Of a DNA stretch of 43,719 nt, positions 1-43,719 are shown piece by piece. The position numbers were made by a program, and so were the translations under genes. The stretch is from IMG/VR virus record IMGVR_UViG_3300031951_000353, positions 1 through 43,719 of that record; one strand, written 5' to 3'. Under the pieces are notes generated by a model that was not told where the DNA came from, did not search any database, and saw only the letters and a program-made list of their open reading frames with translations. Numbering within the stretch: position 1 is the first letter of the stretch; every line of letters starts with the position of its first letter. This DNA is from a virus.

Positions 1-66
1 CTTCGCGATGCCGCCCGCCGCCACCTGCACGCCCGCCCGGCCCTCAGTGCTGCGAGGGTGAAAGGA

Positions 67-95
67 GATATAGAACCAAAACGGTTTCACGTCAA
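67..95 (-). promoter_or_regulatory. Leftward sigma-70-type promoter
   Basis: On the minus strand TTGACG (complement of 90-95) is followed after exactly 17 bases by TATATC (complement of 67-72). This is close to the sigma-70 consensus and points at the leftward operon whose first gene starts at 43549 across the circle junction. The same promoter appears at 43659-43687 in the end copy. The -35 box sits in the left arm of a palindrome, so a bound regulator would block it. Confidence 0.75.
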
Positions 96-125
96 GAACC
101 AAATTGGTTTGACGAGTGAAACCGA
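73..125. promoter_or_regulatory. Operator cluster between divergent promoters
   Basis: Half-sites of the form GGTTTSAC occur at 83-90 and 106-113 on the plus strand and, inverted, as GTGAAACC at 116-123. The segment 90-114 is a near-perfect palindrome (CGTCA and AACCAA on the left, TTGGTT and TGACG on the right, with a two-base bulge). The region is AT-rich against its surroundings. This is the arrangement expected for a lysis-lysogeny operator; the protein that binds is not identified, and the adjacent gene at 193 is a candidate. Confidence 0.6.
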
Positions 126-137
126 ACTGTGTACAAC
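109..137 (+). promoter_or_regulatory. Rightward sigma-70-type promoter
   Basis: TTGACG (109-114), a 17-base spacer and TACAAC (132-137) form a good -35 and a four-of-six -10. Transcription would start near 144 and give a leader of about 50 bases before the GTG at 193. The -35 lies in the right arm of the same palindrome that holds the leftward -35, so the two promoters diverge from a shared operator. Confidence 0.65.
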
Positions 138-192
138 GAGGGCGCGGGGCTGTGAGCCCGTTCAGTAGAAATCCCCAATCAGGAGTGGGAAC

Positions 193-504
193 GTGCACGT
201 CTCGTCTCGGCCGACCCCGATGCCCTCAAAGTTCAAGGTTCCAGAACGACGGAAGCAGGTGGCCGCTCGGCTGCCTGAGACGCTCGTGAGGAAGCTCGAA
301 GCGGCGGTGCGCATCTGGAAGATTCAGGCGGTCGCCCAGGGGAAGGCCACTGAGGAGGTGGACGACATCACCCAGACTTGGGTGATTGAAGTCCTGCTTG
401 GCCACGCCCTCGACACCGAGCTTTCCCAGTTCGGCGGGCTGCCTCAGGACGAGGACGGCTGGAAGGCCGTCGAGAAGACGATTCGACTCGCCAACAAGCA
501 GTAG
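193..504 (+). CDS. Small RHH-like DNA-binding protein, possible regulator
   Basis: This 103-residue protein has a pattern like a ribbon-helix-helix fold: a short strand (residues 21-28, VAARLPETL) followed by two amphipathic helices around 29-45 and 58-75. The GTG start is chosen because AGGAG lies 7 bases upstream at 181-185; an in-frame ATG at 220 is the alternative. It is the first gene behind the rightward promoter and touches the operator cluster, so it may be the phage regulator that binds there. The fold assignment is inference from sequence pattern and no named family was recognised. Confidence 0.6.
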   Translation: MHVSSRPTPMPSKFKVPERRKQVAARLPETLVRKLEAAVRIWKIQAVAQGKATEEVDDITQTWVIEVLLGHALDTELSQFGGLPQDEDGWKAVEKTIRLANKQ

Positions 505-649
505 GCGCAAGGCACGAGCTCCGCCATGCGCGCGATTTTTCTGGGCTCACGCCCTGATGTCAGCCACCCCTGCTACGACGTGCACTGCGAGTCGACACTC
601 GCCGCCGTTGTGGAGGGGTGGAGCCACGACGAAACGTCACAGGTGTCAC

Positions 650-955
650 GTGGAGAAGGCCGAACTGGAAGCAGTGTTGAAAGAGGTGCGGGAGCTGCTG
701 GCGAAGATGGACGAGAGGCTGCAACCGCAGCCGCTCTGCTTCAGCCTGAAGGACGCGGCACAGCGCTTGGGAGTGGGGCTTACCGTGCTGAAGGAGATGG
801 TGGCGCGTCGAGAGATTCGGACGTCGACCGTTGGTCGGAGGGCGATGATCAGCCTCTCGGAGCTCGAGCGCGTCGCATCGCCCGACGAGGACCGCCCCGC
901 CATCGAGAAGCGCCAGGCGCAGAAGCGCTGGGTGCCCATCGAAAAGAGGCGCTAG
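650..955 (+). CDS. xis: Excisionase-family helix-turn-helix protein
   Basis: This 101-residue protein has a coiled-coil-like N-terminus (residues 2-25) and then a MerR/excisionase-type winged helix (about 32-75) with the hallmark layout: FSLKDAAQRLGVG, a recognition helix, and a wing ending in ISLSELER. The C-terminus is basic. Such proteins bend DNA and steer the integrase to excision. The GTG at 650 is chosen because the domain begins just after it; the frame is open further upstream but non-protein-like there. Its TAG overlaps the integrase stop on the other strand in a shared CTAG (952-955), supporting a paired int/xis role. It could instead be a general regulator. Confidence 0.65.
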   Translation: MEKAELEAVLKEVRELLAKMDERLQPQPLCFSLKDAAQRLGVGLTVLKEMVARREIRTSTVGRRAMISLSELERVASPDEDRPAIEKRQAQKRWVPIEKRR

Positions 956-2085
956 GGCACGACGCGCAGCACCTGCTGGGGCATCACCACCGGCGGCCGC
1001 TGGGCGTCGACGTAGAAGCGCGCGTTGGTGCCGGGGTTGTGGCCGAGGTACTTGCCGCGCTCTTCGACGCTGACGCCCGCGTCGGCCAGCCAGTTCGTCA
1101 GGGAGTGCCGCATCGAGCCCAGCTGGAAGCGCTCGGCGGGCTTCGCGTCGGCGTCGGCCTGCTTTCGCGCCGCGTCGACGGCGGCGAAGCCGCGCAGCAT
1201 CTGCTTGCGCAGGGCGCCGTTGTCGATGACGTGCCCGCGCTCCCTCACTCGGCGGGCCACCTGCGCGTGTCTCTCGTGCACGAGGGCAGTGAAGTGGGGC
1301 TTGCCCGACTTGTGGCGCACGCCGATGACGGCGACGACGTGTGGCGGGTCGGAGGCCTCGCGCTCGCGCAGGGTGCCGCCGGCGGCGAAGCGGCGGGCTT
1401 CGGAGATGTGCCACCCGGTGGCCGCCAGCAGCTCGAGCACGTCGCGCACGTCGGCCCGGAGGTGGGGGAGCAGTTCGAGCACGCGCTCCCAGGCCACGGC
1501 CTTCGAGCGGCTCCACTGCGCCGGCTTGGCGGGGGGGACGGCCAGGTCGAGCGTCACGTCCTGCGCCCTGTCGATGACGCCGAGCTCAGTGCGCAGCCAC
1601 TTGAAGAGCAGCCGGATGGCCTTCACGCGGTGGGGGTTCTGTGTGGCGCCGGCGAGGTGGGGCTTCAGGTCGGCCACCAGCGACAGCTTGCGCAGGTCGG
1701 AGCCGCGCAGGTGGTTGGCCCAGTCGACCAGCAGGGACCGCACGTTCAGGGCCCACGGTCTCGAGGTGTGAGCGGAGTGCCAAGCGAAGAAGCGGTCGAT
1801 CATCGCCTCGTCGAGAGCGAGCGCGGGGCCGTCGCCGCCGTCGGGCCGGTACGTCGAGGGGCTCTCCTCGAAGCGCTCGAGCTGGCGCATGGCCGCGCGC
1901 AGCGTCGTGCACCTGGTGGAGACGTGCCACTTCTTCCCGTGGATGCGCTTCTCGATGACGAAGACGCCGCCGCGCACGTAGCCAGGCCAGCCCTTCACCT
2001 TCACGCGGTCGCTCTCTTTTTTTGCCGTCACTGTCCCCACGCCGTCCCCGCTGTGCACGTTGTCAGTTTCTTTCGGAGCAATCAT
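952..2085 (-). CDS. int: Tyrosine-recombinase integrase with altered active site
   Basis: The protein (377 residues from 2085) has an N-terminal DNA-binding region, a core-binding domain, and a C-terminal tyrosine recombinase domain. The catalytic region reads ATGWHISEARR, then GKPHF, GSMRHSLTNWL, YLGHNPG and RFY. Against the usual R-K-H-R-H-Y set, the first Arg is His and the HxxR His is Gly; the second Arg, the late His and the Tyr remain. Start: ATG at 2085 has GGAAGG 4 bases upstream; an ATG at 2097 is the alternative, and the frame is open to 2526 through the tRNA fragment. It would integrate the phage at the tRNA-Arg site beside its start. Confidence 0.88.
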   Translation of the reverse strand: MIAPKETDNVHSGDGVGTVTAKKESDRVKVKGWPGYVRGGVFVIEKRIHGKKWHVSTRCTTLRAAMRQLERFEESPSTYRPDGGDGPALALDEAMIDRFFAWHSAHTSRPWALNVRSLLVDWANHLRGSDLRKLSLVADLKPHLAGATQNPHRVKAIRLLFKWLRTELGVIDRAQDVTLDLAVPPAKPAQWSRSKAVAWERVLELLPHLRADVRDVLELLAATGWHISEARRFAAGGTLREREASDPPHVVAVIGVRHKSGKPHFTALVHERHAQVARRVRERGHVIDNGALRKQMLRGFAAVDAARKQADADAKPAERFQLGSMRHSLTNWLADAGVSVEERGKYLGHNPGTNARFYVDAQRPPVVMPQQVLRVVP

Positions 2086-2105
2086 GATACCTTCCATGTC
2101 TGACA

Positions 2106-2153
2106 AGCGGCCTTCTAAGCCGAGGGTCGTGGGTTCGAGTCCCGCCGGGCGCG
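2106..2153 (+). other. attP: Putative attP core: 3' part of a tRNA-Arg(UCU) gene
   Basis: The stretch holds an anticodon arm (GGC, loop CTTCTAA with anticodon TCT, GCC), a variable loop, a T-arm at 2129-2145 (GTGGG, TTCGAGT, CCCGC) and an acceptor 3' strand CGGGCGC with discriminator G. No matching acceptor 5' strand GCGCCCG or D-arm lies upstream, so it is a fragment rather than a gene. Phages that integrate into tRNA genes carry exactly this 3' portion to rebuild the host tRNA. It lies 20 bases from the integrase start. Confidence 0.8.
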
Positions 2154-2157
2154 CTCG

Positions 2158-2178
2158 CTTCCCTCTGAAGCAGGGAAG
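2158..2178 (+). terminator. Hairpin just downstream of the attP tRNA fragment
   Basis: CTTCCCT and AGGGAAG form a perfect 7-bp stem around a 7-base loop, 5 bases past the tRNA fragment. A second stem GTCGGG/CCCGAC follows at 2197-2224. After integration these would lie directly behind the rebuilt host tRNA gene and may act as its replacement terminator or as a processing signal. There is no T-run, so the terminator reading is uncertain. Confidence 0.4.
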
Positions 2179-2304
2179 GGCGAAGAGTCGGAATCGGTCG
2201 GGTTCAGTCGCATCGAGTCCCGACAGAGTCCCCGCCGCCGCGGAATCCCGCAAGACGAACGCCCGTGCAGCGCTGAACGTGCGTCTCTCCCGCGAGGTGT
2301 CGCT

Positions 2305-2487
2305 GTGAGGACGTCCATCACGTTCGGCGGCGTCACCCTCACGCGTACGCGCGCGGGCACCATTCACCTCACCACGTCGTCGGGGACCGAAGCTTGGCTG
2401 TCTCCGCGCGAAGCGGTGGACCTCTTGGGCGCCCTCAACGCTCTCCCCGACGTCGCGCACGCGTGGCTGCACGGAGGTGGGCGGTGA
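2305..2487 (+). CDS. Small hypothetical protein, early operon
   Basis: This 60-residue protein starts with GTG behind a GAGGTG box at 2294. It has a strand-rich first half (ITFGGVTLTRTRAGTIHLTT) and a helical second half. Its stop overlaps the next start as GTGA. It is the first gene of the rightward early operon, placed just right of attP. No family was recognised. Confidence 0.6.
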   Translation: MRTSITFGGVTLTRTRAGTIHLTTSSGTEAWLSPREAVDLLGALNALPDVAHAWLHGGGR

Positions 2488-2714
2488 GCGCCAACACCCG
2501 ACGCATTCGCCTCTACCGCGCTGCACTGAAGGCCGCCCAGACGCTGGCGCGCAGCTGCACCGGCCTCGTCTCGATGCCCGTCAGCACCGAGAACGACATG
2601 CGCCTCGACAGCATCGCGCTGCAGGACTTCATCGACCGCGCTCACCGGTACGAGCGCGAGGCGAACGAGCACCTCGAGCGCAAGGTGGCCAGCCGCCGCC
2701 GGAGGGCCGCATGA
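2484..2714 (+). CDS. Small hypothetical basic helical protein
   Basis: A 76-residue protein, mostly helical and basic at both ends (start VSANTRRIRLYRAALK, end KVASRRRRAA). It begins with GTG overlapping the previous stop (GTGA) and ends overlapping the next ATG (ATGA), which argues for translational coupling. The function is unknown; a nucleic-acid contact is possible from the basic tail. Confidence 0.6.
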   Translation: MSANTRRIRLYRAALKAAQTLARSCTGLVSMPVSTENDMRLDSIALQDFIDRAHRYEREANEHLERKVASRRRRAA

Positions 2715-3265
2715 GCGCGCTTCCATGCAACTGGTCCGTGATGCTGGCGTGCTCGAGGTCGGCGGCGCGGCGAGCGACGAAGGGCCGGGCGGAGATCTGG
2801 GCGGAAGACGTTGCTCAGGACGTGCTCGTTCAGGCATGGCTGGCGCACGAGAAGGGGTTCGGCGTCGGGCCTGAGCAGTACCGCTACCACGCGAGCAATG
2901 CGGTGAGGCGGTACGTGGGCGACGACCGGTGGAACGGGAGGGCTGCTGAGCACGTCGACCTGCGCTCGTTGGAGCGCCACCAGGCGAATGCTCGACACGA
3001 GCTCGGCCCCATCGCGCTGCACCGGCTTCAGGCGCTCTGGCCGACCCTGACGCCGTCGCAGCAGGCGGCCGTGTTCGCGCTCTGCACCGGCGGGAAGGGG
3101 TCAGGAGTCGAGGCGGCCGAAGAGTTCGGCGTCACGCGGCACGCCGTCGTGAAGGCGCAGGCCACGGCGCTGGAGCTGCTGAACATGCCGACTGCCGAGG
3201 CTGTTGCCGGCGGCGCGCTTCGGCAGCGGATCGCGAGCACGAAGGCGCAACGGAGGGCGGCATGA
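2711..3265 (+). CDS. Sigma-70-like transcription factor (early)
   Basis: The 184-residue protein has two parts that resemble sigma factors. Residues about 28-62 (AEDVAQDVLVQAWLAHEKG and onward) look like sigma region 2.1-2.2, which clamps RNA polymerase. Residues about 113-157 (LTPSQQAAVFALC, then EEFGVTRHAVVKAQATALELL) look like the region 4 helix-turn-helix. Region 2.3-2.4 is weak. It may redirect host RNA polymerase or may only be a sigma-like DNA-binding protein. It is coupled on both sides by ATGA overlaps in the early operon. Confidence 0.55.
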   Translation: MSALPCNWSVMLACSRSAARRATKGRAEIWAEDVAQDVLVQAWLAHEKGFGVGPEQYRYHASNAVRRYVGDDRWNGRAAEHVDLRSLERHQANARHELGPIALHRLQALWPTLTPSQQAAVFALCTGGKGSGVEAAEEFGVTRHAVVKAQATALELLNMPTAEAVAGGALRQRIASTKAQRRAA

Positions 3266-4785
3266 GAACGCCCGTTTCTGAACGCTCGGGCATGTCCGCT
3301 CTGACGCTGAGCAAGCTGCGCAGGCGGTCGATCGTGCGCCACCTCTTCGAGGAGGAAATCAGCGTCGACGCCTTCGCCGGTGGCGGCGGCGCGTCGCTCG
3401 GTAGCCTGAAGGCCACGGGGCGGCCGGTGGACATCGCCATCAACCACGACCCCATCGCCATCGCCGTCTTCCAGGACAACAACCCCGCGACGGAGTGCTA
3501 CCGAGCCGACGTCTTCAGCGTCGACCCGGTGCGCGCGTGCCGAGGACGGCGCGTGCGTCACCTGCACGCCTCGCCCGACTGCCGTCACCACTCCCGGGCG
3601 AAGGGCGGCGCCCCGGTGAGCGCCAGCGTTCGCGCGCTCGCCGACGTCGTCGTGGACTGGGCGCGCGCGGTGAGGCCGTCGCTCATCACGCTGGAGAACG
3701 TGCCCGAGTTCGTCGAGTGGGGCCCGCTCAACGCGAAGGGCAAGCCGGTGAAGGAGCGCCGAGGCGAGTCCTTCGTCGAGTGGCGCGAGAAGCTTGAGGC
3801 GCTCGGCTACGTCGTCGAGTGGCGCATCCTGCACGCCCACCACTTCGGCGCCCCGACGTCGAGGAGGCGGCTCTTTCTCGTCGCGCGGTGCGACGGCGAG
3901 CCGATTCGGTGGCCGGAGCCGACGCACGGCCCGGGGAAGAAGCCCTACCGCACGGCGGCGAGCTGCATCGACTGGAGCATTTCAGCGCCGAGCATCTTCG
4001 AGCGGAAGAAGCCGCTCGCCGAGGCGACGCTGCGCCGCATCGCTGCCGGCGTCGTGCGCTTCGTGCTCGCCAACCCCCGCCCCTTCATCGTTGGGTGTGG
4101 CGGGCGAGCTGGGCAGTCCCCAGCGCGAGGGGTCGATCAGCCCGTCGGCACCATCACCACGAAGAACGACCGCTGCGTCGTCGCACCCTCCCTCGTGCAG
4201 GTCAGCTACGGCGAGCGGAAGGGCCAGAAGCCCAGGGTGCTCGACCTCCACAAGCCGCTCGGCACCGTCGTGGCTGGCGGGCAAAAGCACGGGCTCGTCA
4301 ACGCGTTGCTGGCCCCGTTCATCTCGCAGTTCTACGGGGGCCAGGTGGGGCACGAGCTGAAGAAGCCGCTGCCCACCATCACGGCCGTCGACCACCACGC
4401 CCTCGGCGCCGTTGTCCTCGCGCCCGAGCAGTTCGCGGAGCAGTTTCCCAACGCGACGAAGGTGCTGCCATTCCTCACCACGTACTACGGCAGCGAGGCC
4501 GACATCGGACAGGCCATCAACGCCCCGCTCCGCACCATCACCACGCGGGACAGGTTCGCGCTTGTGACTGTCGTCGTCGACGGCGTCACCTACGCCATCG
4601 TCGACATCGGGCTTCGCATGCTCGAGCCCCACGAGCTGCTGAAGGCGCAGTTCGGCCCCTACGCCAAGGGCTACCGGCTCGACAAGGCGCTCACAAAGAA
4701 GGACCAAGTCCGACTCATCGGCAACAGCGTCGTGCCCCTCATGCAGGAGGCGGTCGTGCGCGCCAACCTTGGGAGGGCGGCATGA
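3262..4785 (+). CDS. C5-cytosine DNA methyltransferase
   Basis: The 507-residue protein carries the C5-MTase motifs in order: motif I around 34-47 (VDAFAGGGGASLG, SAM binding), motif IV with catalytic Cys107 in SPDCRHHS in place of the usual PPCQ, motif VI ENV at 145-147, motif VIII in SRRRLFLVA, and the C-terminal QVRLIGNSVVP of motifs IX/X. The variable region contains four repeats of the type PLxTITxxDxxALV (about residues 290-440), typical of the SPDC branch. It probably methylates phage DNA to escape host restriction. The start overlaps the sigma-like gene by 4 bases; an ATG at 3292 is possible. Confidence 0.93.
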   Translation: MRTPVSERSGMSALTLSKLRRRSIVRHLFEEEISVDAFAGGGGASLGSLKATGRPVDIAINHDPIAIAVFQDNNPATECYRADVFSVDPVRACRGRRVRHLHASPDCRHHSRAKGGAPVSASVRALADVVVDWARAVRPSLITLENVPEFVEWGPLNAKGKPVKERRGESFVEWREKLEALGYVVEWRILHAHHFGAPTSRRRLFLVARCDGEPIRWPEPTHGPGKKPYRTAASCIDWSISAPSIFERKKPLAEATLRRIAAGVVRFVLANPRPFIVGCGGRAGQSPARGVDQPVGTITTKNDRCVVAPSLVQVSYGERKGQKPRVLDLHKPLGTVVAGGQKHGLVNALLAPFISQFYGGQVGHELKKPLPTITAVDHHALGAVVLAPEQFAEQFPNATKVLPFLTTYYGSEADIGQAINAPLRTITTRDRFALVTVVVDGVTYAIVDIGLRMLEPHELLKAQFGPYAKGYRLDKALTKKDQVRLIGNSVVPLMQEAVVRANLGRAA

Positions 4786-5711
4786 CGGCCTACCGCCAGT
4801 CCGACAGCGACCCGTTGCCCTACGTGCAGGTCGACCGCGCGGCGAAGCCGAAGGCAGCGCTGCTGGCCGGGAAGATGGGCGTCAGCAACCAGCACGCGCT
4901 GGGCAGCCTCGTCGAGTGGTGGGACCTCTGCGGGGACCCACGCGACCTCGAGCGGGTGGTGGAGTCGACGCCCGAAGGCCAAGAGCCCGAGCGGCTCCTC
5001 ACCAGGGCCGAGGTAGAGCTCCGCTTCGAGCTGGCCTCAGGCCACACCGTGACGGCCGAAACCTTGGCCGCTGTGGGCCTTCTGGAGCCGCGTGGGGAGG
5101 CTTTCCGCGTCCGAGGCATGTCCCGCTACTTCGCGCCCGTGCAGGCCCGCGTGAGGGCCCGCAAGCAGGCCTCGGCCGGGGGCAAGGCGCGCGCCCAGAA
5201 GGCCCAGCGGGACGCCGAAGGGCGCCTTTTGGGCGCTGGCGCTCTGGCTGGGTCGACGGCTGGAGAGTCGGCTGGCTCAGCCCAGCCGGAACCCAGCCGA
5301 CAGCCAGCCGACAGCCAGCCGACAGCCAGCCCTAGCGGTCAGCGGTCAGCGGTCAGCGGTCATCTTCTAGAAGAAGAAGCACCGCCGCCGACGGTTGAGC
5401 GCGCGCCGGTCGAGTTCATCGCGCCCACCAAGCCGCCGGGCGAGTGGCTCGCTGAGGACTTCTTCGCGTGGGCGCAGTCGCTTCGCCAGAAGGCCGGGCT
5501 CGTCGGAGAGCGCCGACGGCCGCCGAACCTGGGCACGTGGTGGTCGACGTGCCTCATGACGCCGGGGGTGTCCGTCGAGCGCATGCAGGAGGCCTTCCTG
5601 GCCTTCGGCGACTCGCCGCACTGGCAGCAGGCAACCCCTCCCCTGCCGTTCCGGGCCTTCGTCTCGCAGTGGGACCAATTCCTGCCGAGGGAGGTGCGCC
5701 GTGCTTCGTGA
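4782..5711 (+). CDS. Replication-initiator-like protein with iterons inside its gene
   Basis: The 309-residue protein has a winged-helix-like N-terminal half (about 1-130, with GSLVEWWDLCGDP), a Q/P/S/A-rich linker (about 150-200) and a conserved-looking C-terminal domain (about 220-300, FFAWAQSLRQKAG and WWSTCLMTPGV). This architecture recalls lambda O and replisome organisers, whose genes hold the origin. Here the linker is encoded by tandem direct repeats and a palindrome. Its place in the early operon fits. No family was recognised by name; the role is inferred from architecture. Confidence 0.6.
   Translation: MTAYRQSDSDPLPYVQVDRAAKPKAALLAGKMGVSNQHALGSLVEWWDLCGDPRDLERVVESTPEGQEPERLLTRAEVELRFELASGHTVTAETLAAVGLLEPRGEAFRVRGMSRYFAPVQARVRARKQASAGGKARAQKAQRDAEGRLLGAGALAGSTAGESAGSAQPEPSRQPADSQPTASPSGQRSAVSGHLLEEEAPPPTVERAPVEFIAPTKPPGEWLAEDFFAWAQSLRQKAGLVGERRRPPNLGTWWSTCLMTPGVSVERMQEAFLAFGDSPHWQQATPPLPFRAFVSQWDQFLPREVRRAS
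5269..5373 (+). repeat. Iteron-like repeats, candidate replication origin
   Basis: Within the initiator gene are, in order: an inverted repeat CGGCTGG/CCAGCCG (5269-5275 and 5282-5288), three perfect 11-bp copies of AGCCGACAGCC (5295-5327), four perfect 7-bp copies of AGCGGTC (5334-5361), and a 10-bp palindrome CTTCTAGAAG opening a purine-rich AT-richer stretch (5364-5378). Neither repeat unit is a multiple of three, so DNA rather than protein sequence is being repeated. This resembles lambda ori inside gene O. Confidence 0.55.
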
Positions 5712-5994
5712 GGTGATTCCGCAGGCACCCGCGGTGCCGTGCGCGAGGTGTCGCGCGCCGGCCGTCGAGGGGTGGGTCGTCTGGGGGCACCTCGTGTGCG
5801 CCGGGTGCGCGTCGGACTGGCAGCGCCGGGAGGAGTTCACCAGCGGCGCCGTGGACGCCGCGGCTGGCGTCGCGTGCAGCGCGCTGGGGTGGACCGTCCG
5901 AGGGCAGCTCGTCGACGGGGACGCCGCGCACCGGGCCACGTGCGCCGAGGCGCAGCGCCGCACCGACGCGTGGGTTCGGAAGGGGGCCGCATGA
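5701..5994 (+). CDS. Small zinc-ribbon-like protein
   Basis: A 97-residue protein with CARC at 14-17 and CAGC at about 33-36, spaced as a two-CxxC zinc ribbon. The GTG start has GGGAGG seven bases upstream and overlaps the preceding gene by 11 bases. The remainder is Ala-rich and helical. Function unknown; small zinc ribbon proteins are common in phage early operons. Confidence 0.6.
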   Translation: MLREVIPQAPAVPCARCRAPAVEGWVVWGHLVCAGCASDWQRREEFTSGAVDAAAGVACSALGWTVRGQLVDGDAAHRATCAEAQRRTDAWVRKGAA

Positions 5995-6314
5995 CGCAGC
6001 GACGAGGGCCCGAAGGCTGGTTCGACCTGGTCGAATTCCTCCAGGTGCGCAGCAAGGGCGCGCTGTCGCAGCAGGACGCGGCGCAGCTGCTCGAGAAGCT
6101 GGGCGAGCGCGTGGCGTCGATGGTGCTGCTGAAGGGCGGGCGCGTCGTGTGGCGCGGGCTGGGCGTCTTTTACGCGAAGAAGCAGGCGGCGAAGTGGGTG
6201 CGGCCGGGCCCGCCTGGCTCCGACCCAGACGCGGCGTACCTCGTGCCCGAGCGCCTGCTGGTGCGCTTCCGCCCGGGCCGTCACGCGCGGCGCCCGCTGG
6301 GAGGTGCCCGGTGA
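5991..6314 (+). CDS. HU/IHF-like DNA-binding protein
   Basis: The 107-residue protein follows the HU layout: two N-terminal helices (LVEFLQVRSKGALSQQDAAQLLEKL), then GGRVVWRGLGVFYAKKQAAKWVRPG, where HU has its GFG-F beta turn and the arm region, ending in LVRFRPGRHAR like the FKPG of HU. HU proteins bend DNA and assist replication and recombination. It overlaps neighbours by 4 bases on each side. The match is by pattern only. Confidence 0.6.
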   Translation: MTQRRGPEGWFDLVEFLQVRSKGALSQQDAAQLLEKLGERVASMVLLKGGRVVWRGLGVFYAKKQAAKWVRPGPPGSDPDAAYLVPERLLVRFRPGRHARRPLGGAR

Positions 6315-7045
6315 CGGTGACTCTCCGAGAGCAGCACGAGGCGATGGGCCTGTGCCTCACGAAGCGCCCGGTGCGCTCCACCAACGTGGCGGCCTTCGTC
6401 GAGTCCCGCGCGAACAGCCGAGGACACACGCGCTTCGGCGGGAAGAAGAACCGACAGCAGGTCGAGGTGGGCGTCTTTCTGGCGAACGTGCTGAAGCTGG
6501 CGGACCTCGCGTCGATGCACCCATTCGTCGTGGTGCGCCTCACCAGGTGCGCGAAGTCGCCGCTCGACGACGACAACGCCGTCACCGCGATGAAGTCGTT
6601 CCGCGATGGCATCGCGAAGGCCATCGGCATCAACGACCGGAGCAGCCGCGTCCGGTACGTCGTCGACCAGCAGGCCGCTGACACGACCTCCATCGAGGTG
6701 CGCGTCTACGTGCCCGACGTCGACGACTCAGCCCTCAACGCAGCACCAACCCGCAGCAAGGAGCAACGACACCATGGGGAACAAGTCGAAGTGCAACGGA
6801 AAGAAGTCGCAGCAGCGGTGGACGAAGGGCGTCGGCCGAGGAAACAGCCGCGGGCAGATGACGCCGCGCTTCGGCGGGCTGAGGGCGCCGAAGGTGACGC
6901 TCCACGCGATTCAGCGCGTGTGGGCGTCGAGCGAGCTCGGAACGTTCCGCCGCCGGCAGCCCGCCATCAAGAAGAACGCCGACGGCTCAGTCACCATCAG
7001 CTGAAGCAGCTCGCCACCCCCAACTACCGGAGAAACACACCGTGA
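6311..7045 (+). CDS. RusA-like Holliday-junction resolvase
   Basis: The N-terminal 140 residues fit the RusA family: VVVRLTR strand (73-79), LDDDN (85-89) with the metal-binding acidic residues, K95, D99 in RDGI, then a strand ending in IEVRVYV. RusA cuts Holliday junctions to resolve recombination intermediates. GTG 6311 has GGGAGG just upstream. The frame stays open to 7045 (244 residues), running through the separate gene at 6774-7004 in another frame; its TGA overlaps the next GTG as GTGA. The C-terminal 100 residues are Arg/Ala-rich and may be a shadow extension, although no earlier stop exists. Confidence 0.75.
   Translation: MTVTLREQHEAMGLCLTKRPVRSTNVAAFVESRANSRGHTRFGGKKNRQQVEVGVFLANVLKLADLASMHPFVVVRLTRCAKSPLDDDNAVTAMKSFRDGIAKAIGINDRSSRVRYVVDQQAADTTSIEVRVYVPDVDDSALNAAPTRSKEQRHHGEQVEVQRKEVAAAVDEGRRPRKQPRADDAALRRAEGAEGDAPRDSARVGVERARNVPPPAARHQEERRRLSHHQLKQLATPNYRRNTP
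6774..7004 (+). CDS. Small basic hypothetical protein
   Basis: A 76-residue, very basic protein (MGNKSKCNGKKSQQRW and onward). It has an ATG with AAGGAG 10 bases upstream and G/C at most third positions, so it looks translated. It lies wholly within the 3' part of the RusA-like reading frame in a different frame. The C-terminal FRRRQPAIKKNADGSVTIS suggests a small beta unit. Function unknown. Confidence 0.65.
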   Translation: MGNKSKCNGKKSQQRWTKGVGRGNSRGQMTPRFGGLRAPKVTLHAIQRVWASSELGTFRRRQPAIKKNADGSVTIS

Positions 7046-7386
7046 TTCCTCGCGACGTCAACGCCACCCTGCGCAGGCTCGGCAGCGGCCATCCCGTCAC
7101 CCTCGCCCGCCTGGCCCAGGCCGACCGCGGCGCCCTCGTTGGCCTCTTGCGTGGCCTCACCGGCGAGACGGCGCCGTGGTGGTGCCCTCGCCTGCTGCTG
7201 GCGGTGGTTGTCTTCGACCACCTGCTCGAGATTTCCTTCAAGCCTTACCCCGAAGAGGCCTACGACGAGACGCTGCGCAAGCTGCACGCGGAGCTGGAGC
7301 AGACGCGCGCCGAGCTCGACGTGGTGAAGGGGCAGGCGGCCGAACTCGAATACGCCGCGAACCAGCCGACCGGGAGCGGCACGTGA
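7042..7386 (+). CDS. Hypothetical protein with C-terminal coiled coil
   Basis: A 114-residue protein with a helical N-terminal part (residues 1-70) and a clear heptad region (about 78-105, ETLRKLHAELEQTRAELDVVK). The GTG start is preceded by CGGAGAAACACACC, a variant of the leader before the capsid and sheath genes. Function unknown. Confidence 0.6.
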   Translation: MIPRDVNATLRRLGSGHPVTLARLAQADRGALVGLLRGLTGETAPWWCPRLLLAVVVFDHLLEISFKPYPEEAYDETLRKLHAELEQTRAELDVVKGQAAELEYAANQPTGSGT

Positions 7387-7769
7387 GCCTGCTCGTCGAC
7401 CAGCCGGCGCCGGTGAACGAGACCGAGGACAACCCGGCCGTGTGGGCGAGCGTGCTGGCCCACGCCATCGGGCCTTCAACCGGCTCGCTCGTGCCCGACA
7501 TGCTCTCGCGGCACGAGCTCGGGGTGCAGCGGTACGGCGTGCCTCTGCGCGTCTGGAACGGGCGTGACGCCCTCGCCGACGCGTACCAGGAGGCACTCGA
7601 CCTCGTGGTGTACCTCGAGCAGTGCCGCCTGCGCGTGCCTCCATCGGCCAATCCGTGGAACCCCTGCAACGCGCACGACAGGCTTCTGTCGCTGCGGAAC
7701 GAGGTAGTGGGCCTCCTGCGCGAGCTGAAGAAGCTCGATGGGTTTGTGCCCTTGGAGCGCCCACGATGA
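7383..7769 (+). CDS. Possible MazG-like all-alpha NTP pyrophosphohydrolase
   Basis: A 128-residue helical protein starting with GTG overlapping the previous stop. The segment HELGVQRYGVPLRVWNGRDALADAYQEALDLVVYLEQ has the spacing of acidic residues seen in MazG-like pyrophosphatases (E-A-x-D in a helix after a D/E-rich turn). Such phage enzymes adjust nucleotide pools. The first ExxE/D motif of the family is not obvious, so this is a weak call. Confidence 0.45.
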   Translation: MSLLVDQPAPVNETEDNPAVWASVLAHAIGPSTGSLVPDMLSRHELGVQRYGVPLRVWNGRDALADAYQEALDLVVYLEQCRLRVPPSANPWNPCNAHDRLLSLRNEVVGLLRELKKLDGFVPLERPR

Positions 7770-8347
7770 ACCTCGGGCTCTTCGGCGACCGAACGCGCTT
7801 CAACACCGTGCTGGCTGACCCGCCGTGGCTCGAGCGCGGCGGTGGGCAGGTGAAGCGCGGGGCCGACAGGCACTACCCGCTGATGGCCACGAAGGACATC
7901 GCGGCGCTGCCCGTCGTCGACGTCGTGAACGACGACGCCCACCTGTACCTGTGGGTGACGAACAACTTCCTCCCAGACGGCCTCGAGGTGATGCGCGCCT
8001 GGGGCTTCCGGTACGTGACGAACCTCGCATGGGGGAAGGTGCGCGAGGGCGTCGTGCAGCAGGGGCTCGGGCAGTACTTCCGCGGGGCCCACGAGCTGCT
8101 GCTCTTCGGCGTGCGGGGCCACGTGCCGTACCGCACCACGGCCGAGGGGAAGCGCGCGCAGCACCAGTCGCTGGTGCTCGAGCCCCGCGGTGAGCACTCG
8201 CGGAAGCCCGACGTGTTCCACCGCATCATCGAAAAGGTCAGCCCGGGGCCGTACGTCGAGCTCTTCGCGCGGCGCCCCGTACCGGGCTGGGAGATCTGGG
8301 GCAACGCCATCACCGAAGAAGTGCAGAACAACGCAGTGCAACCCTGA
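7766..8347 (+). CDS. MT-A70-family adenine-N6 DNA methyltransferase
   Basis: The 193-residue protein has the catalytic DPPW at 18-21 (TVLADPPWLERGGG), then a MATKDIAALPV block, LYLWVTNNFLPDGLEVMRAWGFRYV, the ELLLFGVRG strand, and RKPDVFHRIIEKVSPGPYVELFARRPVPGWEIWGN at the end. This order is typical of MT-A70/Ime4-like phage methyltransferases that make N6-methyladenine. With the C5-cytosine enzyme it gives the phage two kinds of DNA modification. Confidence 0.93.
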   Translation: MNLGLFGDRTRFNTVLADPPWLERGGGQVKRGADRHYPLMATKDIAALPVVDVVNDDAHLYLWVTNNFLPDGLEVMRAWGFRYVTNLAWGKVREGVVQQGLGQYFRGAHELLLFGVRGHVPYRTTAEGKRAQHQSLVLEPRGEHSRKPDVFHRIIEKVSPGPYVELFARRPVPGWEIWGNAITEEVQNNAVQP

Positions 8348-8357
8348 GAGGCATCAC

Positions 8358-8774
8358 ATGGCAAGGAAGACGCCGAACCTGGAGCAGCACGAAGTCATCA
8401 CCGTGAAGACGGAGGTGCGGGAGCTTCCCGTGCCCCTCACCCCTGACGAGCTGGCCGAGCGGGCGCAGTGGCTCGCCGACTGCCACACGCAGCTGGCCGA
8501 GCACGAGGAGCACGCGAAGGCGCTGAAGCAGGAGCTGACGAAGGCGAAGCAGGCCATCGTCACCCGGCGTGCCGTGCTGTCGGGCGTGGTGAAGCGCCGC
8601 GAGGAGGTGCGCGAGGTGCGCGTCGCCCTCCAGACGGACATGACGGACAGGAAGTACCTCGAGGTGCGGGAGGACACGGGGGAGGTCATCTCTGAGCGTC
8701 CGCTGCGCCCCGAGGAGATGCAGCGCAAGCTGGGCCTCGTGCTGCCCATCGCAGGCGAGAAGAGCGAGGGCTGA
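8358..8774 (+). CDS. Coiled-coil hypothetical protein
   Basis: A 138-residue protein with a long charged helix (about 33-85, rich in E, K, A and L with heptads) and a strand-rich C-terminal part ending in a segment on DTGEVISERPLRPEEMQ. It is the last gene before the terminase genes. No family was recognised. Confidence 0.6.
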   Translation: MARKTPNLEQHEVITVKTEVRELPVPLTPDELAERAQWLADCHTQLAEHEEHAKALKQELTKAKQAIVTRRAVLSGVVKRREEVREVRVALQTDMTDRKYLEVREDTGEVISERPLRPEEMQRKLGLVLPIAGEKSEG

Positions 8775-8775
8775 G

Positions 8776-9390
8776 GTGGCGACGAAGCGGAGGGCGAAGG
8801 GAAAGGCGTCGAAGGGCTCCCCTCGCCCTCCGGGACGCCCCACGAAGCTGACGGCCGAGCTGCAGGAGGCCATCTGCGAGGCGGTGCGCGGCGGCAACTA
8901 CATCGAGACGGCCGCGGCGATGTGCGGCGTGTCGAAGCAGGTGCTGTACACGTGGATGAAGGCGGGGGCCCGGGACGAGGACGCGGCGCACGTCGCGTTT
9001 CTGGACGCCGTGCGAAAAGCCCAGGCCGACGCCGAGGGGCAGAACGTCGCCCTCATCGCGAAGGCGGGGCAGACGCAGTGGCAGGCCTCGGCGTGGTTCC
9101 TTGAGAGGAGCCAGCCGAAGAAGTGGGGCCTCCGCGTGCGCGTGCACGTGGTGGAGGAGTTGTCGGGGTTCCTCGAGGAGCTGTCGCGTGTCCTCCCAGA
9201 AGAGTGGTTCGAGAAGGTCCTCGAAGTCGCTGCTGCCCGAGTTGGCGGCGAAGCTGCTGGCGCAGAGGCGAGCGACGAAGGTGCAGGTGCAGCGCCAGCC
9301 GATGACGCTGGCCGAGTGGGTGACGCGCATCCCCGTGCTGTCGGCGAAGGGGTACGTGAGGCCGCTGCACCTGGCTCCGCTGCTGGGTGA
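8776..9390 (+). CDS. Terminase small subunit
   Basis: The protein begins with a basic, Pro-rich tail (RRAKGKASKGSPRPPGRPTK), then a helix-turn-helix (YIETAAAMCGVSKQVLYTWMKAG, about 42-64) and helical segments to about residue 155 (FLEELSRVLPEEWFEKVLEVAAA). This is the layout of small terminases that recognise pac or cos sites. The final 50 residues are Gly/Ala/Glu-rich and overlap the large subunit gene by 203 bases; they may be a read-on tail without structure. GTG at 8776 follows the previous stop by one base. Confidence 0.75.
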   Translation: MATKRRAKGKASKGSPRPPGRPTKLTAELQEAICEAVRGGNYIETAAAMCGVSKQVLYTWMKAGARDEDAAHVAFLDAVRKAQADAEGQNVALIAKAGQTQWQASAWFLERSQPKKWGLRVRVHVVEELSGFLEELSRVLPEEWFEKVLEVAAARVGGEAAGAEASDEGAGAAPADDAGRVGDAHPRAVGEGVREAAAPGSAAG

Positions 9391-10606
9391 GCTCGAGCGC
9401 ATTCAGCGCGGAGAGCAGGTGCGCATCGTCTGCCACACGCCACCTCGCGGCGGGAAGACAGAGACGCTGCTGTCGGCCGTCTCGTGGTGGCTCGACAGGC
9501 ACCCCGACTGGGAAATCGCCTACTGCAGCTACAACGCGACGCAGGCGCGCTCGAAGGCGGTGAAGGCGCGCGACTGGGCGAAAGCGATGGGCGTGCCCGT
9601 CGTGCGAGACACCGTCGTCGAGTGGCGCACCCCGCAGGGCGGCGGGTGCATCGCCCGCGGCGTGGGCGAGGGCATCACCGGCCAGGGTGTCGACGTGGCC
9701 ATCGTCGACGACCCGGTGAAGGACAGGCAGGAGGCCGAGAGCGCGCTGAAGCGCCAGCGCTGCCTCGACTGGTTCAACGAGGCCCTCTTCACGCGCGGCA
9801 ACCCTAGTAGCGCCGCGAAGCCGAAGCCGCGAAGCATCATCGTCAACATGGCCCGGTGGCACCCGGACGACTTGGCCGGCACGCTGGTGAAGCAGGGGTG
9901 GAGGTACATCAAGCTGCCGGCGCTCGACGAGGGACGCAGCTTCTGGCCGGAGATGTGGACGCCCCCGCAACTCGAGGAGATTCGCGCGCAGCTCGGGCCC
10001 TACTCGTTCGAGGCGCTCTACCAGGGCAGCCCGAGGCCTCGAGGCGGGGCCGTGTTCGGCGACCCGTGGGTCTTCACCGAGGCGCCCGTCAACTACCGCG
10101 CGGCCATCGGGCTGGACTTGGCCTACTCGGAGTCGACGGCGAGTGACTGGAGCGTCGCCGTCGTGATGGCGCGGCTCAACGGGTACTTCTACGTCCTCGA
10201 CGTCGTGCGCTCCCAGCAGCGTGCGCCCGAGTTCGTCTCGACGGTGCGCCAGCTGGGCCAGCGGTACCCCACCGCGCGCATGCGCTGGTACGGCTCGGCC
10301 ATCGAGACGAAGGGCTTGGGCCCCTTCATCAGACCGTCGCTGCCGAAGCTCGAGGCGCTCACCACCACCAGCGACAAGTTCATTCGGGCGCAGCCCTACG
10401 CGGCCGCGTGGAACGCGGGGAAGGTGCTGCTCCCCGACGGTGGCGCTCCGTGGCTGAACCAGTTCGTCGACGAGCACGTGAACTTCACCGGCGTCGCCGA
10501 CCTGCACGACGACGTGGTGGACGCCGCGGCCGCCGCCTACGACGCCCTAGCCGTCACCCCCGACAGCGGCCTCACCGTGCGCACAGGCGTGTCCCGGCGC
10601 CTCTGA
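9188..10606 (+). CDS. terL: Terminase large subunit
   Basis: The 472-residue protein has an ATPase domain with Walker A PPRGGKT (85-91), Walker B VDVAIVDD (168-175) and a C-terminal RNase H-like nuclease domain beginning at AIGLDLAYSESTASDWSVAVV, with a late acidic HDDVVDAAAAA motif. It drives DNA into the prohead and cuts it. GTG 9188 is preferred because GAGGAG lies 8 bases upstream; the frame is open to 9101 but that part is not protein-like. It overlaps the small subunit frame by 203 bases. Confidence 0.95.
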   Translation: MSSQKSGSRRSSKSLLPELAAKLLAQRRATKVQVQRQPMTLAEWVTRIPVLSAKGYVRPLHLAPLLGELERIQRGEQVRIVCHTPPRGGKTETLLSAVSWWLDRHPDWEIAYCSYNATQARSKAVKARDWAKAMGVPVVRDTVVEWRTPQGGGCIARGVGEGITGQGVDVAIVDDPVKDRQEAESALKRQRCLDWFNEALFTRGNPSSAAKPKPRSIIVNMARWHPDDLAGTLVKQGWRYIKLPALDEGRSFWPEMWTPPQLEEIRAQLGPYSFEALYQGSPRPRGGAVFGDPWVFTEAPVNYRAAIGLDLAYSESTASDWSVAVVMARLNGYFYVLDVVRSQQRAPEFVSTVRQLGQRYPTARMRWYGSAIETKGLGPFIRPSLPKLEALTTTSDKFIRAQPYAAAWNAGKVLLPDGGAPWLNQFVDEHVNFTGVADLHDDVVDAAAAAYDALAVTPDSGLTVRTGVSRRL

Positions 10607-10637
10607 CACGCGTCGGTGAGATTCTTACGGAAAGAGC

Positions 10638-10666
10638 TTGACGCCGGTGAGTTAGTGCCGTATAAA
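10638..10666 (+). promoter_or_regulatory. Near-consensus sigma-70 promoter
   Basis: TTGACG (10638-10643), a spacer of exactly 17 bases, and TATAAA (10661-10666) lie in an unusually AT-rich 40-base patch of the 120-base gap after the large terminase. It should be read by the main host sigma factor and would express the genes at 10727 and 11165 independently of the phage operons. The leader then carries GAGGAGACACGACA before the ATG at 10727. Confidence 0.75.
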
Positions 10667-10726
10667 TCACCCACGACGGCGGCACGGAGCCGCGTCGAGG
10701 CCCGGGAGGGCCGAGGAGACACGACA

Positions 10727-11056
10727 ATGAACTCGATTGACCTCGTTTCGTTTGGCGGCGGTTCGGTGACGGTGCAGGTGCTCAACTCGGCGCTTCGCGT
10801 GACGGTGGCGCTCTCGGCGCTCGAAGGCGCGCTCGCGCGGGAGTTGGCCGCGTGCTTGGAGGACGCCGAGGCGCCGCAGGCCGATTGGGCCTGCATGGAC
10901 CTGACGGGGCTCGGAACGCTGACGCTTGGCCAGGTGTCGTGGCTGCGCTCGCTTGCCCTGCTGCCCGAGTCTCGCGCGCTGCCAGCGCCGTCAGCAGTGG
11001 CGCAGCTCGTGTCGCTGTCGCAGCCTCTGGCCAACCTGCCGCCCGAGGTTCGGTGA
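10727..11056 (+). CDS. Hypothetical protein of an independent unit
   Basis: A 109-residue protein with a strand-rich start (LVSFGGGSVTVQVLNSALRVTVAL) and helical remainder. ATG 10727 has AGGAGA 7 bases upstream and lies 60 bases past a strong promoter. It is between the terminase and portal genes, followed by two hairpins. Function unknown; an accessory gene expressed in the prophage (a moron) fits the context. Confidence 0.65.
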   Translation: MNSIDLVSFGGGSVTVQVLNSALRVTVALSALEGALARELAACLEDAEAPQADWACMDLTGLGTLTLGQVSWLRSLALLPESRALPAPSAVAQLVSLSQPLANLPPEVR

Positions 11057-11063
11057 CCCACCG

Positions 11064-11117
11064 CCCGACCCCTCACCGGGTCGGGCCCGTCGCAGGGCGA
11101 CTGCTCGCCCGCCCTGC
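11064..11117 (+). terminator. Tandem hairpins after the 10727 gene
   Basis: CCCGACCC (11064-11071) pairs perfectly with GGGTCGGG (11078-11085) around 6 bases, and GCAGGGCG (11092-11099) pairs with CGCCCTGC (11110-11117) around 10 bases. Two 8-bp GC-rich stems this close suggest a terminator or attenuator between the genes at 10727 and 11165. No T-run follows. Confidence 0.5.
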
Positions 11118-11164
11118 GTAGGACTCCACTGGCGAGCTGCGGCGGGAGCCGCGAGGACGCGACC

Positions 11165-11680
11165 ATGACGACCACGACCATCAACGACCTGTTCACCCGC
11201 TACGCCGACGGCTGCGGCTCGGAGGGCCCGGCGCTCGACCGCGTCGCCCTCCAGGACGACTTCCGTGACTGGTGCCGGGCGCGCGGGGTGGAGGCACGGT
11301 ACGAGGTGCAGGGCGAGGCGTACCTCGTGGCCGACGACGGCCCCTACAGCGACACGGCCACCTCGGACGATGCGCGGTCGGCGCTGGACCGTCACGACGC
11401 GGAACTGCTGGCGGGGACGGTGGCGGTGAGCGTCACCGGCGTGACGGCTGAGGAGTCGGACGACGTCGACGCGGCGTACTGGGTGGAGGCCGACGTCTCG
11501 GGCCTCGGTCACGAGGTGAGAGGCGTGCGCCTCTACGCAGCGCCCACGCAGCCGACTGGCCGGCTGGCCCCCTGTGGCGACTCGCTCGACTGCTGGATGG
11601 ACCCGGAGCTGTCGCGGATCTACGGCGAGTCCCTCGCGCGGGTCATCGGGCAGGAAGCCATCGCCCGGGCGCGCGTCTGA
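11165..11680 (+). CDS. Highly acidic hypothetical protein
   Basis: The 171-residue protein has 32 Asp/Glu, 15 Arg and no Lys by my count, a net charge near -17. It starts MTTTTINDLFTRYADGC and contains several alternating strand segments. ATG follows GAGGAC. It sits behind the consensus promoter at 10638 and two hairpins, and before another hairpin at 11773. Strongly acidic small phage proteins are often DNA mimics that block restriction enzymes or other DNA-binding host proteins; that role is only a hypothesis here, as no known family was recognised. Confidence 0.65.
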   Translation: MTTTTINDLFTRYADGCGSEGPALDRVALQDDFRDWCRARGVEARYEVQGEAYLVADDGPYSDTATSDDARSALDRHDAELLAGTVAVSVTGVTAEESDDVDAAYWVEADVSGLGHEVRGVRLYAAPTQPTGRLAPCGDSLDCWMDPELSRIYGESLARVIGQEAIARARV

Positions 11681-11772
11681 CGGAATCCCCGCGCGCATCC
11701 TCAGCGCGGTGACGGCTGGCCCGGCCATCCACAGGGCAGCGACGGCGAGGCAACTCGCCCGTCGTCTCGAGC

Positions 11773-11790
11773 CCCCGAGTCACCTCGGGG
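11773..11790 (+). terminator. Hairpin upstream of the 11801 gene
   Basis: CCCCGAG (11773-11779) pairs with CTCGGGG (11784-11790) around the 4-base loop TCAC. It is 93 bases past the acidic-protein gene and 10 bases before the next ATG. It could end the moron-like transcript or restrict translation of the small gene behind it. Confidence 0.45.
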
Positions 11791-11800
11791 CCTGGGGACG

Positions 11801-11965
11801 ATGCCGCGACGGAGAAGGTCAGTGTGGGACGATGTCGAGTCTGCAATCGAGGAGCGACAGACAATGCTCCGAGAGAGCAGGCGTAGGCGAACTGCTGAGG
11901 CGAGGCGGAAGGCGCTCGCCAAGAAGCAGCGCAAGGTAAAGGCGCGCAAGGAGGAGGCGCTGTGA
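11801..11965 (+). CDS. Small, very basic helical protein
   Basis: A 54-residue open frame starting MPRRRRSVWDDVESAIEER. It has about 20 Arg/Lys and reads as one long charged helix. Its TGA overlaps the GTG of the next gene (GTGA at 11962-11965), the coupling seen throughout this phage, which supports translation. The Shine-Dalgarno box is weak (GGGGA). Together with the RHH-like gene behind it, it could form a nucleic-acid-binding pair. Confidence 0.55.
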   Translation: MPRRRRSVWDDVESAIEERQTMLRESRRRRTAEARRKALAKKQRKVKARKEEAL

Positions 11966-12192
11966 CGCGTCGGCGGAAGTCGAACAACCCTGCAGGCCGC
12001 CCCTCGAAGGGCCTCACCGAAGTGCGGCTCGAGCTGCGCATGCCGGAGGAGCTGCGCGCGTCGGCTGCGTCGATGGCGCTCGCCGACGGCGTGTCGGTCA
12101 ACGAGTGGTGGCGGCGAGCCGGGCGCGCTGCCATCGACGCGGCGATCGCCGGGCCGGTGGACACGCGCATTCCCGCCGAGGAGTGGGGATGA
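11962..12192 (+). CDS. Ribbon-helix-helix protein
   Basis: A 76-residue protein whose central part matches the Arc/RHH pattern: strand VRLELRMPEELRA (21-33), helix ASMALADG, and helix SVNEWWRRAGRAAID (about 45-59). The N-terminus is basic. Such dimers bind DNA operators or pair with toxins. Here it is coupled to the upstream basic peptide and the downstream RusA-like gene by 4-base overlaps. Its target is unknown. Confidence 0.7.
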   Translation: MTRRRKSNNPAGRPSKGLTEVRLELRMPEELRASAASMALADGVSVNEWWRRAGRAAIDAAIAGPVDTRIPAEEWG

Positions 12193-12590
12193 AGGCGCTG
12201 GCGCTGGCGCGCGTCTCGACGCACGAGGCGCACGCTGAGGCGTCCGCGCGGTACGAGCTGCGCGACCCGCTCAACGGGCGCGACCTTTCCGTGTCGCGCG
12301 GCGCACGCAACGCCCGACGCGGGCGAGAGCGGAAACTCGGCCGATTGCTGGCGCGAGACCTCGCCTGTGCGTGGCCTGGCGGAGTGTGTGCCGTTGTGCT
12401 GACGCGCGTGTCACCGCGTCCGTTCGACGCCCACAAACTCAAGGCCATCTTTGAGGCGGTGCGCGACGGCATGGCTCAGCAATGGGGTGTCGACGACGGC
12501 GACGACGCCGTGGTGTGGCTGTACGACGGGCGCAAGGGTCCTGACGCACGAGTCGAGGCGCGGCTGTGGTGGCTGTCAGAGCTGACCTGA
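12189..12590 (+). CDS. RusA-like protein with degraded active site
   Basis: This 133-residue protein resembles RusA in its second half: a strand CAVVLTRVSPRPF (66-79), the helix LKAIFEAVRDGMAQQWGVDDGDD (84-106), then VVWLYDGRKGPDARVEARLWW. Compared with the LDDDN of the RusA-like protein at 6311, it reads FDAHK (79-83), so the second metal Asp and the Asn are lost and the following Lys is Glu; D80, R92 and D93 remain. It is probably inactive as a nuclease or has a changed role, perhaps in DNA binding near packaging. Confidence 0.55.
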   Translation: MKALALARVSTHEAHAEASARYELRDPLNGRDLSVSRGARNARRGRERKLGRLLARDLACAWPGGVCAVVLTRVSPRPFDAHKLKAIFEAVRDGMAQQWGVDDGDDAVVWLYDGRKGPDARVEARLWWLSELT

Positions 12591-12608
12591 GCTGCGCCGT
12601 TGCCGAGG

Positions 12609-12626
12609 TGAGGCCGAAACCACGCG
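12609..12626 (+). promoter_or_regulatory. Leader element upstream of the portal gene (copy 1)
   Basis: TGAGGCCGAAACCACGCG occurs 52 bases before the portal ATG. The only other copy I see, TGAGGCCGAATCCACGCG at 32925-32942, lies 54 bases before the DUF5675 ATG. Equal spacing to two gene-block starts suggests an activator or sigma binding site. The interval to the portal also holds a GC-rich inverted repeat (GGCCCG/CGGGCC). Confidence 0.45.
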
Positions 12627-12678
12627 GCGCCTGACGGCCCGCATCGTGCGGCCGGGCCCGCTGTGACACCGTGGGCGC

Positions 12679-14211
12679 ATGGCTGAGCGCCCGACGTTTC
12701 GCGAATACCGAGAGCTGCCCACGTGGACGTGGAGCGACTGGGAGAAGGTGGAGTTGGTGCGCCGGGCGGTGCGCGAGCTCGAGCTGGGGCAGCTGTCGTC
12801 GGCGGCGCAGGTGGTGGACGCGATGGGCCAGGACGACCGGCTCCGCGGGTGTCTCCTGCAGCGCACCGAGGCGTTGCCGTCCCTGCCCTTCAACATGAAG
12901 GAGGCGCCGACGGGCGGGCGCGCGGCCGAGGCGGCCGAGTTGGCCCAGCAGCGCTTCGAGGCGATGTGCAGCGACGAGGCCCTCACCGAGTTGGGGAAGT
13001 GGGCCGTCATGCTGGGCATCGCGGTGGGCCAGCTGACGTGGACGGTGGGCGACGACGGGCTGTGGTGGCCCTCGCTTCAGGTGTGGCACCCGAAGCACCT
13101 GCACTGGCAGTGGGACACGAGGGCGTGGCACCTCAACACCGAGCAAGGCGTCATCCGCCTCACGCCTGGTGATGGGCAGTGGGTGGTGTTCGCTCCCTAC
13201 GGACTCATGCGCGCGTGGATGGCGGGCGCGGTGCGGGCGCTGTACGTGCCTTGGCTGCTGCGTCGGTGGGGGCAACGAGACTGGGCGCGCTACTCGGAGG
13301 TGTACGGCGGGCCCATTCGCGCGGTGAAGACGCCAGCGGCGGCCGAGGAGGCCGACAAGCAGCGCTTTGTCGAGGAGGTGGCGGGCATCGGCAACGAGGC
13401 CGTGTTGCGTTTGCCGACGTCGCCCGACGCAACGCAGTCCTACGACATGCAACTCATCGAGGCGAAGTCGACAGGGTGGGAGTCCTTCGACCGACTCATC
13501 AAGCAGGCCGAGTCGTCGATGGCCATCGCACTGCTGGGGCAGAACCTCTCCACCGAGGTGAAGGGCGGCTCTCTCGCGGCGGCGCGGGTGCATGCCGGCA
13601 TTCGCAACGACGTACTGGAGGGCGACGCGCAGCGCCTCGCGAAGTGCCTTCATGAGCAGGTGATGAGGCCCTGGGCGCGCTTCAACTTCGGGGACGAGCG
13701 CGCAGCGCCCATGCCTAACTGGGTGACGGCGCCGCCCGAGGAGAAGAAGGAAGAGGGCGACTCGCTGAAGTCGCTCGGCGACGGCATCAGCAGCCTGCAG
13801 AAGACTGGCGCGCAGCTGGACGTGGACGCCGTCCTCGAGAAGCACGGCGTGCCGGTGACGGGCCCGGCCGAGGAGCCGCCGGCGTCGGAGCCACCGCCAG
13901 GTGCAGGGCTGTCTGCGGCCGAGGCGCTGCGTGCCGCGAAGGCCACGGGGGCGCTGCGGGGCCAGCTGTACGTCGACAGGGTGGCCGCTGCGGCCCAGGA
14001 GGCCGGCAACAGGGCGCTGCGCCCCGACGTGCAGAAGGTGCTGCTGGCGGTGGCCAACAGCAACGACTTCGACGAGCTGAAGGGCCGCCTCGTCGAGGCC
14101 TTCGGCGCGATGGAGCCCGACGCCTTCGCCGACGTGCTGGCCAAGGCGATGACGCTGGCCGAGCTGGCCGGCCGGCTGTCGGTGCTCGAGGACTTGCCCG
14201 CGAAGCCGTGA
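12679..14211 (+). CDS. Portal protein, Mu gp29-like (DUF935)
   Basis: The 510-residue protein matches the DUF935 portal of Mu: a PTWTWSDWEKVELVRRAVRELELGQLSSAAQVVDAMGQDDRL start, central VYGGPIRAVK, and IALLGQNLSTEVKGGSLAAARVHAGIRNDVLEGDAQRLAKCLHEQVMRPWARFNFG with the conserved LGQNLSTE and GGS. Twelve copies form the DNA channel at one head vertex. The C-terminal 130 residues are Ala-rich and may contact gpF-like protein. There is no clear Shine-Dalgarno box before the ATG. Its stop overlaps the sigma gene by 4 bases. Confidence 0.93.
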   Translation: MAERPTFREYRELPTWTWSDWEKVELVRRAVRELELGQLSSAAQVVDAMGQDDRLRGCLLQRTEALPSLPFNMKEAPTGGRAAEAAELAQQRFEAMCSDEALTELGKWAVMLGIAVGQLTWTVGDDGLWWPSLQVWHPKHLHWQWDTRAWHLNTEQGVIRLTPGDGQWVVFAPYGLMRAWMAGAVRALYVPWLLRRWGQRDWARYSEVYGGPIRAVKTPAAAEEADKQRFVEEVAGIGNEAVLRLPTSPDATQSYDMQLIEAKSTGWESFDRLIKQAESSMAIALLGQNLSTEVKGGSLAAARVHAGIRNDVLEGDAQRLAKCLHEQVMRPWARFNFGDERAAPMPNWVTAPPEEKKEEGDSLKSLGDGISSLQKTGAQLDVDAVLEKHGVPVTGPAEEPPASEPPPGAGLSAAEALRAAKATGALRGQLYVDRVAAAAQEAGNRALRPDVQKVLLAVANSNDFDELKGRLVEAFGAMEPDAFADVLAKAMTLAELAGRLSVLEDLPAKP

Positions 14212-14789
14212 AGCCCGTCTCTGCCGACGTCGTGGTGAAGGCCCAGCGCGGGGACAAGCGCGCGCTCGAGCTGGTGCTGGCCTCCGTCGAGGGCCTGGTG
14301 GCGCGCGGGGCCAAGCGCATTCGTCGCGCCGGCCTCGACGTCGACGACATGTTGCAGGAGGGGCGCATGGGCGCGCTGCGCGCGGTGGAGACATTCAAAC
14401 CCGGCAAGGGCGCCAACTTCGCGACGTGGGCAGCCTATTGGGTGAGCGCGTTCCAGCGGCGCGCGTTGAAGCGGGCCGAGCGCCTCGAGGCGGACTCGTT
14501 GGATGAGCCGATCGGAGACGACGAAACGACGCTGCGCATCGACACGGTGCCGGCTGCTGGACTGTCCCCCGAGGAGAGGGTGGCTGACGTCGAGCTGCAC
14601 GAGGCTGTGGCGCGCGTGGTGACGGCGACAGGCCCCAAGCCCTTCCGCGAGGTCATGCGCGGCCAGCTGCGCGGGGAGATGCTGCACGAGACGGGCAGCC
14701 GCCTGGGCCTCACGCGCGAGGCCGTTCGACTGCGCCGCCTGCGCGCCCTCGAGTTCGCCCGCCCTGCCTTGGAGAAGCTCGTCTCATGA
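14208..14789 (+). CDS. RNA polymerase sigma-70-family factor in the head operon
   Basis: The 193-residue protein has sigma region 2 at about 11-92: DVDDMLQEGRMGALRAVETF matches region 2.1-2.2 and FATWAAYWVSAFQRRALKRA region 2.3-2.4. A spacer with GLSPEERVAD follows, and region 4 lies at about 158-190 (GSRLGLTREAVRLRRLRALEFARPAL), the -35-binding helix-turn-helix. GTG 14208 overlaps the portal stop, and its own stop overlaps the gpF-like ATG, so it is made along with head proteins. It should recruit host RNA polymerase to late phage promoters. Sigma factors at this place in a Mu-type head cluster are not part of the Mu plan. Confidence 0.85.
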   Translation: MKPVSADVVVKAQRGDKRALELVLASVEGLVARGAKRIRRAGLDVDDMLQEGRMGALRAVETFKPGKGANFATWAAYWVSAFQRRALKRAERLEADSLDEPIGDDETTLRIDTVPAAGLSPEERVADVELHEAVARVVTATGPKPFREVMRGQLRGEMLHETGSRLGLTREAVRLRRLRALEFARPALEKLVS

Positions 14790-15463
14790 ATGCGCCGGCT
14801 GAGGTTGCACGCTTCGAGGAGGCGCTGGCGTACTTCCGGCAGCGCATGCCCGACTTGGTGGCGGACGACGTCGAGGCGCTGCTGGTGCAGATGCGCATGC
14901 GTGCGCGCATGTGGAGCGCGAAGGCGCAACTCGACCTGGCCACCACCGTCTGGGAGGGCATCGAGGCAGCGGTGGCCGACGGCGAGACGTTCGCAGACTT
15001 CAAGGCGCGCATCTCCGACGTGGTGACGCGCGGCTTCGGCGGCGCGGCACAGCCCGAGGCGTGGTGGCTCGAGCGCATCTTCCGCACCAACGTGCAGCGG
15101 GCCTACGGGGGCGGGCGCGTGCGGCAGCTCTCGGAGCCCGACGTCCTGGCGGCGCGGCCCTTCTGGCGCTTCTCGGCCGTCTTCGACTCGCGCACCTCGG
15201 AGACATGCAAGGCGTGCCGCGGCACCGTGCTGCCTGCGAATCACCCATGGTGGCGCACGCACCAGCCGCCGCTCCACCACTCGTGTCGAAGCACCATCAT
15301 TCCGATGACGGCGCGCGCTGGTGAGGCTGCGCTGACGAAGCAACCGCCCCAGGGCGAGCCTGAAGAGGGCTTCGGCAACGTGGAAGTCGAGCCGATTCCA
15401 CGCGTGGAACTGCGGAAGTACCCGCCGGAGCTTGTCGAGAAGTGGAAGGGGCCGACACAGTAG
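14786..15463 (+). CDS. Head morphogenesis protein, Mu gpF-like
   Basis: The 225-residue protein has the SPP1 gp7/Mu gpF signature: FRTNVQRAYGGGRVRQL, then FWRFSAVFDSRTSETCKACRGTVLPANHPWWRTHQPPLHHSCRSTIIP, with Cys and His residues typical of the family. These minor head proteins bind the portal and act early in prohead assembly or DNA ejection. Mu order (portal, gpF, protease) is kept apart from the inserted sigma gene. Confidence 0.9.
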   Translation: MNAPAEVARFEEALAYFRQRMPDLVADDVEALLVQMRMRARMWSAKAQLDLATTVWEGIEAAVADGETFADFKARISDVVTRGFGGAAQPEAWWLERIFRTNVQRAYGGGRVRQLSEPDVLAARPFWRFSAVFDSRTSETCKACRGTVLPANHPWWRTHQPPLHHSCRSTIIPMTARAGEAALTKQPPQGEPEEGFGNVEVEPIPRVELRKYPPELVEKWKGPTQ

Positions 15464-15467
15464 GCGC

Positions 15468-16490
15468 GTGAAGCGAGCGGCCCTCAGCATCGACTTGTCG
15501 GCTCTCCTGAGTGCCGAGCTGGCGGCCGGCAAAGCCCTGCCGACTGAGTTCCGCATGTTCGGCCCCGGGCTGAACAAGACGATGAAGGGCGAGTTCGCCT
15601 ACTCCGAGCGCAGCATGCGCGAGTGCGCGATGTTCCAGGCTGCCCGGGACATCCCGATGCTCGTCATCGACTACGAGCACGCCTCGCTGGGTGCGAAGTG
15701 GGCGAACAGCCCGCGCGAGGCCGGCAAGGCTGCTGGCTGGTTCCGTGTCGAGTGCCGCCCCGATGGGCTCTTCGCGACCGACGTGGAGTGGACGGACGAG
15801 GGAGCCGAGGACCTGCGTGGCAAGCGCTTCCGGTACTTCAGCCCCGTCATCGATTTCGACGAGGAGACGCGGGAGATCACCGCCGTCATCAACTGCGCGC
15901 TGACGAACAACCCGGCCACCTTCGGCCTGAAGCCGCTCGCCGCCAGCCTGGCGGTCGACGACGAAACCACCCCCACGGAGACACCGCCCATGAAGACGCT
16001 GCTCGCCTCGCTGTCCCTCGCTGCCCAGGCCACCGAGGCCGAGGCCCTCTCGGCGCTCGAGACGCTGAAGCGCGACCGTGAAGTGCTGCTGACGGCCACC
16101 GGCAAGGCGTCGGTGTCGGAGGCGCTCGGCGTGGTGGCGGCCTGGAAGCAGGGAAGCGAGCAGGCGTCCGTCCTCGGCGCGAAGCTGGCCGAGATCGAGG
16201 CGAAGGCGAAGGCGGCCGAGCTGACGGCCCTCATCGACGGCGCCGTGAAGGACGGCAAGGTGGCGCCGGCGCAGAAGGCCTGGCTCTCCGCCATGGGCGA
16301 GAAGGACATCGAGACGCTGCGCGGCTTCCTGTCGGCGGCGCCGAAGATTCTGCCCACGGCGGCCGCGGAGCCCTCGACGGGCACCAGCACCGTCGTCCTC
16401 ACCGACGCGGACAAGCAGGTCGCGGCCCTCTTCGGCGTGAAGCCGGAGGACGTCGCGAAGGCCAAGGCCACCGTGGCCAAGGCGAGCTGA
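15468..16490 (+). CDS. Prohead protease with nested scaffold, Mu gpI-like
   Basis: The 340-residue protein has a protease part (1-170), with EFRMFGPGLNKTMKGEF, MLVIDYEHASLG (the catalytic His region), and a CALTNNPATFGLKPLA end, as in the Mu I protease family. The C-terminal 165 residues are Ala/Glu/Lys-rich and helical, as expected of scaffold. Start: GTG 15468; an upstream TTG at 15432 would overlap the gpF-like gene and adds an Arg-rich stretch of low protein character. The protease should cut scaffold and capsid proteins during maturation. Confidence 0.88.
   Translation: MKRAALSIDLSALLSAELAAGKALPTEFRMFGPGLNKTMKGEFAYSERSMRECAMFQAARDIPMLVIDYEHASLGAKWANSPREAGKAAGWFRVECRPDGLFATDVEWTDEGAEDLRGKRFRYFSPVIDFDEETREITAVINCALTNNPATFGLKPLAASLAVDDETTPTETPPMKTLLASLSLAAQATEAEALSALETLKRDREVLLTATGKASVSEALGVVAAWKQGSEQASVLGAKLAEIEAKAKAAELTALIDGAVKDGKVAPAQKAWLSAMGEKDIETLRGFLSAAPKILPTAAAEPSTGTSTVVLTDADKQVAALFGVKPEDVAKAKATVAKAS
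15990..16490 (+). CDS. Nested scaffold protein from internal start
   Basis: ATG 15990 lies in frame in the protease gene behind ACGGAG (15975-15980), at 9 bases spacing, in a leader ACGGAGACACCGCCC close to the one before the decoration and sheath genes. It would give a 166-residue helical, Ala/Lys/Glu-rich protein with the typical C-terminal capsid-binding helix (VAALFGVKPEDVAKAKATVAK). Mu (Z within I) and lambda (Nu3 within C) express scaffold in the same way. The internal start is inferred. Confidence 0.7.
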   Translation: MKTLLASLSLAAQATEAEALSALETLKRDREVLLTATGKASVSEALGVVAAWKQGSEQASVLGAKLAEIEAKAKAAELTALIDGAVKDGKVAPAQKAWLSAMGEKDIETLRGFLSAAPKILPTAAAEPSTGTSTVVLTDADKQVAALFGVKPEDVAKAKATVAKAS

Positions 16491-16511
16491 AGCACCCTCA
16501 CCCTCTTCATT

Positions 16512-16527
16512 CTGACGGAGACACACC
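16512..16527 (+). promoter_or_regulatory. Strong shared translation leader
   Basis: CTGACGGAGACACACC precedes the decoration-protein ATG here and, identical over all 16 bases, the sheath GTG at 20022. Close variants precede the scaffold start (15990), the capsid GTG (17001) and the genes at 7042 and 10727. The GGAG core is a Shine-Dalgarno box 7 bases from the start; the shared flanks suggest selection for high translation of abundant proteins. Confidence 0.6.
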
Positions 16528-16962
16528 ATGCCCTTGGCCGCCCCCCGCAACCTTCCCCGCCTCGGTGAGACGAATCAGCTGGACGTCTTCCGCGCGCCCA
16601 TCGCCGCCAACGTGCGCATCTTCGCGGGCGCGGCCGTCGTGCTGGACAACACCGGCGCGGCTCGTCCGGCGCGCGTCGCCACCACCGATCGCAGCTTCGG
16701 CGTGGCCGAGCGCGAGTACAACAACTTGGCCGGCGCGGCTGGTGCGCTGATCGTCGAGGGGCGCGCGGGCGTCTTCGGCTTCCGCAACTCGACGGCAGGC
16801 GACGCCATCGCGCAGGCCAACGTCGGCGCCACGGTTTTCTGGTCCGACGACGACCAGGTGGCCCTCACCAACGGCGGTTCGACGCGCAGCGCGGCCGGCG
16901 TCGTCGTGGCGGTCAACGAGGGCGGTGACGGCCTCGTCTACGTCCGCGTGTCGCTCACCTGA
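16528..16962 (+). CDS. Head decoration-like protein
   Basis: A 144-residue, strand-rich Ala/Gly protein lying between the protease/scaffold and the capsid gene, where Mu-like and lambda-like phages put their decoration or cement protein. It contains repeated short beta segments (VRIFAGAAVVLDNTGAARPARVATTDRSFGVAEREYNN, GAGVFGFRN-like turns). The strong leader at 16512 fits a protein needed in hundreds of copies. The name is by position and composition. Confidence 0.65.
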   Translation: MPLAAPRNLPRLGETNQLDVFRAPIAANVRIFAGAAVVLDNTGAARPARVATTDRSFGVAEREYNNLAGAAGALIVEGRAGVFGFRNSTAGDAIAQANVGATVFWSDDDQVALTNGGSTRSAAGVVVAVNEGGDGLVYVRVSLT

Positions 16963-17000
16963 GTCAACCAACAACCCTTCACGACTGACCGGAGACGACT

Positions 17001-17930
17001 GTGCAGATCACTCCCGCCGCCCTCGACGCCATCTTCTACACCATCAACACCCTCTTTCAGGGGGCGTACAGCACCACGCCGAACTTCTGGAATCGCGTGG
17101 CGATGCTCGCGCCGTCCGCCGGCCGCGAAAACCGGTACGGCTGGCTGCGTTCCCTTCCTGCGATGCGCGAGTGGATCGGCGAGCGCGTCTACCGGAACCT
17201 CGAGGCCTCCAGCTACACGCTGGTGAACCGCGACTTCGAGCTCACCCTCGCGCTGAAGCGGAACGAGATCGAGGACGACCTCATCGGCATGTACAACTCG
17301 TACATCCAGATGATGGGCGCCCAGGCGGCGAAGTGGCCTGACGACCTCGTGCGCACCGTGATGCAGGAGGGCAACACCCGCCTCTGCTTCGACGGCCAGC
17401 CGTTCTTCTCGGCGTCGCACCCGACGTTCGCGCCAGCGGGCGGCACGTACCAGAACTGGTGGGCGTCGGGCCTGGCGCTCAACTCGGCCAACTACCAGAC
17501 GGTGCGCCAGACGATGATGTCCTACGTCGACGAGGCGGGGCGGCCGATGGGCATCATCCCCAACCTGCTGGTGGTGCCGCCGCAGCTCGAGGCGACGGGC
17601 CGGCAGATCCTCAACGCGGACTTCACGGCGCCCGCGGCGGCCCTGGGCCAAAACGCGGCGTCCATTCAGCAGACGAACGTCCTCAAGGGCTCGGCCGAGC
17701 TCCTCGTGCTGCCCGAGCTGACGAACCAGGCGACGCGGTGGTACCTGCTGGACAACACGAAGCCGGTGAAGCCCTTCGTCTTCCAGCAGCGGAAGGCGCC
17801 GACGTCGGTGGCCCTCACCGACCCGCAGTCGGAGAACCTCTTCCGCCGCAAGGAGTACGTCTACGGCGTCGATTCGCGCGGCGAGTCCGGCTACTCGCTG
17901 CCCTTCCTCTGCGCCGCTGCACAGGCCTGA
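17001..17930 (+). CDS. Major capsid protein, Mu gpT-like
   Basis: The 309-residue protein fits the Mu gpT major head subunit: N-terminal ITPAALDAIFYTINTLFQGAY, then GWLRSLPAMREWIGERVYRNLEASSYTLVNRDFELTLALKRNEIEDD, FDGQPFFSASHP, LLVVPPQLEATGRQIL and a late QSENLFRRKEYVYGVDSRGESGYSLPFL. About 300 residues is the usual size. It starts with GTG behind CGGAGACGACT and is followed by a hairpin. Confidence 0.95.
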   Translation: MQITPAALDAIFYTINTLFQGAYSTTPNFWNRVAMLAPSAGRENRYGWLRSLPAMREWIGERVYRNLEASSYTLVNRDFELTLALKRNEIEDDLIGMYNSYIQMMGAQAAKWPDDLVRTVMQEGNTRLCFDGQPFFSASHPTFAPAGGTYQNWWASGLALNSANYQTVRQTMMSYVDEAGRPMGIIPNLLVVPPQLEATGRQILNADFTAPAAALGQNAASIQQTNVLKGSAELLVLPELTNQATRWYLLDNTKPVKPFVFQQRKAPTSVALTDPQSENLFRRKEYVYGVDSRGESGYSLPFLCAAAQA

Positions 17931-17939
17931 TTCCACCCG

Positions 17940-17975
17940 CCACGAGGGGCCTGGAGGGGGCTCCTCGTGGTGTTT
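17940..17975 (+). terminator. Terminator-like hairpin after the capsid gene
   Basis: CCACGAGG (17940-17947) pairs perfectly with CCTCGTGG (17963-17970) around 15 bases and is followed by TGTTT. A partial terminator after the capsid gene would keep capsid mRNA more abundant than that of the tail genes downstream, a common phage pattern. Confidence 0.6.
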
Positions 17976-18051
17976 CTGGGCAGGGCCCGGCACCTTCCCC
18001 CAAGGCGTCGTTGCTCCCGCCGGTCACCCTGCCCGCCATTCGAGGAACGCC

Positions 18052-18342
18052 ATGTCCGAAGAGAAGAAGGTTCGAGTCATCATCACCGTTCCGCCGCGTC
18101 CCGAGTTCGGGAACGCGTACTACTCGCTGCAGCGGCGGTTCGAGTCGGGGGCGCACGTCCTCGACGTCACCGAGGCGCAGCTCGCCGAGCTCAAGCTCGA
18201 GCCCGTCATCAACGTGGTGACGCAGGCCGAGCTGGACGCCCAGGCCGCTGCGATGGAGCCCGTGAAGCCGCCCGAGAAGCAGCCCGAGAAGCAGCCCGAG
18301 CCCGAGAAGCCCGAGGGCCCCGGCAAGCCGATGAAGCGCTGA
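18052..18342 (+). CDS. Mu gp35-like small head-tail connector-region protein
   Basis: The 96-residue protein has an N-terminal block VRVIITVPPRPEFGNAYYSLQRRF and TEAQLAELKLEPVINVV, as in FluMu/HI1506-type proteins found right after gpT. The C-terminus is a low-complexity Pro/Glu/Lys tail (PEKQ repeated, then PEPEKPEGPGKP). Its exact function in the family is unclear; the position after the capsid is conserved in Mu-like phages. Confidence 0.65.
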   Translation: MSEEKKVRVIITVPPRPEFGNAYYSLQRRFESGAHVLDVTEAQLAELKLEPVINVVTQAELDAQAAAMEPVKPPEKQPEKQPEPEKPEGPGKPMKR

Positions 18343-18350
18343 GGTGAACG

Positions 18351-18794
18351 ATGGCCGCTTACGCCACGCAGGCAGACTTGGTTGCGCTGGGCCTTCCTCA
18401 GAAGGCGCTGGCCACCATCGGTCTGCCTGCCGTGGACGCGGCCCTCGAGTCGGCTTCACGCATCATCGACAGCTACATCGGCAGTCGGTACGACCTGCCG
18501 CTGAAGACGTGGGACGCGTCGGTGGTGCAGGCCACGGTGAAGGTGGCGGCGCTGACGCTGATGCAGGGGCGCGGCTTCGCGCCCGGTGTGGTGGACGCGG
18601 ACAACCTCCAGCGCGGGTACGACCAAGCCATCGCCTGGTGCCGTGACGTCGCCCGAGGCCTCGCGACGCCGTCCGTCGTCGACACCACCGACCAGACGAA
18701 GCCGCCCGTCGACCCACAGAACGCGCCCTTCGTGCGGCAGGCGCCTCAGGGCAGCGCCACCGCGCCCACCTCGAGCAGTCGGCGGGGGTGGTGA
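18351..18794 (+). CDS. Head-tail connector, Mu gp36-like (DUF1320)
   Basis: The 147-residue protein shows the DUF1320 pattern: YATQADLVALGLP, AALESASRIIDSYIGSRYDLPL, and a helical region with YDQAIAWCRDVARG. These proteins form the adaptor ring below the portal. The order gp35, gp36, gpG matches Mu. The C-terminal 40 residues are polar and probably disordered. Confidence 0.88.
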   Translation: MAAYATQADLVALGLPQKALATIGLPAVDAALESASRIIDSYIGSRYDLPLKTWDASVVQATVKVAALTLMQGRGFAPGVVDADNLQRGYDQAIAWCRDVARGLATPSVVDTTDQTKPPVDPQNAPFVRQAPQGSATAPTSSSRRGW

Positions 18795-18795
18795 G

Positions 18796-19293
18796 ATGGC
18801 GCTCTTCTCCGGGGACACGAAGCGGCTCCGCGAGCTGACGGCGGGCGTCGGTCGCCTCAAGCGCGGCTGGCAGCCCCGGCTGATGCGCGTGCTGGCCGTC
18901 GATGCGCTGGCCCTCACGCAGGAGTGCTTCGAGTCCTCAAGCGACCCCTACGGGCGCCCCTGGGAGAAGCTCAAGGCCCGCACCGGGCAACCGCTCCTGG
19001 ACACGGGGCGACTGCGCAACAGTCTTCGGGCGCTGGGAGTGCAGAGCAAGGGCTTCCGCGTGGTGACGCGCGTGAAGTACGCGGCGCTGCACAACTACGG
19101 CGGCACCGTCACCGCGAAGAAGGCGCCCTACCTGCGCTTCAAGGTGGCGGGCCGGTGGGTGTCGAAGAAGAGCGTCACCATTCCGCGCCGGCAGTTCATC
19201 CCTGACACGGGGAAGACGCCGCAGGCGTGGGCCGAGCAATTCGAGGAGACGGCACGGGCCTTCATTGCGCGGGAGGCCGCCCATGTTGGCTGA
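18796..19293 (+). CDS. Virion morphogenesis protein, Mu gpG-like
   Basis: The 165-residue protein has the tail-completion signature: DPYGRPWEKLKARTGQPLLDTGRLRNSL, VKYAALHNYGGTV, and IPRRQFIPDTG. These proteins join head and tail or complete the connector. ATG follows GTGAG closely. It overlaps the next gene by 11 bases. Confidence 0.88.
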   Translation: MALFSGDTKRLRELTAGVGRLKRGWQPRLMRVLAVDALALTQECFESSSDPYGRPWEKLKARTGQPLLDTGRLRNSLRALGVQSKGFRVVTRVKYAALHNYGGTVTAKKAPYLRFKVAGRWVSKKSVTIPRRQFIPDTGKTPQAWAEQFEETARAFIAREAAHVG

Positions 19294-19813
19294 CGTCTAC
19301 CTCGCGGTGAAGGCGCACGCCCTGATGGCAGGCCTCGACACGGAGATCGGCGCCGAGTACCTCGACGCGAACGCGGCGCCGCCGCGTGTGGTGTGGGTGC
19401 CGACGGCAGACTCCATCATCGCGGGCCAGGGACGGCGCAACACGACAGCGAAGGAGCCAAAGGCCGTGCTGACTCGGCGGGCGGGTGTGCGCATCCGCTG
19501 TTGGGGCAAGGCTGAGGCCTCGGACGATGCCGTCGACGACATTCGGGCGGTGGAGGAGCTCGTCCGGCGCGTGCTGGTGGCCATCCACGAGACGTGCTTC
19601 GGCGCCTACGAGGCGACGGCCATCGAATGGGTGGGTGGCGACGGGCAGGAGGTGGCGCAGTACGGCCGCGCTGCCGACGTCGTGGTGGCCTTCGAGGTGC
19701 CCGTGACGAAGGACGCCAGCCCGCTGGCCACGCTGGCCGTCATCACCACGGCCGAGATGACGGGCGAGGTGCAGTTCCCCAACAGCGTCGTGAGTGCGAC
19801 GCCGTCACCCTGA
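19283..19813 (+). CDS. Tail terminator-like protein, Mu gp37 position
   Basis: A 176-residue protein in the place where Mu-like phages encode the tail terminator. ATG 19283 has GGGAGG 6 bases upstream. It contains PPRVVWVPTADSI, a TRRAGVRIRCWGKA strand and DDIRAVEELVRRVLVAIHET helix, the alternating strand-helix pattern of terminator proteins. The last 30 residues are polar. Assignment rests on order and fold pattern. Confidence 0.65.
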   Translation: MLADVYLAVKAHALMAGLDTEIGAEYLDANAAPPRVVWVPTADSIIAGQGRRNTTAKEPKAVLTRRAGVRIRCWGKAEASDDAVDDIRAVEELVRRVLVAIHETCFGAYEATAIEWVGGDGQEVAQYGRAADVVVAFEVPVTKDASPLATLAVITTAEMTGEVQFPNSVVSATPSP

Positions 19814-19821
19814 GAGACGCC

Positions 19822-19995
19822 ATGGACGAGCTCAAGTCGATCGAGAAGTGGGCCGAGGAGAAGAAGACGCCGGCCTGGCTGTTCGCCGCCGCGAAGGCCA
19901 TCACGCCCACCTGGGGCGAAGGCCGCGAGGTGTCGGAGGCGGACTTCGACGCCGTCATCGACAGGGCCGGCAAGCTCGAGATGCGCCCCGCCTGA
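19822..19995 (+). CDS. Small tail-region protein
   Basis: This 57-residue protein reads MDELKSIEKWAEEKKTPAW and ends with an acidic SEADFDAVIDRAGKLEM block. Small proteins with a TPAWLFAAAKA motif followed by EADFDAAI are common just before the sheath gene in Mu-like phages. GAGA precedes the ATG. Its job in virion assembly is not known to me. Confidence 0.65.
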   Translation: MDELKSIEKWAEEKKTPAWLFAAAKAITPTWGEGREVSEADFDAVIDRAGKLEMRPA

Positions 19996-20021
19996 CACCA
20001 ACCACCTGACGGAGACACACC

Positions 20022-21434
20022 GTGCCCATTCCCGCAGCGACTCTCAGCATCAAGGACGGCGCCCTCGGCATCGTTCCGCCCAACGTCAACGGCATCGTGG
20101 CCCTCGTCGGCACGTCGTCGCTGGGCACCAACAACCTCTTCTACAGCTTCAGCGACGTGCAGACGCTGCGCGAGACGCTGGGCACCGGCCCGCTGGTGGA
20201 GGCCGCGGCGCACATCCTCACCATCTCCGGCGGGCCCGTGTACTGCGTGAAGGCCAACAGCTCGACGGCCGGCACCTTCGGCACCGTCACGCGGACGGGC
20301 ACCGGCGTCTCGGTGCTGACGCTGACTGGCTCCGTGCCCGTCGACACCTACGACGTGCGCGTGCGCATCGTGACGGGTGGCGTGAACCCGGCCGCCGGCA
20401 CCACGACGTTCCAGGTGTCGCTCGACGCGGGCCGCACCTTCGGGCCCCTCACGGCGCTGCCGGCCTCGGGCATCTTCGCGGTGCCCAACACCGGCATCAC
20501 CCTCAACTTCTCGGCGGCCACCCTCGTGGCCCTCGACGTCTACTCGTTCACCACCACGGGGCCGTCGTACAACACGACCGACCTCAACACCGCGGTGGAC
20601 GTGCTGCTGGCGGACCCGCGCGAGTGGTTCCTCCTGTACGCGGTGGGTGTGCCTGCCGACGCGGCGGCCACCCAGGGCGTCTTCGCGGCCCTCGACTCGA
20701 AGCTGGCGGCGGCGGCCAACGCGTACCGCTACGCGCGCGGCCTCATGCAGTGCTTCACGGGCACCGACTCGGCCATCATCGCCGCGGTGGCGTCGCTCTC
20801 GAGCACGCGCGTCATGCTGGCGGCCGGGCTGGCGCAGCTGCTCTCCGTCGTCAACGGGGCGCTCAACGACAGGCCCGCGGCAACGCCCATCGCAGCGCGC
20901 GCCGCCCGCGTCGAGCCGTCGGAGGACTTGGGCCGCGTGGCCTCGGGCAGCCTCCCCGGCATCACCTCGCTGCTGCGAGACGAGTTCCGCACGCCGGGCC
21001 TCGACGACGCGGGGCTCGCCACCCTCACCTCCATCGTCGGGCTGTCGGGCTTCTTCGTCGGCAACGGCCGCATCAAGGCGGCGCCCACCAGCGACTTCCA
21101 ACTGCTGCAGTTCGGCCGCGTCATGGACATCGCGAGCCGTACCGTGCGCCAGGGCATGCTGCGCTTCCTCAACGACTCGGTGCGGGTGTCGGCGACGACA
21201 GGCCGCATTCGCGAGGAGGACGCGAAGGCCATCGAGGCGTACATCGAGGGCCAACTGCGGGCCACCACCACCACGCCAGGCTACGCCTCGGACGTGTCCG
21301 TCGTCGTCGATCGCACCGTCAACATCCTCTCCACCCAGCGGCTCCCCGTCCGGTTCCGCATCGTGCCCCTCGGGTACGTCAAGTTCATCGACGGGGAGAT
21401 CGGCTTCTCCAACCCGGCGCTCACGCCTGTCTGA
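20022..21434 (+). CDS. Contractile tail sheath protein
   Basis: The 470-residue protein looks like a DUF2586-type sheath: N-terminal GIVALVGTSSLGTNNL, a middle region on LLADPREWFLLYAVG and LMQCFTGTDS, and C-terminal LSGFFVGNGRIKAAPTSDFQLLQFGRVMDIASRTVRQGMLRFLNDSVRV followed by VSVVVDRTVNILSTQRLPVRFRIVPLGYVKFIDGEIGF. A domain of about 80 residues (97-178) is inserted; a homologous block is found in the baseplate J-like protein. The GTG start follows the 16-base strong leader. It makes this phage a myovirus. Confidence 0.9.
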   Translation: MPIPAATLSIKDGALGIVPPNVNGIVALVGTSSLGTNNLFYSFSDVQTLRETLGTGPLVEAAAHILTISGGPVYCVKANSSTAGTFGTVTRTGTGVSVLTLTGSVPVDTYDVRVRIVTGGVNPAAGTTTFQVSLDAGRTFGPLTALPASGIFAVPNTGITLNFSAATLVALDVYSFTTTGPSYNTTDLNTAVDVLLADPREWFLLYAVGVPADAAATQGVFAALDSKLAAAANAYRYARGLMQCFTGTDSAIIAAVASLSSTRVMLAAGLAQLLSVVNGALNDRPAATPIAARAARVEPSEDLGRVASGSLPGITSLLRDEFRTPGLDDAGLATLTSIVGLSGFFVGNGRIKAAPTSDFQLLQFGRVMDIASRTVRQGMLRFLNDSVRVSATTGRIREEDAKAIEAYIEGQLRATTTTPGYASDVSVVVDRTVNILSTQRLPVRFRIVPLGYVKFIDGEIGFSNPALTPV

Positions 21435-21445
21435 GGACCTGACCC

Positions 21446-21922
21446 ATGCCCCTCGCCTACCCCCTCATCAACGGCAACCGCTACGACTTCAGCAGCGTCG
21501 AGCTCAACATCGCGGGCGCGCTCTTCAACGGCGTCAAGGAAGTCACGTACAGCCAGACGCTCGAGCCAGGCATCGTGCGGGGCAACCGGGCCCAGGTCAT
21601 CGGCCGCACGCGCGGGCCGCTCGACTCGGAGGGGAACCTCACCCTCTACAAGCTGGAGTTCCAGTCGCTCATCGCGGCGCTCCAGGCGCTCGGTGCCCCG
21701 ACCGGCGCAGGCTTCATGGAGGTGCCCTTCGACATCGTCGTCAACTACGCCGAGGTGGGGCAGCCCGTCATCACGGACACCCTCCGCGGGTGCCGCATCA
21801 AGAAGTACGAGGACACCGGCGCTGAGGGCGGCGAGGCCATCGCCACCAGTGTCGATCTCCACATCATGCTCATCCTCAGCGGCGGCCTGCCGCCCATCGC
21901 GGGCAAGCAGCTCCTCCGCTGA
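21446..21922 (+). CDS. Tail tube protein
   Basis: The 158-residue protein directly after the sheath has the tube protein features: NRYDFSSVELNIAGALFNGVKEVTYSQTLEPGIVRGNRAQVIGRTRG, then SLIAALQALG, and a C-terminal ATSVDLHIMLILSGG strand. It should form the inner tube. Size and position match Mu gpM-like tube proteins. Confidence 0.85.
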   Translation: MPLAYPLINGNRYDFSSVELNIAGALFNGVKEVTYSQTLEPGIVRGNRAQVIGRTRGPLDSEGNLTLYKLEFQSLIAALQALGAPTGAGFMEVPFDIVVNYAEVGQPVITDTLRGCRIKKYEDTGAEGGEAIATSVDLHIMLILSGGLPPIAGKQLLR

Positions 21923-21953
21923 GCCAACACGCAGGACCCGGGGAAGGTGACAC

Positions 21954-22271
21954 GTGAAGCCGAGCGAAGAGCAGGTGTCGGAGCTGAAGACGAAGCACGG
22001 TGGCGGGCTGCACCTCATCGAGCACGAGGAGCACGCCGTCGTCGTGAAGATGCCGTCGGTGGGCGAGGCCAAGCGGTTCCGCGCAGCCACCGCAGACGAT
22101 GCGAAGAAGCCAGCGGCGCTCGAGGTGCTCCTCCGTGCGTGCGTGGTGTGGCCGGACACGTCGGGCCTCGACGCCATGATGGCCGAGAAGCCCTTCCTGG
22201 TGGAGACGTTCGGGGGCGGGCTGCTGGAGCTCGCCGGGGCGGCGAAGAGTCCCTCAAAAAAAGCCCTCTGA
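21954..22271 (+). CDS. Tail assembly chaperone, short form
   Basis: A 105-residue protein between tube and tape measure, where tailed phages place the G-type chaperone. It starts with GTG behind GGGGAAGG and holds HLIEHEEHAVVVKMPSVGEAKRFRA and LLRACVVWPD. Its last codons run over a slippery A-heptamer (22256-22262), 6 bases before the TGA, so that a fraction of ribosomes makes the longer form. Confidence 0.8.
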   Translation: MKPSEEQVSELKTKHGGGLHLIEHEEHAVVVKMPSVGEAKRFRAATADDAKKPAALEVLLRACVVWPDTSGLDAMMAEKPFLVETFGGGLLELAGAAKSPSKKAL

Positions 22272-22435
22272 CGGCGGCGCTTGAGCGCGCGCATCGGTCG
22301 CCGTCAGTCGCTGCTGAGTACCTGCTGGCCTTCGCGCGGGGCCACGACGAGGAGGACGAGGAAGCGCCCTACGTGGGCGCGCTGCTGGTGGCCGAGTTCC
22401 TCCACCTGGTGAGGACGGCCCTGACGAAGAGGTGA
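21954..22435 (+). CDS. Tail assembly chaperone, -1 frameshift long form
   Basis: The in-frame part covers 103 codons to 22262, where tandem slippage on A AAA AAA moves ribosomes to the -1 frame and continues as SPLTAALERAHRSPS to the stop at 22433-22435, giving about 160 residues. The extension has a helix rich in acidic residues (FARGHDEEDEEAP) and EFLHLVRTALTK. The position just before the tape measure, the heptamer and the open -1 frame match the G/GT arrangement of lambda and many other phages. Join: 21954..22262, 22262..22435. Confidence 0.8.
22256..22262 (+). promoter_or_regulatory. Slippery heptamer AAAAAAA
   Basis: Seven A residues, a striking run in this GC-rich genome, are read TCA AAA AAA GCC in frame 0. 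A -1 slip re-pairs both tRNAs on AAA AAA perfectly. The frame 0 stop follows at 22269, and the -1 frame is open to 22435. Confidence 0.85.
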
Positions 22436-22438
22436 TGC

Positions 22439-24088
22439 GTGGCGACGGAAACGCTCGAGTGGGTCTACAGCCTCTACGACAAGGTGTCGGGGCCTGCCGG
22501 GCGCATTCAGAAGTCGCTGCAGGGCATCGGCTCCACGCTGGGCGGGCTGCCGGCCAACATCGCCCTCGTTCAACAGGGCCTCGACATGCTGCTGAGCGGC
22601 GCTGCGCAGCTCGGCCGCGCCATCGTCGACGCCAGCCAGTTCGCGGTGAACGCGCTCGCCTTCAAGGAGTCCACCCTCGCGTCCTTTGAGCTGATGTTGG
22701 GCACGAAGAAGGCCGCGCAAGACTTCTTCGACCAGGCGAAGGGCTTCGGGAAGCTCACCCCGTTCGAGACGGAGGACGTCGTCAAGTCGTTTCAGAACCT
22801 CCTGCAGGCGGGCTTCACCCAACAGGAGGTGCCCATCGTCTTCCAGGCGCTCGGTGACGTGGCGGCCGGGAAGGGCTTCGACAAGCAGGTCATCGACCGT
22901 CTCACCCTCGCGTTCGGGCAGATCCGCAGCAAGGGGAAGCTGATGGGGGACGACCTCCGCCAGGTGGTGGAGGCTGGAGTCGGCCGCGGCGTCATCTTCG
23001 AGAACATCGCGAAGCAGCTCGGCATCGACCCAAAGTCGGTCGACGCCGTCATGTCGAAGGGCCAGGTGTCGGCGGACGTGGCCATCACCGCGATGCTCGA
23101 CTCCATCAGGGAGAAGTTCTCCGGCGGGAAGGAGCTCGGCGCCGGAATGCTGGCCCAGGCCACCACCATCCGGGGGCTCTTCAGCACGCTGGCCTCGGCG
23201 CCGATGGACATGTTCCTCGACATCGACCTCGAGAACAGCCCGGGCTTCAAGGGCCTGAAGTCCTTCCTGCAGAACCTCGTCGAGGCGCTCAACCCAGACG
23301 GTGCCGCCGGGAGCCGGTTGAAGGGCCTCATCGAAGCGGTGGTGAACGACGTCGGCGGCATGCTGGGCCGCATCGACATGAACGCCCTCATCGCGGGCTT
23401 CGACACCTTCGTCAGCATCGCCCAGACGGCCATCGAGGGCGCGAAGGTGTTCGGCGCCTCGGTGATGGACGTCATCGGCCCGACGCTGGAGCTGTTCGGC
23501 ACCTACGAGGGCGGCCGGGACGCGTCGAACGGCTTCGTGGAGTCGATGCGGCTCCTCGGGCACCTGCTGGGCGGCGTCCTCAACGTGATGCTGCTGGTGG
23601 GCGGTGCGGCGACGTGGGCCATGGAGGGCTTCTCGGCCCTCTCGAAGGTGGACTTCGGTTACCTGGGCGACCAACTGAAGGAGTTGGGCCTCGACATCGT
23701 GCAGGGCTTCGTGGACGGGCTGAAGGCCGCGACGGGGCTCATCACCAACCCGGTGGGGACGCTCGCCACCCTCGTCACCGACACGATGAAGGGGGCGCTG
23801 GGCATCCAGTCGCCTTCGCGCGTCTTCATGGAGCTGGGCGCGCAGACGGCCGAGGGCTACCGCCTGGGCCTCTCGGGCGAAGGCGCCGCGGTGGACTCTG
23901 CGGTGCAGGCGATGGCCGACGCCACGCCGTCGGGCGGTGGGCGCGGGCCCGTGTCGGTGGCCCTCACCATCAACGTCGATGGCGCAGGGAAGAACGCGGA
24001 GGAAGTGGCTCGGCACCTGGCTGACATGCTGCCGTCGGAGCTCGCGGCGCTGTTCGAGTCGATGGCCATCGAAGGGGGCACGGCGTGA
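22439..24088 (+). CDS. Tail tape measure protein
   Basis: The 549-residue protein follows the chaperones. It contains the usual early motifs (AFKESTLASFELMLGTKKAAQDFFDQAKGF, FETEDVVKSFQNLLQAGF, DLRQVVEAGVGRGVIFENIAKQLGI), a hydrophobic segment around 385-405 (GHLLGGVLNVMLLVGGAATW) and GIQSPSRVFMELG near the C-terminus. It sets tail length and helps DNA ejection. At 549 residues it is short, pointing to a tail near 80 nm. The start is GTG 22439, 3 bases after the frameshift product. Confidence 0.92.
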   Translation: MATETLEWVYSLYDKVSGPAGRIQKSLQGIGSTLGGLPANIALVQQGLDMLLSGAAQLGRAIVDASQFAVNALAFKESTLASFELMLGTKKAAQDFFDQAKGFGKLTPFETEDVVKSFQNLLQAGFTQQEVPIVFQALGDVAAGKGFDKQVIDRLTLAFGQIRSKGKLMGDDLRQVVEAGVGRGVIFENIAKQLGIDPKSVDAVMSKGQVSADVAITAMLDSIREKFSGGKELGAGMLAQATTIRGLFSTLASAPMDMFLDIDLENSPGFKGLKSFLQNLVEALNPDGAAGSRLKGLIEAVVNDVGGMLGRIDMNALIAGFDTFVSIAQTAIEGAKVFGASVMDVIGPTLELFGTYEGGRDASNGFVESMRLLGHLLGGVLNVMLLVGGAATWAMEGFSALSKVDFGYLGDQLKELGLDIVQGFVDGLKAATGLITNPVGTLATLVTDTMKGALGIQSPSRVFMELGAQTAEGYRLGLSGEGAAVDSAVQAMADATPSGGGRGPVSVALTINVDGAGKNAEEVARHLADMLPSELAALFESMAIEGGTA

Positions 24089-24714
24089 GCGCTGCCTTCG
24101 AGGACATCACCACGGCGCGCAACGAGGGCGGCGGACGCCCTCCTCGAGCACCGGCGGGGCGCGCGCCATTCTGGGGTGACTCGCCCGAGTCCTGGGACAC
24201 CGTCACGCTGGCGTCGACGGATCTCCCCGGTGTCTGCAGCGTCTCGGGGCGCGTCGCCAGACGTGTCGACAGGAAGACGAGCTCGGGCCGTCACGCCACC
24301 ACGGTGACGTACCTGGGCGACGAGCCAGCAGAGTTCACCATCACCGTGAAGTTGTGGACGGAAGAGCACCTCCTTCGCTTCGAGGCGCTGCTGGATGCGC
24401 TGTCGCAGCTCGGCCCCGTCGTCGACTCGAAGGACTGGGGGAAGTTCCCCAGGCGGCCCGTCGACGTGCGCCACCCGGCGCTGGACCTGCTCAAGATTCG
24501 GGCGTGCCACGTCGTCGAGGCCGGCATGCTGCAGCCCGCGTCGGAGTCCGGCGTCTTCGAGGCCAGCTTCAAGTGCGTCGAGTACGTCGGCGACGCGCAG
24601 AAGAAGACGGGCGTCACCACCCCAAAGGGCGCCGACTCCAGCATCCTCAGTCGCGGGCCAGGCGCCATCGGACGCCGACTCGTCAAGCCCTCCACCACCA
24701 ACGGGAGGCCGTGA
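24085..24714 (+). CDS. Baseplate-region tail protein
   Basis: A 209-residue protein coupled to the tape measure by GTGA. It has a DTVTLASTDLPGVCSVSGRVARRVDRKTSSGRHATTVTYLGDEPAEFTITVKLWTEEHL core of beta strands and a HPALDLLKIRACHVVEAGML segment. Its position matches the hub or tail-tip proteins that follow the tape measure in Mu-like phages (gp43/gp44 area), but no family was recognised. Confidence 0.6.
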   Translation: MSAAFEDITTARNEGGGRPPRAPAGRAPFWGDSPESWDTVTLASTDLPGVCSVSGRVARRVDRKTSSGRHATTVTYLGDEPAEFTITVKLWTEEHLLRFEALLDALSQLGPVVDSKDWGKFPRRPVDVRHPALDLLKIRACHVVEAGMLQPASESGVFEASFKCVEYVGDAQKKTGVTTPKGADSSILSRGPGAIGRRLVKPSTTNGRP

Positions 24715-25364
24715 TGGCCTTGGCCACCCTCAGCGGGCAGCCCGTGGTGGCGTGCAGGGTGTCCTTCCCGCGCGTGGGCGCGTGGGCGGCCGACGTCATC
24801 ACCGACTCGGCGGTGCCTCTGGCTGGGCGCGTGACGCTGCAGCTCGACGGCGCCACGCTGCAGGGCTTCGTGCGCCGTGGCGGCGTGAAGGACGACGCGG
24901 GCGCCTACCGCCTCGTGGGCGGTGCCGGCGGGCTGTCGAAGTTGGCGCGGGCCCAGGCGTTCAACAACGTGCAGGCCCGGCTGGTGGCCACCACGGTGCT
25001 GGCCGACGCAGGCGAGGCCCTCTCGCCCCTCTCCGATGCGGGCTTGCTGTCGCGCTTCTTCGCCTCGTGGGTGACGCTGCAACTCCCAGCAGGCAGCGCG
25101 CTGTCGACGCTGGCGGTGGCGCTCGATGCTGTGTGGCGCGTGCTGCCCGACGGCACGGTGTGGCTGGGCACCGAGACGTGGCCGACGTCGCCCGTTCCGG
25201 CGTCGGTGGCCATCTCGAGTGACGTGCGGCTGGGCACCGTCGAGCTCGCCACCGACGGCGCCCTCGTGCTTCCAGGTACCGTCTTTGACGGCGAGCGCAT
25301 CGAGTACGCCGAGTACCGTCTCACCGGGCAGGGCTTCTCGGGGAAGGCGTGGGTGTCTGAATGA
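24714..25364 (+). CDS. Baseplate hub-like protein
   Basis: A 216-residue protein whose ATG overlaps the previous stop by one base. It is made mainly of beta strands with GDGTVWLGTETW-like turns (LPDGTVWLGTETWPT), and ends in EYAEYRLTGQGFSGKAW. The place directly before the gp45-like spike is where Mu codes gpP/gp44, the hub. It is shorter than Mu gp44, so the call is by context. Confidence 0.5.
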   Translation: MALATLSGQPVVACRVSFPRVGAWAADVITDSAVPLAGRVTLQLDGATLQGFVRRGGVKDDAGAYRLVGGAGGLSKLARAQAFNNVQARLVATTVLADAGEALSPLSDAGLLSRFFASWVTLQLPAGSALSTLAVALDAVWRVLPDGTVWLGTETWPTSPVPASVAISSDVRLGTVELATDGALVLPGTVFDGERIEYAEYRLTGQGFSGKAWVSE

Positions 25365-25954
25365 GGCCCGCGGCCCTCGACAGGGTGAAGACATACCTGG
25401 CGCGCATCGTCGACGACGTCATGCGGCGCGTGGACTGGTACGCGTGGTACCCGGCGCGCGTGCTGGGGCAGTCGGAGGACGGCACCCTCGAGCTGAGGCC
25501 CGACAACCCGCGCGTACCTGGCCTCTCGAAGGTGCCGCTGCGGCTCGGCGTGCCCGGCGTGCGCGTCAATGTGCTGCCTGGAGCGCGCGTGCTGGTGGGC
25601 TTCGAGGGGGGCGACCCTTCCCGGCCAGTGGCCTCGCTGTGGGAGCGGCAGTCGTGCGTGGAGATTGCGCTCGACCCCTCCAGCGCGCTGCTGCTCGGCG
25701 ACGGCGCGACGCAGGACGCGGTGCATGGCACCTACTTCGTGTCGCAGCTTCAGACGCTGTTGACGGCGCTGCAGACGCTGCAGGTGGCCGTCGGCGTCTT
25801 CGCCACCGCAGCGGGTGGCGCTCTGCCTCCGCTCGTCGCGCCCGCCGCCACGCTCAACACGGCCATCGGCACGTTCTCCGCAGCCCTGACTGCCTTCAAC
25901 ACCGCCGGGAGCGCACCTCCTGGCTACCTGTCCACCCTCGTCAAGGTGAAGTGA
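25361..25954 (+). CDS. Baseplate spike/assembly protein, gpV/gp45-like
   Basis: The 197-residue protein has an OB-fold pattern: WYAWYPARVLGQSEDGTLELRPDNPRVPGLSKVPLRLGVPGVRVNVLPGARVLVGFEGGDPSRPVASLW, as in gpV/gp45 membrane-piercing spikes. A helical C-terminal half (LQTLLTALQTLQVAVGVF) follows. The ATG overlaps the previous gene (ATGA). Confidence 0.75.
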   Translation: MRPAALDRVKTYLARIVDDVMRRVDWYAWYPARVLGQSEDGTLELRPDNPRVPGLSKVPLRLGVPGVRVNVLPGARVLVGFEGGDPSRPVASLWERQSCVEIALDPSSALLLGDGATQDAVHGTYFVSQLQTLLTALQTLQVAVGVFATAAGGALPPLVAPAATLNTAIGTFSAALTAFNTAGSAPPGYLSTLVKVK

Positions 25955-26964
25955 TGCCCGCTCCCTCTCTCGTAGACCCATGGTTCACCCGGGGCGAAGT
26001 CGCCTTCCCGGCGACGACCGACCTGCTCGCCACCCAGCGCTCCTTTCTGTGGTGCTGGAAAGCCGCGCTGATGGACCAGCTCACCGGCGGCAGCACAAGC
26101 GGCATTCGCAACCCGGCGAGCATCTGGACGTGCCAAGGCTCGAGCAATGCGGTTTCCGCTGGGCTCGACGCCGTGGACAGGTTGGGCGCGACCTTCACGG
26201 CCGGCAACATCGTGCGCGCGCCAACCGGAACCGCGCACTCGTGGATTGTCCTCGCCAACACCGCGCTCGGGGCGTGGCTGTGCCTCGACTTCAGCGGTCC
26301 CACCGACGGCGTGGCCGCAGTCTCCTACGCGCGCAACGCTTTCACCGGTGGGAGCACGACGACCAAGCCGACCTCGACAAGCGAGGTGTCGATCGGCGCC
26401 GCATCGGTGGGAGTGGCGTTCACCATGCTGGGCGTCGAGTCGACCTTCGGCGTCACGTACAGGTTCGGGTTCTCGACGAATCAGGGCGGAGAATTCCACG
26501 TCGTGTGCAACCGCGTCGGAACCGGGATCTTCAACGGCTATCTGAATCTCCTGCGGCTGCGCGATCAGTCGCCCGGAGACACGTGGCCCCTGTACGGCAC
26601 AACGCATTTCGCCTCCTCTGGGCGCGGCGCTGGTTCCATGGGATCGATGATCTCCACCTCGGCCGGAGGGCTCCGCACGCCGAACGGCGCAGCGCGAGCC
26701 GCGAACGGAGGTCTCAATCAGTGGTTCTTCGGAGGGACCGGGCTGGACGGCGCGACGATCGACAACTTGCTCAATGAGTGGGACGCCTACCCACTCCTCG
26801 TCCGCACGCAGGACGCAGGGCAGACCGCGTACCGTGGCAGGCTTCAGGACTGGTACGCCATCGGAACGCCGAACGTCGGGGGCGGGTGGCCTGCGCTGGC
26901 TGGGCAGCAGATGATGGTCGTCAACAACGCCCTCATTCCCTTCGGCGTCAACGTCGCGCTGTGA
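25954..26964 (+). CDS. Virion-associated protein inserted in the baseplate cluster
   Basis: A 336-residue Gly/Ser/Thr/Asn-rich protein of beta character (SWIVLANTALGAWLCLDFSG, GVTYRFGFSTNQGGEFHVVCNRVGTG). It lies between the gp45-like and gp46-like genes, which are usually adjacent. Its codons use more A and T at third positions than its neighbours, which suggests acquisition. It ends with an NNALIPFGVNVAL strand. A baseplate or tail-surface role is inferred from place alone. Confidence 0.55.
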   Translation: MPAPSLVDPWFTRGEVAFPATTDLLATQRSFLWCWKAALMDQLTGGSTSGIRNPASIWTCQGSSNAVSAGLDAVDRLGATFTAGNIVRAPTGTAHSWIVLANTALGAWLCLDFSGPTDGVAAVSYARNAFTGGSTTTKPTSTSEVSIGAASVGVAFTMLGVESTFGVTYRFGFSTNQGGEFHVVCNRVGTGIFNGYLNLLRLRDQSPGDTWPLYGTTHFASSGRGAGSMGSMISTSAGGLRTPNGAARAANGGLNQWFFGGTGLDGATIDNLLNEWDAYPLLVRTQDAGQTAYRGRLQDWYAIGTPNVGGGWPALAGQQMMVVNNALIPFGVNVAL

Positions 26965-26974
26965 GGCCCCGCCG

Positions 26975-27547
26975 ATGACCGTCTCCCTCACGTTCAACGC
27001 GCCGACTGTTCCCGACCAGGCCGAGGCGACGTTCGGGCGGCTGCGCATTCCGGTGAACGCGGTGCTGCTGGGGACAACGCAGTTCCAGACGGTGCCCCCG
27101 CCGCCCGTTCCAGCGCCCGCAGTGTCTTCAGTGCAGTTCCAGTCGACGCTCGGCACCTCGTCAATCGACTACGGGAGCGACGTGCTGACGTTCCCCGGCG
27201 TCGACCCCAACCTCACGCTGTCGAAGGGCGGCCGCGTGCTGGCCGAGGCCCTGGCGCGGCGGCTCTCCACGCCTCGAGGCAGCCTGCCGTTCCACGAGGA
27301 CTACGGACTCGACCTGCGCAGCTTCCTCAACGAGGCGGTGACGTCGGACTCGCTGTACCGGCTGAAGTCGGCCGTGGAGCGGGAGTGCGAGGCGGACGAG
27401 CGCGTGGAATCGGCCTCGGTGTCCCTCGACTACAACGCCCAGACGCGGCGGCTCCGTGTACGAATTGAGGCGACGACGGCGCAGGGGCCGTTCCGTCTCA
27501 CGCTCTCCGTCTCGCAGGTGACGGTGGAGCTCCTCACGGAGGCCTGA
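26975..27547 (+). CDS. Baseplate protein, gp46/gpW (gp25)-like
   Basis: The C-terminal 110 residues of this 190-residue protein match the GPW/gp25 fold: GGRVLAEALARRLSTPRGSLPFHEDYGLDLRSFLNEAV, then LKSAVERECEADERVESASVSLDYNAQTRRLRVRIEA. It forms part of the wedge ring that contacts sheath and J protein. The N-terminal 80 residues are extended and proline-rich and not typical of the family. Confidence 0.85.
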   Translation: MTVSLTFNAPTVPDQAEATFGRLRIPVNAVLLGTTQFQTVPPPPVPAPAVSSVQFQSTLGTSSIDYGSDVLTFPGVDPNLTLSKGGRVLAEALARRLSTPRGSLPFHEDYGLDLRSFLNEAVTSDSLYRLKSAVERECEADERVESASVSLDYNAQTRRLRVRIEATTAQGPFRLTLSVSQVTVELLTEA

Positions 27548-28944
27548 TGCCGCAGACGCTCGACGCCCTCCTGAAGGCCCCGACGAAGGAAGCCCTGCGC
27601 GAGCTGCTCCTTCGCGAGCTCCAGGGCATCGGCTTCACGCGGCAGTCGGGCTTTTCGCCTGGCGTCGTGTCGCTGACGGGCCAGCCGAACAACGCCTACC
27701 AGGTGCGGGTCGCCATCATCGCGGGCGGCAACCTCGGCGTGGCCACCTTCCAGTGGTCGACCGACGGCGGCGCGACGTACAGCCCGACGCTCCCAGTGCC
27801 GCTGGCGGGGACGTTCCCGATTCCAGGCACAGCCCTCGTCATCACCTTCGCCGAGGGCCCGGCGGGCGCGGGCGAGTCCTTCCTCGCGGGCGACGTCTTC
27901 GCCGTCGACACGCGCGTGCCGGTGCTGCAGGCGACGGCGTGGCAGACGGGCAGCGTCCCCCTCAGCCTCGTCGAGAACGACGCGGCGGTGCTTGAGGACT
28001 TGTACGCGCTGGCGCGCGTGCTGGCGGCCGGCGGCTTCCTCGATAGCGCCGTGGGCCCGTGGCTCGACCTGCTGGCCTTCAACGTCTACGCGCTGACGCG
28101 CTTCCCGGGCGTCACCACCGTCGGCACGGTGCGCCTCACCGACGCAGTGGGCAGCGGGCCCTTCACGGTGTCTGACGGGCAGGTGACGGTGCAGGCCGCG
28201 TCGGGCCAGCGCTTCACGTCGGTGGGCAGCTTCACGCTGCCTCAGAGCGGCGTCGTCGACGTGACGGTGCGCGCGGAGGAGCCGGGCGCCTCGTACAACG
28301 TGGGCAACAACACCATCACCGCGCTGGTGACGGCGCTCCCCGGTGTCCTGGTGTCAAACCCTCCGCTGCTGTCGGGCACGTGGGTGACGACGCAGGGCGC
28401 TGACGAGGAGTCGGACGAGTTGCTCCGTCTCCGGTGCCGCAACCGTTGGCCTGCCCTGGGCACGGGCAGCCCCGCCGCCGCGTACGACTTGTGGGCGAAG
28501 ACGGCGGACTCGAGCATCACCCGCACGCGCGTTCGGCCCTCACCCACCGTCGAGGGCCAGGTGGAGGTGTACCTCGCCGGTGCGTCTGGCCCTGCTGGCC
28601 CGGGCGCCGTGGCCAGCGCAGACGCGTACATTCAGCCCCGCGTGCCTCTCACCGTGACGGCGCTGGTGCAGGCTGCGGTGGGCGTCTCCGTGCCCGTCAC
28701 CGCCACGCTGAACGTCTTCAGCGGCTTCCAGACGCAGGCCCTCATCGACGCCACCGCAGCGGCGCAGGCCTACTTCCGCAGCGTCGACATCGGCGGCACG
28801 GTGTACCTCACCGCCATCATCGAGGCCCTCATGGGCCCCGCGGGCGTCCGCAACGTCACGGTGTCCGCGCCAGGCGCCGACGTTCCGCTGACGCCGACGC
28901 AAGTGGCCGTCCCCACCCTCACCCTCTCCGTCGTCGTCGTCTGA
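27547..28944 (+). CDS. Baseplate J-like protein, Mu gp47-like
   Basis: The 465-residue protein has the J pattern: SVTV-type beta blocks around VTVQAASGQRFTSVGSFTLPQSGVVDVTVRAEEPGASYNVGNNTITAL, the TQGADEESDELLRLRCRNRWPALGTGSPAAAYDLWAKTADSSITRTRVRPS block, and a C-terminal RVPLTVTALV and GVRNVTVSAPGADVPL. Residues 39-122 hold an extra domain homologous to residues 97-178 of the sheath. Its ATG overlaps the gp46-like stop by one base. Confidence 0.9.
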   Translation: MPQTLDALLKAPTKEALRELLLRELQGIGFTRQSGFSPGVVSLTGQPNNAYQVRVAIIAGGNLGVATFQWSTDGGATYSPTLPVPLAGTFPIPGTALVITFAEGPAGAGESFLAGDVFAVDTRVPVLQATAWQTGSVPLSLVENDAAVLEDLYALARVLAAGGFLDSAVGPWLDLLAFNVYALTRFPGVTTVGTVRLTDAVGSGPFTVSDGQVTVQAASGQRFTSVGSFTLPQSGVVDVTVRAEEPGASYNVGNNTITALVTALPGVLVSNPPLLSGTWVTTQGADEESDELLRLRCRNRWPALGTGSPAAAYDLWAKTADSSITRTRVRPSPTVEGQVEVYLAGASGPAGPGAVASADAYIQPRVPLTVTALVQAAVGVSVPVTATLNVFSGFQTQALIDATAAAQAYFRSVDIGGTVYLTAIIEALMGPAGVRNVTVSAPGADVPLTPTQVAVPTLTLSVVVV

Positions 28945-28951
28945 GGAAGCC

Positions 28952-29728
28952 ATGCCCGGCCTGACGCCCAGCTCGCCGCCCAACGCCAGCGCCACGGTGC
29001 GCGGCCTCGTCTCGACGCTGGCGCAGACGTTCGCCGGCGTGAAGACGTTCCTCGCCCGCGCGGTGTTCCAGCTCGGAATCACCAGCGGTGCCGCGCGGCT
29101 CGACCTCCGTTCCGACCTCGGCGCGGGCGCGGCCGACGTGTGCAGCGTCGTTGGGTCGACGCAACCTGACGGGTCGGTCAATGCGGCGACGCGGCTCTTC
29201 TCAGTGCGAACGGGGCTCGGCGAGACCGAGGTCGAGAAGGTCTGGTTTGACAAGCAGGGCGATTTTCGGGCCGCTTCGTCTTCGCTGGGAAGGATTCGGG
29301 GCGCATCGGCCTCTCTTGGGTTTGTGGCCGTCGATGACTCGCTGGGCGCTCAGATGCAGTTCAACGCCCTGCGTTGGGTTGTTGACTCAGCCAATGCCAC
29401 GCTGACCGACACAGCTGTTGTTGGGAACATCATTCGATTTGGAAGCAACGGGGCGATGTCGCAACGCGGCACCGACTCCAGCGGCACGCCCGGCGCCGCC
29501 ACCATCGACCGCCCCACGGGCATCAGCGCCATCGCCTCCGGTGCCACCAGCGTCACCATCACCAACAGCCTCGTGGCGGCCAACAGCCGCGTGCTGGTGA
29601 CGTGGCACGCCGACCACGGCGCGGCGCGCTGGTGGGTGACGCGCGCGGCCGGGAGCTTCACCGTCACGCTGTCGGCCGCCGCCACCGCGAACGCGGCTTT
29701 CTCTTGGGAAGTCTCCAGTCTCCTCTGA
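28952..29728 (+). CDS. Tail fiber-like protein
   Basis: A 258-residue protein with the fiber-type phrase VRGLVSTLAQTFAGVKTFLARAVFQLGITSG near the N-terminus and a beta-rich C-terminus (VTITNSLVAANSRVLVTWHADHGAARWWVTRAAGSFTVTLS). Bases 29230-29460 are clearly poorer in GC than the flanks, as in exchanged receptor-binding segments. It follows the J gene, where fiber and wedge genes are expected. Confidence 0.65.
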   Translation: MPGLTPSSPPNASATVRGLVSTLAQTFAGVKTFLARAVFQLGITSGAARLDLRSDLGAGAADVCSVVGSTQPDGSVNAATRLFSVRTGLGETEVEKVWFDKQGDFRAASSSLGRIRGASASLGFVAVDDSLGAQMQFNALRWVVDSANATLTDTAVVGNIIRFGSNGAMSQRGTDSSGTPGAATIDRPTGISAIASGATSVTITNSLVAANSRVLVTWHADHGAARWWVTRAAGSFTVTLSAAATANAAFSWEVSSLL

Positions 29729-29736
29729 GGTCACGC

Positions 29737-29973
29737 ATGGGCATCGGACGCGCACAAGCACGGGCACTCATCGACGCGGTGCGCACGGGCACGCCCAACC
29801 GGCGGCGGCTGCGCGAGGAACTCGGCGACGCCATCGACGTGCTGCAGGACCTCACCGCGAAGTTGGACGCACAGCGCGCGACCGCCGAGCGCGACTTCGC
29901 CGCCGACCGGCCCGGGCAGTTCTCCACGTTCCTCGACGCACAGCCGATCCCCGACGTCGACCAGGCGCCCTGA
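29737..29973 (+). CDS. Small helical hypothetical protein
   Basis: A 78-residue, mostly helical and charged protein (GIGRAQARALIDAVRTG, EELGDAIDVLQDLTAKLDAQRATAERDFAADRPGQF). It lies between two tail-tip genes with short spacing on each side. Function unknown; a structural or chaperone role for a fiber is possible. Confidence 0.55.
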   Translation: MGIGRAQARALIDAVRTGTPNRRRLREELGDAIDVLQDLTAKLDAQRATAERDFAADRPGQFSTFLDAQPIPDVDQAP

Positions 29974-29976
29974 CGC

Positions 29977-31230
29977 ATGGCTGACGCGCGCTCCACCCAG
30001 TCGATTCTTGACGCCGCAGGCGCTCCGGTGACAGCCGCGCCCACGGTGGTGCACGTCGACAGGGCGGGCGGTGCGCGCACGGCCCCCACCACGACTCACC
30101 TGGGGGGCGGGAAACACGGCTTCTCGGTGTCCGACGCCGACGAGGCCCTCGGCACCATCGTGCTGCTCGACTTCGGCACCGGCGCGGAGCCGCGCTACCA
30201 AGTGTTCGCCCGCCACCTCGCCGACGGCAGCAACCAGTTCTTCGCGTGGGTGCTGACGGACGAGGCGGGCGCGCTGTGGACGGCGCCGACGCCCGACCCG
30301 ACGGTGGGCCTGTACGACGACCCGACGGGCGCGCCCCGCACGCCACCGGCGCCCGTGCCTGCCGTGGGGCGGCACCTCTGGAGCCTCACGCCGTCGTCGG
30401 CCGACCGCGCTGTTGGCGTAGAGCTCCGCGTCGACTCGCCCACAGGAGCTCTCCCGCCATTCCTCGATGGGTCGACGGTGCCCGTCGTCTCGTCGACGCC
30501 CCCGCCGGCGCCAGCACCCAGCAACCCACCTCCGGTGCCGTCGGAGGGCACCGTCGTCACCGCGCCCATTCGGTGGCAGGACTACCAGGCCGAGCTGGCC
30601 CCGCCGTGGCTGCGCCAGGGCGCTGGCGAGGCGTGGCTGCGCGGGGTGGGCGACGCGAAGGACGGGCTCGAGCTGCGGCTCCGAGAATCGGTGAAGGCGC
30701 GCTTCCCGGCCGAGGCGCCCCTCGACGCCCTCACGCGCATCGGCGGCGACAGGGGCGGGCTCGAGCGCGGCGTCACCGAGACGGAAGCCGCGTGGCGTGC
30801 GCGCCTGCGCGGTGCGTGGGACGTGTGGCCCTGGGCGGGGACGCCGACGGGCGTGCTTCGGGCCTTGGCCTTCGCCGGGTACACGTCGGTGGTTCTCGTC
30901 ACGGGCACGGGACGAGCGCACACCCTCGACATCAGCGGCAACGTGGTGACGACCCTGGCGGGCGACGTGATGCCCTCAGGCTTCTGGAACGGCTTCCGCG
31001 TCCTCTTCGTGTCGCCCCTGCCGCCCTCGTGGGTGCCGACGCCGCCGAGCAACGGCAGCGACGAGGTGAACACCCTTCGCCGCTTGGTGAAGCAGTGGAA
31101 GCCCGGCCACGCCATCTTCGAGGACATGGTGGTGGTGCAGGGCAACGTCTGGGGCTTTCCCGCCACGCAGACGTGGGGCCAACCGGGCCTGACGTGGGGC
31201 GGCGGCACCACCATCTGGACTCCCGATTAA
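29977..31230 (+). CDS. Tail-tip protein with gpI/gp48-like C-terminal part
   Basis: The 417-residue protein has an N-terminal beta region (1-140), a Pro-rich linker (about 165-195, TPPPAPAPSNPPPVPSEG), and a C-terminal domain with LAPPWLRQGAGEAWLRGVGDAKDGLELRLRESVKARFPAEAPLDAL and WRARLRGAWDVWPWAGTPTGVLRALAFAGY. This part reads like tail protein I/gp48 wedge proteins that follow J. The link is by pattern; a fusion of a wedge domain to a surface domain is likely. Confidence 0.55.
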   Translation: MADARSTQSILDAAGAPVTAAPTVVHVDRAGGARTAPTTTHLGGGKHGFSVSDADEALGTIVLLDFGTGAEPRYQVFARHLADGSNQFFAWVLTDEAGALWTAPTPDPTVGLYDDPTGAPRTPPAPVPAVGRHLWSLTPSSADRAVGVELRVDSPTGALPPFLDGSTVPVVSSTPPPAPAPSNPPPVPSEGTVVTAPIRWQDYQAELAPPWLRQGAGEAWLRGVGDAKDGLELRLRESVKARFPAEAPLDALTRIGGDRGGLERGVTETEAAWRARLRGAWDVWPWAGTPTGVLRALAFAGYTSVVLVTGTGRAHTLDISGNVVTTLAGDVMPSGFWNGFRVLFVSPLPPSWVPTPPSNGSDEVNTLRRLVKQWKPGHAIFEDMVVVQGNVWGFPATQTWGQPGLTWGGGTTIWTPD

Positions 31231-31245
31231 GGAAGGAAGGCCACC

Positions 31246-32283
31246 ATGCCCATCGTCTACAACGGCAGCAGTGCCGGCATCACTGCCAACCAACCCGTCA
31301 GCGTCACCAACCCCGTCGATGGGGACGCGCTGACCGCGGCGTCGAACAACACCGCGGCGCAGACGCTGGCCAACTTCCTGCAGTTTCTTCAGGAGAGGGC
31401 GCTCCTCACCAACTTCAACAACGCGGCGACCGTCGTCAACGCGATGGGGGGGCGCTTCACGGGCAACGGGACGGGTGCCGGCGTCATGGGCACCGGCGGC
31501 GCGACCAACGGCGTGGGCGGAGACTTCTACGGGAGCGGCAGCGGCACCGCGCACGGCGTCCGAGGCACTGGCAGCGGGACGGGCGCCGGTGTCTTCGGCA
31601 CGGCAGCGGGCGGCGGTGGCACTGCTGGCGTCCAGGGTGTTGCCAACAGCGGCCCCGGCAACACCGGCGTCTCGGGCATGGCCGACGGGGCCACGGGCGT
31701 CGGTGTCTTCGGGCGATCGGACCTGTACCGGGGTGTCGAGGGGCTCGCCAACGGCGTCGGTGCTGATGGCGTGTATGGCCGCATCGGCGCCATCGGCGCG
31801 ACGGGCGCGGGCGTCGTCGGCGATGGCAACGGCCAGACTGGCGCGGCCGGCGGGCGCTTCCTCAACGGCACCGGTCGCGCCAACCGAGCGGTGGACATCA
31901 CCACCGGGCACCTGCGCCTCTCGTCGGGGAACGCGGCGAACACCGAGGGGTTCAGCAACAGCCTCGTCGCCAACAACATCGTGAAGGCCTACGGCGTTAT
32001 TCAGTGGAACGCCGGTGCGCCCGCCATCGTGGCAGCGCGATGTTTCAACGTGTCGAGTTGTTCGAGCCCTGCTGCCGGTCAGATCGACATCACGCTTGCA
32101 CAGGCGCTCACCGGATATGCGGTTGTCGTCGGAACCTTGGGTGGAGGTCCATGGGTCATGCGAGTGGTGTTCGATTCTGGGGCTTCTCCCTATCGCGTTT
32201 TGATTCAGGACGGCGGCGGTGCGACTGTCAACTTCAACACCACCACCGGCGAGCTGCGGTTCATCATCATCGGGACGCAGTGA
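31246..32283 (+). CDS. Tail fiber with glycine-rich repeat shaft
   Basis: The 345-residue protein has a run of short Gly-based repeats (about 65-205), of the type GVxGTGxGTGAGVFGT, suggesting a beta-helical or polyglycine II-like shaft, followed by a C-terminal tip domain (about 225-345). The tip DNA (32030-32280) is lower in GC than the shaft, a sign of recombination in receptor-binding regions. The start is preceded by AAGGAAGGAAGG. Confidence 0.75.
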   Translation: MPIVYNGSSAGITANQPVSVTNPVDGDALTAASNNTAAQTLANFLQFLQERALLTNFNNAATVVNAMGGRFTGNGTGAGVMGTGGATNGVGGDFYGSGSGTAHGVRGTGSGTGAGVFGTAAGGGGTAGVQGVANSGPGNTGVSGMADGATGVGVFGRSDLYRGVEGLANGVGADGVYGRIGAIGATGAGVVGDGNGQTGAAGGRFLNGTGRANRAVDITTGHLRLSSGNAANTEGFSNSLVANNIVKAYGVIQWNAGAPAIVAARCFNVSSCSSPAAGQIDITLAQALTGYAVVVGTLGGGPWVMRVVFDSGASPYRVLIQDGGGATVNFNTTTGELRFIIIGTQ

Positions 32284-32284
32284 C

Positions 32285-32593
32285 ATGAGCGACGCGCGGT
32301 TGGACGCCCTTGAGGCACGAGTCAGGCGGCTGGAGGAGCGCATGGAGACGCACGGCCCCACGCTGGAGCAGCACGGGGAGCGTCTCACCGACCACGACAG
32401 GCAGCTCGCCGACCTGCGCGAGGTGCAGCGCGAGACGTCGCGCCTTCTCGCGACGCTCGCTCACCAGGTGTCGCGCCTGTCGGACATCGCCACCACGCAG
32501 GGGCTGTCGCTCGAGCGCATCGAGCGGCACACGAAGCGCGTGCTGGAGATTCTCGAGCCACGAAGCGTCATCGTCGAGGGCGGCCATGGCTGA
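32285..32593 (+). CDS. Coiled-coil protein
   Basis: A 102-residue protein that is almost entirely one coiled coil (LDALEARVRRLEERMETHG, then LREVQRETSRLLATLAHQVSRL). It overlaps the next gene by 8 bases. It may pair with the following membrane protein or trimerise under a fiber. No transmembrane segment is seen. Confidence 0.6.
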   Translation: MSDARLDALEARVRRLEERMETHGPTLEQHGERLTDHDRQLADLREVQRETSRLLATLAHQVSRLSDIATTQGLSLERIERHTKRVLEILEPRSVIVEGGHG

Positions 32594-32927
32594 GGTGTCC
32601 GACCTGCTTCCGCTCGCGATGGGGCCTGGAGCGGTGGCCCTGTGGGAGTTCGGGAAGTGGCTCGTCCTGGGACGCCTCAGCAAGGCAGAGAGGGCCGTCG
32701 ACGACGCCGAGAAGGCCGAGAAGAACAAGCTGGACTCGGTGCTGGCCATCGTCACGAAGATGGAGAAGGAGCTTGGCGTGATGACGGAGAAGTTGCTGAC
32801 GCAGACTGGGTCCATCTCCGAGGTGAAGGCGCGCATCGACGGCATCAGCAAGAACCACGGAGAGCGGCTGGCCGTCATCGAGAAGGACGTGGTGGAGCTG
32901 CGCACGCTGCTGCGTCGTCGGAAGTGA
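32586..32927 (+). CDS. Membrane-anchored coiled-coil protein, lysis-region
   Basis: The 113-residue protein has a moderately hydrophobic N-terminal segment (LLPLAMGPGAVALWEFGKWLVLG, 7-29) that could sit in the membrane and a long charged helix (33-110). It opens the lysis region. It may be a holin-like or antiholin-like factor, or a virion component; only the topology is visible. Its stop lies within the shared leader element at 32925. Confidence 0.5.
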   Translation: MAEVSDLLPLAMGPGAVALWEFGKWLVLGRLSKAERAVDDAEKAEKNKLDSVLAIVTKMEKELGVMTEKLLTQTGSISEVKARIDGISKNHGERLAVIEKDVVELRTLLRRRK

Positions 32928-32942
32928 GGCCGAATCCACGCG
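32925..32942 (+). promoter_or_regulatory. Leader element upstream of the DUF5675 gene (copy 2)
   Basis: TGAGGCCGAATCCACGCG matches 17 of 18 bases with the element at 12609-12626. Here it sits 54 bases before the ATG at 32997 and starts at the stop codon of the previous gene. Confidence 0.45.
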
Positions 32943-32983
32943 CACCCGCGCGCGCGTAGATGCGGGCCCTCGGAGAGCGCCGG

Positions 32984-32989
32984 TAGGGT
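32984..32989 (+). promoter_or_regulatory. Possible -10 box for a leaderless transcript
   Basis: TAGGGT lies 7 bases before the ATG at 32997, the position expected for a -10 box if transcription starts at the start codon. There is no Shine-Dalgarno box before this ATG. No convincing -35 is seen, so an activator or the phage sigma factor might be required. Confidence 0.35.
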
Positions 32990-32996
32990 GCCCACC

Positions 32997-33410
32997 ATGG
33001 AGCTCGCCCTCAAGCGTCGTTGGCTCACCCCGCGGTCGACCATCGGCGAGCTGTTCGTCGATGGGAAGTTCGAGTGCTTCGTCCTCGAGGACAGGTACCG
33101 ACCTCCACCGGAGCCGAAGGTGTTCGGGCAGACGGCCATCCCCTGCGGGCGCTTTGAGGTGCGCATCACGCCGAGCCCGCGCTTCAAGCGCGACCTGCCC
33201 CTGGTGATGAACGTGCCTGGCTTCGAGGGCATTCGGATTCACCCGGGGAACCACGCCGACCACACCGAGGGGTGTCTCCTGCCGGGGCGCCGCCGCACCG
33301 TCGACCAGGTGCACGAGTCGAAGCTGGCCTTCGACGACCTCTTCGAGAAGCTGAAGAACGCGGGCAAGGGCCCGCACCACATCACCATCACGATTGACCC
33401 AGCTCCGTGA
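32997..33410 (+). CDS. DUF5675 protein, possible lysis enzyme
   Basis: The 137-residue protein matches DUF5675: STIGELFVDGKFECFVLEDRYR, KVFGQTAIPCGRFEVRITPSPRFKRDLPLVMNVPGFEGIRIHPGNHADHTEGCLLPG. The IHxGN...TxGCLLxG part recalls the His and Cys of L,D-transpeptidases (HG...S.GC), which act on peptidoglycan. It sits in the lysis region and no classical endolysin is found elsewhere, so it may cut or modify the wall; this is a hypothesis. ATG 32997 is used; a GTG at 32988 adds three residues. Confidence 0.7.
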   Translation: MELALKRRWLTPRSTIGELFVDGKFECFVLEDRYRPPPEPKVFGQTAIPCGRFEVRITPSPRFKRDLPLVMNVPGFEGIRIHPGNHADHTEGCLLPGRRRTVDQVHESKLAFDDLFEKLKNAGKGPHHITITIDPAP

Positions 33411-33928
33411 CGCCCGAGGCCCGCCAGCGCGTCGTCATGGCCGTTGCCCTCGTGGGCACGGCTGCGGCTGCGTTCTCGGCGGGGCGCTTCACCGCGCCGG
33501 TGAAGACGGACGTGCGCGAGGTCGAGAAGGTGGTGTGGAAGGACCGCATCGTCGAGAAGGTCGTCACCCGGCGCGCGAAGGCTGAAGAGCGCGTGGTGTA
33601 CGTCGACCGCGTCGTCAGCCCCGAGGGCGAGGTGCGCGAGAAGCGCCTCACCACGACGAAGGCCGACACGCGCGAGCTCGTCGATCTCGGGAAGACGTCG
33701 GAATCCAACGGCAGCACCGAGAAGAGCGCCTCGAGCACCACCACCCTCCGGCCTGACTGGCGGGTGGGCGTGCTTGTCGGGGCGTCGCTGCGGGAGCCGC
33801 TCGTCCCCCTGGCCGGGCCCCTCGTGCTGGGTGCTTCGCTCGAGCGGCGCATCGTGGGCGGCGTCTCGGCGGGCGCGTGGGTCAACACCGTGGGCGCGGC
33901 CGGCGCCTCCGTCTCCCTGGAGTGGTGA
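33407..33928 (+). CDS. Spanin-like membrane-anchored protein
   Basis: The 173-residue protein has an N-terminal anchor (QRVVMAVALVGTAAAAFSAGRF, 7-28), a charged helical stretch (34-75, REVEKVVWKDRIVEKVVTRRAKAEERVVYV) and a strand-rich hydrophobic C-terminal part (WRVGVLVGASLREPLVPLAGPLVLGASLERRIVGG). An inner-membrane anchor with a periplasmic coiled domain is typical of Rz-like spanins, and the C-terminal block could insert in the outer membrane. GTG overlaps the DUF5675 stop (GTGA). Confidence 0.55.
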   Translation: MTPEARQRVVMAVALVGTAAAAFSAGRFTAPVKTDVREVEKVVWKDRIVEKVVTRRAKAEERVVYVDRVVSPEGEVREKRLTTTKADTRELVDLGKTSESNGSTEKSASSTTTLRPDWRVGVLVGASLREPLVPLAGPLVLGASLERRIVGGVSAGAWVNTVGAAGASVSLEW

Positions 33929-34156
33929 ATGACGACACCTCGCAGCGGCTGGGCCTCGACGAAGCTCCACCTCGCGTGCATCGCCATCGCGGTGCTCACC
34001 TTCGTCTTCGTCTTCGTCGTGCACGTCGCCGGGACGGCGGCGGGCTTCGGGGAATACTGCATCGCCATCGTCACCGTCGTGGCGTCGGCGCACGGCAGCC
34101 GCGTCGCGGAGTCTTTTGCAGCTCGGCGCCCCAACCTCCCACCATCGGAGAAGTGA
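33929..34156 (+). CDS. Holin-like protein with two membrane segments
   Basis: The 75-residue protein has two hydrophobic segments (about 14-33, LACIAIAVLTFVFVFVVHVAG, and about 39-53, FGEYCIAIVTVVASAHG) and a charged C-terminus. The size and two-TM topology fit class II holins, which make pores that start lysis. The context with DUF5675 and spanin-like genes agrees. Confidence 0.65.
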   Translation: MTTPRSGWASTKLHLACIAIAVLTFVFVFVVHVAGTAAGFGEYCIAIVTVVASAHGSRVAESFAARRPNLPPSEK

Positions 34157-34157
34157 C

Positions 34158-34565
34158 ATGGCCCTGAAGTTCCCCACGGCGTTTCGCAACACGCGCGGCG
34201 ACACCATCTCGACGCGCGCGGGCAGCGGTGCGTTGTTGCGCATCTACTCGGGCACGCGACCGGCCAACGCTGACACGGCACCCTCGGGCACGCTGCTAGC
34301 GGAGCTCGTCTGTGGCTCGCCCTTCGCGCCTGCTACGGCGAGCGGCGTGGTGACGGCCAACGCCATCACACAGGACTCGTCGGCCGACGCGTCTGGCACG
34401 GCCACCTGGTTCCGCCTCGTCAACTCGGCGGGCACCACCACCGTCACCGACGGGGATGTGACGGCCACCGGCGGCGGTGGCGACCTGCAGCTCGTCACCA
34501 CCTCCATCACCGCCGGGCAACCGGTGCAGGTGACGTCCTTCGTCGTCACCGAGGGAGGCGCGTAA
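34158..34565 (+). CDS. Virion structural protein (fiber/tail-associated)
   Basis: A 135-residue beta-rich protein with RAGSGALLRIYSGTRPANADTAPSGTLLAELVCGSPFAP and SADASGTATWFRLVNSAGTTTVTDGDV. Proteins of this type occur beside MADNVTANPGSGGA-type proteins in many phages and are thought to be structural. It follows the holin-like gene by one base and precedes the 34569 gene by 3. Confidence 0.65.
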   Translation: MALKFPTAFRNTRGDTISTRAGSGALLRIYSGTRPANADTAPSGTLLAELVCGSPFAPATASGVVTANAITQDSSADASGTATWFRLVNSAGTTTVTDGDVTATGGGGDLQLVTTSITAGQPVQVTSFVVTEGGA

Positions 34566-34568
34566 CCC

Positions 34569-36473
34569 ATGGCCGACAACGTCACGGCGAACCCCGGCTC
34601 CGGCGGAGCTGTCCTGGCGACCGATGAGATTGGTGGCGTCCACTACCCGAGGTCCAAGGTGGTGCATGGGGCCGACGGTTCGGCAACCGACGCGAGCGAT
34701 GCCAACCCGCTGCCTGTCGTGACGCTGCATCAGCCCGCTGGTTTCTGGCCGGGCTACTCGGGGCCAGACTCTGTCGTCCCCGACAGAGCGCGCATCGACC
34801 CCGACCACGCCCTTGTGACTCGGAGCGCAGTCCTCACCGACGAAGGCACCTTCCGCTGCAACTTCGCCAACACCTCGCTCGCCGTGTCCCTTGGCGCCGT
34901 CACCGTCTCGAGCGACGTCGTCACCGGCACGGGGTTCCTCTCGGCCGAGGTGCACAAGGGGGACTATTTCAAGGTTGCGTCAGACGCAGAGACGGCCTGG
35001 GTGCAGGTCGACAGCATCGACAGCAACACGCGGCTGACGCTCGTGGCTCCCTACGTCGGCAGCGCCTCTGGAACCGGAGAGCGGAGCCTCGTGCAGCCCT
35101 TCACGGGCTCGGGCGGGTTAATCTCCGTGGCCTCTGGCCAGATGACCGTCGGCAGCGGAACAACCATCGCCTCCAACACCGGCGTGCGCCGCTTCGTCGA
35201 CTTCGCCCCATTGGTGTTCCGCGGCCGCGCCTCGGTGTCGCAGCGAATCGCGAACCAGACAGTCTTCGTCGGCTTCGAGGAGGACGCCGCAGCCCCGCGC
35301 TTCTTCGCGCGCTTCGCGCTCGACGGCACCGTGAACACCGTCGTGCGATGCGAGACAGGCCGCAACCCAACGGGCGCGCCGGCCGCCTCTGAGCAGGAGC
35401 AGACGACCATCACGCTGCCGAATGGCGCGACGACCGCAGCGATGCGCGAATACCGCGTCGAGCTCCTGACGGAGTTCGTGCGCTTCTTCGTCGACGGCAT
35501 CCTCGTCGCGTCTCACTCCAGAGTGCTTCCTCAGCAGCACGACGAGATGACGGCGACGGCTGAGGTTCTGAACGGAGCCTCGGCGCCGACCTCGAGCACA
35601 AGCCTCGTCGTCGACTTCCTCACCGTCAAGAACCACAACAAACTTGAGGTGGGGCTCCTCAGCGAGGCTGACCAGGTCGTCGCCGCGCAGCCGACGATGC
35701 AGGCGTTCAACTTCAACCAGGCCGGCGTCATCGCCATCAACACCGACCTGCTCGTCATCGACTGCGCGCAGCTGCGTGCGCTGTCGATTCACACCGTCTC
35801 GCTCGGAACCACCGGCGTCATCACGGCGGCGTGGAGCAACGACGGCGTCAACTACTTCACGGCGACGATGCTCGACCCTGCCGGCGCGCCCGGCACTGCC
35901 ACCACCGGCACCCTTCGCTGGGTCAACGTCATCGCGCGCTTCTTCCGTCTGCGCCTCACGACGGCGACGACGGCCGGCACGACGACGCTGGCGGTGTTCG
36001 GCAGCCAGTTTGCCAACCCGCCCATCATCACCACCCAGCCGGTTTCGGGCACCGTCACCGTGGGCACGCTGCCGGCGACGCCCGCGGGCACCAACACCAT
36101 CGGCGGCGTGCGTCTCGTCCAGGATGCGGGCCAGGGCGCCTCGACGACGCATCACCTCATCGCGGCGGCGGGCACCAACGCGACGTCGGTGAAGACGTCG
36201 GCCGGCAACATCAACACCATCGTGCTGTCGAACGCTTCAGCGGCGGCCCGCTACTTTAAGCTGTGCAACCTCGCGACGGCGCCGACGCCGGGCACGACGA
36301 CGCCCGTCATGACGGCGCTGGTGCCTGCGGGGCAGACGGTGACGGTGAACTGCGGCCCGTTCGGCATTCGCTGCAGCACGGGCATCGCGTACCACCTCAC
36401 CACCGGCATCGCGGTGGCGGACACGGGCGCGCTCGGCGCGGCGGACATGTCGGTCGCAATCTTCTACACGTGA
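34569..36473 (+). CDS. Large structural protein, fiber-like
   Basis: The 634-residue protein opens MADNVTANPGSGGAVLATDE and closes with a TSVKTSAGNINTIVLSNASAAARYFKLCNLATAPTPGT block plus a final beta strand domain, a pair of end modules shared by many phage structural proteins. The middle (150-400) looks like a lectin or jelly-roll domain (VRFFVDGILVASHSRVLPQQHDEM). Parts of the middle are lower in GC. It is a candidate receptor-binding or head-fiber protein. Confidence 0.7.
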   Translation: MADNVTANPGSGGAVLATDEIGGVHYPRSKVVHGADGSATDASDANPLPVVTLHQPAGFWPGYSGPDSVVPDRARIDPDHALVTRSAVLTDEGTFRCNFANTSLAVSLGAVTVSSDVVTGTGFLSAEVHKGDYFKVASDAETAWVQVDSIDSNTRLTLVAPYVGSASGTGERSLVQPFTGSGGLISVASGQMTVGSGTTIASNTGVRRFVDFAPLVFRGRASVSQRIANQTVFVGFEEDAAAPRFFARFALDGTVNTVVRCETGRNPTGAPAASEQEQTTITLPNGATTAAMREYRVELLTEFVRFFVDGILVASHSRVLPQQHDEMTATAEVLNGASAPTSSTSLVVDFLTVKNHNKLEVGLLSEADQVVAAQPTMQAFNFNQAGVIAINTDLLVIDCAQLRALSIHTVSLGTTGVITAAWSNDGVNYFTATMLDPAGAPGTATTGTLRWVNVIARFFRLRLTTATTAGTTTLAVFGSQFANPPIITTQPVSGTVTVGTLPATPAGTNTIGGVRLVQDAGQGASTTHHLIAAAGTNATSVKTSAGNINTIVLSNASAAARYFKLCNLATAPTPGTTTPVMTALVPAGQTVTVNCGPFGIRCSTGIAYHLTTGIAVADTGALGAADMSVAIFYT

Positions 36474-36480
36474 GGTCCCG

Positions 36481-36654
36481 ATGCTCGTCACCATCAAGCC
36501 CAGCGCTCTGCAGCACGACGAAGTGGTGTCGCTCGCCACCGGCCCGGGAGAGGTGCGCGCCGAAGAGCTGCGCGACGGCGTGGCCTGGCTGGTGGTGGAG
36601 TTCCCCGGCTACGGCACGGTGATTCTGCCGGCGGCCGAGTTCGACGAGGCGTGA
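36481..36654 (+). CDS. Small hypothetical protein
   Basis: A 57-residue protein starting MLVTIKPSALQHDEVVSLATG and ending in VEFPGYGTVILPAAEFDEA, probably a small beta unit. ATG is 7 bases after the stop of the previous gene and its TGA is one base from the next GTG. Function unknown. Confidence 0.6.
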   Translation: MLVTIKPSALQHDEVVSLATGPGEVRAEELRDGVAWLVVEFPGYGTVILPAAEFDEA

Positions 36655-36655
36655 C

Positions 36656-37168
36656 GTGTCGGCGCTGACGTACTGGCTGCAACTCGAGCTGTTCGGCACG
36701 GGCGGCGGGGGCGGCGGCACCACCGGCACCGTCAACGCCACCACGTCGACGCCAACCCTGGCCGCGTCGGGCACCCCCGTTGTCACCGGGCAGGGCAGCG
36801 CCTCGACGACCATCCCGACGATGGCGGCCAGCGGGAGGCCCGTCGTCACGGGCGCTGTGGTGGCCGCTACGCCCATTCCAGCGCTATCGGCGGCCGGGAG
36901 GCCTGTTGTGGTGGGGGCGGTGGCCGTCGTCGCGCCTGCGCCCGTCCTGACGGCCTCTGGCACTCCCGTCGTGGTGGGGCAGGTGGCGGCCGTCACCCCG
37001 GTACCCACGCTGCAGGCCGCTGGCAGCGCAGGCGCCCAACTTCGCGTGCGGGTGGTGACGCGGCTCGAGAACGCAGCGCCCTCTCGGGCCGTCGTCGCCG
37101 GCGGCAACACCGGGGTCGAGCTGCCCGCGCGCGCTACATCACTCGTCCTGGAGGAAACCGATGGCTGA
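36656..37168 (+). CDS. Tandem-repeat structural protein
   Basis: The 170-residue protein holds four tandem 21-residue repeats (about 34-117) with consensus PxLxASGxPVVxGxxxAxTPI, plus a partial fifth. Each repeat begins with Pro and contains GxPVV, suggesting a repeating beta structure. The N-terminus has six Gly in a row after LFGTG; the C-terminus is a non-repeat beta segment. It lies in the fiber region and may be a shaft or linker. Confidence 0.6.
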   Translation: MSALTYWLQLELFGTGGGGGGTTGTVNATTSTPTLAASGTPVVTGQGSASTTIPTMAASGRPVVTGAVVAATPIPALSAAGRPVVVGAVAVVAPAPVLTASGTPVVVGQVAAVTPVPTLQAAGSAGAQLRVRVVTRLENAAPSRAVVAGGNTGVELPARATSLVLEETDG

Positions 37169-37496
37169 CTTCACTCTGAAGCAGGGCGACTTGGGGCCGA
37201 GCCTCTTCGCGCAGCTGCTCGAGCCCGACCCGGACAACCCGGGCCAGCGGCGGCCCATCAACCTCACCGGGCGGCAGGTGCAGTTCCGCATGCGCCTGAA
37301 GGGCAGCGCGGGCGCGCTGAAGGTGGACAGGGCTGCAGTGGTGACGGACGCAGTCACGGGCCGCGTGCGCGTCGACTGGGCGGGCACCGACACTGACACG
37401 GTGGGCCTCTTCGTCGCCGAGCTGCGCGTCGGCACGCCTCAGCAGACGGTGCCCAACGACACGCACCTCGTGGTGTCCGTCATCGCCCCGGTGTGA
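37161..37496 (+). CDS. Baseplate upper protein-like domain (BppU-like)
   Basis: The 111-residue protein reads FTLKQGDLGPSLFAQLLEPDPDNPGQRRPINLTGRQVQFRMRLKG and later GRVRVDWAGTDTDTVGLFVAELRVG, the pattern of the BppU N-terminal domain that plugs receptor-binding proteins into lactococcal phage baseplates and is common as a small phage beta-sandwich protein. ATG follows GGAGG. It is the last rightward gene and overlaps the converging gene by 17 bases. Confidence 0.6.
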   Translation: MADFTLKQGDLGPSLFAQLLEPDPDNPGQRRPINLTGRQVQFRMRLKGSAGALKVDRAAVVTDAVTGRVRVDWAGTDTDTVGLFVAELRVGTPQQTVPNDTHLVVSVIAPV

Positions 37497-37956
37497 ACCA
37501 CACCTCGCGCGCGGGCGCGTCCACGAGGCGAATCTGCTGAAGGCGGCAGACGGGCTCCTCGCTTCGGCCGTCCTGGGCGAGACACTCGGCGACGTCGGCG
37601 ACCGGCTTCGAGGTGCATGCCACCGGCTTCAGCTTCCACGCCTTGAAGGCGTCGTCGGCGTGCCGCTGGCACTTCCGGCCGGCCACCACCTGCTCCTGCG
37701 CGCGGTACAGGGCCAGCTTGTTGACGACGCCAGCCACCTTCGCCTTCTCCTTCTCGTGCGCGATGGCGTCGTTGCCCTCGTCCACGAGGGGCTGACAGAT
37801 GTTGCACCGGTACCAACTCCAGAAGGCCACCGACGTCTTCGGGTCGGCGTCGGCCTTCGCTACCGCCTCGTGCATCGACTCGGGCAGGGCCTCAAGCTCG
37901 GACTCGAGCGTCTGGCCGAACGCGGTGGTGGCGATGAGCAGGGCAAGGAGGCGCAT
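37480..37956 (-). CDS. Exported six-cysteine protein
   Basis: The 158-residue protein starts with a short signal peptide (MRLLALLIATTAFGQ) and has Cys at 51, 54, 96, 114, 125 and 137 in the mature part, an even number that suggests disulfides in the periplasm. The middle is helical. It is the last gene of the leftward operon and converges on the virion operon. Export from a prophage suggests a host surface effect or superinfection exclusion, which is inference. Confidence 0.6.
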   Translation of the reverse strand: MRLLALLIATTAFGQTLESELEALPESMHEAVAKADADPKTSVAFWSWYRCNICQPLVDEGNDAIAHEKEKAKVAGVVNKLALYRAQEQVVAGRKCQRHADDAFKAWKLKPVACTSKPVADVAECLAQDGRSEEPVCRLQQIRLVDAPAREVWFTPGR

Positions 37957-38004
37957 GGCAATGATTGCACCTCAACCCGCACCGCCGGGGAACTGCGCAG
38001 GCGT

Positions 38005-38415
38005 TCACGTCGTCGGCCAGCGCTCCGACAGCACCGCCACTTCGTGAGGGTACGGCGCTCTCGGCGGAAGGCGATTGACGGTCAGCCACAGCCCTCGCAT
38101 CGGCAACCAGGCCTCGACGACGTTCTCGTAGGTGACAACGGGCCAGACGACGAATCGGTCGCCGAATCGGTGCACGAAGTCGCCCCCCATCGTAGTCTTC
38201 GGCCGCGCTCCGAGCGCCTTCGTCAGGTCGTCGAGCAGCTGGCCGCGCATGAGCAAGAAGTGCGTTTTAGCCTGCGCCCTCGCTTCGCCTTCGCCGAGCG
38301 CCTCAAGCTGCGCCTCGTCGAGAAACAGCGTCAGCTGCGCCGCGCGAACCGCATCGACGGGCATCCCGTGCTCAAGCGCGTAGTCGATGGCCACATCGTC
38401 GATCGTCGAGCTCAC
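38005..38415 (-). CDS. Hypothetical protein, leftward operon
   Basis: A 136-residue protein whose GTG at 38415 overlaps the upstream stop (GTGA). It contains AAQLTLFLDEAQLEALGEGEARAQAKTHFLLMRGQLLDDL and a strand-rich C-terminus with WPVVTYENVVEAWLPMRG. The open frame upstream of 38415 is a shadow of the neighbouring gene. No family was recognised. Confidence 0.6.
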   Translation of the reverse strand: MSSTIDDVAIDYALEHGMPVDAVRAAQLTLFLDEAQLEALGEGEARAQAKTHFLLMRGQLLDDLTKALGARPKTTMGGDFVHRFGDRFVVWPVVTYENVVEAWLPMRGLWLTVNRLPPRAPYPHEVAVLSERWPTT

Positions 38416-38885
38416 GGCCTCGCCTCCAGCCGCTTCCACTTCCGCCGCGGGCACCCGGCCTCGCGCCACTCGTCGAGCGCCACCAGCACGGCCGACGCTG
38501 GCACGTCGAGCCACACGGCGTCACCGAGGCGGTGCAGGTGCTCGATGCGCCCCTTGCGCTTGCCGCGCAGTCCGGGCAGCGCGCCCGTCGCGCGGTTGGA
38601 CGGGTACGCCACCACGTCGCCGCCGTGCCGGTGAGCGGCGTAGCGCCAAGCCGCGGTGAAGGCGAAGACGAGGCGGTCGCCACCGAACGCCTCTTTGCGG
38701 GCCTTGCGCGTCTGCACCTCGGACGCACGCGCGGCCTTCCGAGCCTCGTCCTTGAGTCGGTCGGCCTCGTCCCAGGCGGCGCCGCTCGCGCGAAACTCGA
38801 CGCGCTCGTCCGAGGCCACGCGGCCGAACTCTGAGGTGGGGCCTGACGCGATGACCTCGTCGCCCAACAGGAGAACGAACGGCAT
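38412..38885 (-). CDS. Hypothetical protein, leftward operon
   Basis: A 157-residue protein beginning MPFVLLLGDEVIASGPTSEF. It has a charged helix (AWDEADRLKDEARKAARASEVQTRKARKEAF) and a C-terminal part with AAWRYAAHRHGGDVVAYPS and a basic GLRGKRKGRIEHLHRLG stretch. The ATG overlaps the upstream stop by one base. No family was recognised. Confidence 0.6.
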   Translation of the reverse strand: MPFVLLLGDEVIASGPTSEFGRVASDERVEFRASGAAWDEADRLKDEARKAARASEVQTRKARKEAFGGDRLVFAFTAAWRYAAHRHGGDVVAYPSNRATGALPGLRGKRKGRIEHLHRLGDAVWLDVPASAVLVALDEWREAGCPRRKWKRLEARP

Positions 38886-39700
38886 CACGGCAGCACCGGA
38901 ACGCGCGGTCCGCGCGGTGGAGGTCGAACGCCGGCCCGGCGCAGCGCCTGTCGGGCGGTCACCGCCGCGGCCCGGAGCTGGCCCAGCGCCCACTGCGCCT
39001 CGCGCCTGGCCTGCTCAAGGTCGAGGTTCCGTGCTGCCTCGAGGCGCGCGACGACCTCGGGCGGGAGCTCGTCGGGCACGGCGTAAAGGAGGTCGAGTCG
39101 GCCATCCACGTAGCCCAGGACGCGGTTCAGCAGGTGGCGCAGCTTCCGGTTCTGCTGCTCGACGTGCTCCCGCCTGTCGTGAGCGTCCTTGGCCTGGGAC
39201 TTCGCGAGCTCGACCTCGTTCCTATGCATGTCGGCCGCGAGGCGGGTAGCCCACTCGGTGAGCCGCTTCTGGTCACTCTCCGAGGCCTTCCGCAGGATGG
39301 CCGCGAGCATCAGGCGGTCAAGGGGCTGCACGTCCTGGCGCTTCGATGCGTCGCGGTGCGTGCGCCAGCGCTTCCCGTCCCACTCGATGAGTCCCCACGC
39401 CGGCGGCACCTCGGCCACGTCGAGCACCTTCGGCGTCACCGCCAGCCACCAGCGGTCGCAGAAGCGGGCAATCTCCTCGGCCTTCTCCGGGTCGCCCTTC
39501 TCGCGGAGCCAGTCGCCCCGGCTCACCTTCACCTCGATGCCGTGCAGCTCGAGCCCGCGCGAGGGCCACGTCGAGAACGCCAGTCCGTCAGCCGTCCTGG
39601 TGGTGCGGCGCGAGAACCCGGTGCCGTTCCGCACCTCCTCGAAGTACGCCCATTCGGGGTGGGCGAAGCGCTTCCGCAGCGCGTCGAAGATGCTGCTCAC
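38885..39700 (-). CDS. PD-(D/E)XK-like (MmcB-type) protein
   Basis: The 271-residue protein has an N-terminal nuclease-like domain: FAHPEWAYFEEVRNGTG, then GLELHGIEVKVSRGDWLREKGDPEKAEEIARFCDRWWLAVTPKVL and VPPAWGLIEW. The GIEVKVSRGD strand gives the ExK pair of the PD-(D/E)XK superfamily, and the CDRWWLAV and WGLIEW blocks recall MmcB-like repair proteins. The rest (about 110-260) is a long coiled coil. It may act in DNA recombination or repair. Start GTG 39700 overlaps the upstream stop (GTGA). Confidence 0.65.
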   Translation of the reverse strand: MSSIFDALRKRFAHPEWAYFEEVRNGTGFSRRTTRTADGLAFSTWPSRGLELHGIEVKVSRGDWLREKGDPEKAEEIARFCDRWWLAVTPKVLDVAEVPPAWGLIEWDGKRWRTHRDASKRQDVQPLDRLMLAAILRKASESDQKRLTEWATRLAADMHRNEVELAKSQAKDAHDRREHVEQQNRKLRHLLNRVLGYVDGRLDLLYAVPDELPPEVVARLEAARNLDLEQARREAQWALGQLRAAAVTARQALRRAGVRPPPRGPRVPVLP

Positions 39701-40200
39701 AGGGCCCCCATCAGCAGCTTGCGCACGGCGAGAGCCTCGTCGCGCTCGGCCTCGGCACGTTCGGCGCGCGCCAGCCAAGCCGTGACGCATGCGACGTGGT
39801 GGTGTCGTACCCTGCCGGGTTGGTCGGCTCGTGCGAGCATCACAGGCCACCGTCCGGGATTCCCCGCGCGTGACTCGGTCGTCTCGCCGCACTCGACACA
39901 GGGCCCGTCGTCGACGCGACCCAGCAAAGCCTCGGCCTTCTCGGCGCGCTCATGCGCAGCGTCGCGCTCGTCCGCCAGTGGCGTGGCGGTGAGGGGCGTG
40001 GCGCGAACAAGAGCCCCGGCACGCCTGCCGACGGTCGTGGTGTCCTCCACAGCTTGCGCGCACGACTCGCGCATCTCCTCCCTCTCCCGCGCCACCGCCT
40101 CGGCCGTGCGGGCGGGTTCGGCGTCGATGTGCGAACATTCCGCGCACGACGTCAGCGGAACGCGGTGCTTACACCAGCCGTTGTAGACGTCATCACTCAT
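39697..40200 (-). CDS. Cys/His-rich protein with central coiled coil
   Basis: The 167-residue protein has an N-terminal WCKHRVPLTSCAEC block and a C-terminal PCVECGETT...HHHVACVTAW block, both probably zinc-binding, joined by a charged helix (ARTAEAVAREREEM and RDAAHERAEKAEALLG). The ATG at 40200 has GAGGTG upstream. Functions of this kind of phage protein are unknown. Confidence 0.6.
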   Translation of the reverse strand: MSDDVYNGWCKHRVPLTSCAECSHIDAEPARTAEAVAREREEMRESCAQAVEDTTTVGRRAGALVRATPLTATPLADERDAAHERAEKAEALLGRVDDGPCVECGETTESRAGNPGRWPVMLARADQPGRVRHHHVACVTAWLARAERAEAERDEALAVRKLLMGAL

Positions 40201-40224
40201 GGCTCACCTCGGGACTGCGAGAAA

Positions 40225-40296
40225 CGCCCCGGCCTCGAATCGAACGAGGCACTCCCTCACGCGTCCGTGATGTCGCTCACCAAGAGCTTCCAGGGC
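40225..40296 (-). tRNA. tRNA-like element, degenerate
   Basis: On the minus strand, GCCCTGG (40296-40290) pairs with CCGGGGC (40232-40226), seven pairs with one G-U; GCTC/GAGC (40287-40284, 40278-40275) forms a 4-bp D-stem; CCTCG/CGAGG forms a T-stem around the canonical TTCGATT loop. The total of 72 bases suits a tRNA. The D-loop is only TTGGT, and the anticodon arm is poor (TCAC/GTGA around 6 bases, without U33). It is thus a decayed or unusual tRNA rather than a normal one. It sits in the 158-base gap between two leftward genes. Confidence 0.45.
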
Positions 40297-40358
40297 AGAA
40301 CCAGCGCCGCTCGGCCAGGAGACGGAGACGAGCGACGCCGGCGAGACGCTGCAGCGCC

Positions 40359-41603
40359 TCACATCGGAACGTCGGGCTCAGCCTCGCCTGACGGCAACTC
40401 GGGCGCCTTCGGGAGCGGCGGCTTCTTCTTGTAGAGCCTCACCGTCGTCGACTCGACGGCGTAGGCGCCGCCGGCCTCACGGATGGCCTTCAGGAGCTTC
40501 GTGACGTAGCCCTTCTGCGTCTCGCCAGACGGCAGCCGCTTCTTCACCGCCTCGGCGATGCTGGCCTTCGTGGCCACCAGCTTCCTTTCCTCGACGACGG
40601 CCAGCTCTGCGACGTCGGGCGCGACGTTGCGCAGCACCTCGTTCGCGATGGTGGCGTTGACGAGCTCGACGACGCGCTGGGCGGGCCCGTAGGTGTGCAG
40701 GTCGTCGACGTCGATGGGCTTCGCTCGCGCCATCTCCTCGAGGTGGGCCTCCAACTTCTCGTGAAGCACACCGATGGCCCTCACCCACCGGAAGAAGTCG
40801 GGGCGGCGTTCCTCGGGCACCTCGAGCGGCAGCGCGGACTCTCCCAGGGCGGCGCGCGTCACCTCGCGGGCCAGGTTGGCCTGGGCAGGGCACCGAAAGA
40901 AGGCGTCGCACCGCTTGCAGTGCGGCCCGATGACCGGCTGCACCGTCTCGGGCGCCATCTCCCACTGCACCTCAGCGAGACGCACACCGGTGATGATGCG
41001 CTCGACGCGCTCTCGCACCAGCGTGTTGAGGCCCAGCACGTCGAAGCGGTGGCTTGAGTAGTAGGGCACGCCGTCGCGGAGGCGAATCCACCCCACGGTG
41101 GCGGCCTGCCGGTTGTACGCGCGGCACGCGGCCAGGGCGAGGAAAAGGAGCTGCGGCGCGTCCCCGGGCGCCTCGAGCTGCGCGAGGCCCGTCTTCACGT
41201 CCAGCACCACCACCTCGTCGGGCGTGATGCCCACGACGTCAGCGGTGCCAGGCACCTCGCACGCCCTGTCGAGGCTTGAGTAGTCGCGAGAGCCGCCGCG
41301 GTGCAACTCGCGCGCGGTGTCCGTGTCGACGTTGTACGCGAAGGCCACCTCGACGGCCCACGCGTCTGGCGTCGAGTGCGGCAACGAGGAGAGGTCGACC
41401 GTCGAGGCCTCGGCCCTGTACTCTTCGGGCACGGCCTTCAGCGCCTCGGCGTAGCCTCGCATGGCGACGTCGCAGAGGAACTGGTGCAGCACCTTCCCGC
41501 GCTCGCGGTACGGGTAGGGGTGGACGTCGACGACGCCGGGCAGCACCAGCGAGAGGCCGCACTTCTCGGCCTGCTCGAGCTTCGACGCAGAGAGCCGCTT
41601 CAC
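40359..41603 (-). CDS. Fe-S PD-(D/E)XK exonuclease (Cas4/RecB-like)
   Basis: The 414-residue protein has RecB-type nuclease features: H40 in GKVLHQFL, D122 in GTADVVG, D135-x-K137 in VVVLDVKTG and Q151 in PQLLFLAL. Cys15 near the N-terminus and Cys229, Cys232, Cys238 near the end of the domain (HCKRCDAFFRC) reproduce the 4Fe-4S layout of Cas4 and AddB. The C-terminal 130 residues are helical with a basic KKKPPLPK tail. It should degrade DNA ends to single strands for the recombinase next door. GTG 41603 overlaps the upstream stop (GTGA). Confidence 0.85.
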   Translation of the reverse strand: MKRLSASKLEQAEKCGLSLVLPGVVDVHPYPYRERGKVLHQFLCDVAMRGYAEALKAVPEEYRAEASTVDLSSLPHSTPDAWAVEVAFAYNVDTDTARELHRGGSRDYSSLDRACEVPGTADVVGITPDEVVVLDVKTGLAQLEAPGDAPQLLFLALAACRAYNRQAATVGWIRLRDGVPYYSSHRFDVLGLNTLVRERVERIITGVRLAEVQWEMAPETVQPVIGPHCKRCDAFFRCPAQANLAREVTRAALGESALPLEVPEERRPDFFRWVRAIGVLHEKLEAHLEEMARAKPIDVDDLHTYGPAQRVVELVNATIANEVLRNVAPDVAELAVVEERKLVATKASIAEAVKKRLPSGETQKGYVTKLLKAIREAGGAYAVESTTVRLYKKKPPLPKAPELPSGEAEPDVPM

Positions 41604-42751
41604 TTCGCACCTCCGAGTTCCTTCGAGCGGGCTTGGTACTGCGGCATGACGAGCTGGCGCTGCTCTACCGTCAGCCTGAGCATTCGGCTCCCGAGGAGCG
41701 CGATGTCCTTCCCCGTCTTCGCCTCGGCGATGAGCCGCTGCACCTCGGCCACCTCGTCGACGCCCTTCGCCGGGTCGATGGCCGGCGCCTGGGGAGGCGT
41801 GGGCGCGGGCTTGGGCGCCTCGGGCACCGGAGCGCTCGACGCGCTCGACGCGGTCGACGCGGTCGACGCGGTCGGCGTCGGAGCGACCGGAGCCGTCGTC
41901 GGCTCGGCGCGCTCGGCCATCACGGAGCGCCACGTCGTCTCGCCGTCGCGGATGGCCGCGTAGACGTCGCGCAGCTCGACGAGCTCGGCCGGCTGGCAGA
42001 AGTCGAGGCCGTGCCCGAGATACTCGACGAGTTGCTCGGGCGCCACGCCCACTGACGCGAAGCCGTCCACCAGGCGCTTCCGCTCGCCGGCCGGGTCGGC
42101 GCGGACCGCCTTCGTGCGCACCTCGTCGACTCGCCGCATGGCCTCCTCGATGAGGTCGCCCGGGATGACCCGCAGGCCCGCGGTGCGAATGGCCTTCGAC
42201 ACGGCCGCCGCCTCCTTGTTCGCCAGCTCGTCCTCGGTGGCCGCCACGAGGTACGACTTCCGGCCGCTGCTGTTGAGGCGCTCGGAGAGCACCGTGCGGC
42301 CGTTTGCGTTCGACCGCTCCACCGTCTTCTCGATGGTGATTTGCCGGGGCCACGAGACGTTTGTCTCGAGGTCGGTCACCATCACCTGGAGCCGCCGCGT
42401 GCGCGCGTCCTCGGCCACCAGCGTCGTCGACGCGATGACGTTCCCCATGCACCGGAGCGCCGCCTCGACGAAGCGAATCGAGGGCCCCACCACCTTCTCA
42501 CCGCCGCCCACCGGCTTCGCGTACTTCGCGACGTCGGCAAACCCGGGGCGGTCGCACTCGCGCAGCAGCGCGACCCGCACGCCGTCGAGGTTGCGAGGGT
42601 TGCGCTGCGCGATGGCCCACCGCGCCTTCACCTCGGCCTCGGCCTGCGCGCTGAGGGCCTGCGCCTGCACCTCGGTGGACTGCACCATCTCCTGGCCGCC
42701 AAAGGCGTCCTGCCGGGCCAGCGCCCCGGCTGCGATTCCGTTTCCGTTCAT
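41600..42751 (-). CDS. Putative single-strand annealing recombinase partner
   Basis: The 383-residue protein starts MNGNGIAAGALARQDAFGG behind AAGGAG. Its core (30-220) has ARWAIAQRNPRNLDGVRVALLRECDRPGFADVAKYAKPVGG, MVTDLETNVSWPRQITIEKTVERS, YLVAATEDELANKEAAAVSKAIRTAGLRVIPGDLIEEAMR, which recurs in phages beside Cas4-like nucleases. By analogy to RecE/RecT and exo/beta, it probably anneals or pairs the DNA strand the nuclease exposes. A Thr/Ala/Ser/Pro linker (about 285-330) is coded partly by 9-bp repeats at 41834-41878. The identification as an annealase is inferred from pairing. Confidence 0.65.
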   Translation of the reverse strand: MNGNGIAAGALARQDAFGGQEMVQSTEVQAQALSAQAEAEVKARWAIAQRNPRNLDGVRVALLRECDRPGFADVAKYAKPVGGGEKVVGPSIRFVEAALRCMGNVIASTTLVAEDARTRRLQVMVTDLETNVSWPRQITIEKTVERSNANGRTVLSERLNSSGRKSYLVAATEDELANKEAAAVSKAIRTAGLRVIPGDLIEEAMRRVDEVRTKAVRADPAGERKRLVDGFASVGVAPEQLVEYLGHGLDFCQPAELVELRDVYAAIRDGETTWRSVMAERAEPTTAPVAPTPTASTASTASSASSAPVPEAPKPAPTPPQAPAIDPAKGVDEVAEVQRLIAEAKTGKDIALLGSRMLRLTVEQRQLVMPQYQARSKELGGAK

Positions 42752-42906
42752 GAGCTTCTCCTTCGAGGGTTGAGGGCCAGGGCGCCGGGCTGCACTCGGC
42801 AGCAGCGACGGCACCAGAAAGCGATGCACCACTCAGCGCGCACGCCCGCCTCGGGGCGGTGGCCGAGGAGCCAGCACAGAGCGCGCTTCAAAAGGGAGGG
42901 TTCCAT
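42748..42906 (-). CDS. Small zinc-ribbon-like protein
   Basis: A 52-residue protein starting MEPSLLKRALCWLLGH with GGAGG four bases upstream. It has C11 and a WCIAFWCRRCCRVQPG block, the CxxGH-type plus WCxRC pattern of tiny phage zinc proteins. Its stop overlaps the recombinase ATG (ATGA), and its start lies in the end of the upstream gene. The function is unknown. Confidence 0.6.
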   Translation of the reverse strand: MEPSLLKRALCWLLGHRPEAGVRAEWCIAFWCRRCCRVQPGALALNPRRRSS

Positions 42907-43340
42907 GGAGCCTCCATCGACTCGCAGAACTTCCGCTCGCGCTCCACGCGCGTCATCTGCTCCACCAGTTGCAGGGCCGCGGCGCGCGCCCGCCCATTCG
43001 CCAGCCTGACGGCCGTCGCCGTCGCCCAATTCCGGGCCTCGTCGTCGTCGGCGAACGTCTGCTGGGCTTCGGCGTACGAGGAGCCGGTCGCGTTGCGGTC
43101 GCCGGAGAACATCACCGTCACCTCGGCGGCCCACTCGGTGCGGTCGCGGTGGCCGAGAGCGCCGTCGGGCTGGCACCGGTCCCAGGTGAGACGCGGCGTC
43201 ACCCGCAGCAGCGCCGGAAAGCCGATGACGCCCTCGTCGGCGAGCAGCAGGCGCTCGAAGCGCCAGCCGTCGATGCGGTGCCACTGCTGCGCGCCGGCTC
43301 GCGAGGCCTGCCGCTCAAGAGCCTCTCGGAAGGCCGTCAC
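42888..43340 (-). CDS. Hypothetical protein, leftward operon
   Basis: A 150-residue protein starting with GTG at 43340, which overlaps the upstream stop (GTGA). It has an N-terminal helix, strand pairs (GWRFERLLLADEGVIGFPALLRVTPRLTW, TEWAAEVTVMFSGD) and a C-terminal helix (NWATATAVRLANGRARAAALQLVEQMTRVERERKF). It resembles no family that I can name. Confidence 0.6.
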   Translation of the reverse strand: MTAFREALERQASRAGAQQWHRIDGWRFERLLLADEGVIGFPALLRVTPRLTWDRCQPDGALGHRDRTEWAAEVTVMFSGDRNATGSSYAEAQQTFADDDEARNWATATAVRLANGRARAAALQLVEQMTRVERERKFCESMEAPWNPPF

Positions 43341-43549
43341 GAGCGCACCTCGGGATAGCGAGCCGCCACCGCTTGCTCAGCGACGCGCCGCTCGAGCCTC
43401 ACCACCCGCAGCGCCACGTCGAGAGAGTGTGCGAGGTCGCGGTGTCTCACCTCGTCAGCGCTCAGCTCCTCCAGCCGCTCGATGAGCTGGTCGAGCAGCC
43501 TCGACTTCGCCACGGCGAGGTCGTGGTCCCGCTTCAGTCGTTCCGTCAT
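43337..43549 (-). CDS. Small helical protein, first gene of the leftward operon
   Basis: A 70-residue, entirely helical, charged protein (MTERLKRDHDLAVAKSRLLDQLIERLEELSADEVRHRDLAHSLD). ATG 43549 has AAGGAG 7 bases upstream. The leftward promoter lies about 110 bases upstream, across the circle junction. Function unknown; early small proteins here may be regulators. Confidence 0.65.
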   Translation of the reverse strand: MTERLKRDHDLAVAKSRLLDQLIERLEELSADEVRHRDLAHSLDVALRVVRLERRVAEQAVAARYPEVRS

Positions 43550-43592
43550 GGATGTCTCCTTGGTGCTGCTGCTGCGCGTTCCCGGGCAACGC

Positions 43593-43719
43593 CTTCGCGA
43601 TGCCGCCCGCCGCCACCTGCACGCCCGCCCGGCCCTCAGTGCTGCGAGGGTGAAAGGAGATATAGAACCAAAACGGTTTCACGTCAAGAACCAAATTGGT
43701 TTGACGAGTGAAACCGAAC
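43593..43719. repeat. Second copy of the terminal repeat
   Basis: This is the exact copy of bases 1-127. In the closed circle only one copy should exist, placing the leftward gene at 43549 directly upstream of the control region and the rightward gene at 193 on its other side. Confidence 0.9.

Follow-up and report, generated by a model that had tools for sequence, protein, structure and literature searches.

A sigma-70-family gene at the portal/gpF junction in a small clade of uncultured phages with Mu-type heads

What is a sigma factor, the protein telling bacterial RNA polymerase where to start, doing among the head genes of a phage? This question is raised by the window analysed here, that is, the whole 43,719-base record of an uncultured virus. 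In the window, a block of Mu-type head and contractile-tail genes is accompanied by an integrase-like gene (952–2097, below the Pfam cut-off) and a C5 methyltransferase gene; the window proteins searched included no Mu transposase. A direct terminal repeat of 127 bases is formed by positions 1–127 and 43593–43719, and therefore the window is probably a complete or near-complete circular assembly. The terminal repeat of a related phage, G056, has the same length, which is likely the assembly k-mer. Features of the locus are listed in Table 1.

Table 1. Positions in the window of the sigma gene, its domains, the flanking genes and an upstream promoter-like site.
Feature	Position	Strand	Details
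Host sigma-70-type promoter-like site TTGACG-17-TATAAA	10638..10666	+	1 found, 0.07 expected
Portal protein, Mu type	12679..14211	+	PF06074 1.7e-59; 4-base overlap with the sigma gene
Sigma-70-family factor gene	14208..14789	+	GTG start, 193 aa, sigma2 – linker – sigma4
Sigma domain 2, residues 7–92, regions 2.1–2.4	14226..14483	+	Pfam r2 at 28–92; VIA-align to 5h6x
Linker, residues 96–120, SLDEPIGDDETTLRIDT	14493..14567	+	phmmer alignment; predicted disordered
Sigma domain 4, residues 121–192, C-terminal helix-turn-helix GSRLGLTREAVRLRRLRAL	14568..14783	+	Model helices, phmmer stretch, TIGR02937
gpF-like (MuF) minor head protein	14786..15463	+	PF04233 8.2e-14, PHROG 220 1.5e-38; 4-base overlap with the sigma gene

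The open reading frame was found where the first-pass annotation had placed a sigma gene, between the portal and gpF-like genes, and the profile search bears out both its assignment to the sigma-70 family and the presence of region 2. The product is matched by Pfam Sigma70_r2 (8.2e-14; 51.6 bits against a cut-off of 24), by NCBIfam TIGR02937 (2.7e-17; 62.9 bits against a cut-off of 42.9, residues 19–184) and by PHROG 351, "RNA polymerase sigma factor" (4.4e-21). Its best solved relatives in PDB, searched with phmmer, are RpoS and SigA chains (RpoS 8.6e-17, two matched stretches). As a group-specific equivalog the protein falls below the cut-offs for both RpoS (65 bits against 378.7) and RpoD (55.8 bits against 354). 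Region 4, described earlier as recognisable too, is less distinct: the Pfam model for this region alone gives 13.8 bits in the window's protein, below the cut-off of 24.1, and exceeds the cut-off in the orthologues from G002 and G056 (40.9 and 31.1 bits). Nevertheless, its helix-turn-helix is supported by the extension of the TIGR02937 match to residue 184, by the second RpoS stretch, by the fold and by these two orthologues. The gene is real and belongs to the sigma-70 family far beyond chance; a chance ORF or a wrong-frame artefact is ruled out by the family scores, by dN/dS below 1 and by the orthologues. Beside the methyltransferase gene, the ORF at 2711–3265 has a weak sigma region-2-like stretch; it scores 13.7 bits in Pfam, below the cut-off, and is not claimed as a second sigma gene.

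Regions 1.1 and 3.0/3.1 are absent from the window's protein and the aligned domains are present, which gives the two-domain layout with a linker in between. The linker aligns in phmmer with the RpoS/SigA stretch that precedes region 4 and contains region 3.2. The protein carries a core-binding stretch, LDVDDMLQEG, and a melting stretch, NFATWAAYW, identified by alignment to sigma-70 with the conventional numbering and residue roles of that family. In this alignment the former keeps the D, Q and E positions, and the latter keeps F, T, the aromatic residue and W. The core-binding Q, the F and W of the melting motif and an R of region 4 are invariant in all five orthologues. A structure predicted without an alignment was poor (pLDDT 60.5), and the AlphaFold2 model built from five aligned orthologues (mean pLDDT 79.5) was used; residues 95–115, with pLDDT below 50, form the disordered linker. 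Both modelled domains were placed on sigma factors by Foldseek and VIA-align. Region 2 was superimposed by VIA-align on the crystal structure of RpoS region 1.2/2 (5h6x) with Z of 13.4 and rmsd of 1.9 over 91 residues. Whole-length alignments of the model to RpoS/RpoD covered approximately 165–175 residues; their rmsd was large, since the model leaves the relative placement of the two sigma domains undefined.

A sigma gene occupies the identical junction in four other phages: L003, a near copy of the window phage in a pond MAG, and the IMG/VR phages G002/L007, G003/L008 and G056/L081, whose portals are 52–57% identical to that of the window. In these carriers it overlaps the portal gene by 4 bases (17 in G003) and the gpF gene by 4 bases. 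A recent one-off insertion is ruled out by this identical junction in four lineages. The window's own overlaps, GTGA at 14208–14211 with the portal gene and ATGA at 14786–14789 with the gpF gene, had been interpreted as translational coupling. The overlaps are real, but the argument is weak: such 4-base overlaps occur in 20 of the 60 same-strand neighbour pairs of the window and hence are not special here. The near copies L002 and L003 sit in a MAG called Microbacteriaceae, yet the nearest cultured phage infects Myxococcus, which casts doubt on either the binning or the identity of the host.

Approximately 130–135 records with Mu-type heads were retrieved by similarity of the portal, gpF or major capsid protein, and the portal–gpF interval was measured directly wherever both genes were found. 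Among these records no further sigma gene was seen at the portal/gpF junction; many of them are fragments, so absence of a sigma gene elsewhere in those phages is not proven, and a sigma match lies elsewhere in the record in G028, G031 and G111. When the sigma sequence served as the query against viral contigs, the known members alone were recovered. The portal and gpF genes abut in many relatives, and small unrelated ORFs fill the interval in others; thus the junction is a slot for extra genes, in which sigma has been kept by one clade. One ORF in this slot (L011:3779-4562) resembles a DEDD exonuclease by eye. The measured intervals agree with the earlier observation that Mu-type head plans ordinarily show no counterpart at the junction, and conservation of a sigma gene at this site holds within a small clade and ends outside it. 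No sigma factor between portal and MuF is described in the literature searched, the coverage of which was limited. A sigma gene at one junction inside the head operon across a clade is without precedent in the literature and records searched, phage sigma factors themselves being known. The MuF proteins of the Myxococcus phage Mx4 (L004:23958-25364) and G003 (L008:8155-9516) have a C-terminal zinc-protease-like domain that is absent from the window's 225-aa gpF; it is above the Pfam cut-off (ATLF) in the Mx4 protein only.

The sigma proteins diverge faster than their neighbours. Identity of the window's sigma to those of G002, G003 and G056 is 32–34%, compared with 51–57% for portal and gpF, and the pairwise identities among the four phages are 52–69% for portal, 51–71% for gpF and 32–50% for sigma. 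The closest pair is G002 and G056 for all three proteins, which fits inheritance of sigma along with portal and gpF. The gpT (capsid) and decoration genes pair G002 with G003 instead, and therefore the block, taken together, is a mosaic. In a gene tree including sigma factors of the MAG, a single origin received support of 52/73; as many of the comparison ORFs had been read on the wrong strand, this value is given no weight.

The nucleotide identity between the window and L003 is 97–99% for gpT, gp36, sheath and tube, 94% for gpF, 89% for the decoration gene and 83% for sigma, the most changed of the genes measured. The sigma gene is under purifying selection, with dN/dS of 0.13/0.39 for the whole gene in this comparison. 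The divergence peaks at codons 41–95 (dN 0.28, dS 0.67); in region 4 only 2 of 56 residues differ (dN 0.017, dS 0.22). Since dS is raised as well as dN, local allele exchange by recombination appears likelier than point selection alone.

Host-type promoters of the form TTGACG-N17-TANNA occur at only two sites of the long plus-strand block (109 and 10638), leaving much of the late block without an obvious host promoter. The site at 10638 is upstream of a small-gene cassette and the portal–sigma–gpF run, and read-through from it could extend to the sigma gene. In L002 both hexamers of this site are retained, with another spacer and another gene behind them; such a pattern would be expected if the promoter served a cassette inserted between terminase and portal. 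G002, G003 and G056 have no upstream host-type promoter. The small-gene cassette itself (10638–12590, between terminase and portal) is absent from the same three phages. At the beginning of the window (60–150), palindrome-like ACCAAANTGGTTT repeats surround a TTGACG-17-TACAAC site, and they are also present in G002 at approximately 22340–22420; they are likely repressor operators of a lysogeny switch.

Promoters recognized by the phage sigma were sought by a dyad search in 71 intergenic stretches of four phages, and the counts of the best 5-mer pairs did not exceed those in shuffled sequences. A candidate phage-specific promoter, GRCACCSTSGGGRCATG, conserved just before the portal start in the window, G002 and G056, was rejected, because its end falls on the start codon and it may be a translation signal only.

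Most likely, the protein is an alternative sigma factor of the phage that steers host RNA polymerase to phage promoters in late expression. Its synthesis would fall in the late phase, alongside that of portal and gpF; domain 2 would bind the host core RNA polymerase, which would then be directed to phage promoters while heads and tails are being produced. The gene is a member of the operon that it would help to express, and so it might either reinforce the late genes by positive feedback or switch on very late genes; this location is more consistent with feedback than with starting the transcription of that operon. Since four relatives carry the gene at exactly the same place, it probably belongs to the late-gene control of these phages. 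A role in late transcription, proposed already in the first-pass annotation, thus remains the best reading of the locus, although the motif search in the intergenic DNA of the four phages, which yielded no shared target motif, counts against it.

It is unlikely, if conceivable, that sigma is an accessory gene ("moron") whose product turns the polymerase towards genes of the host itself, such as those of development or stress response, and not to phage promoters. The variable content of the portal–gpF interval, including the exonuclease-like ORF of L011, and the fast evolution of sigma are compatible with such a gene; the upstream host-type promoter of the window could provide expression in the lysogen, and phage sporulation-like sigmas change host programmes while being non-essential for the phage tested (PMC9429907). 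However, four lineages with portals only 52–69% identical keep sigma at the exact junction and without a promoter of its own, sigma follows portal and gpF in inheritance, and the upstream promoter is missing from G002, G003 and G056.

The retention of the core-binding region amid strong divergence of other parts could also indicate a decoy, which would compete with the host sigma for core polymerase and dampen late host transcription without promoters of its own. In G003 the residues that normally serve recognition in region 4 are missing (ARS in place of TRE), and comparison of the window with L003 shows a hypervariable region 2. Still, region 4 is nearly invariant in the latter comparison and canonical in G002 (SRERVRQIQ), which argues for retained DNA binding, and the F and W of the melting motif are unchanged in every orthologue; we consider a decoy improbable. 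Low probability is likewise assigned to a more elaborate scheme, in which sigma is a fixed part of the portal–gpF unit in an uncultured Mu-head clade, acts in the virion or in late assembly and ties transcription control, physically or in time, to head assembly, and domain 2 is exchanged between near-identical phages, changing promoter or polymerase preference. Packaging of sigma beside portal and gpF, for injection and early transcription in the next cell, is also improbable; entry into the virion had been raised in the first-pass annotation. It is suggested solely by the location of the gene, with the portal on one side and on the other a member of a MuF family whose annotation reads minor head protein and DNA pilot. 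A good promoter of host type, at 109, already serves the early region, leaving no apparent need for an injected sigma, and the slot holds small genes other than sigmas in relatives.

As a presumed late alternative sigma, the protein can be compared with known systems. In region 2, the linker and region 4 alike, it is matched best, both in sequence and in fold, by the RpoS/SigA factors (groups 1–2), which differ in having regions 1.1 and 3.0/3.1 that the 193-aa protein lacks. Phage-encoded sigmas for middle and late genes, essential in their phages, are represented by gp55 of T4 and gp28/gp34 of SPO1 (PMC9429907). Their sequences are very divergent, whereas domain 2 of the window's protein clearly resembles RpoS/RpoD. 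T4 and SPO1 are lytic, and their late sigma genes are not known to be embedded in a head cluster. The protein of the window would nevertheless act in the manner of these late sigmas.

Among cultured phages, Mx4 is nearest to the window in its head and tail genes, with colinear gene order and a portal of 45% identity. No sigma match was found anywhere in the Mx4 genome, and only a 43-aa ORF (p45) lies between its portal and MuF genes; p45 was rejected as a sigma remnant, since it has no Pfam match and the genome has no match to sigma region 2. The function of sigma is thus dispensable to the head plan itself, close relatives such as Mx4 growing without a detectable sigma. If sigma drives the late genes, it would constitute a simple positive-feedback late switch, though one that Mx4 does without.

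Xpf of the Bacillus subtilis defective phage PBSX is a sigma2–sigma4 positive control factor (PMC10141391; PMC4243946). Like Xpf, the protein described here is a small phage-encoded sigma2–sigma4 protein, and it would redirect host polymerase in late expression much as Xpf presumably does. The xpf gene lies upstream of the terminase genes and outside the structural genes, whereas in the window the gene belongs to the head operon itself, at the junction of portal and gpF. In a more distant Mu-head contig, L036, a region-2 protein is encoded just before the terminase genes, an arrangement nearer to that of Xpf than is the sigma of the window.
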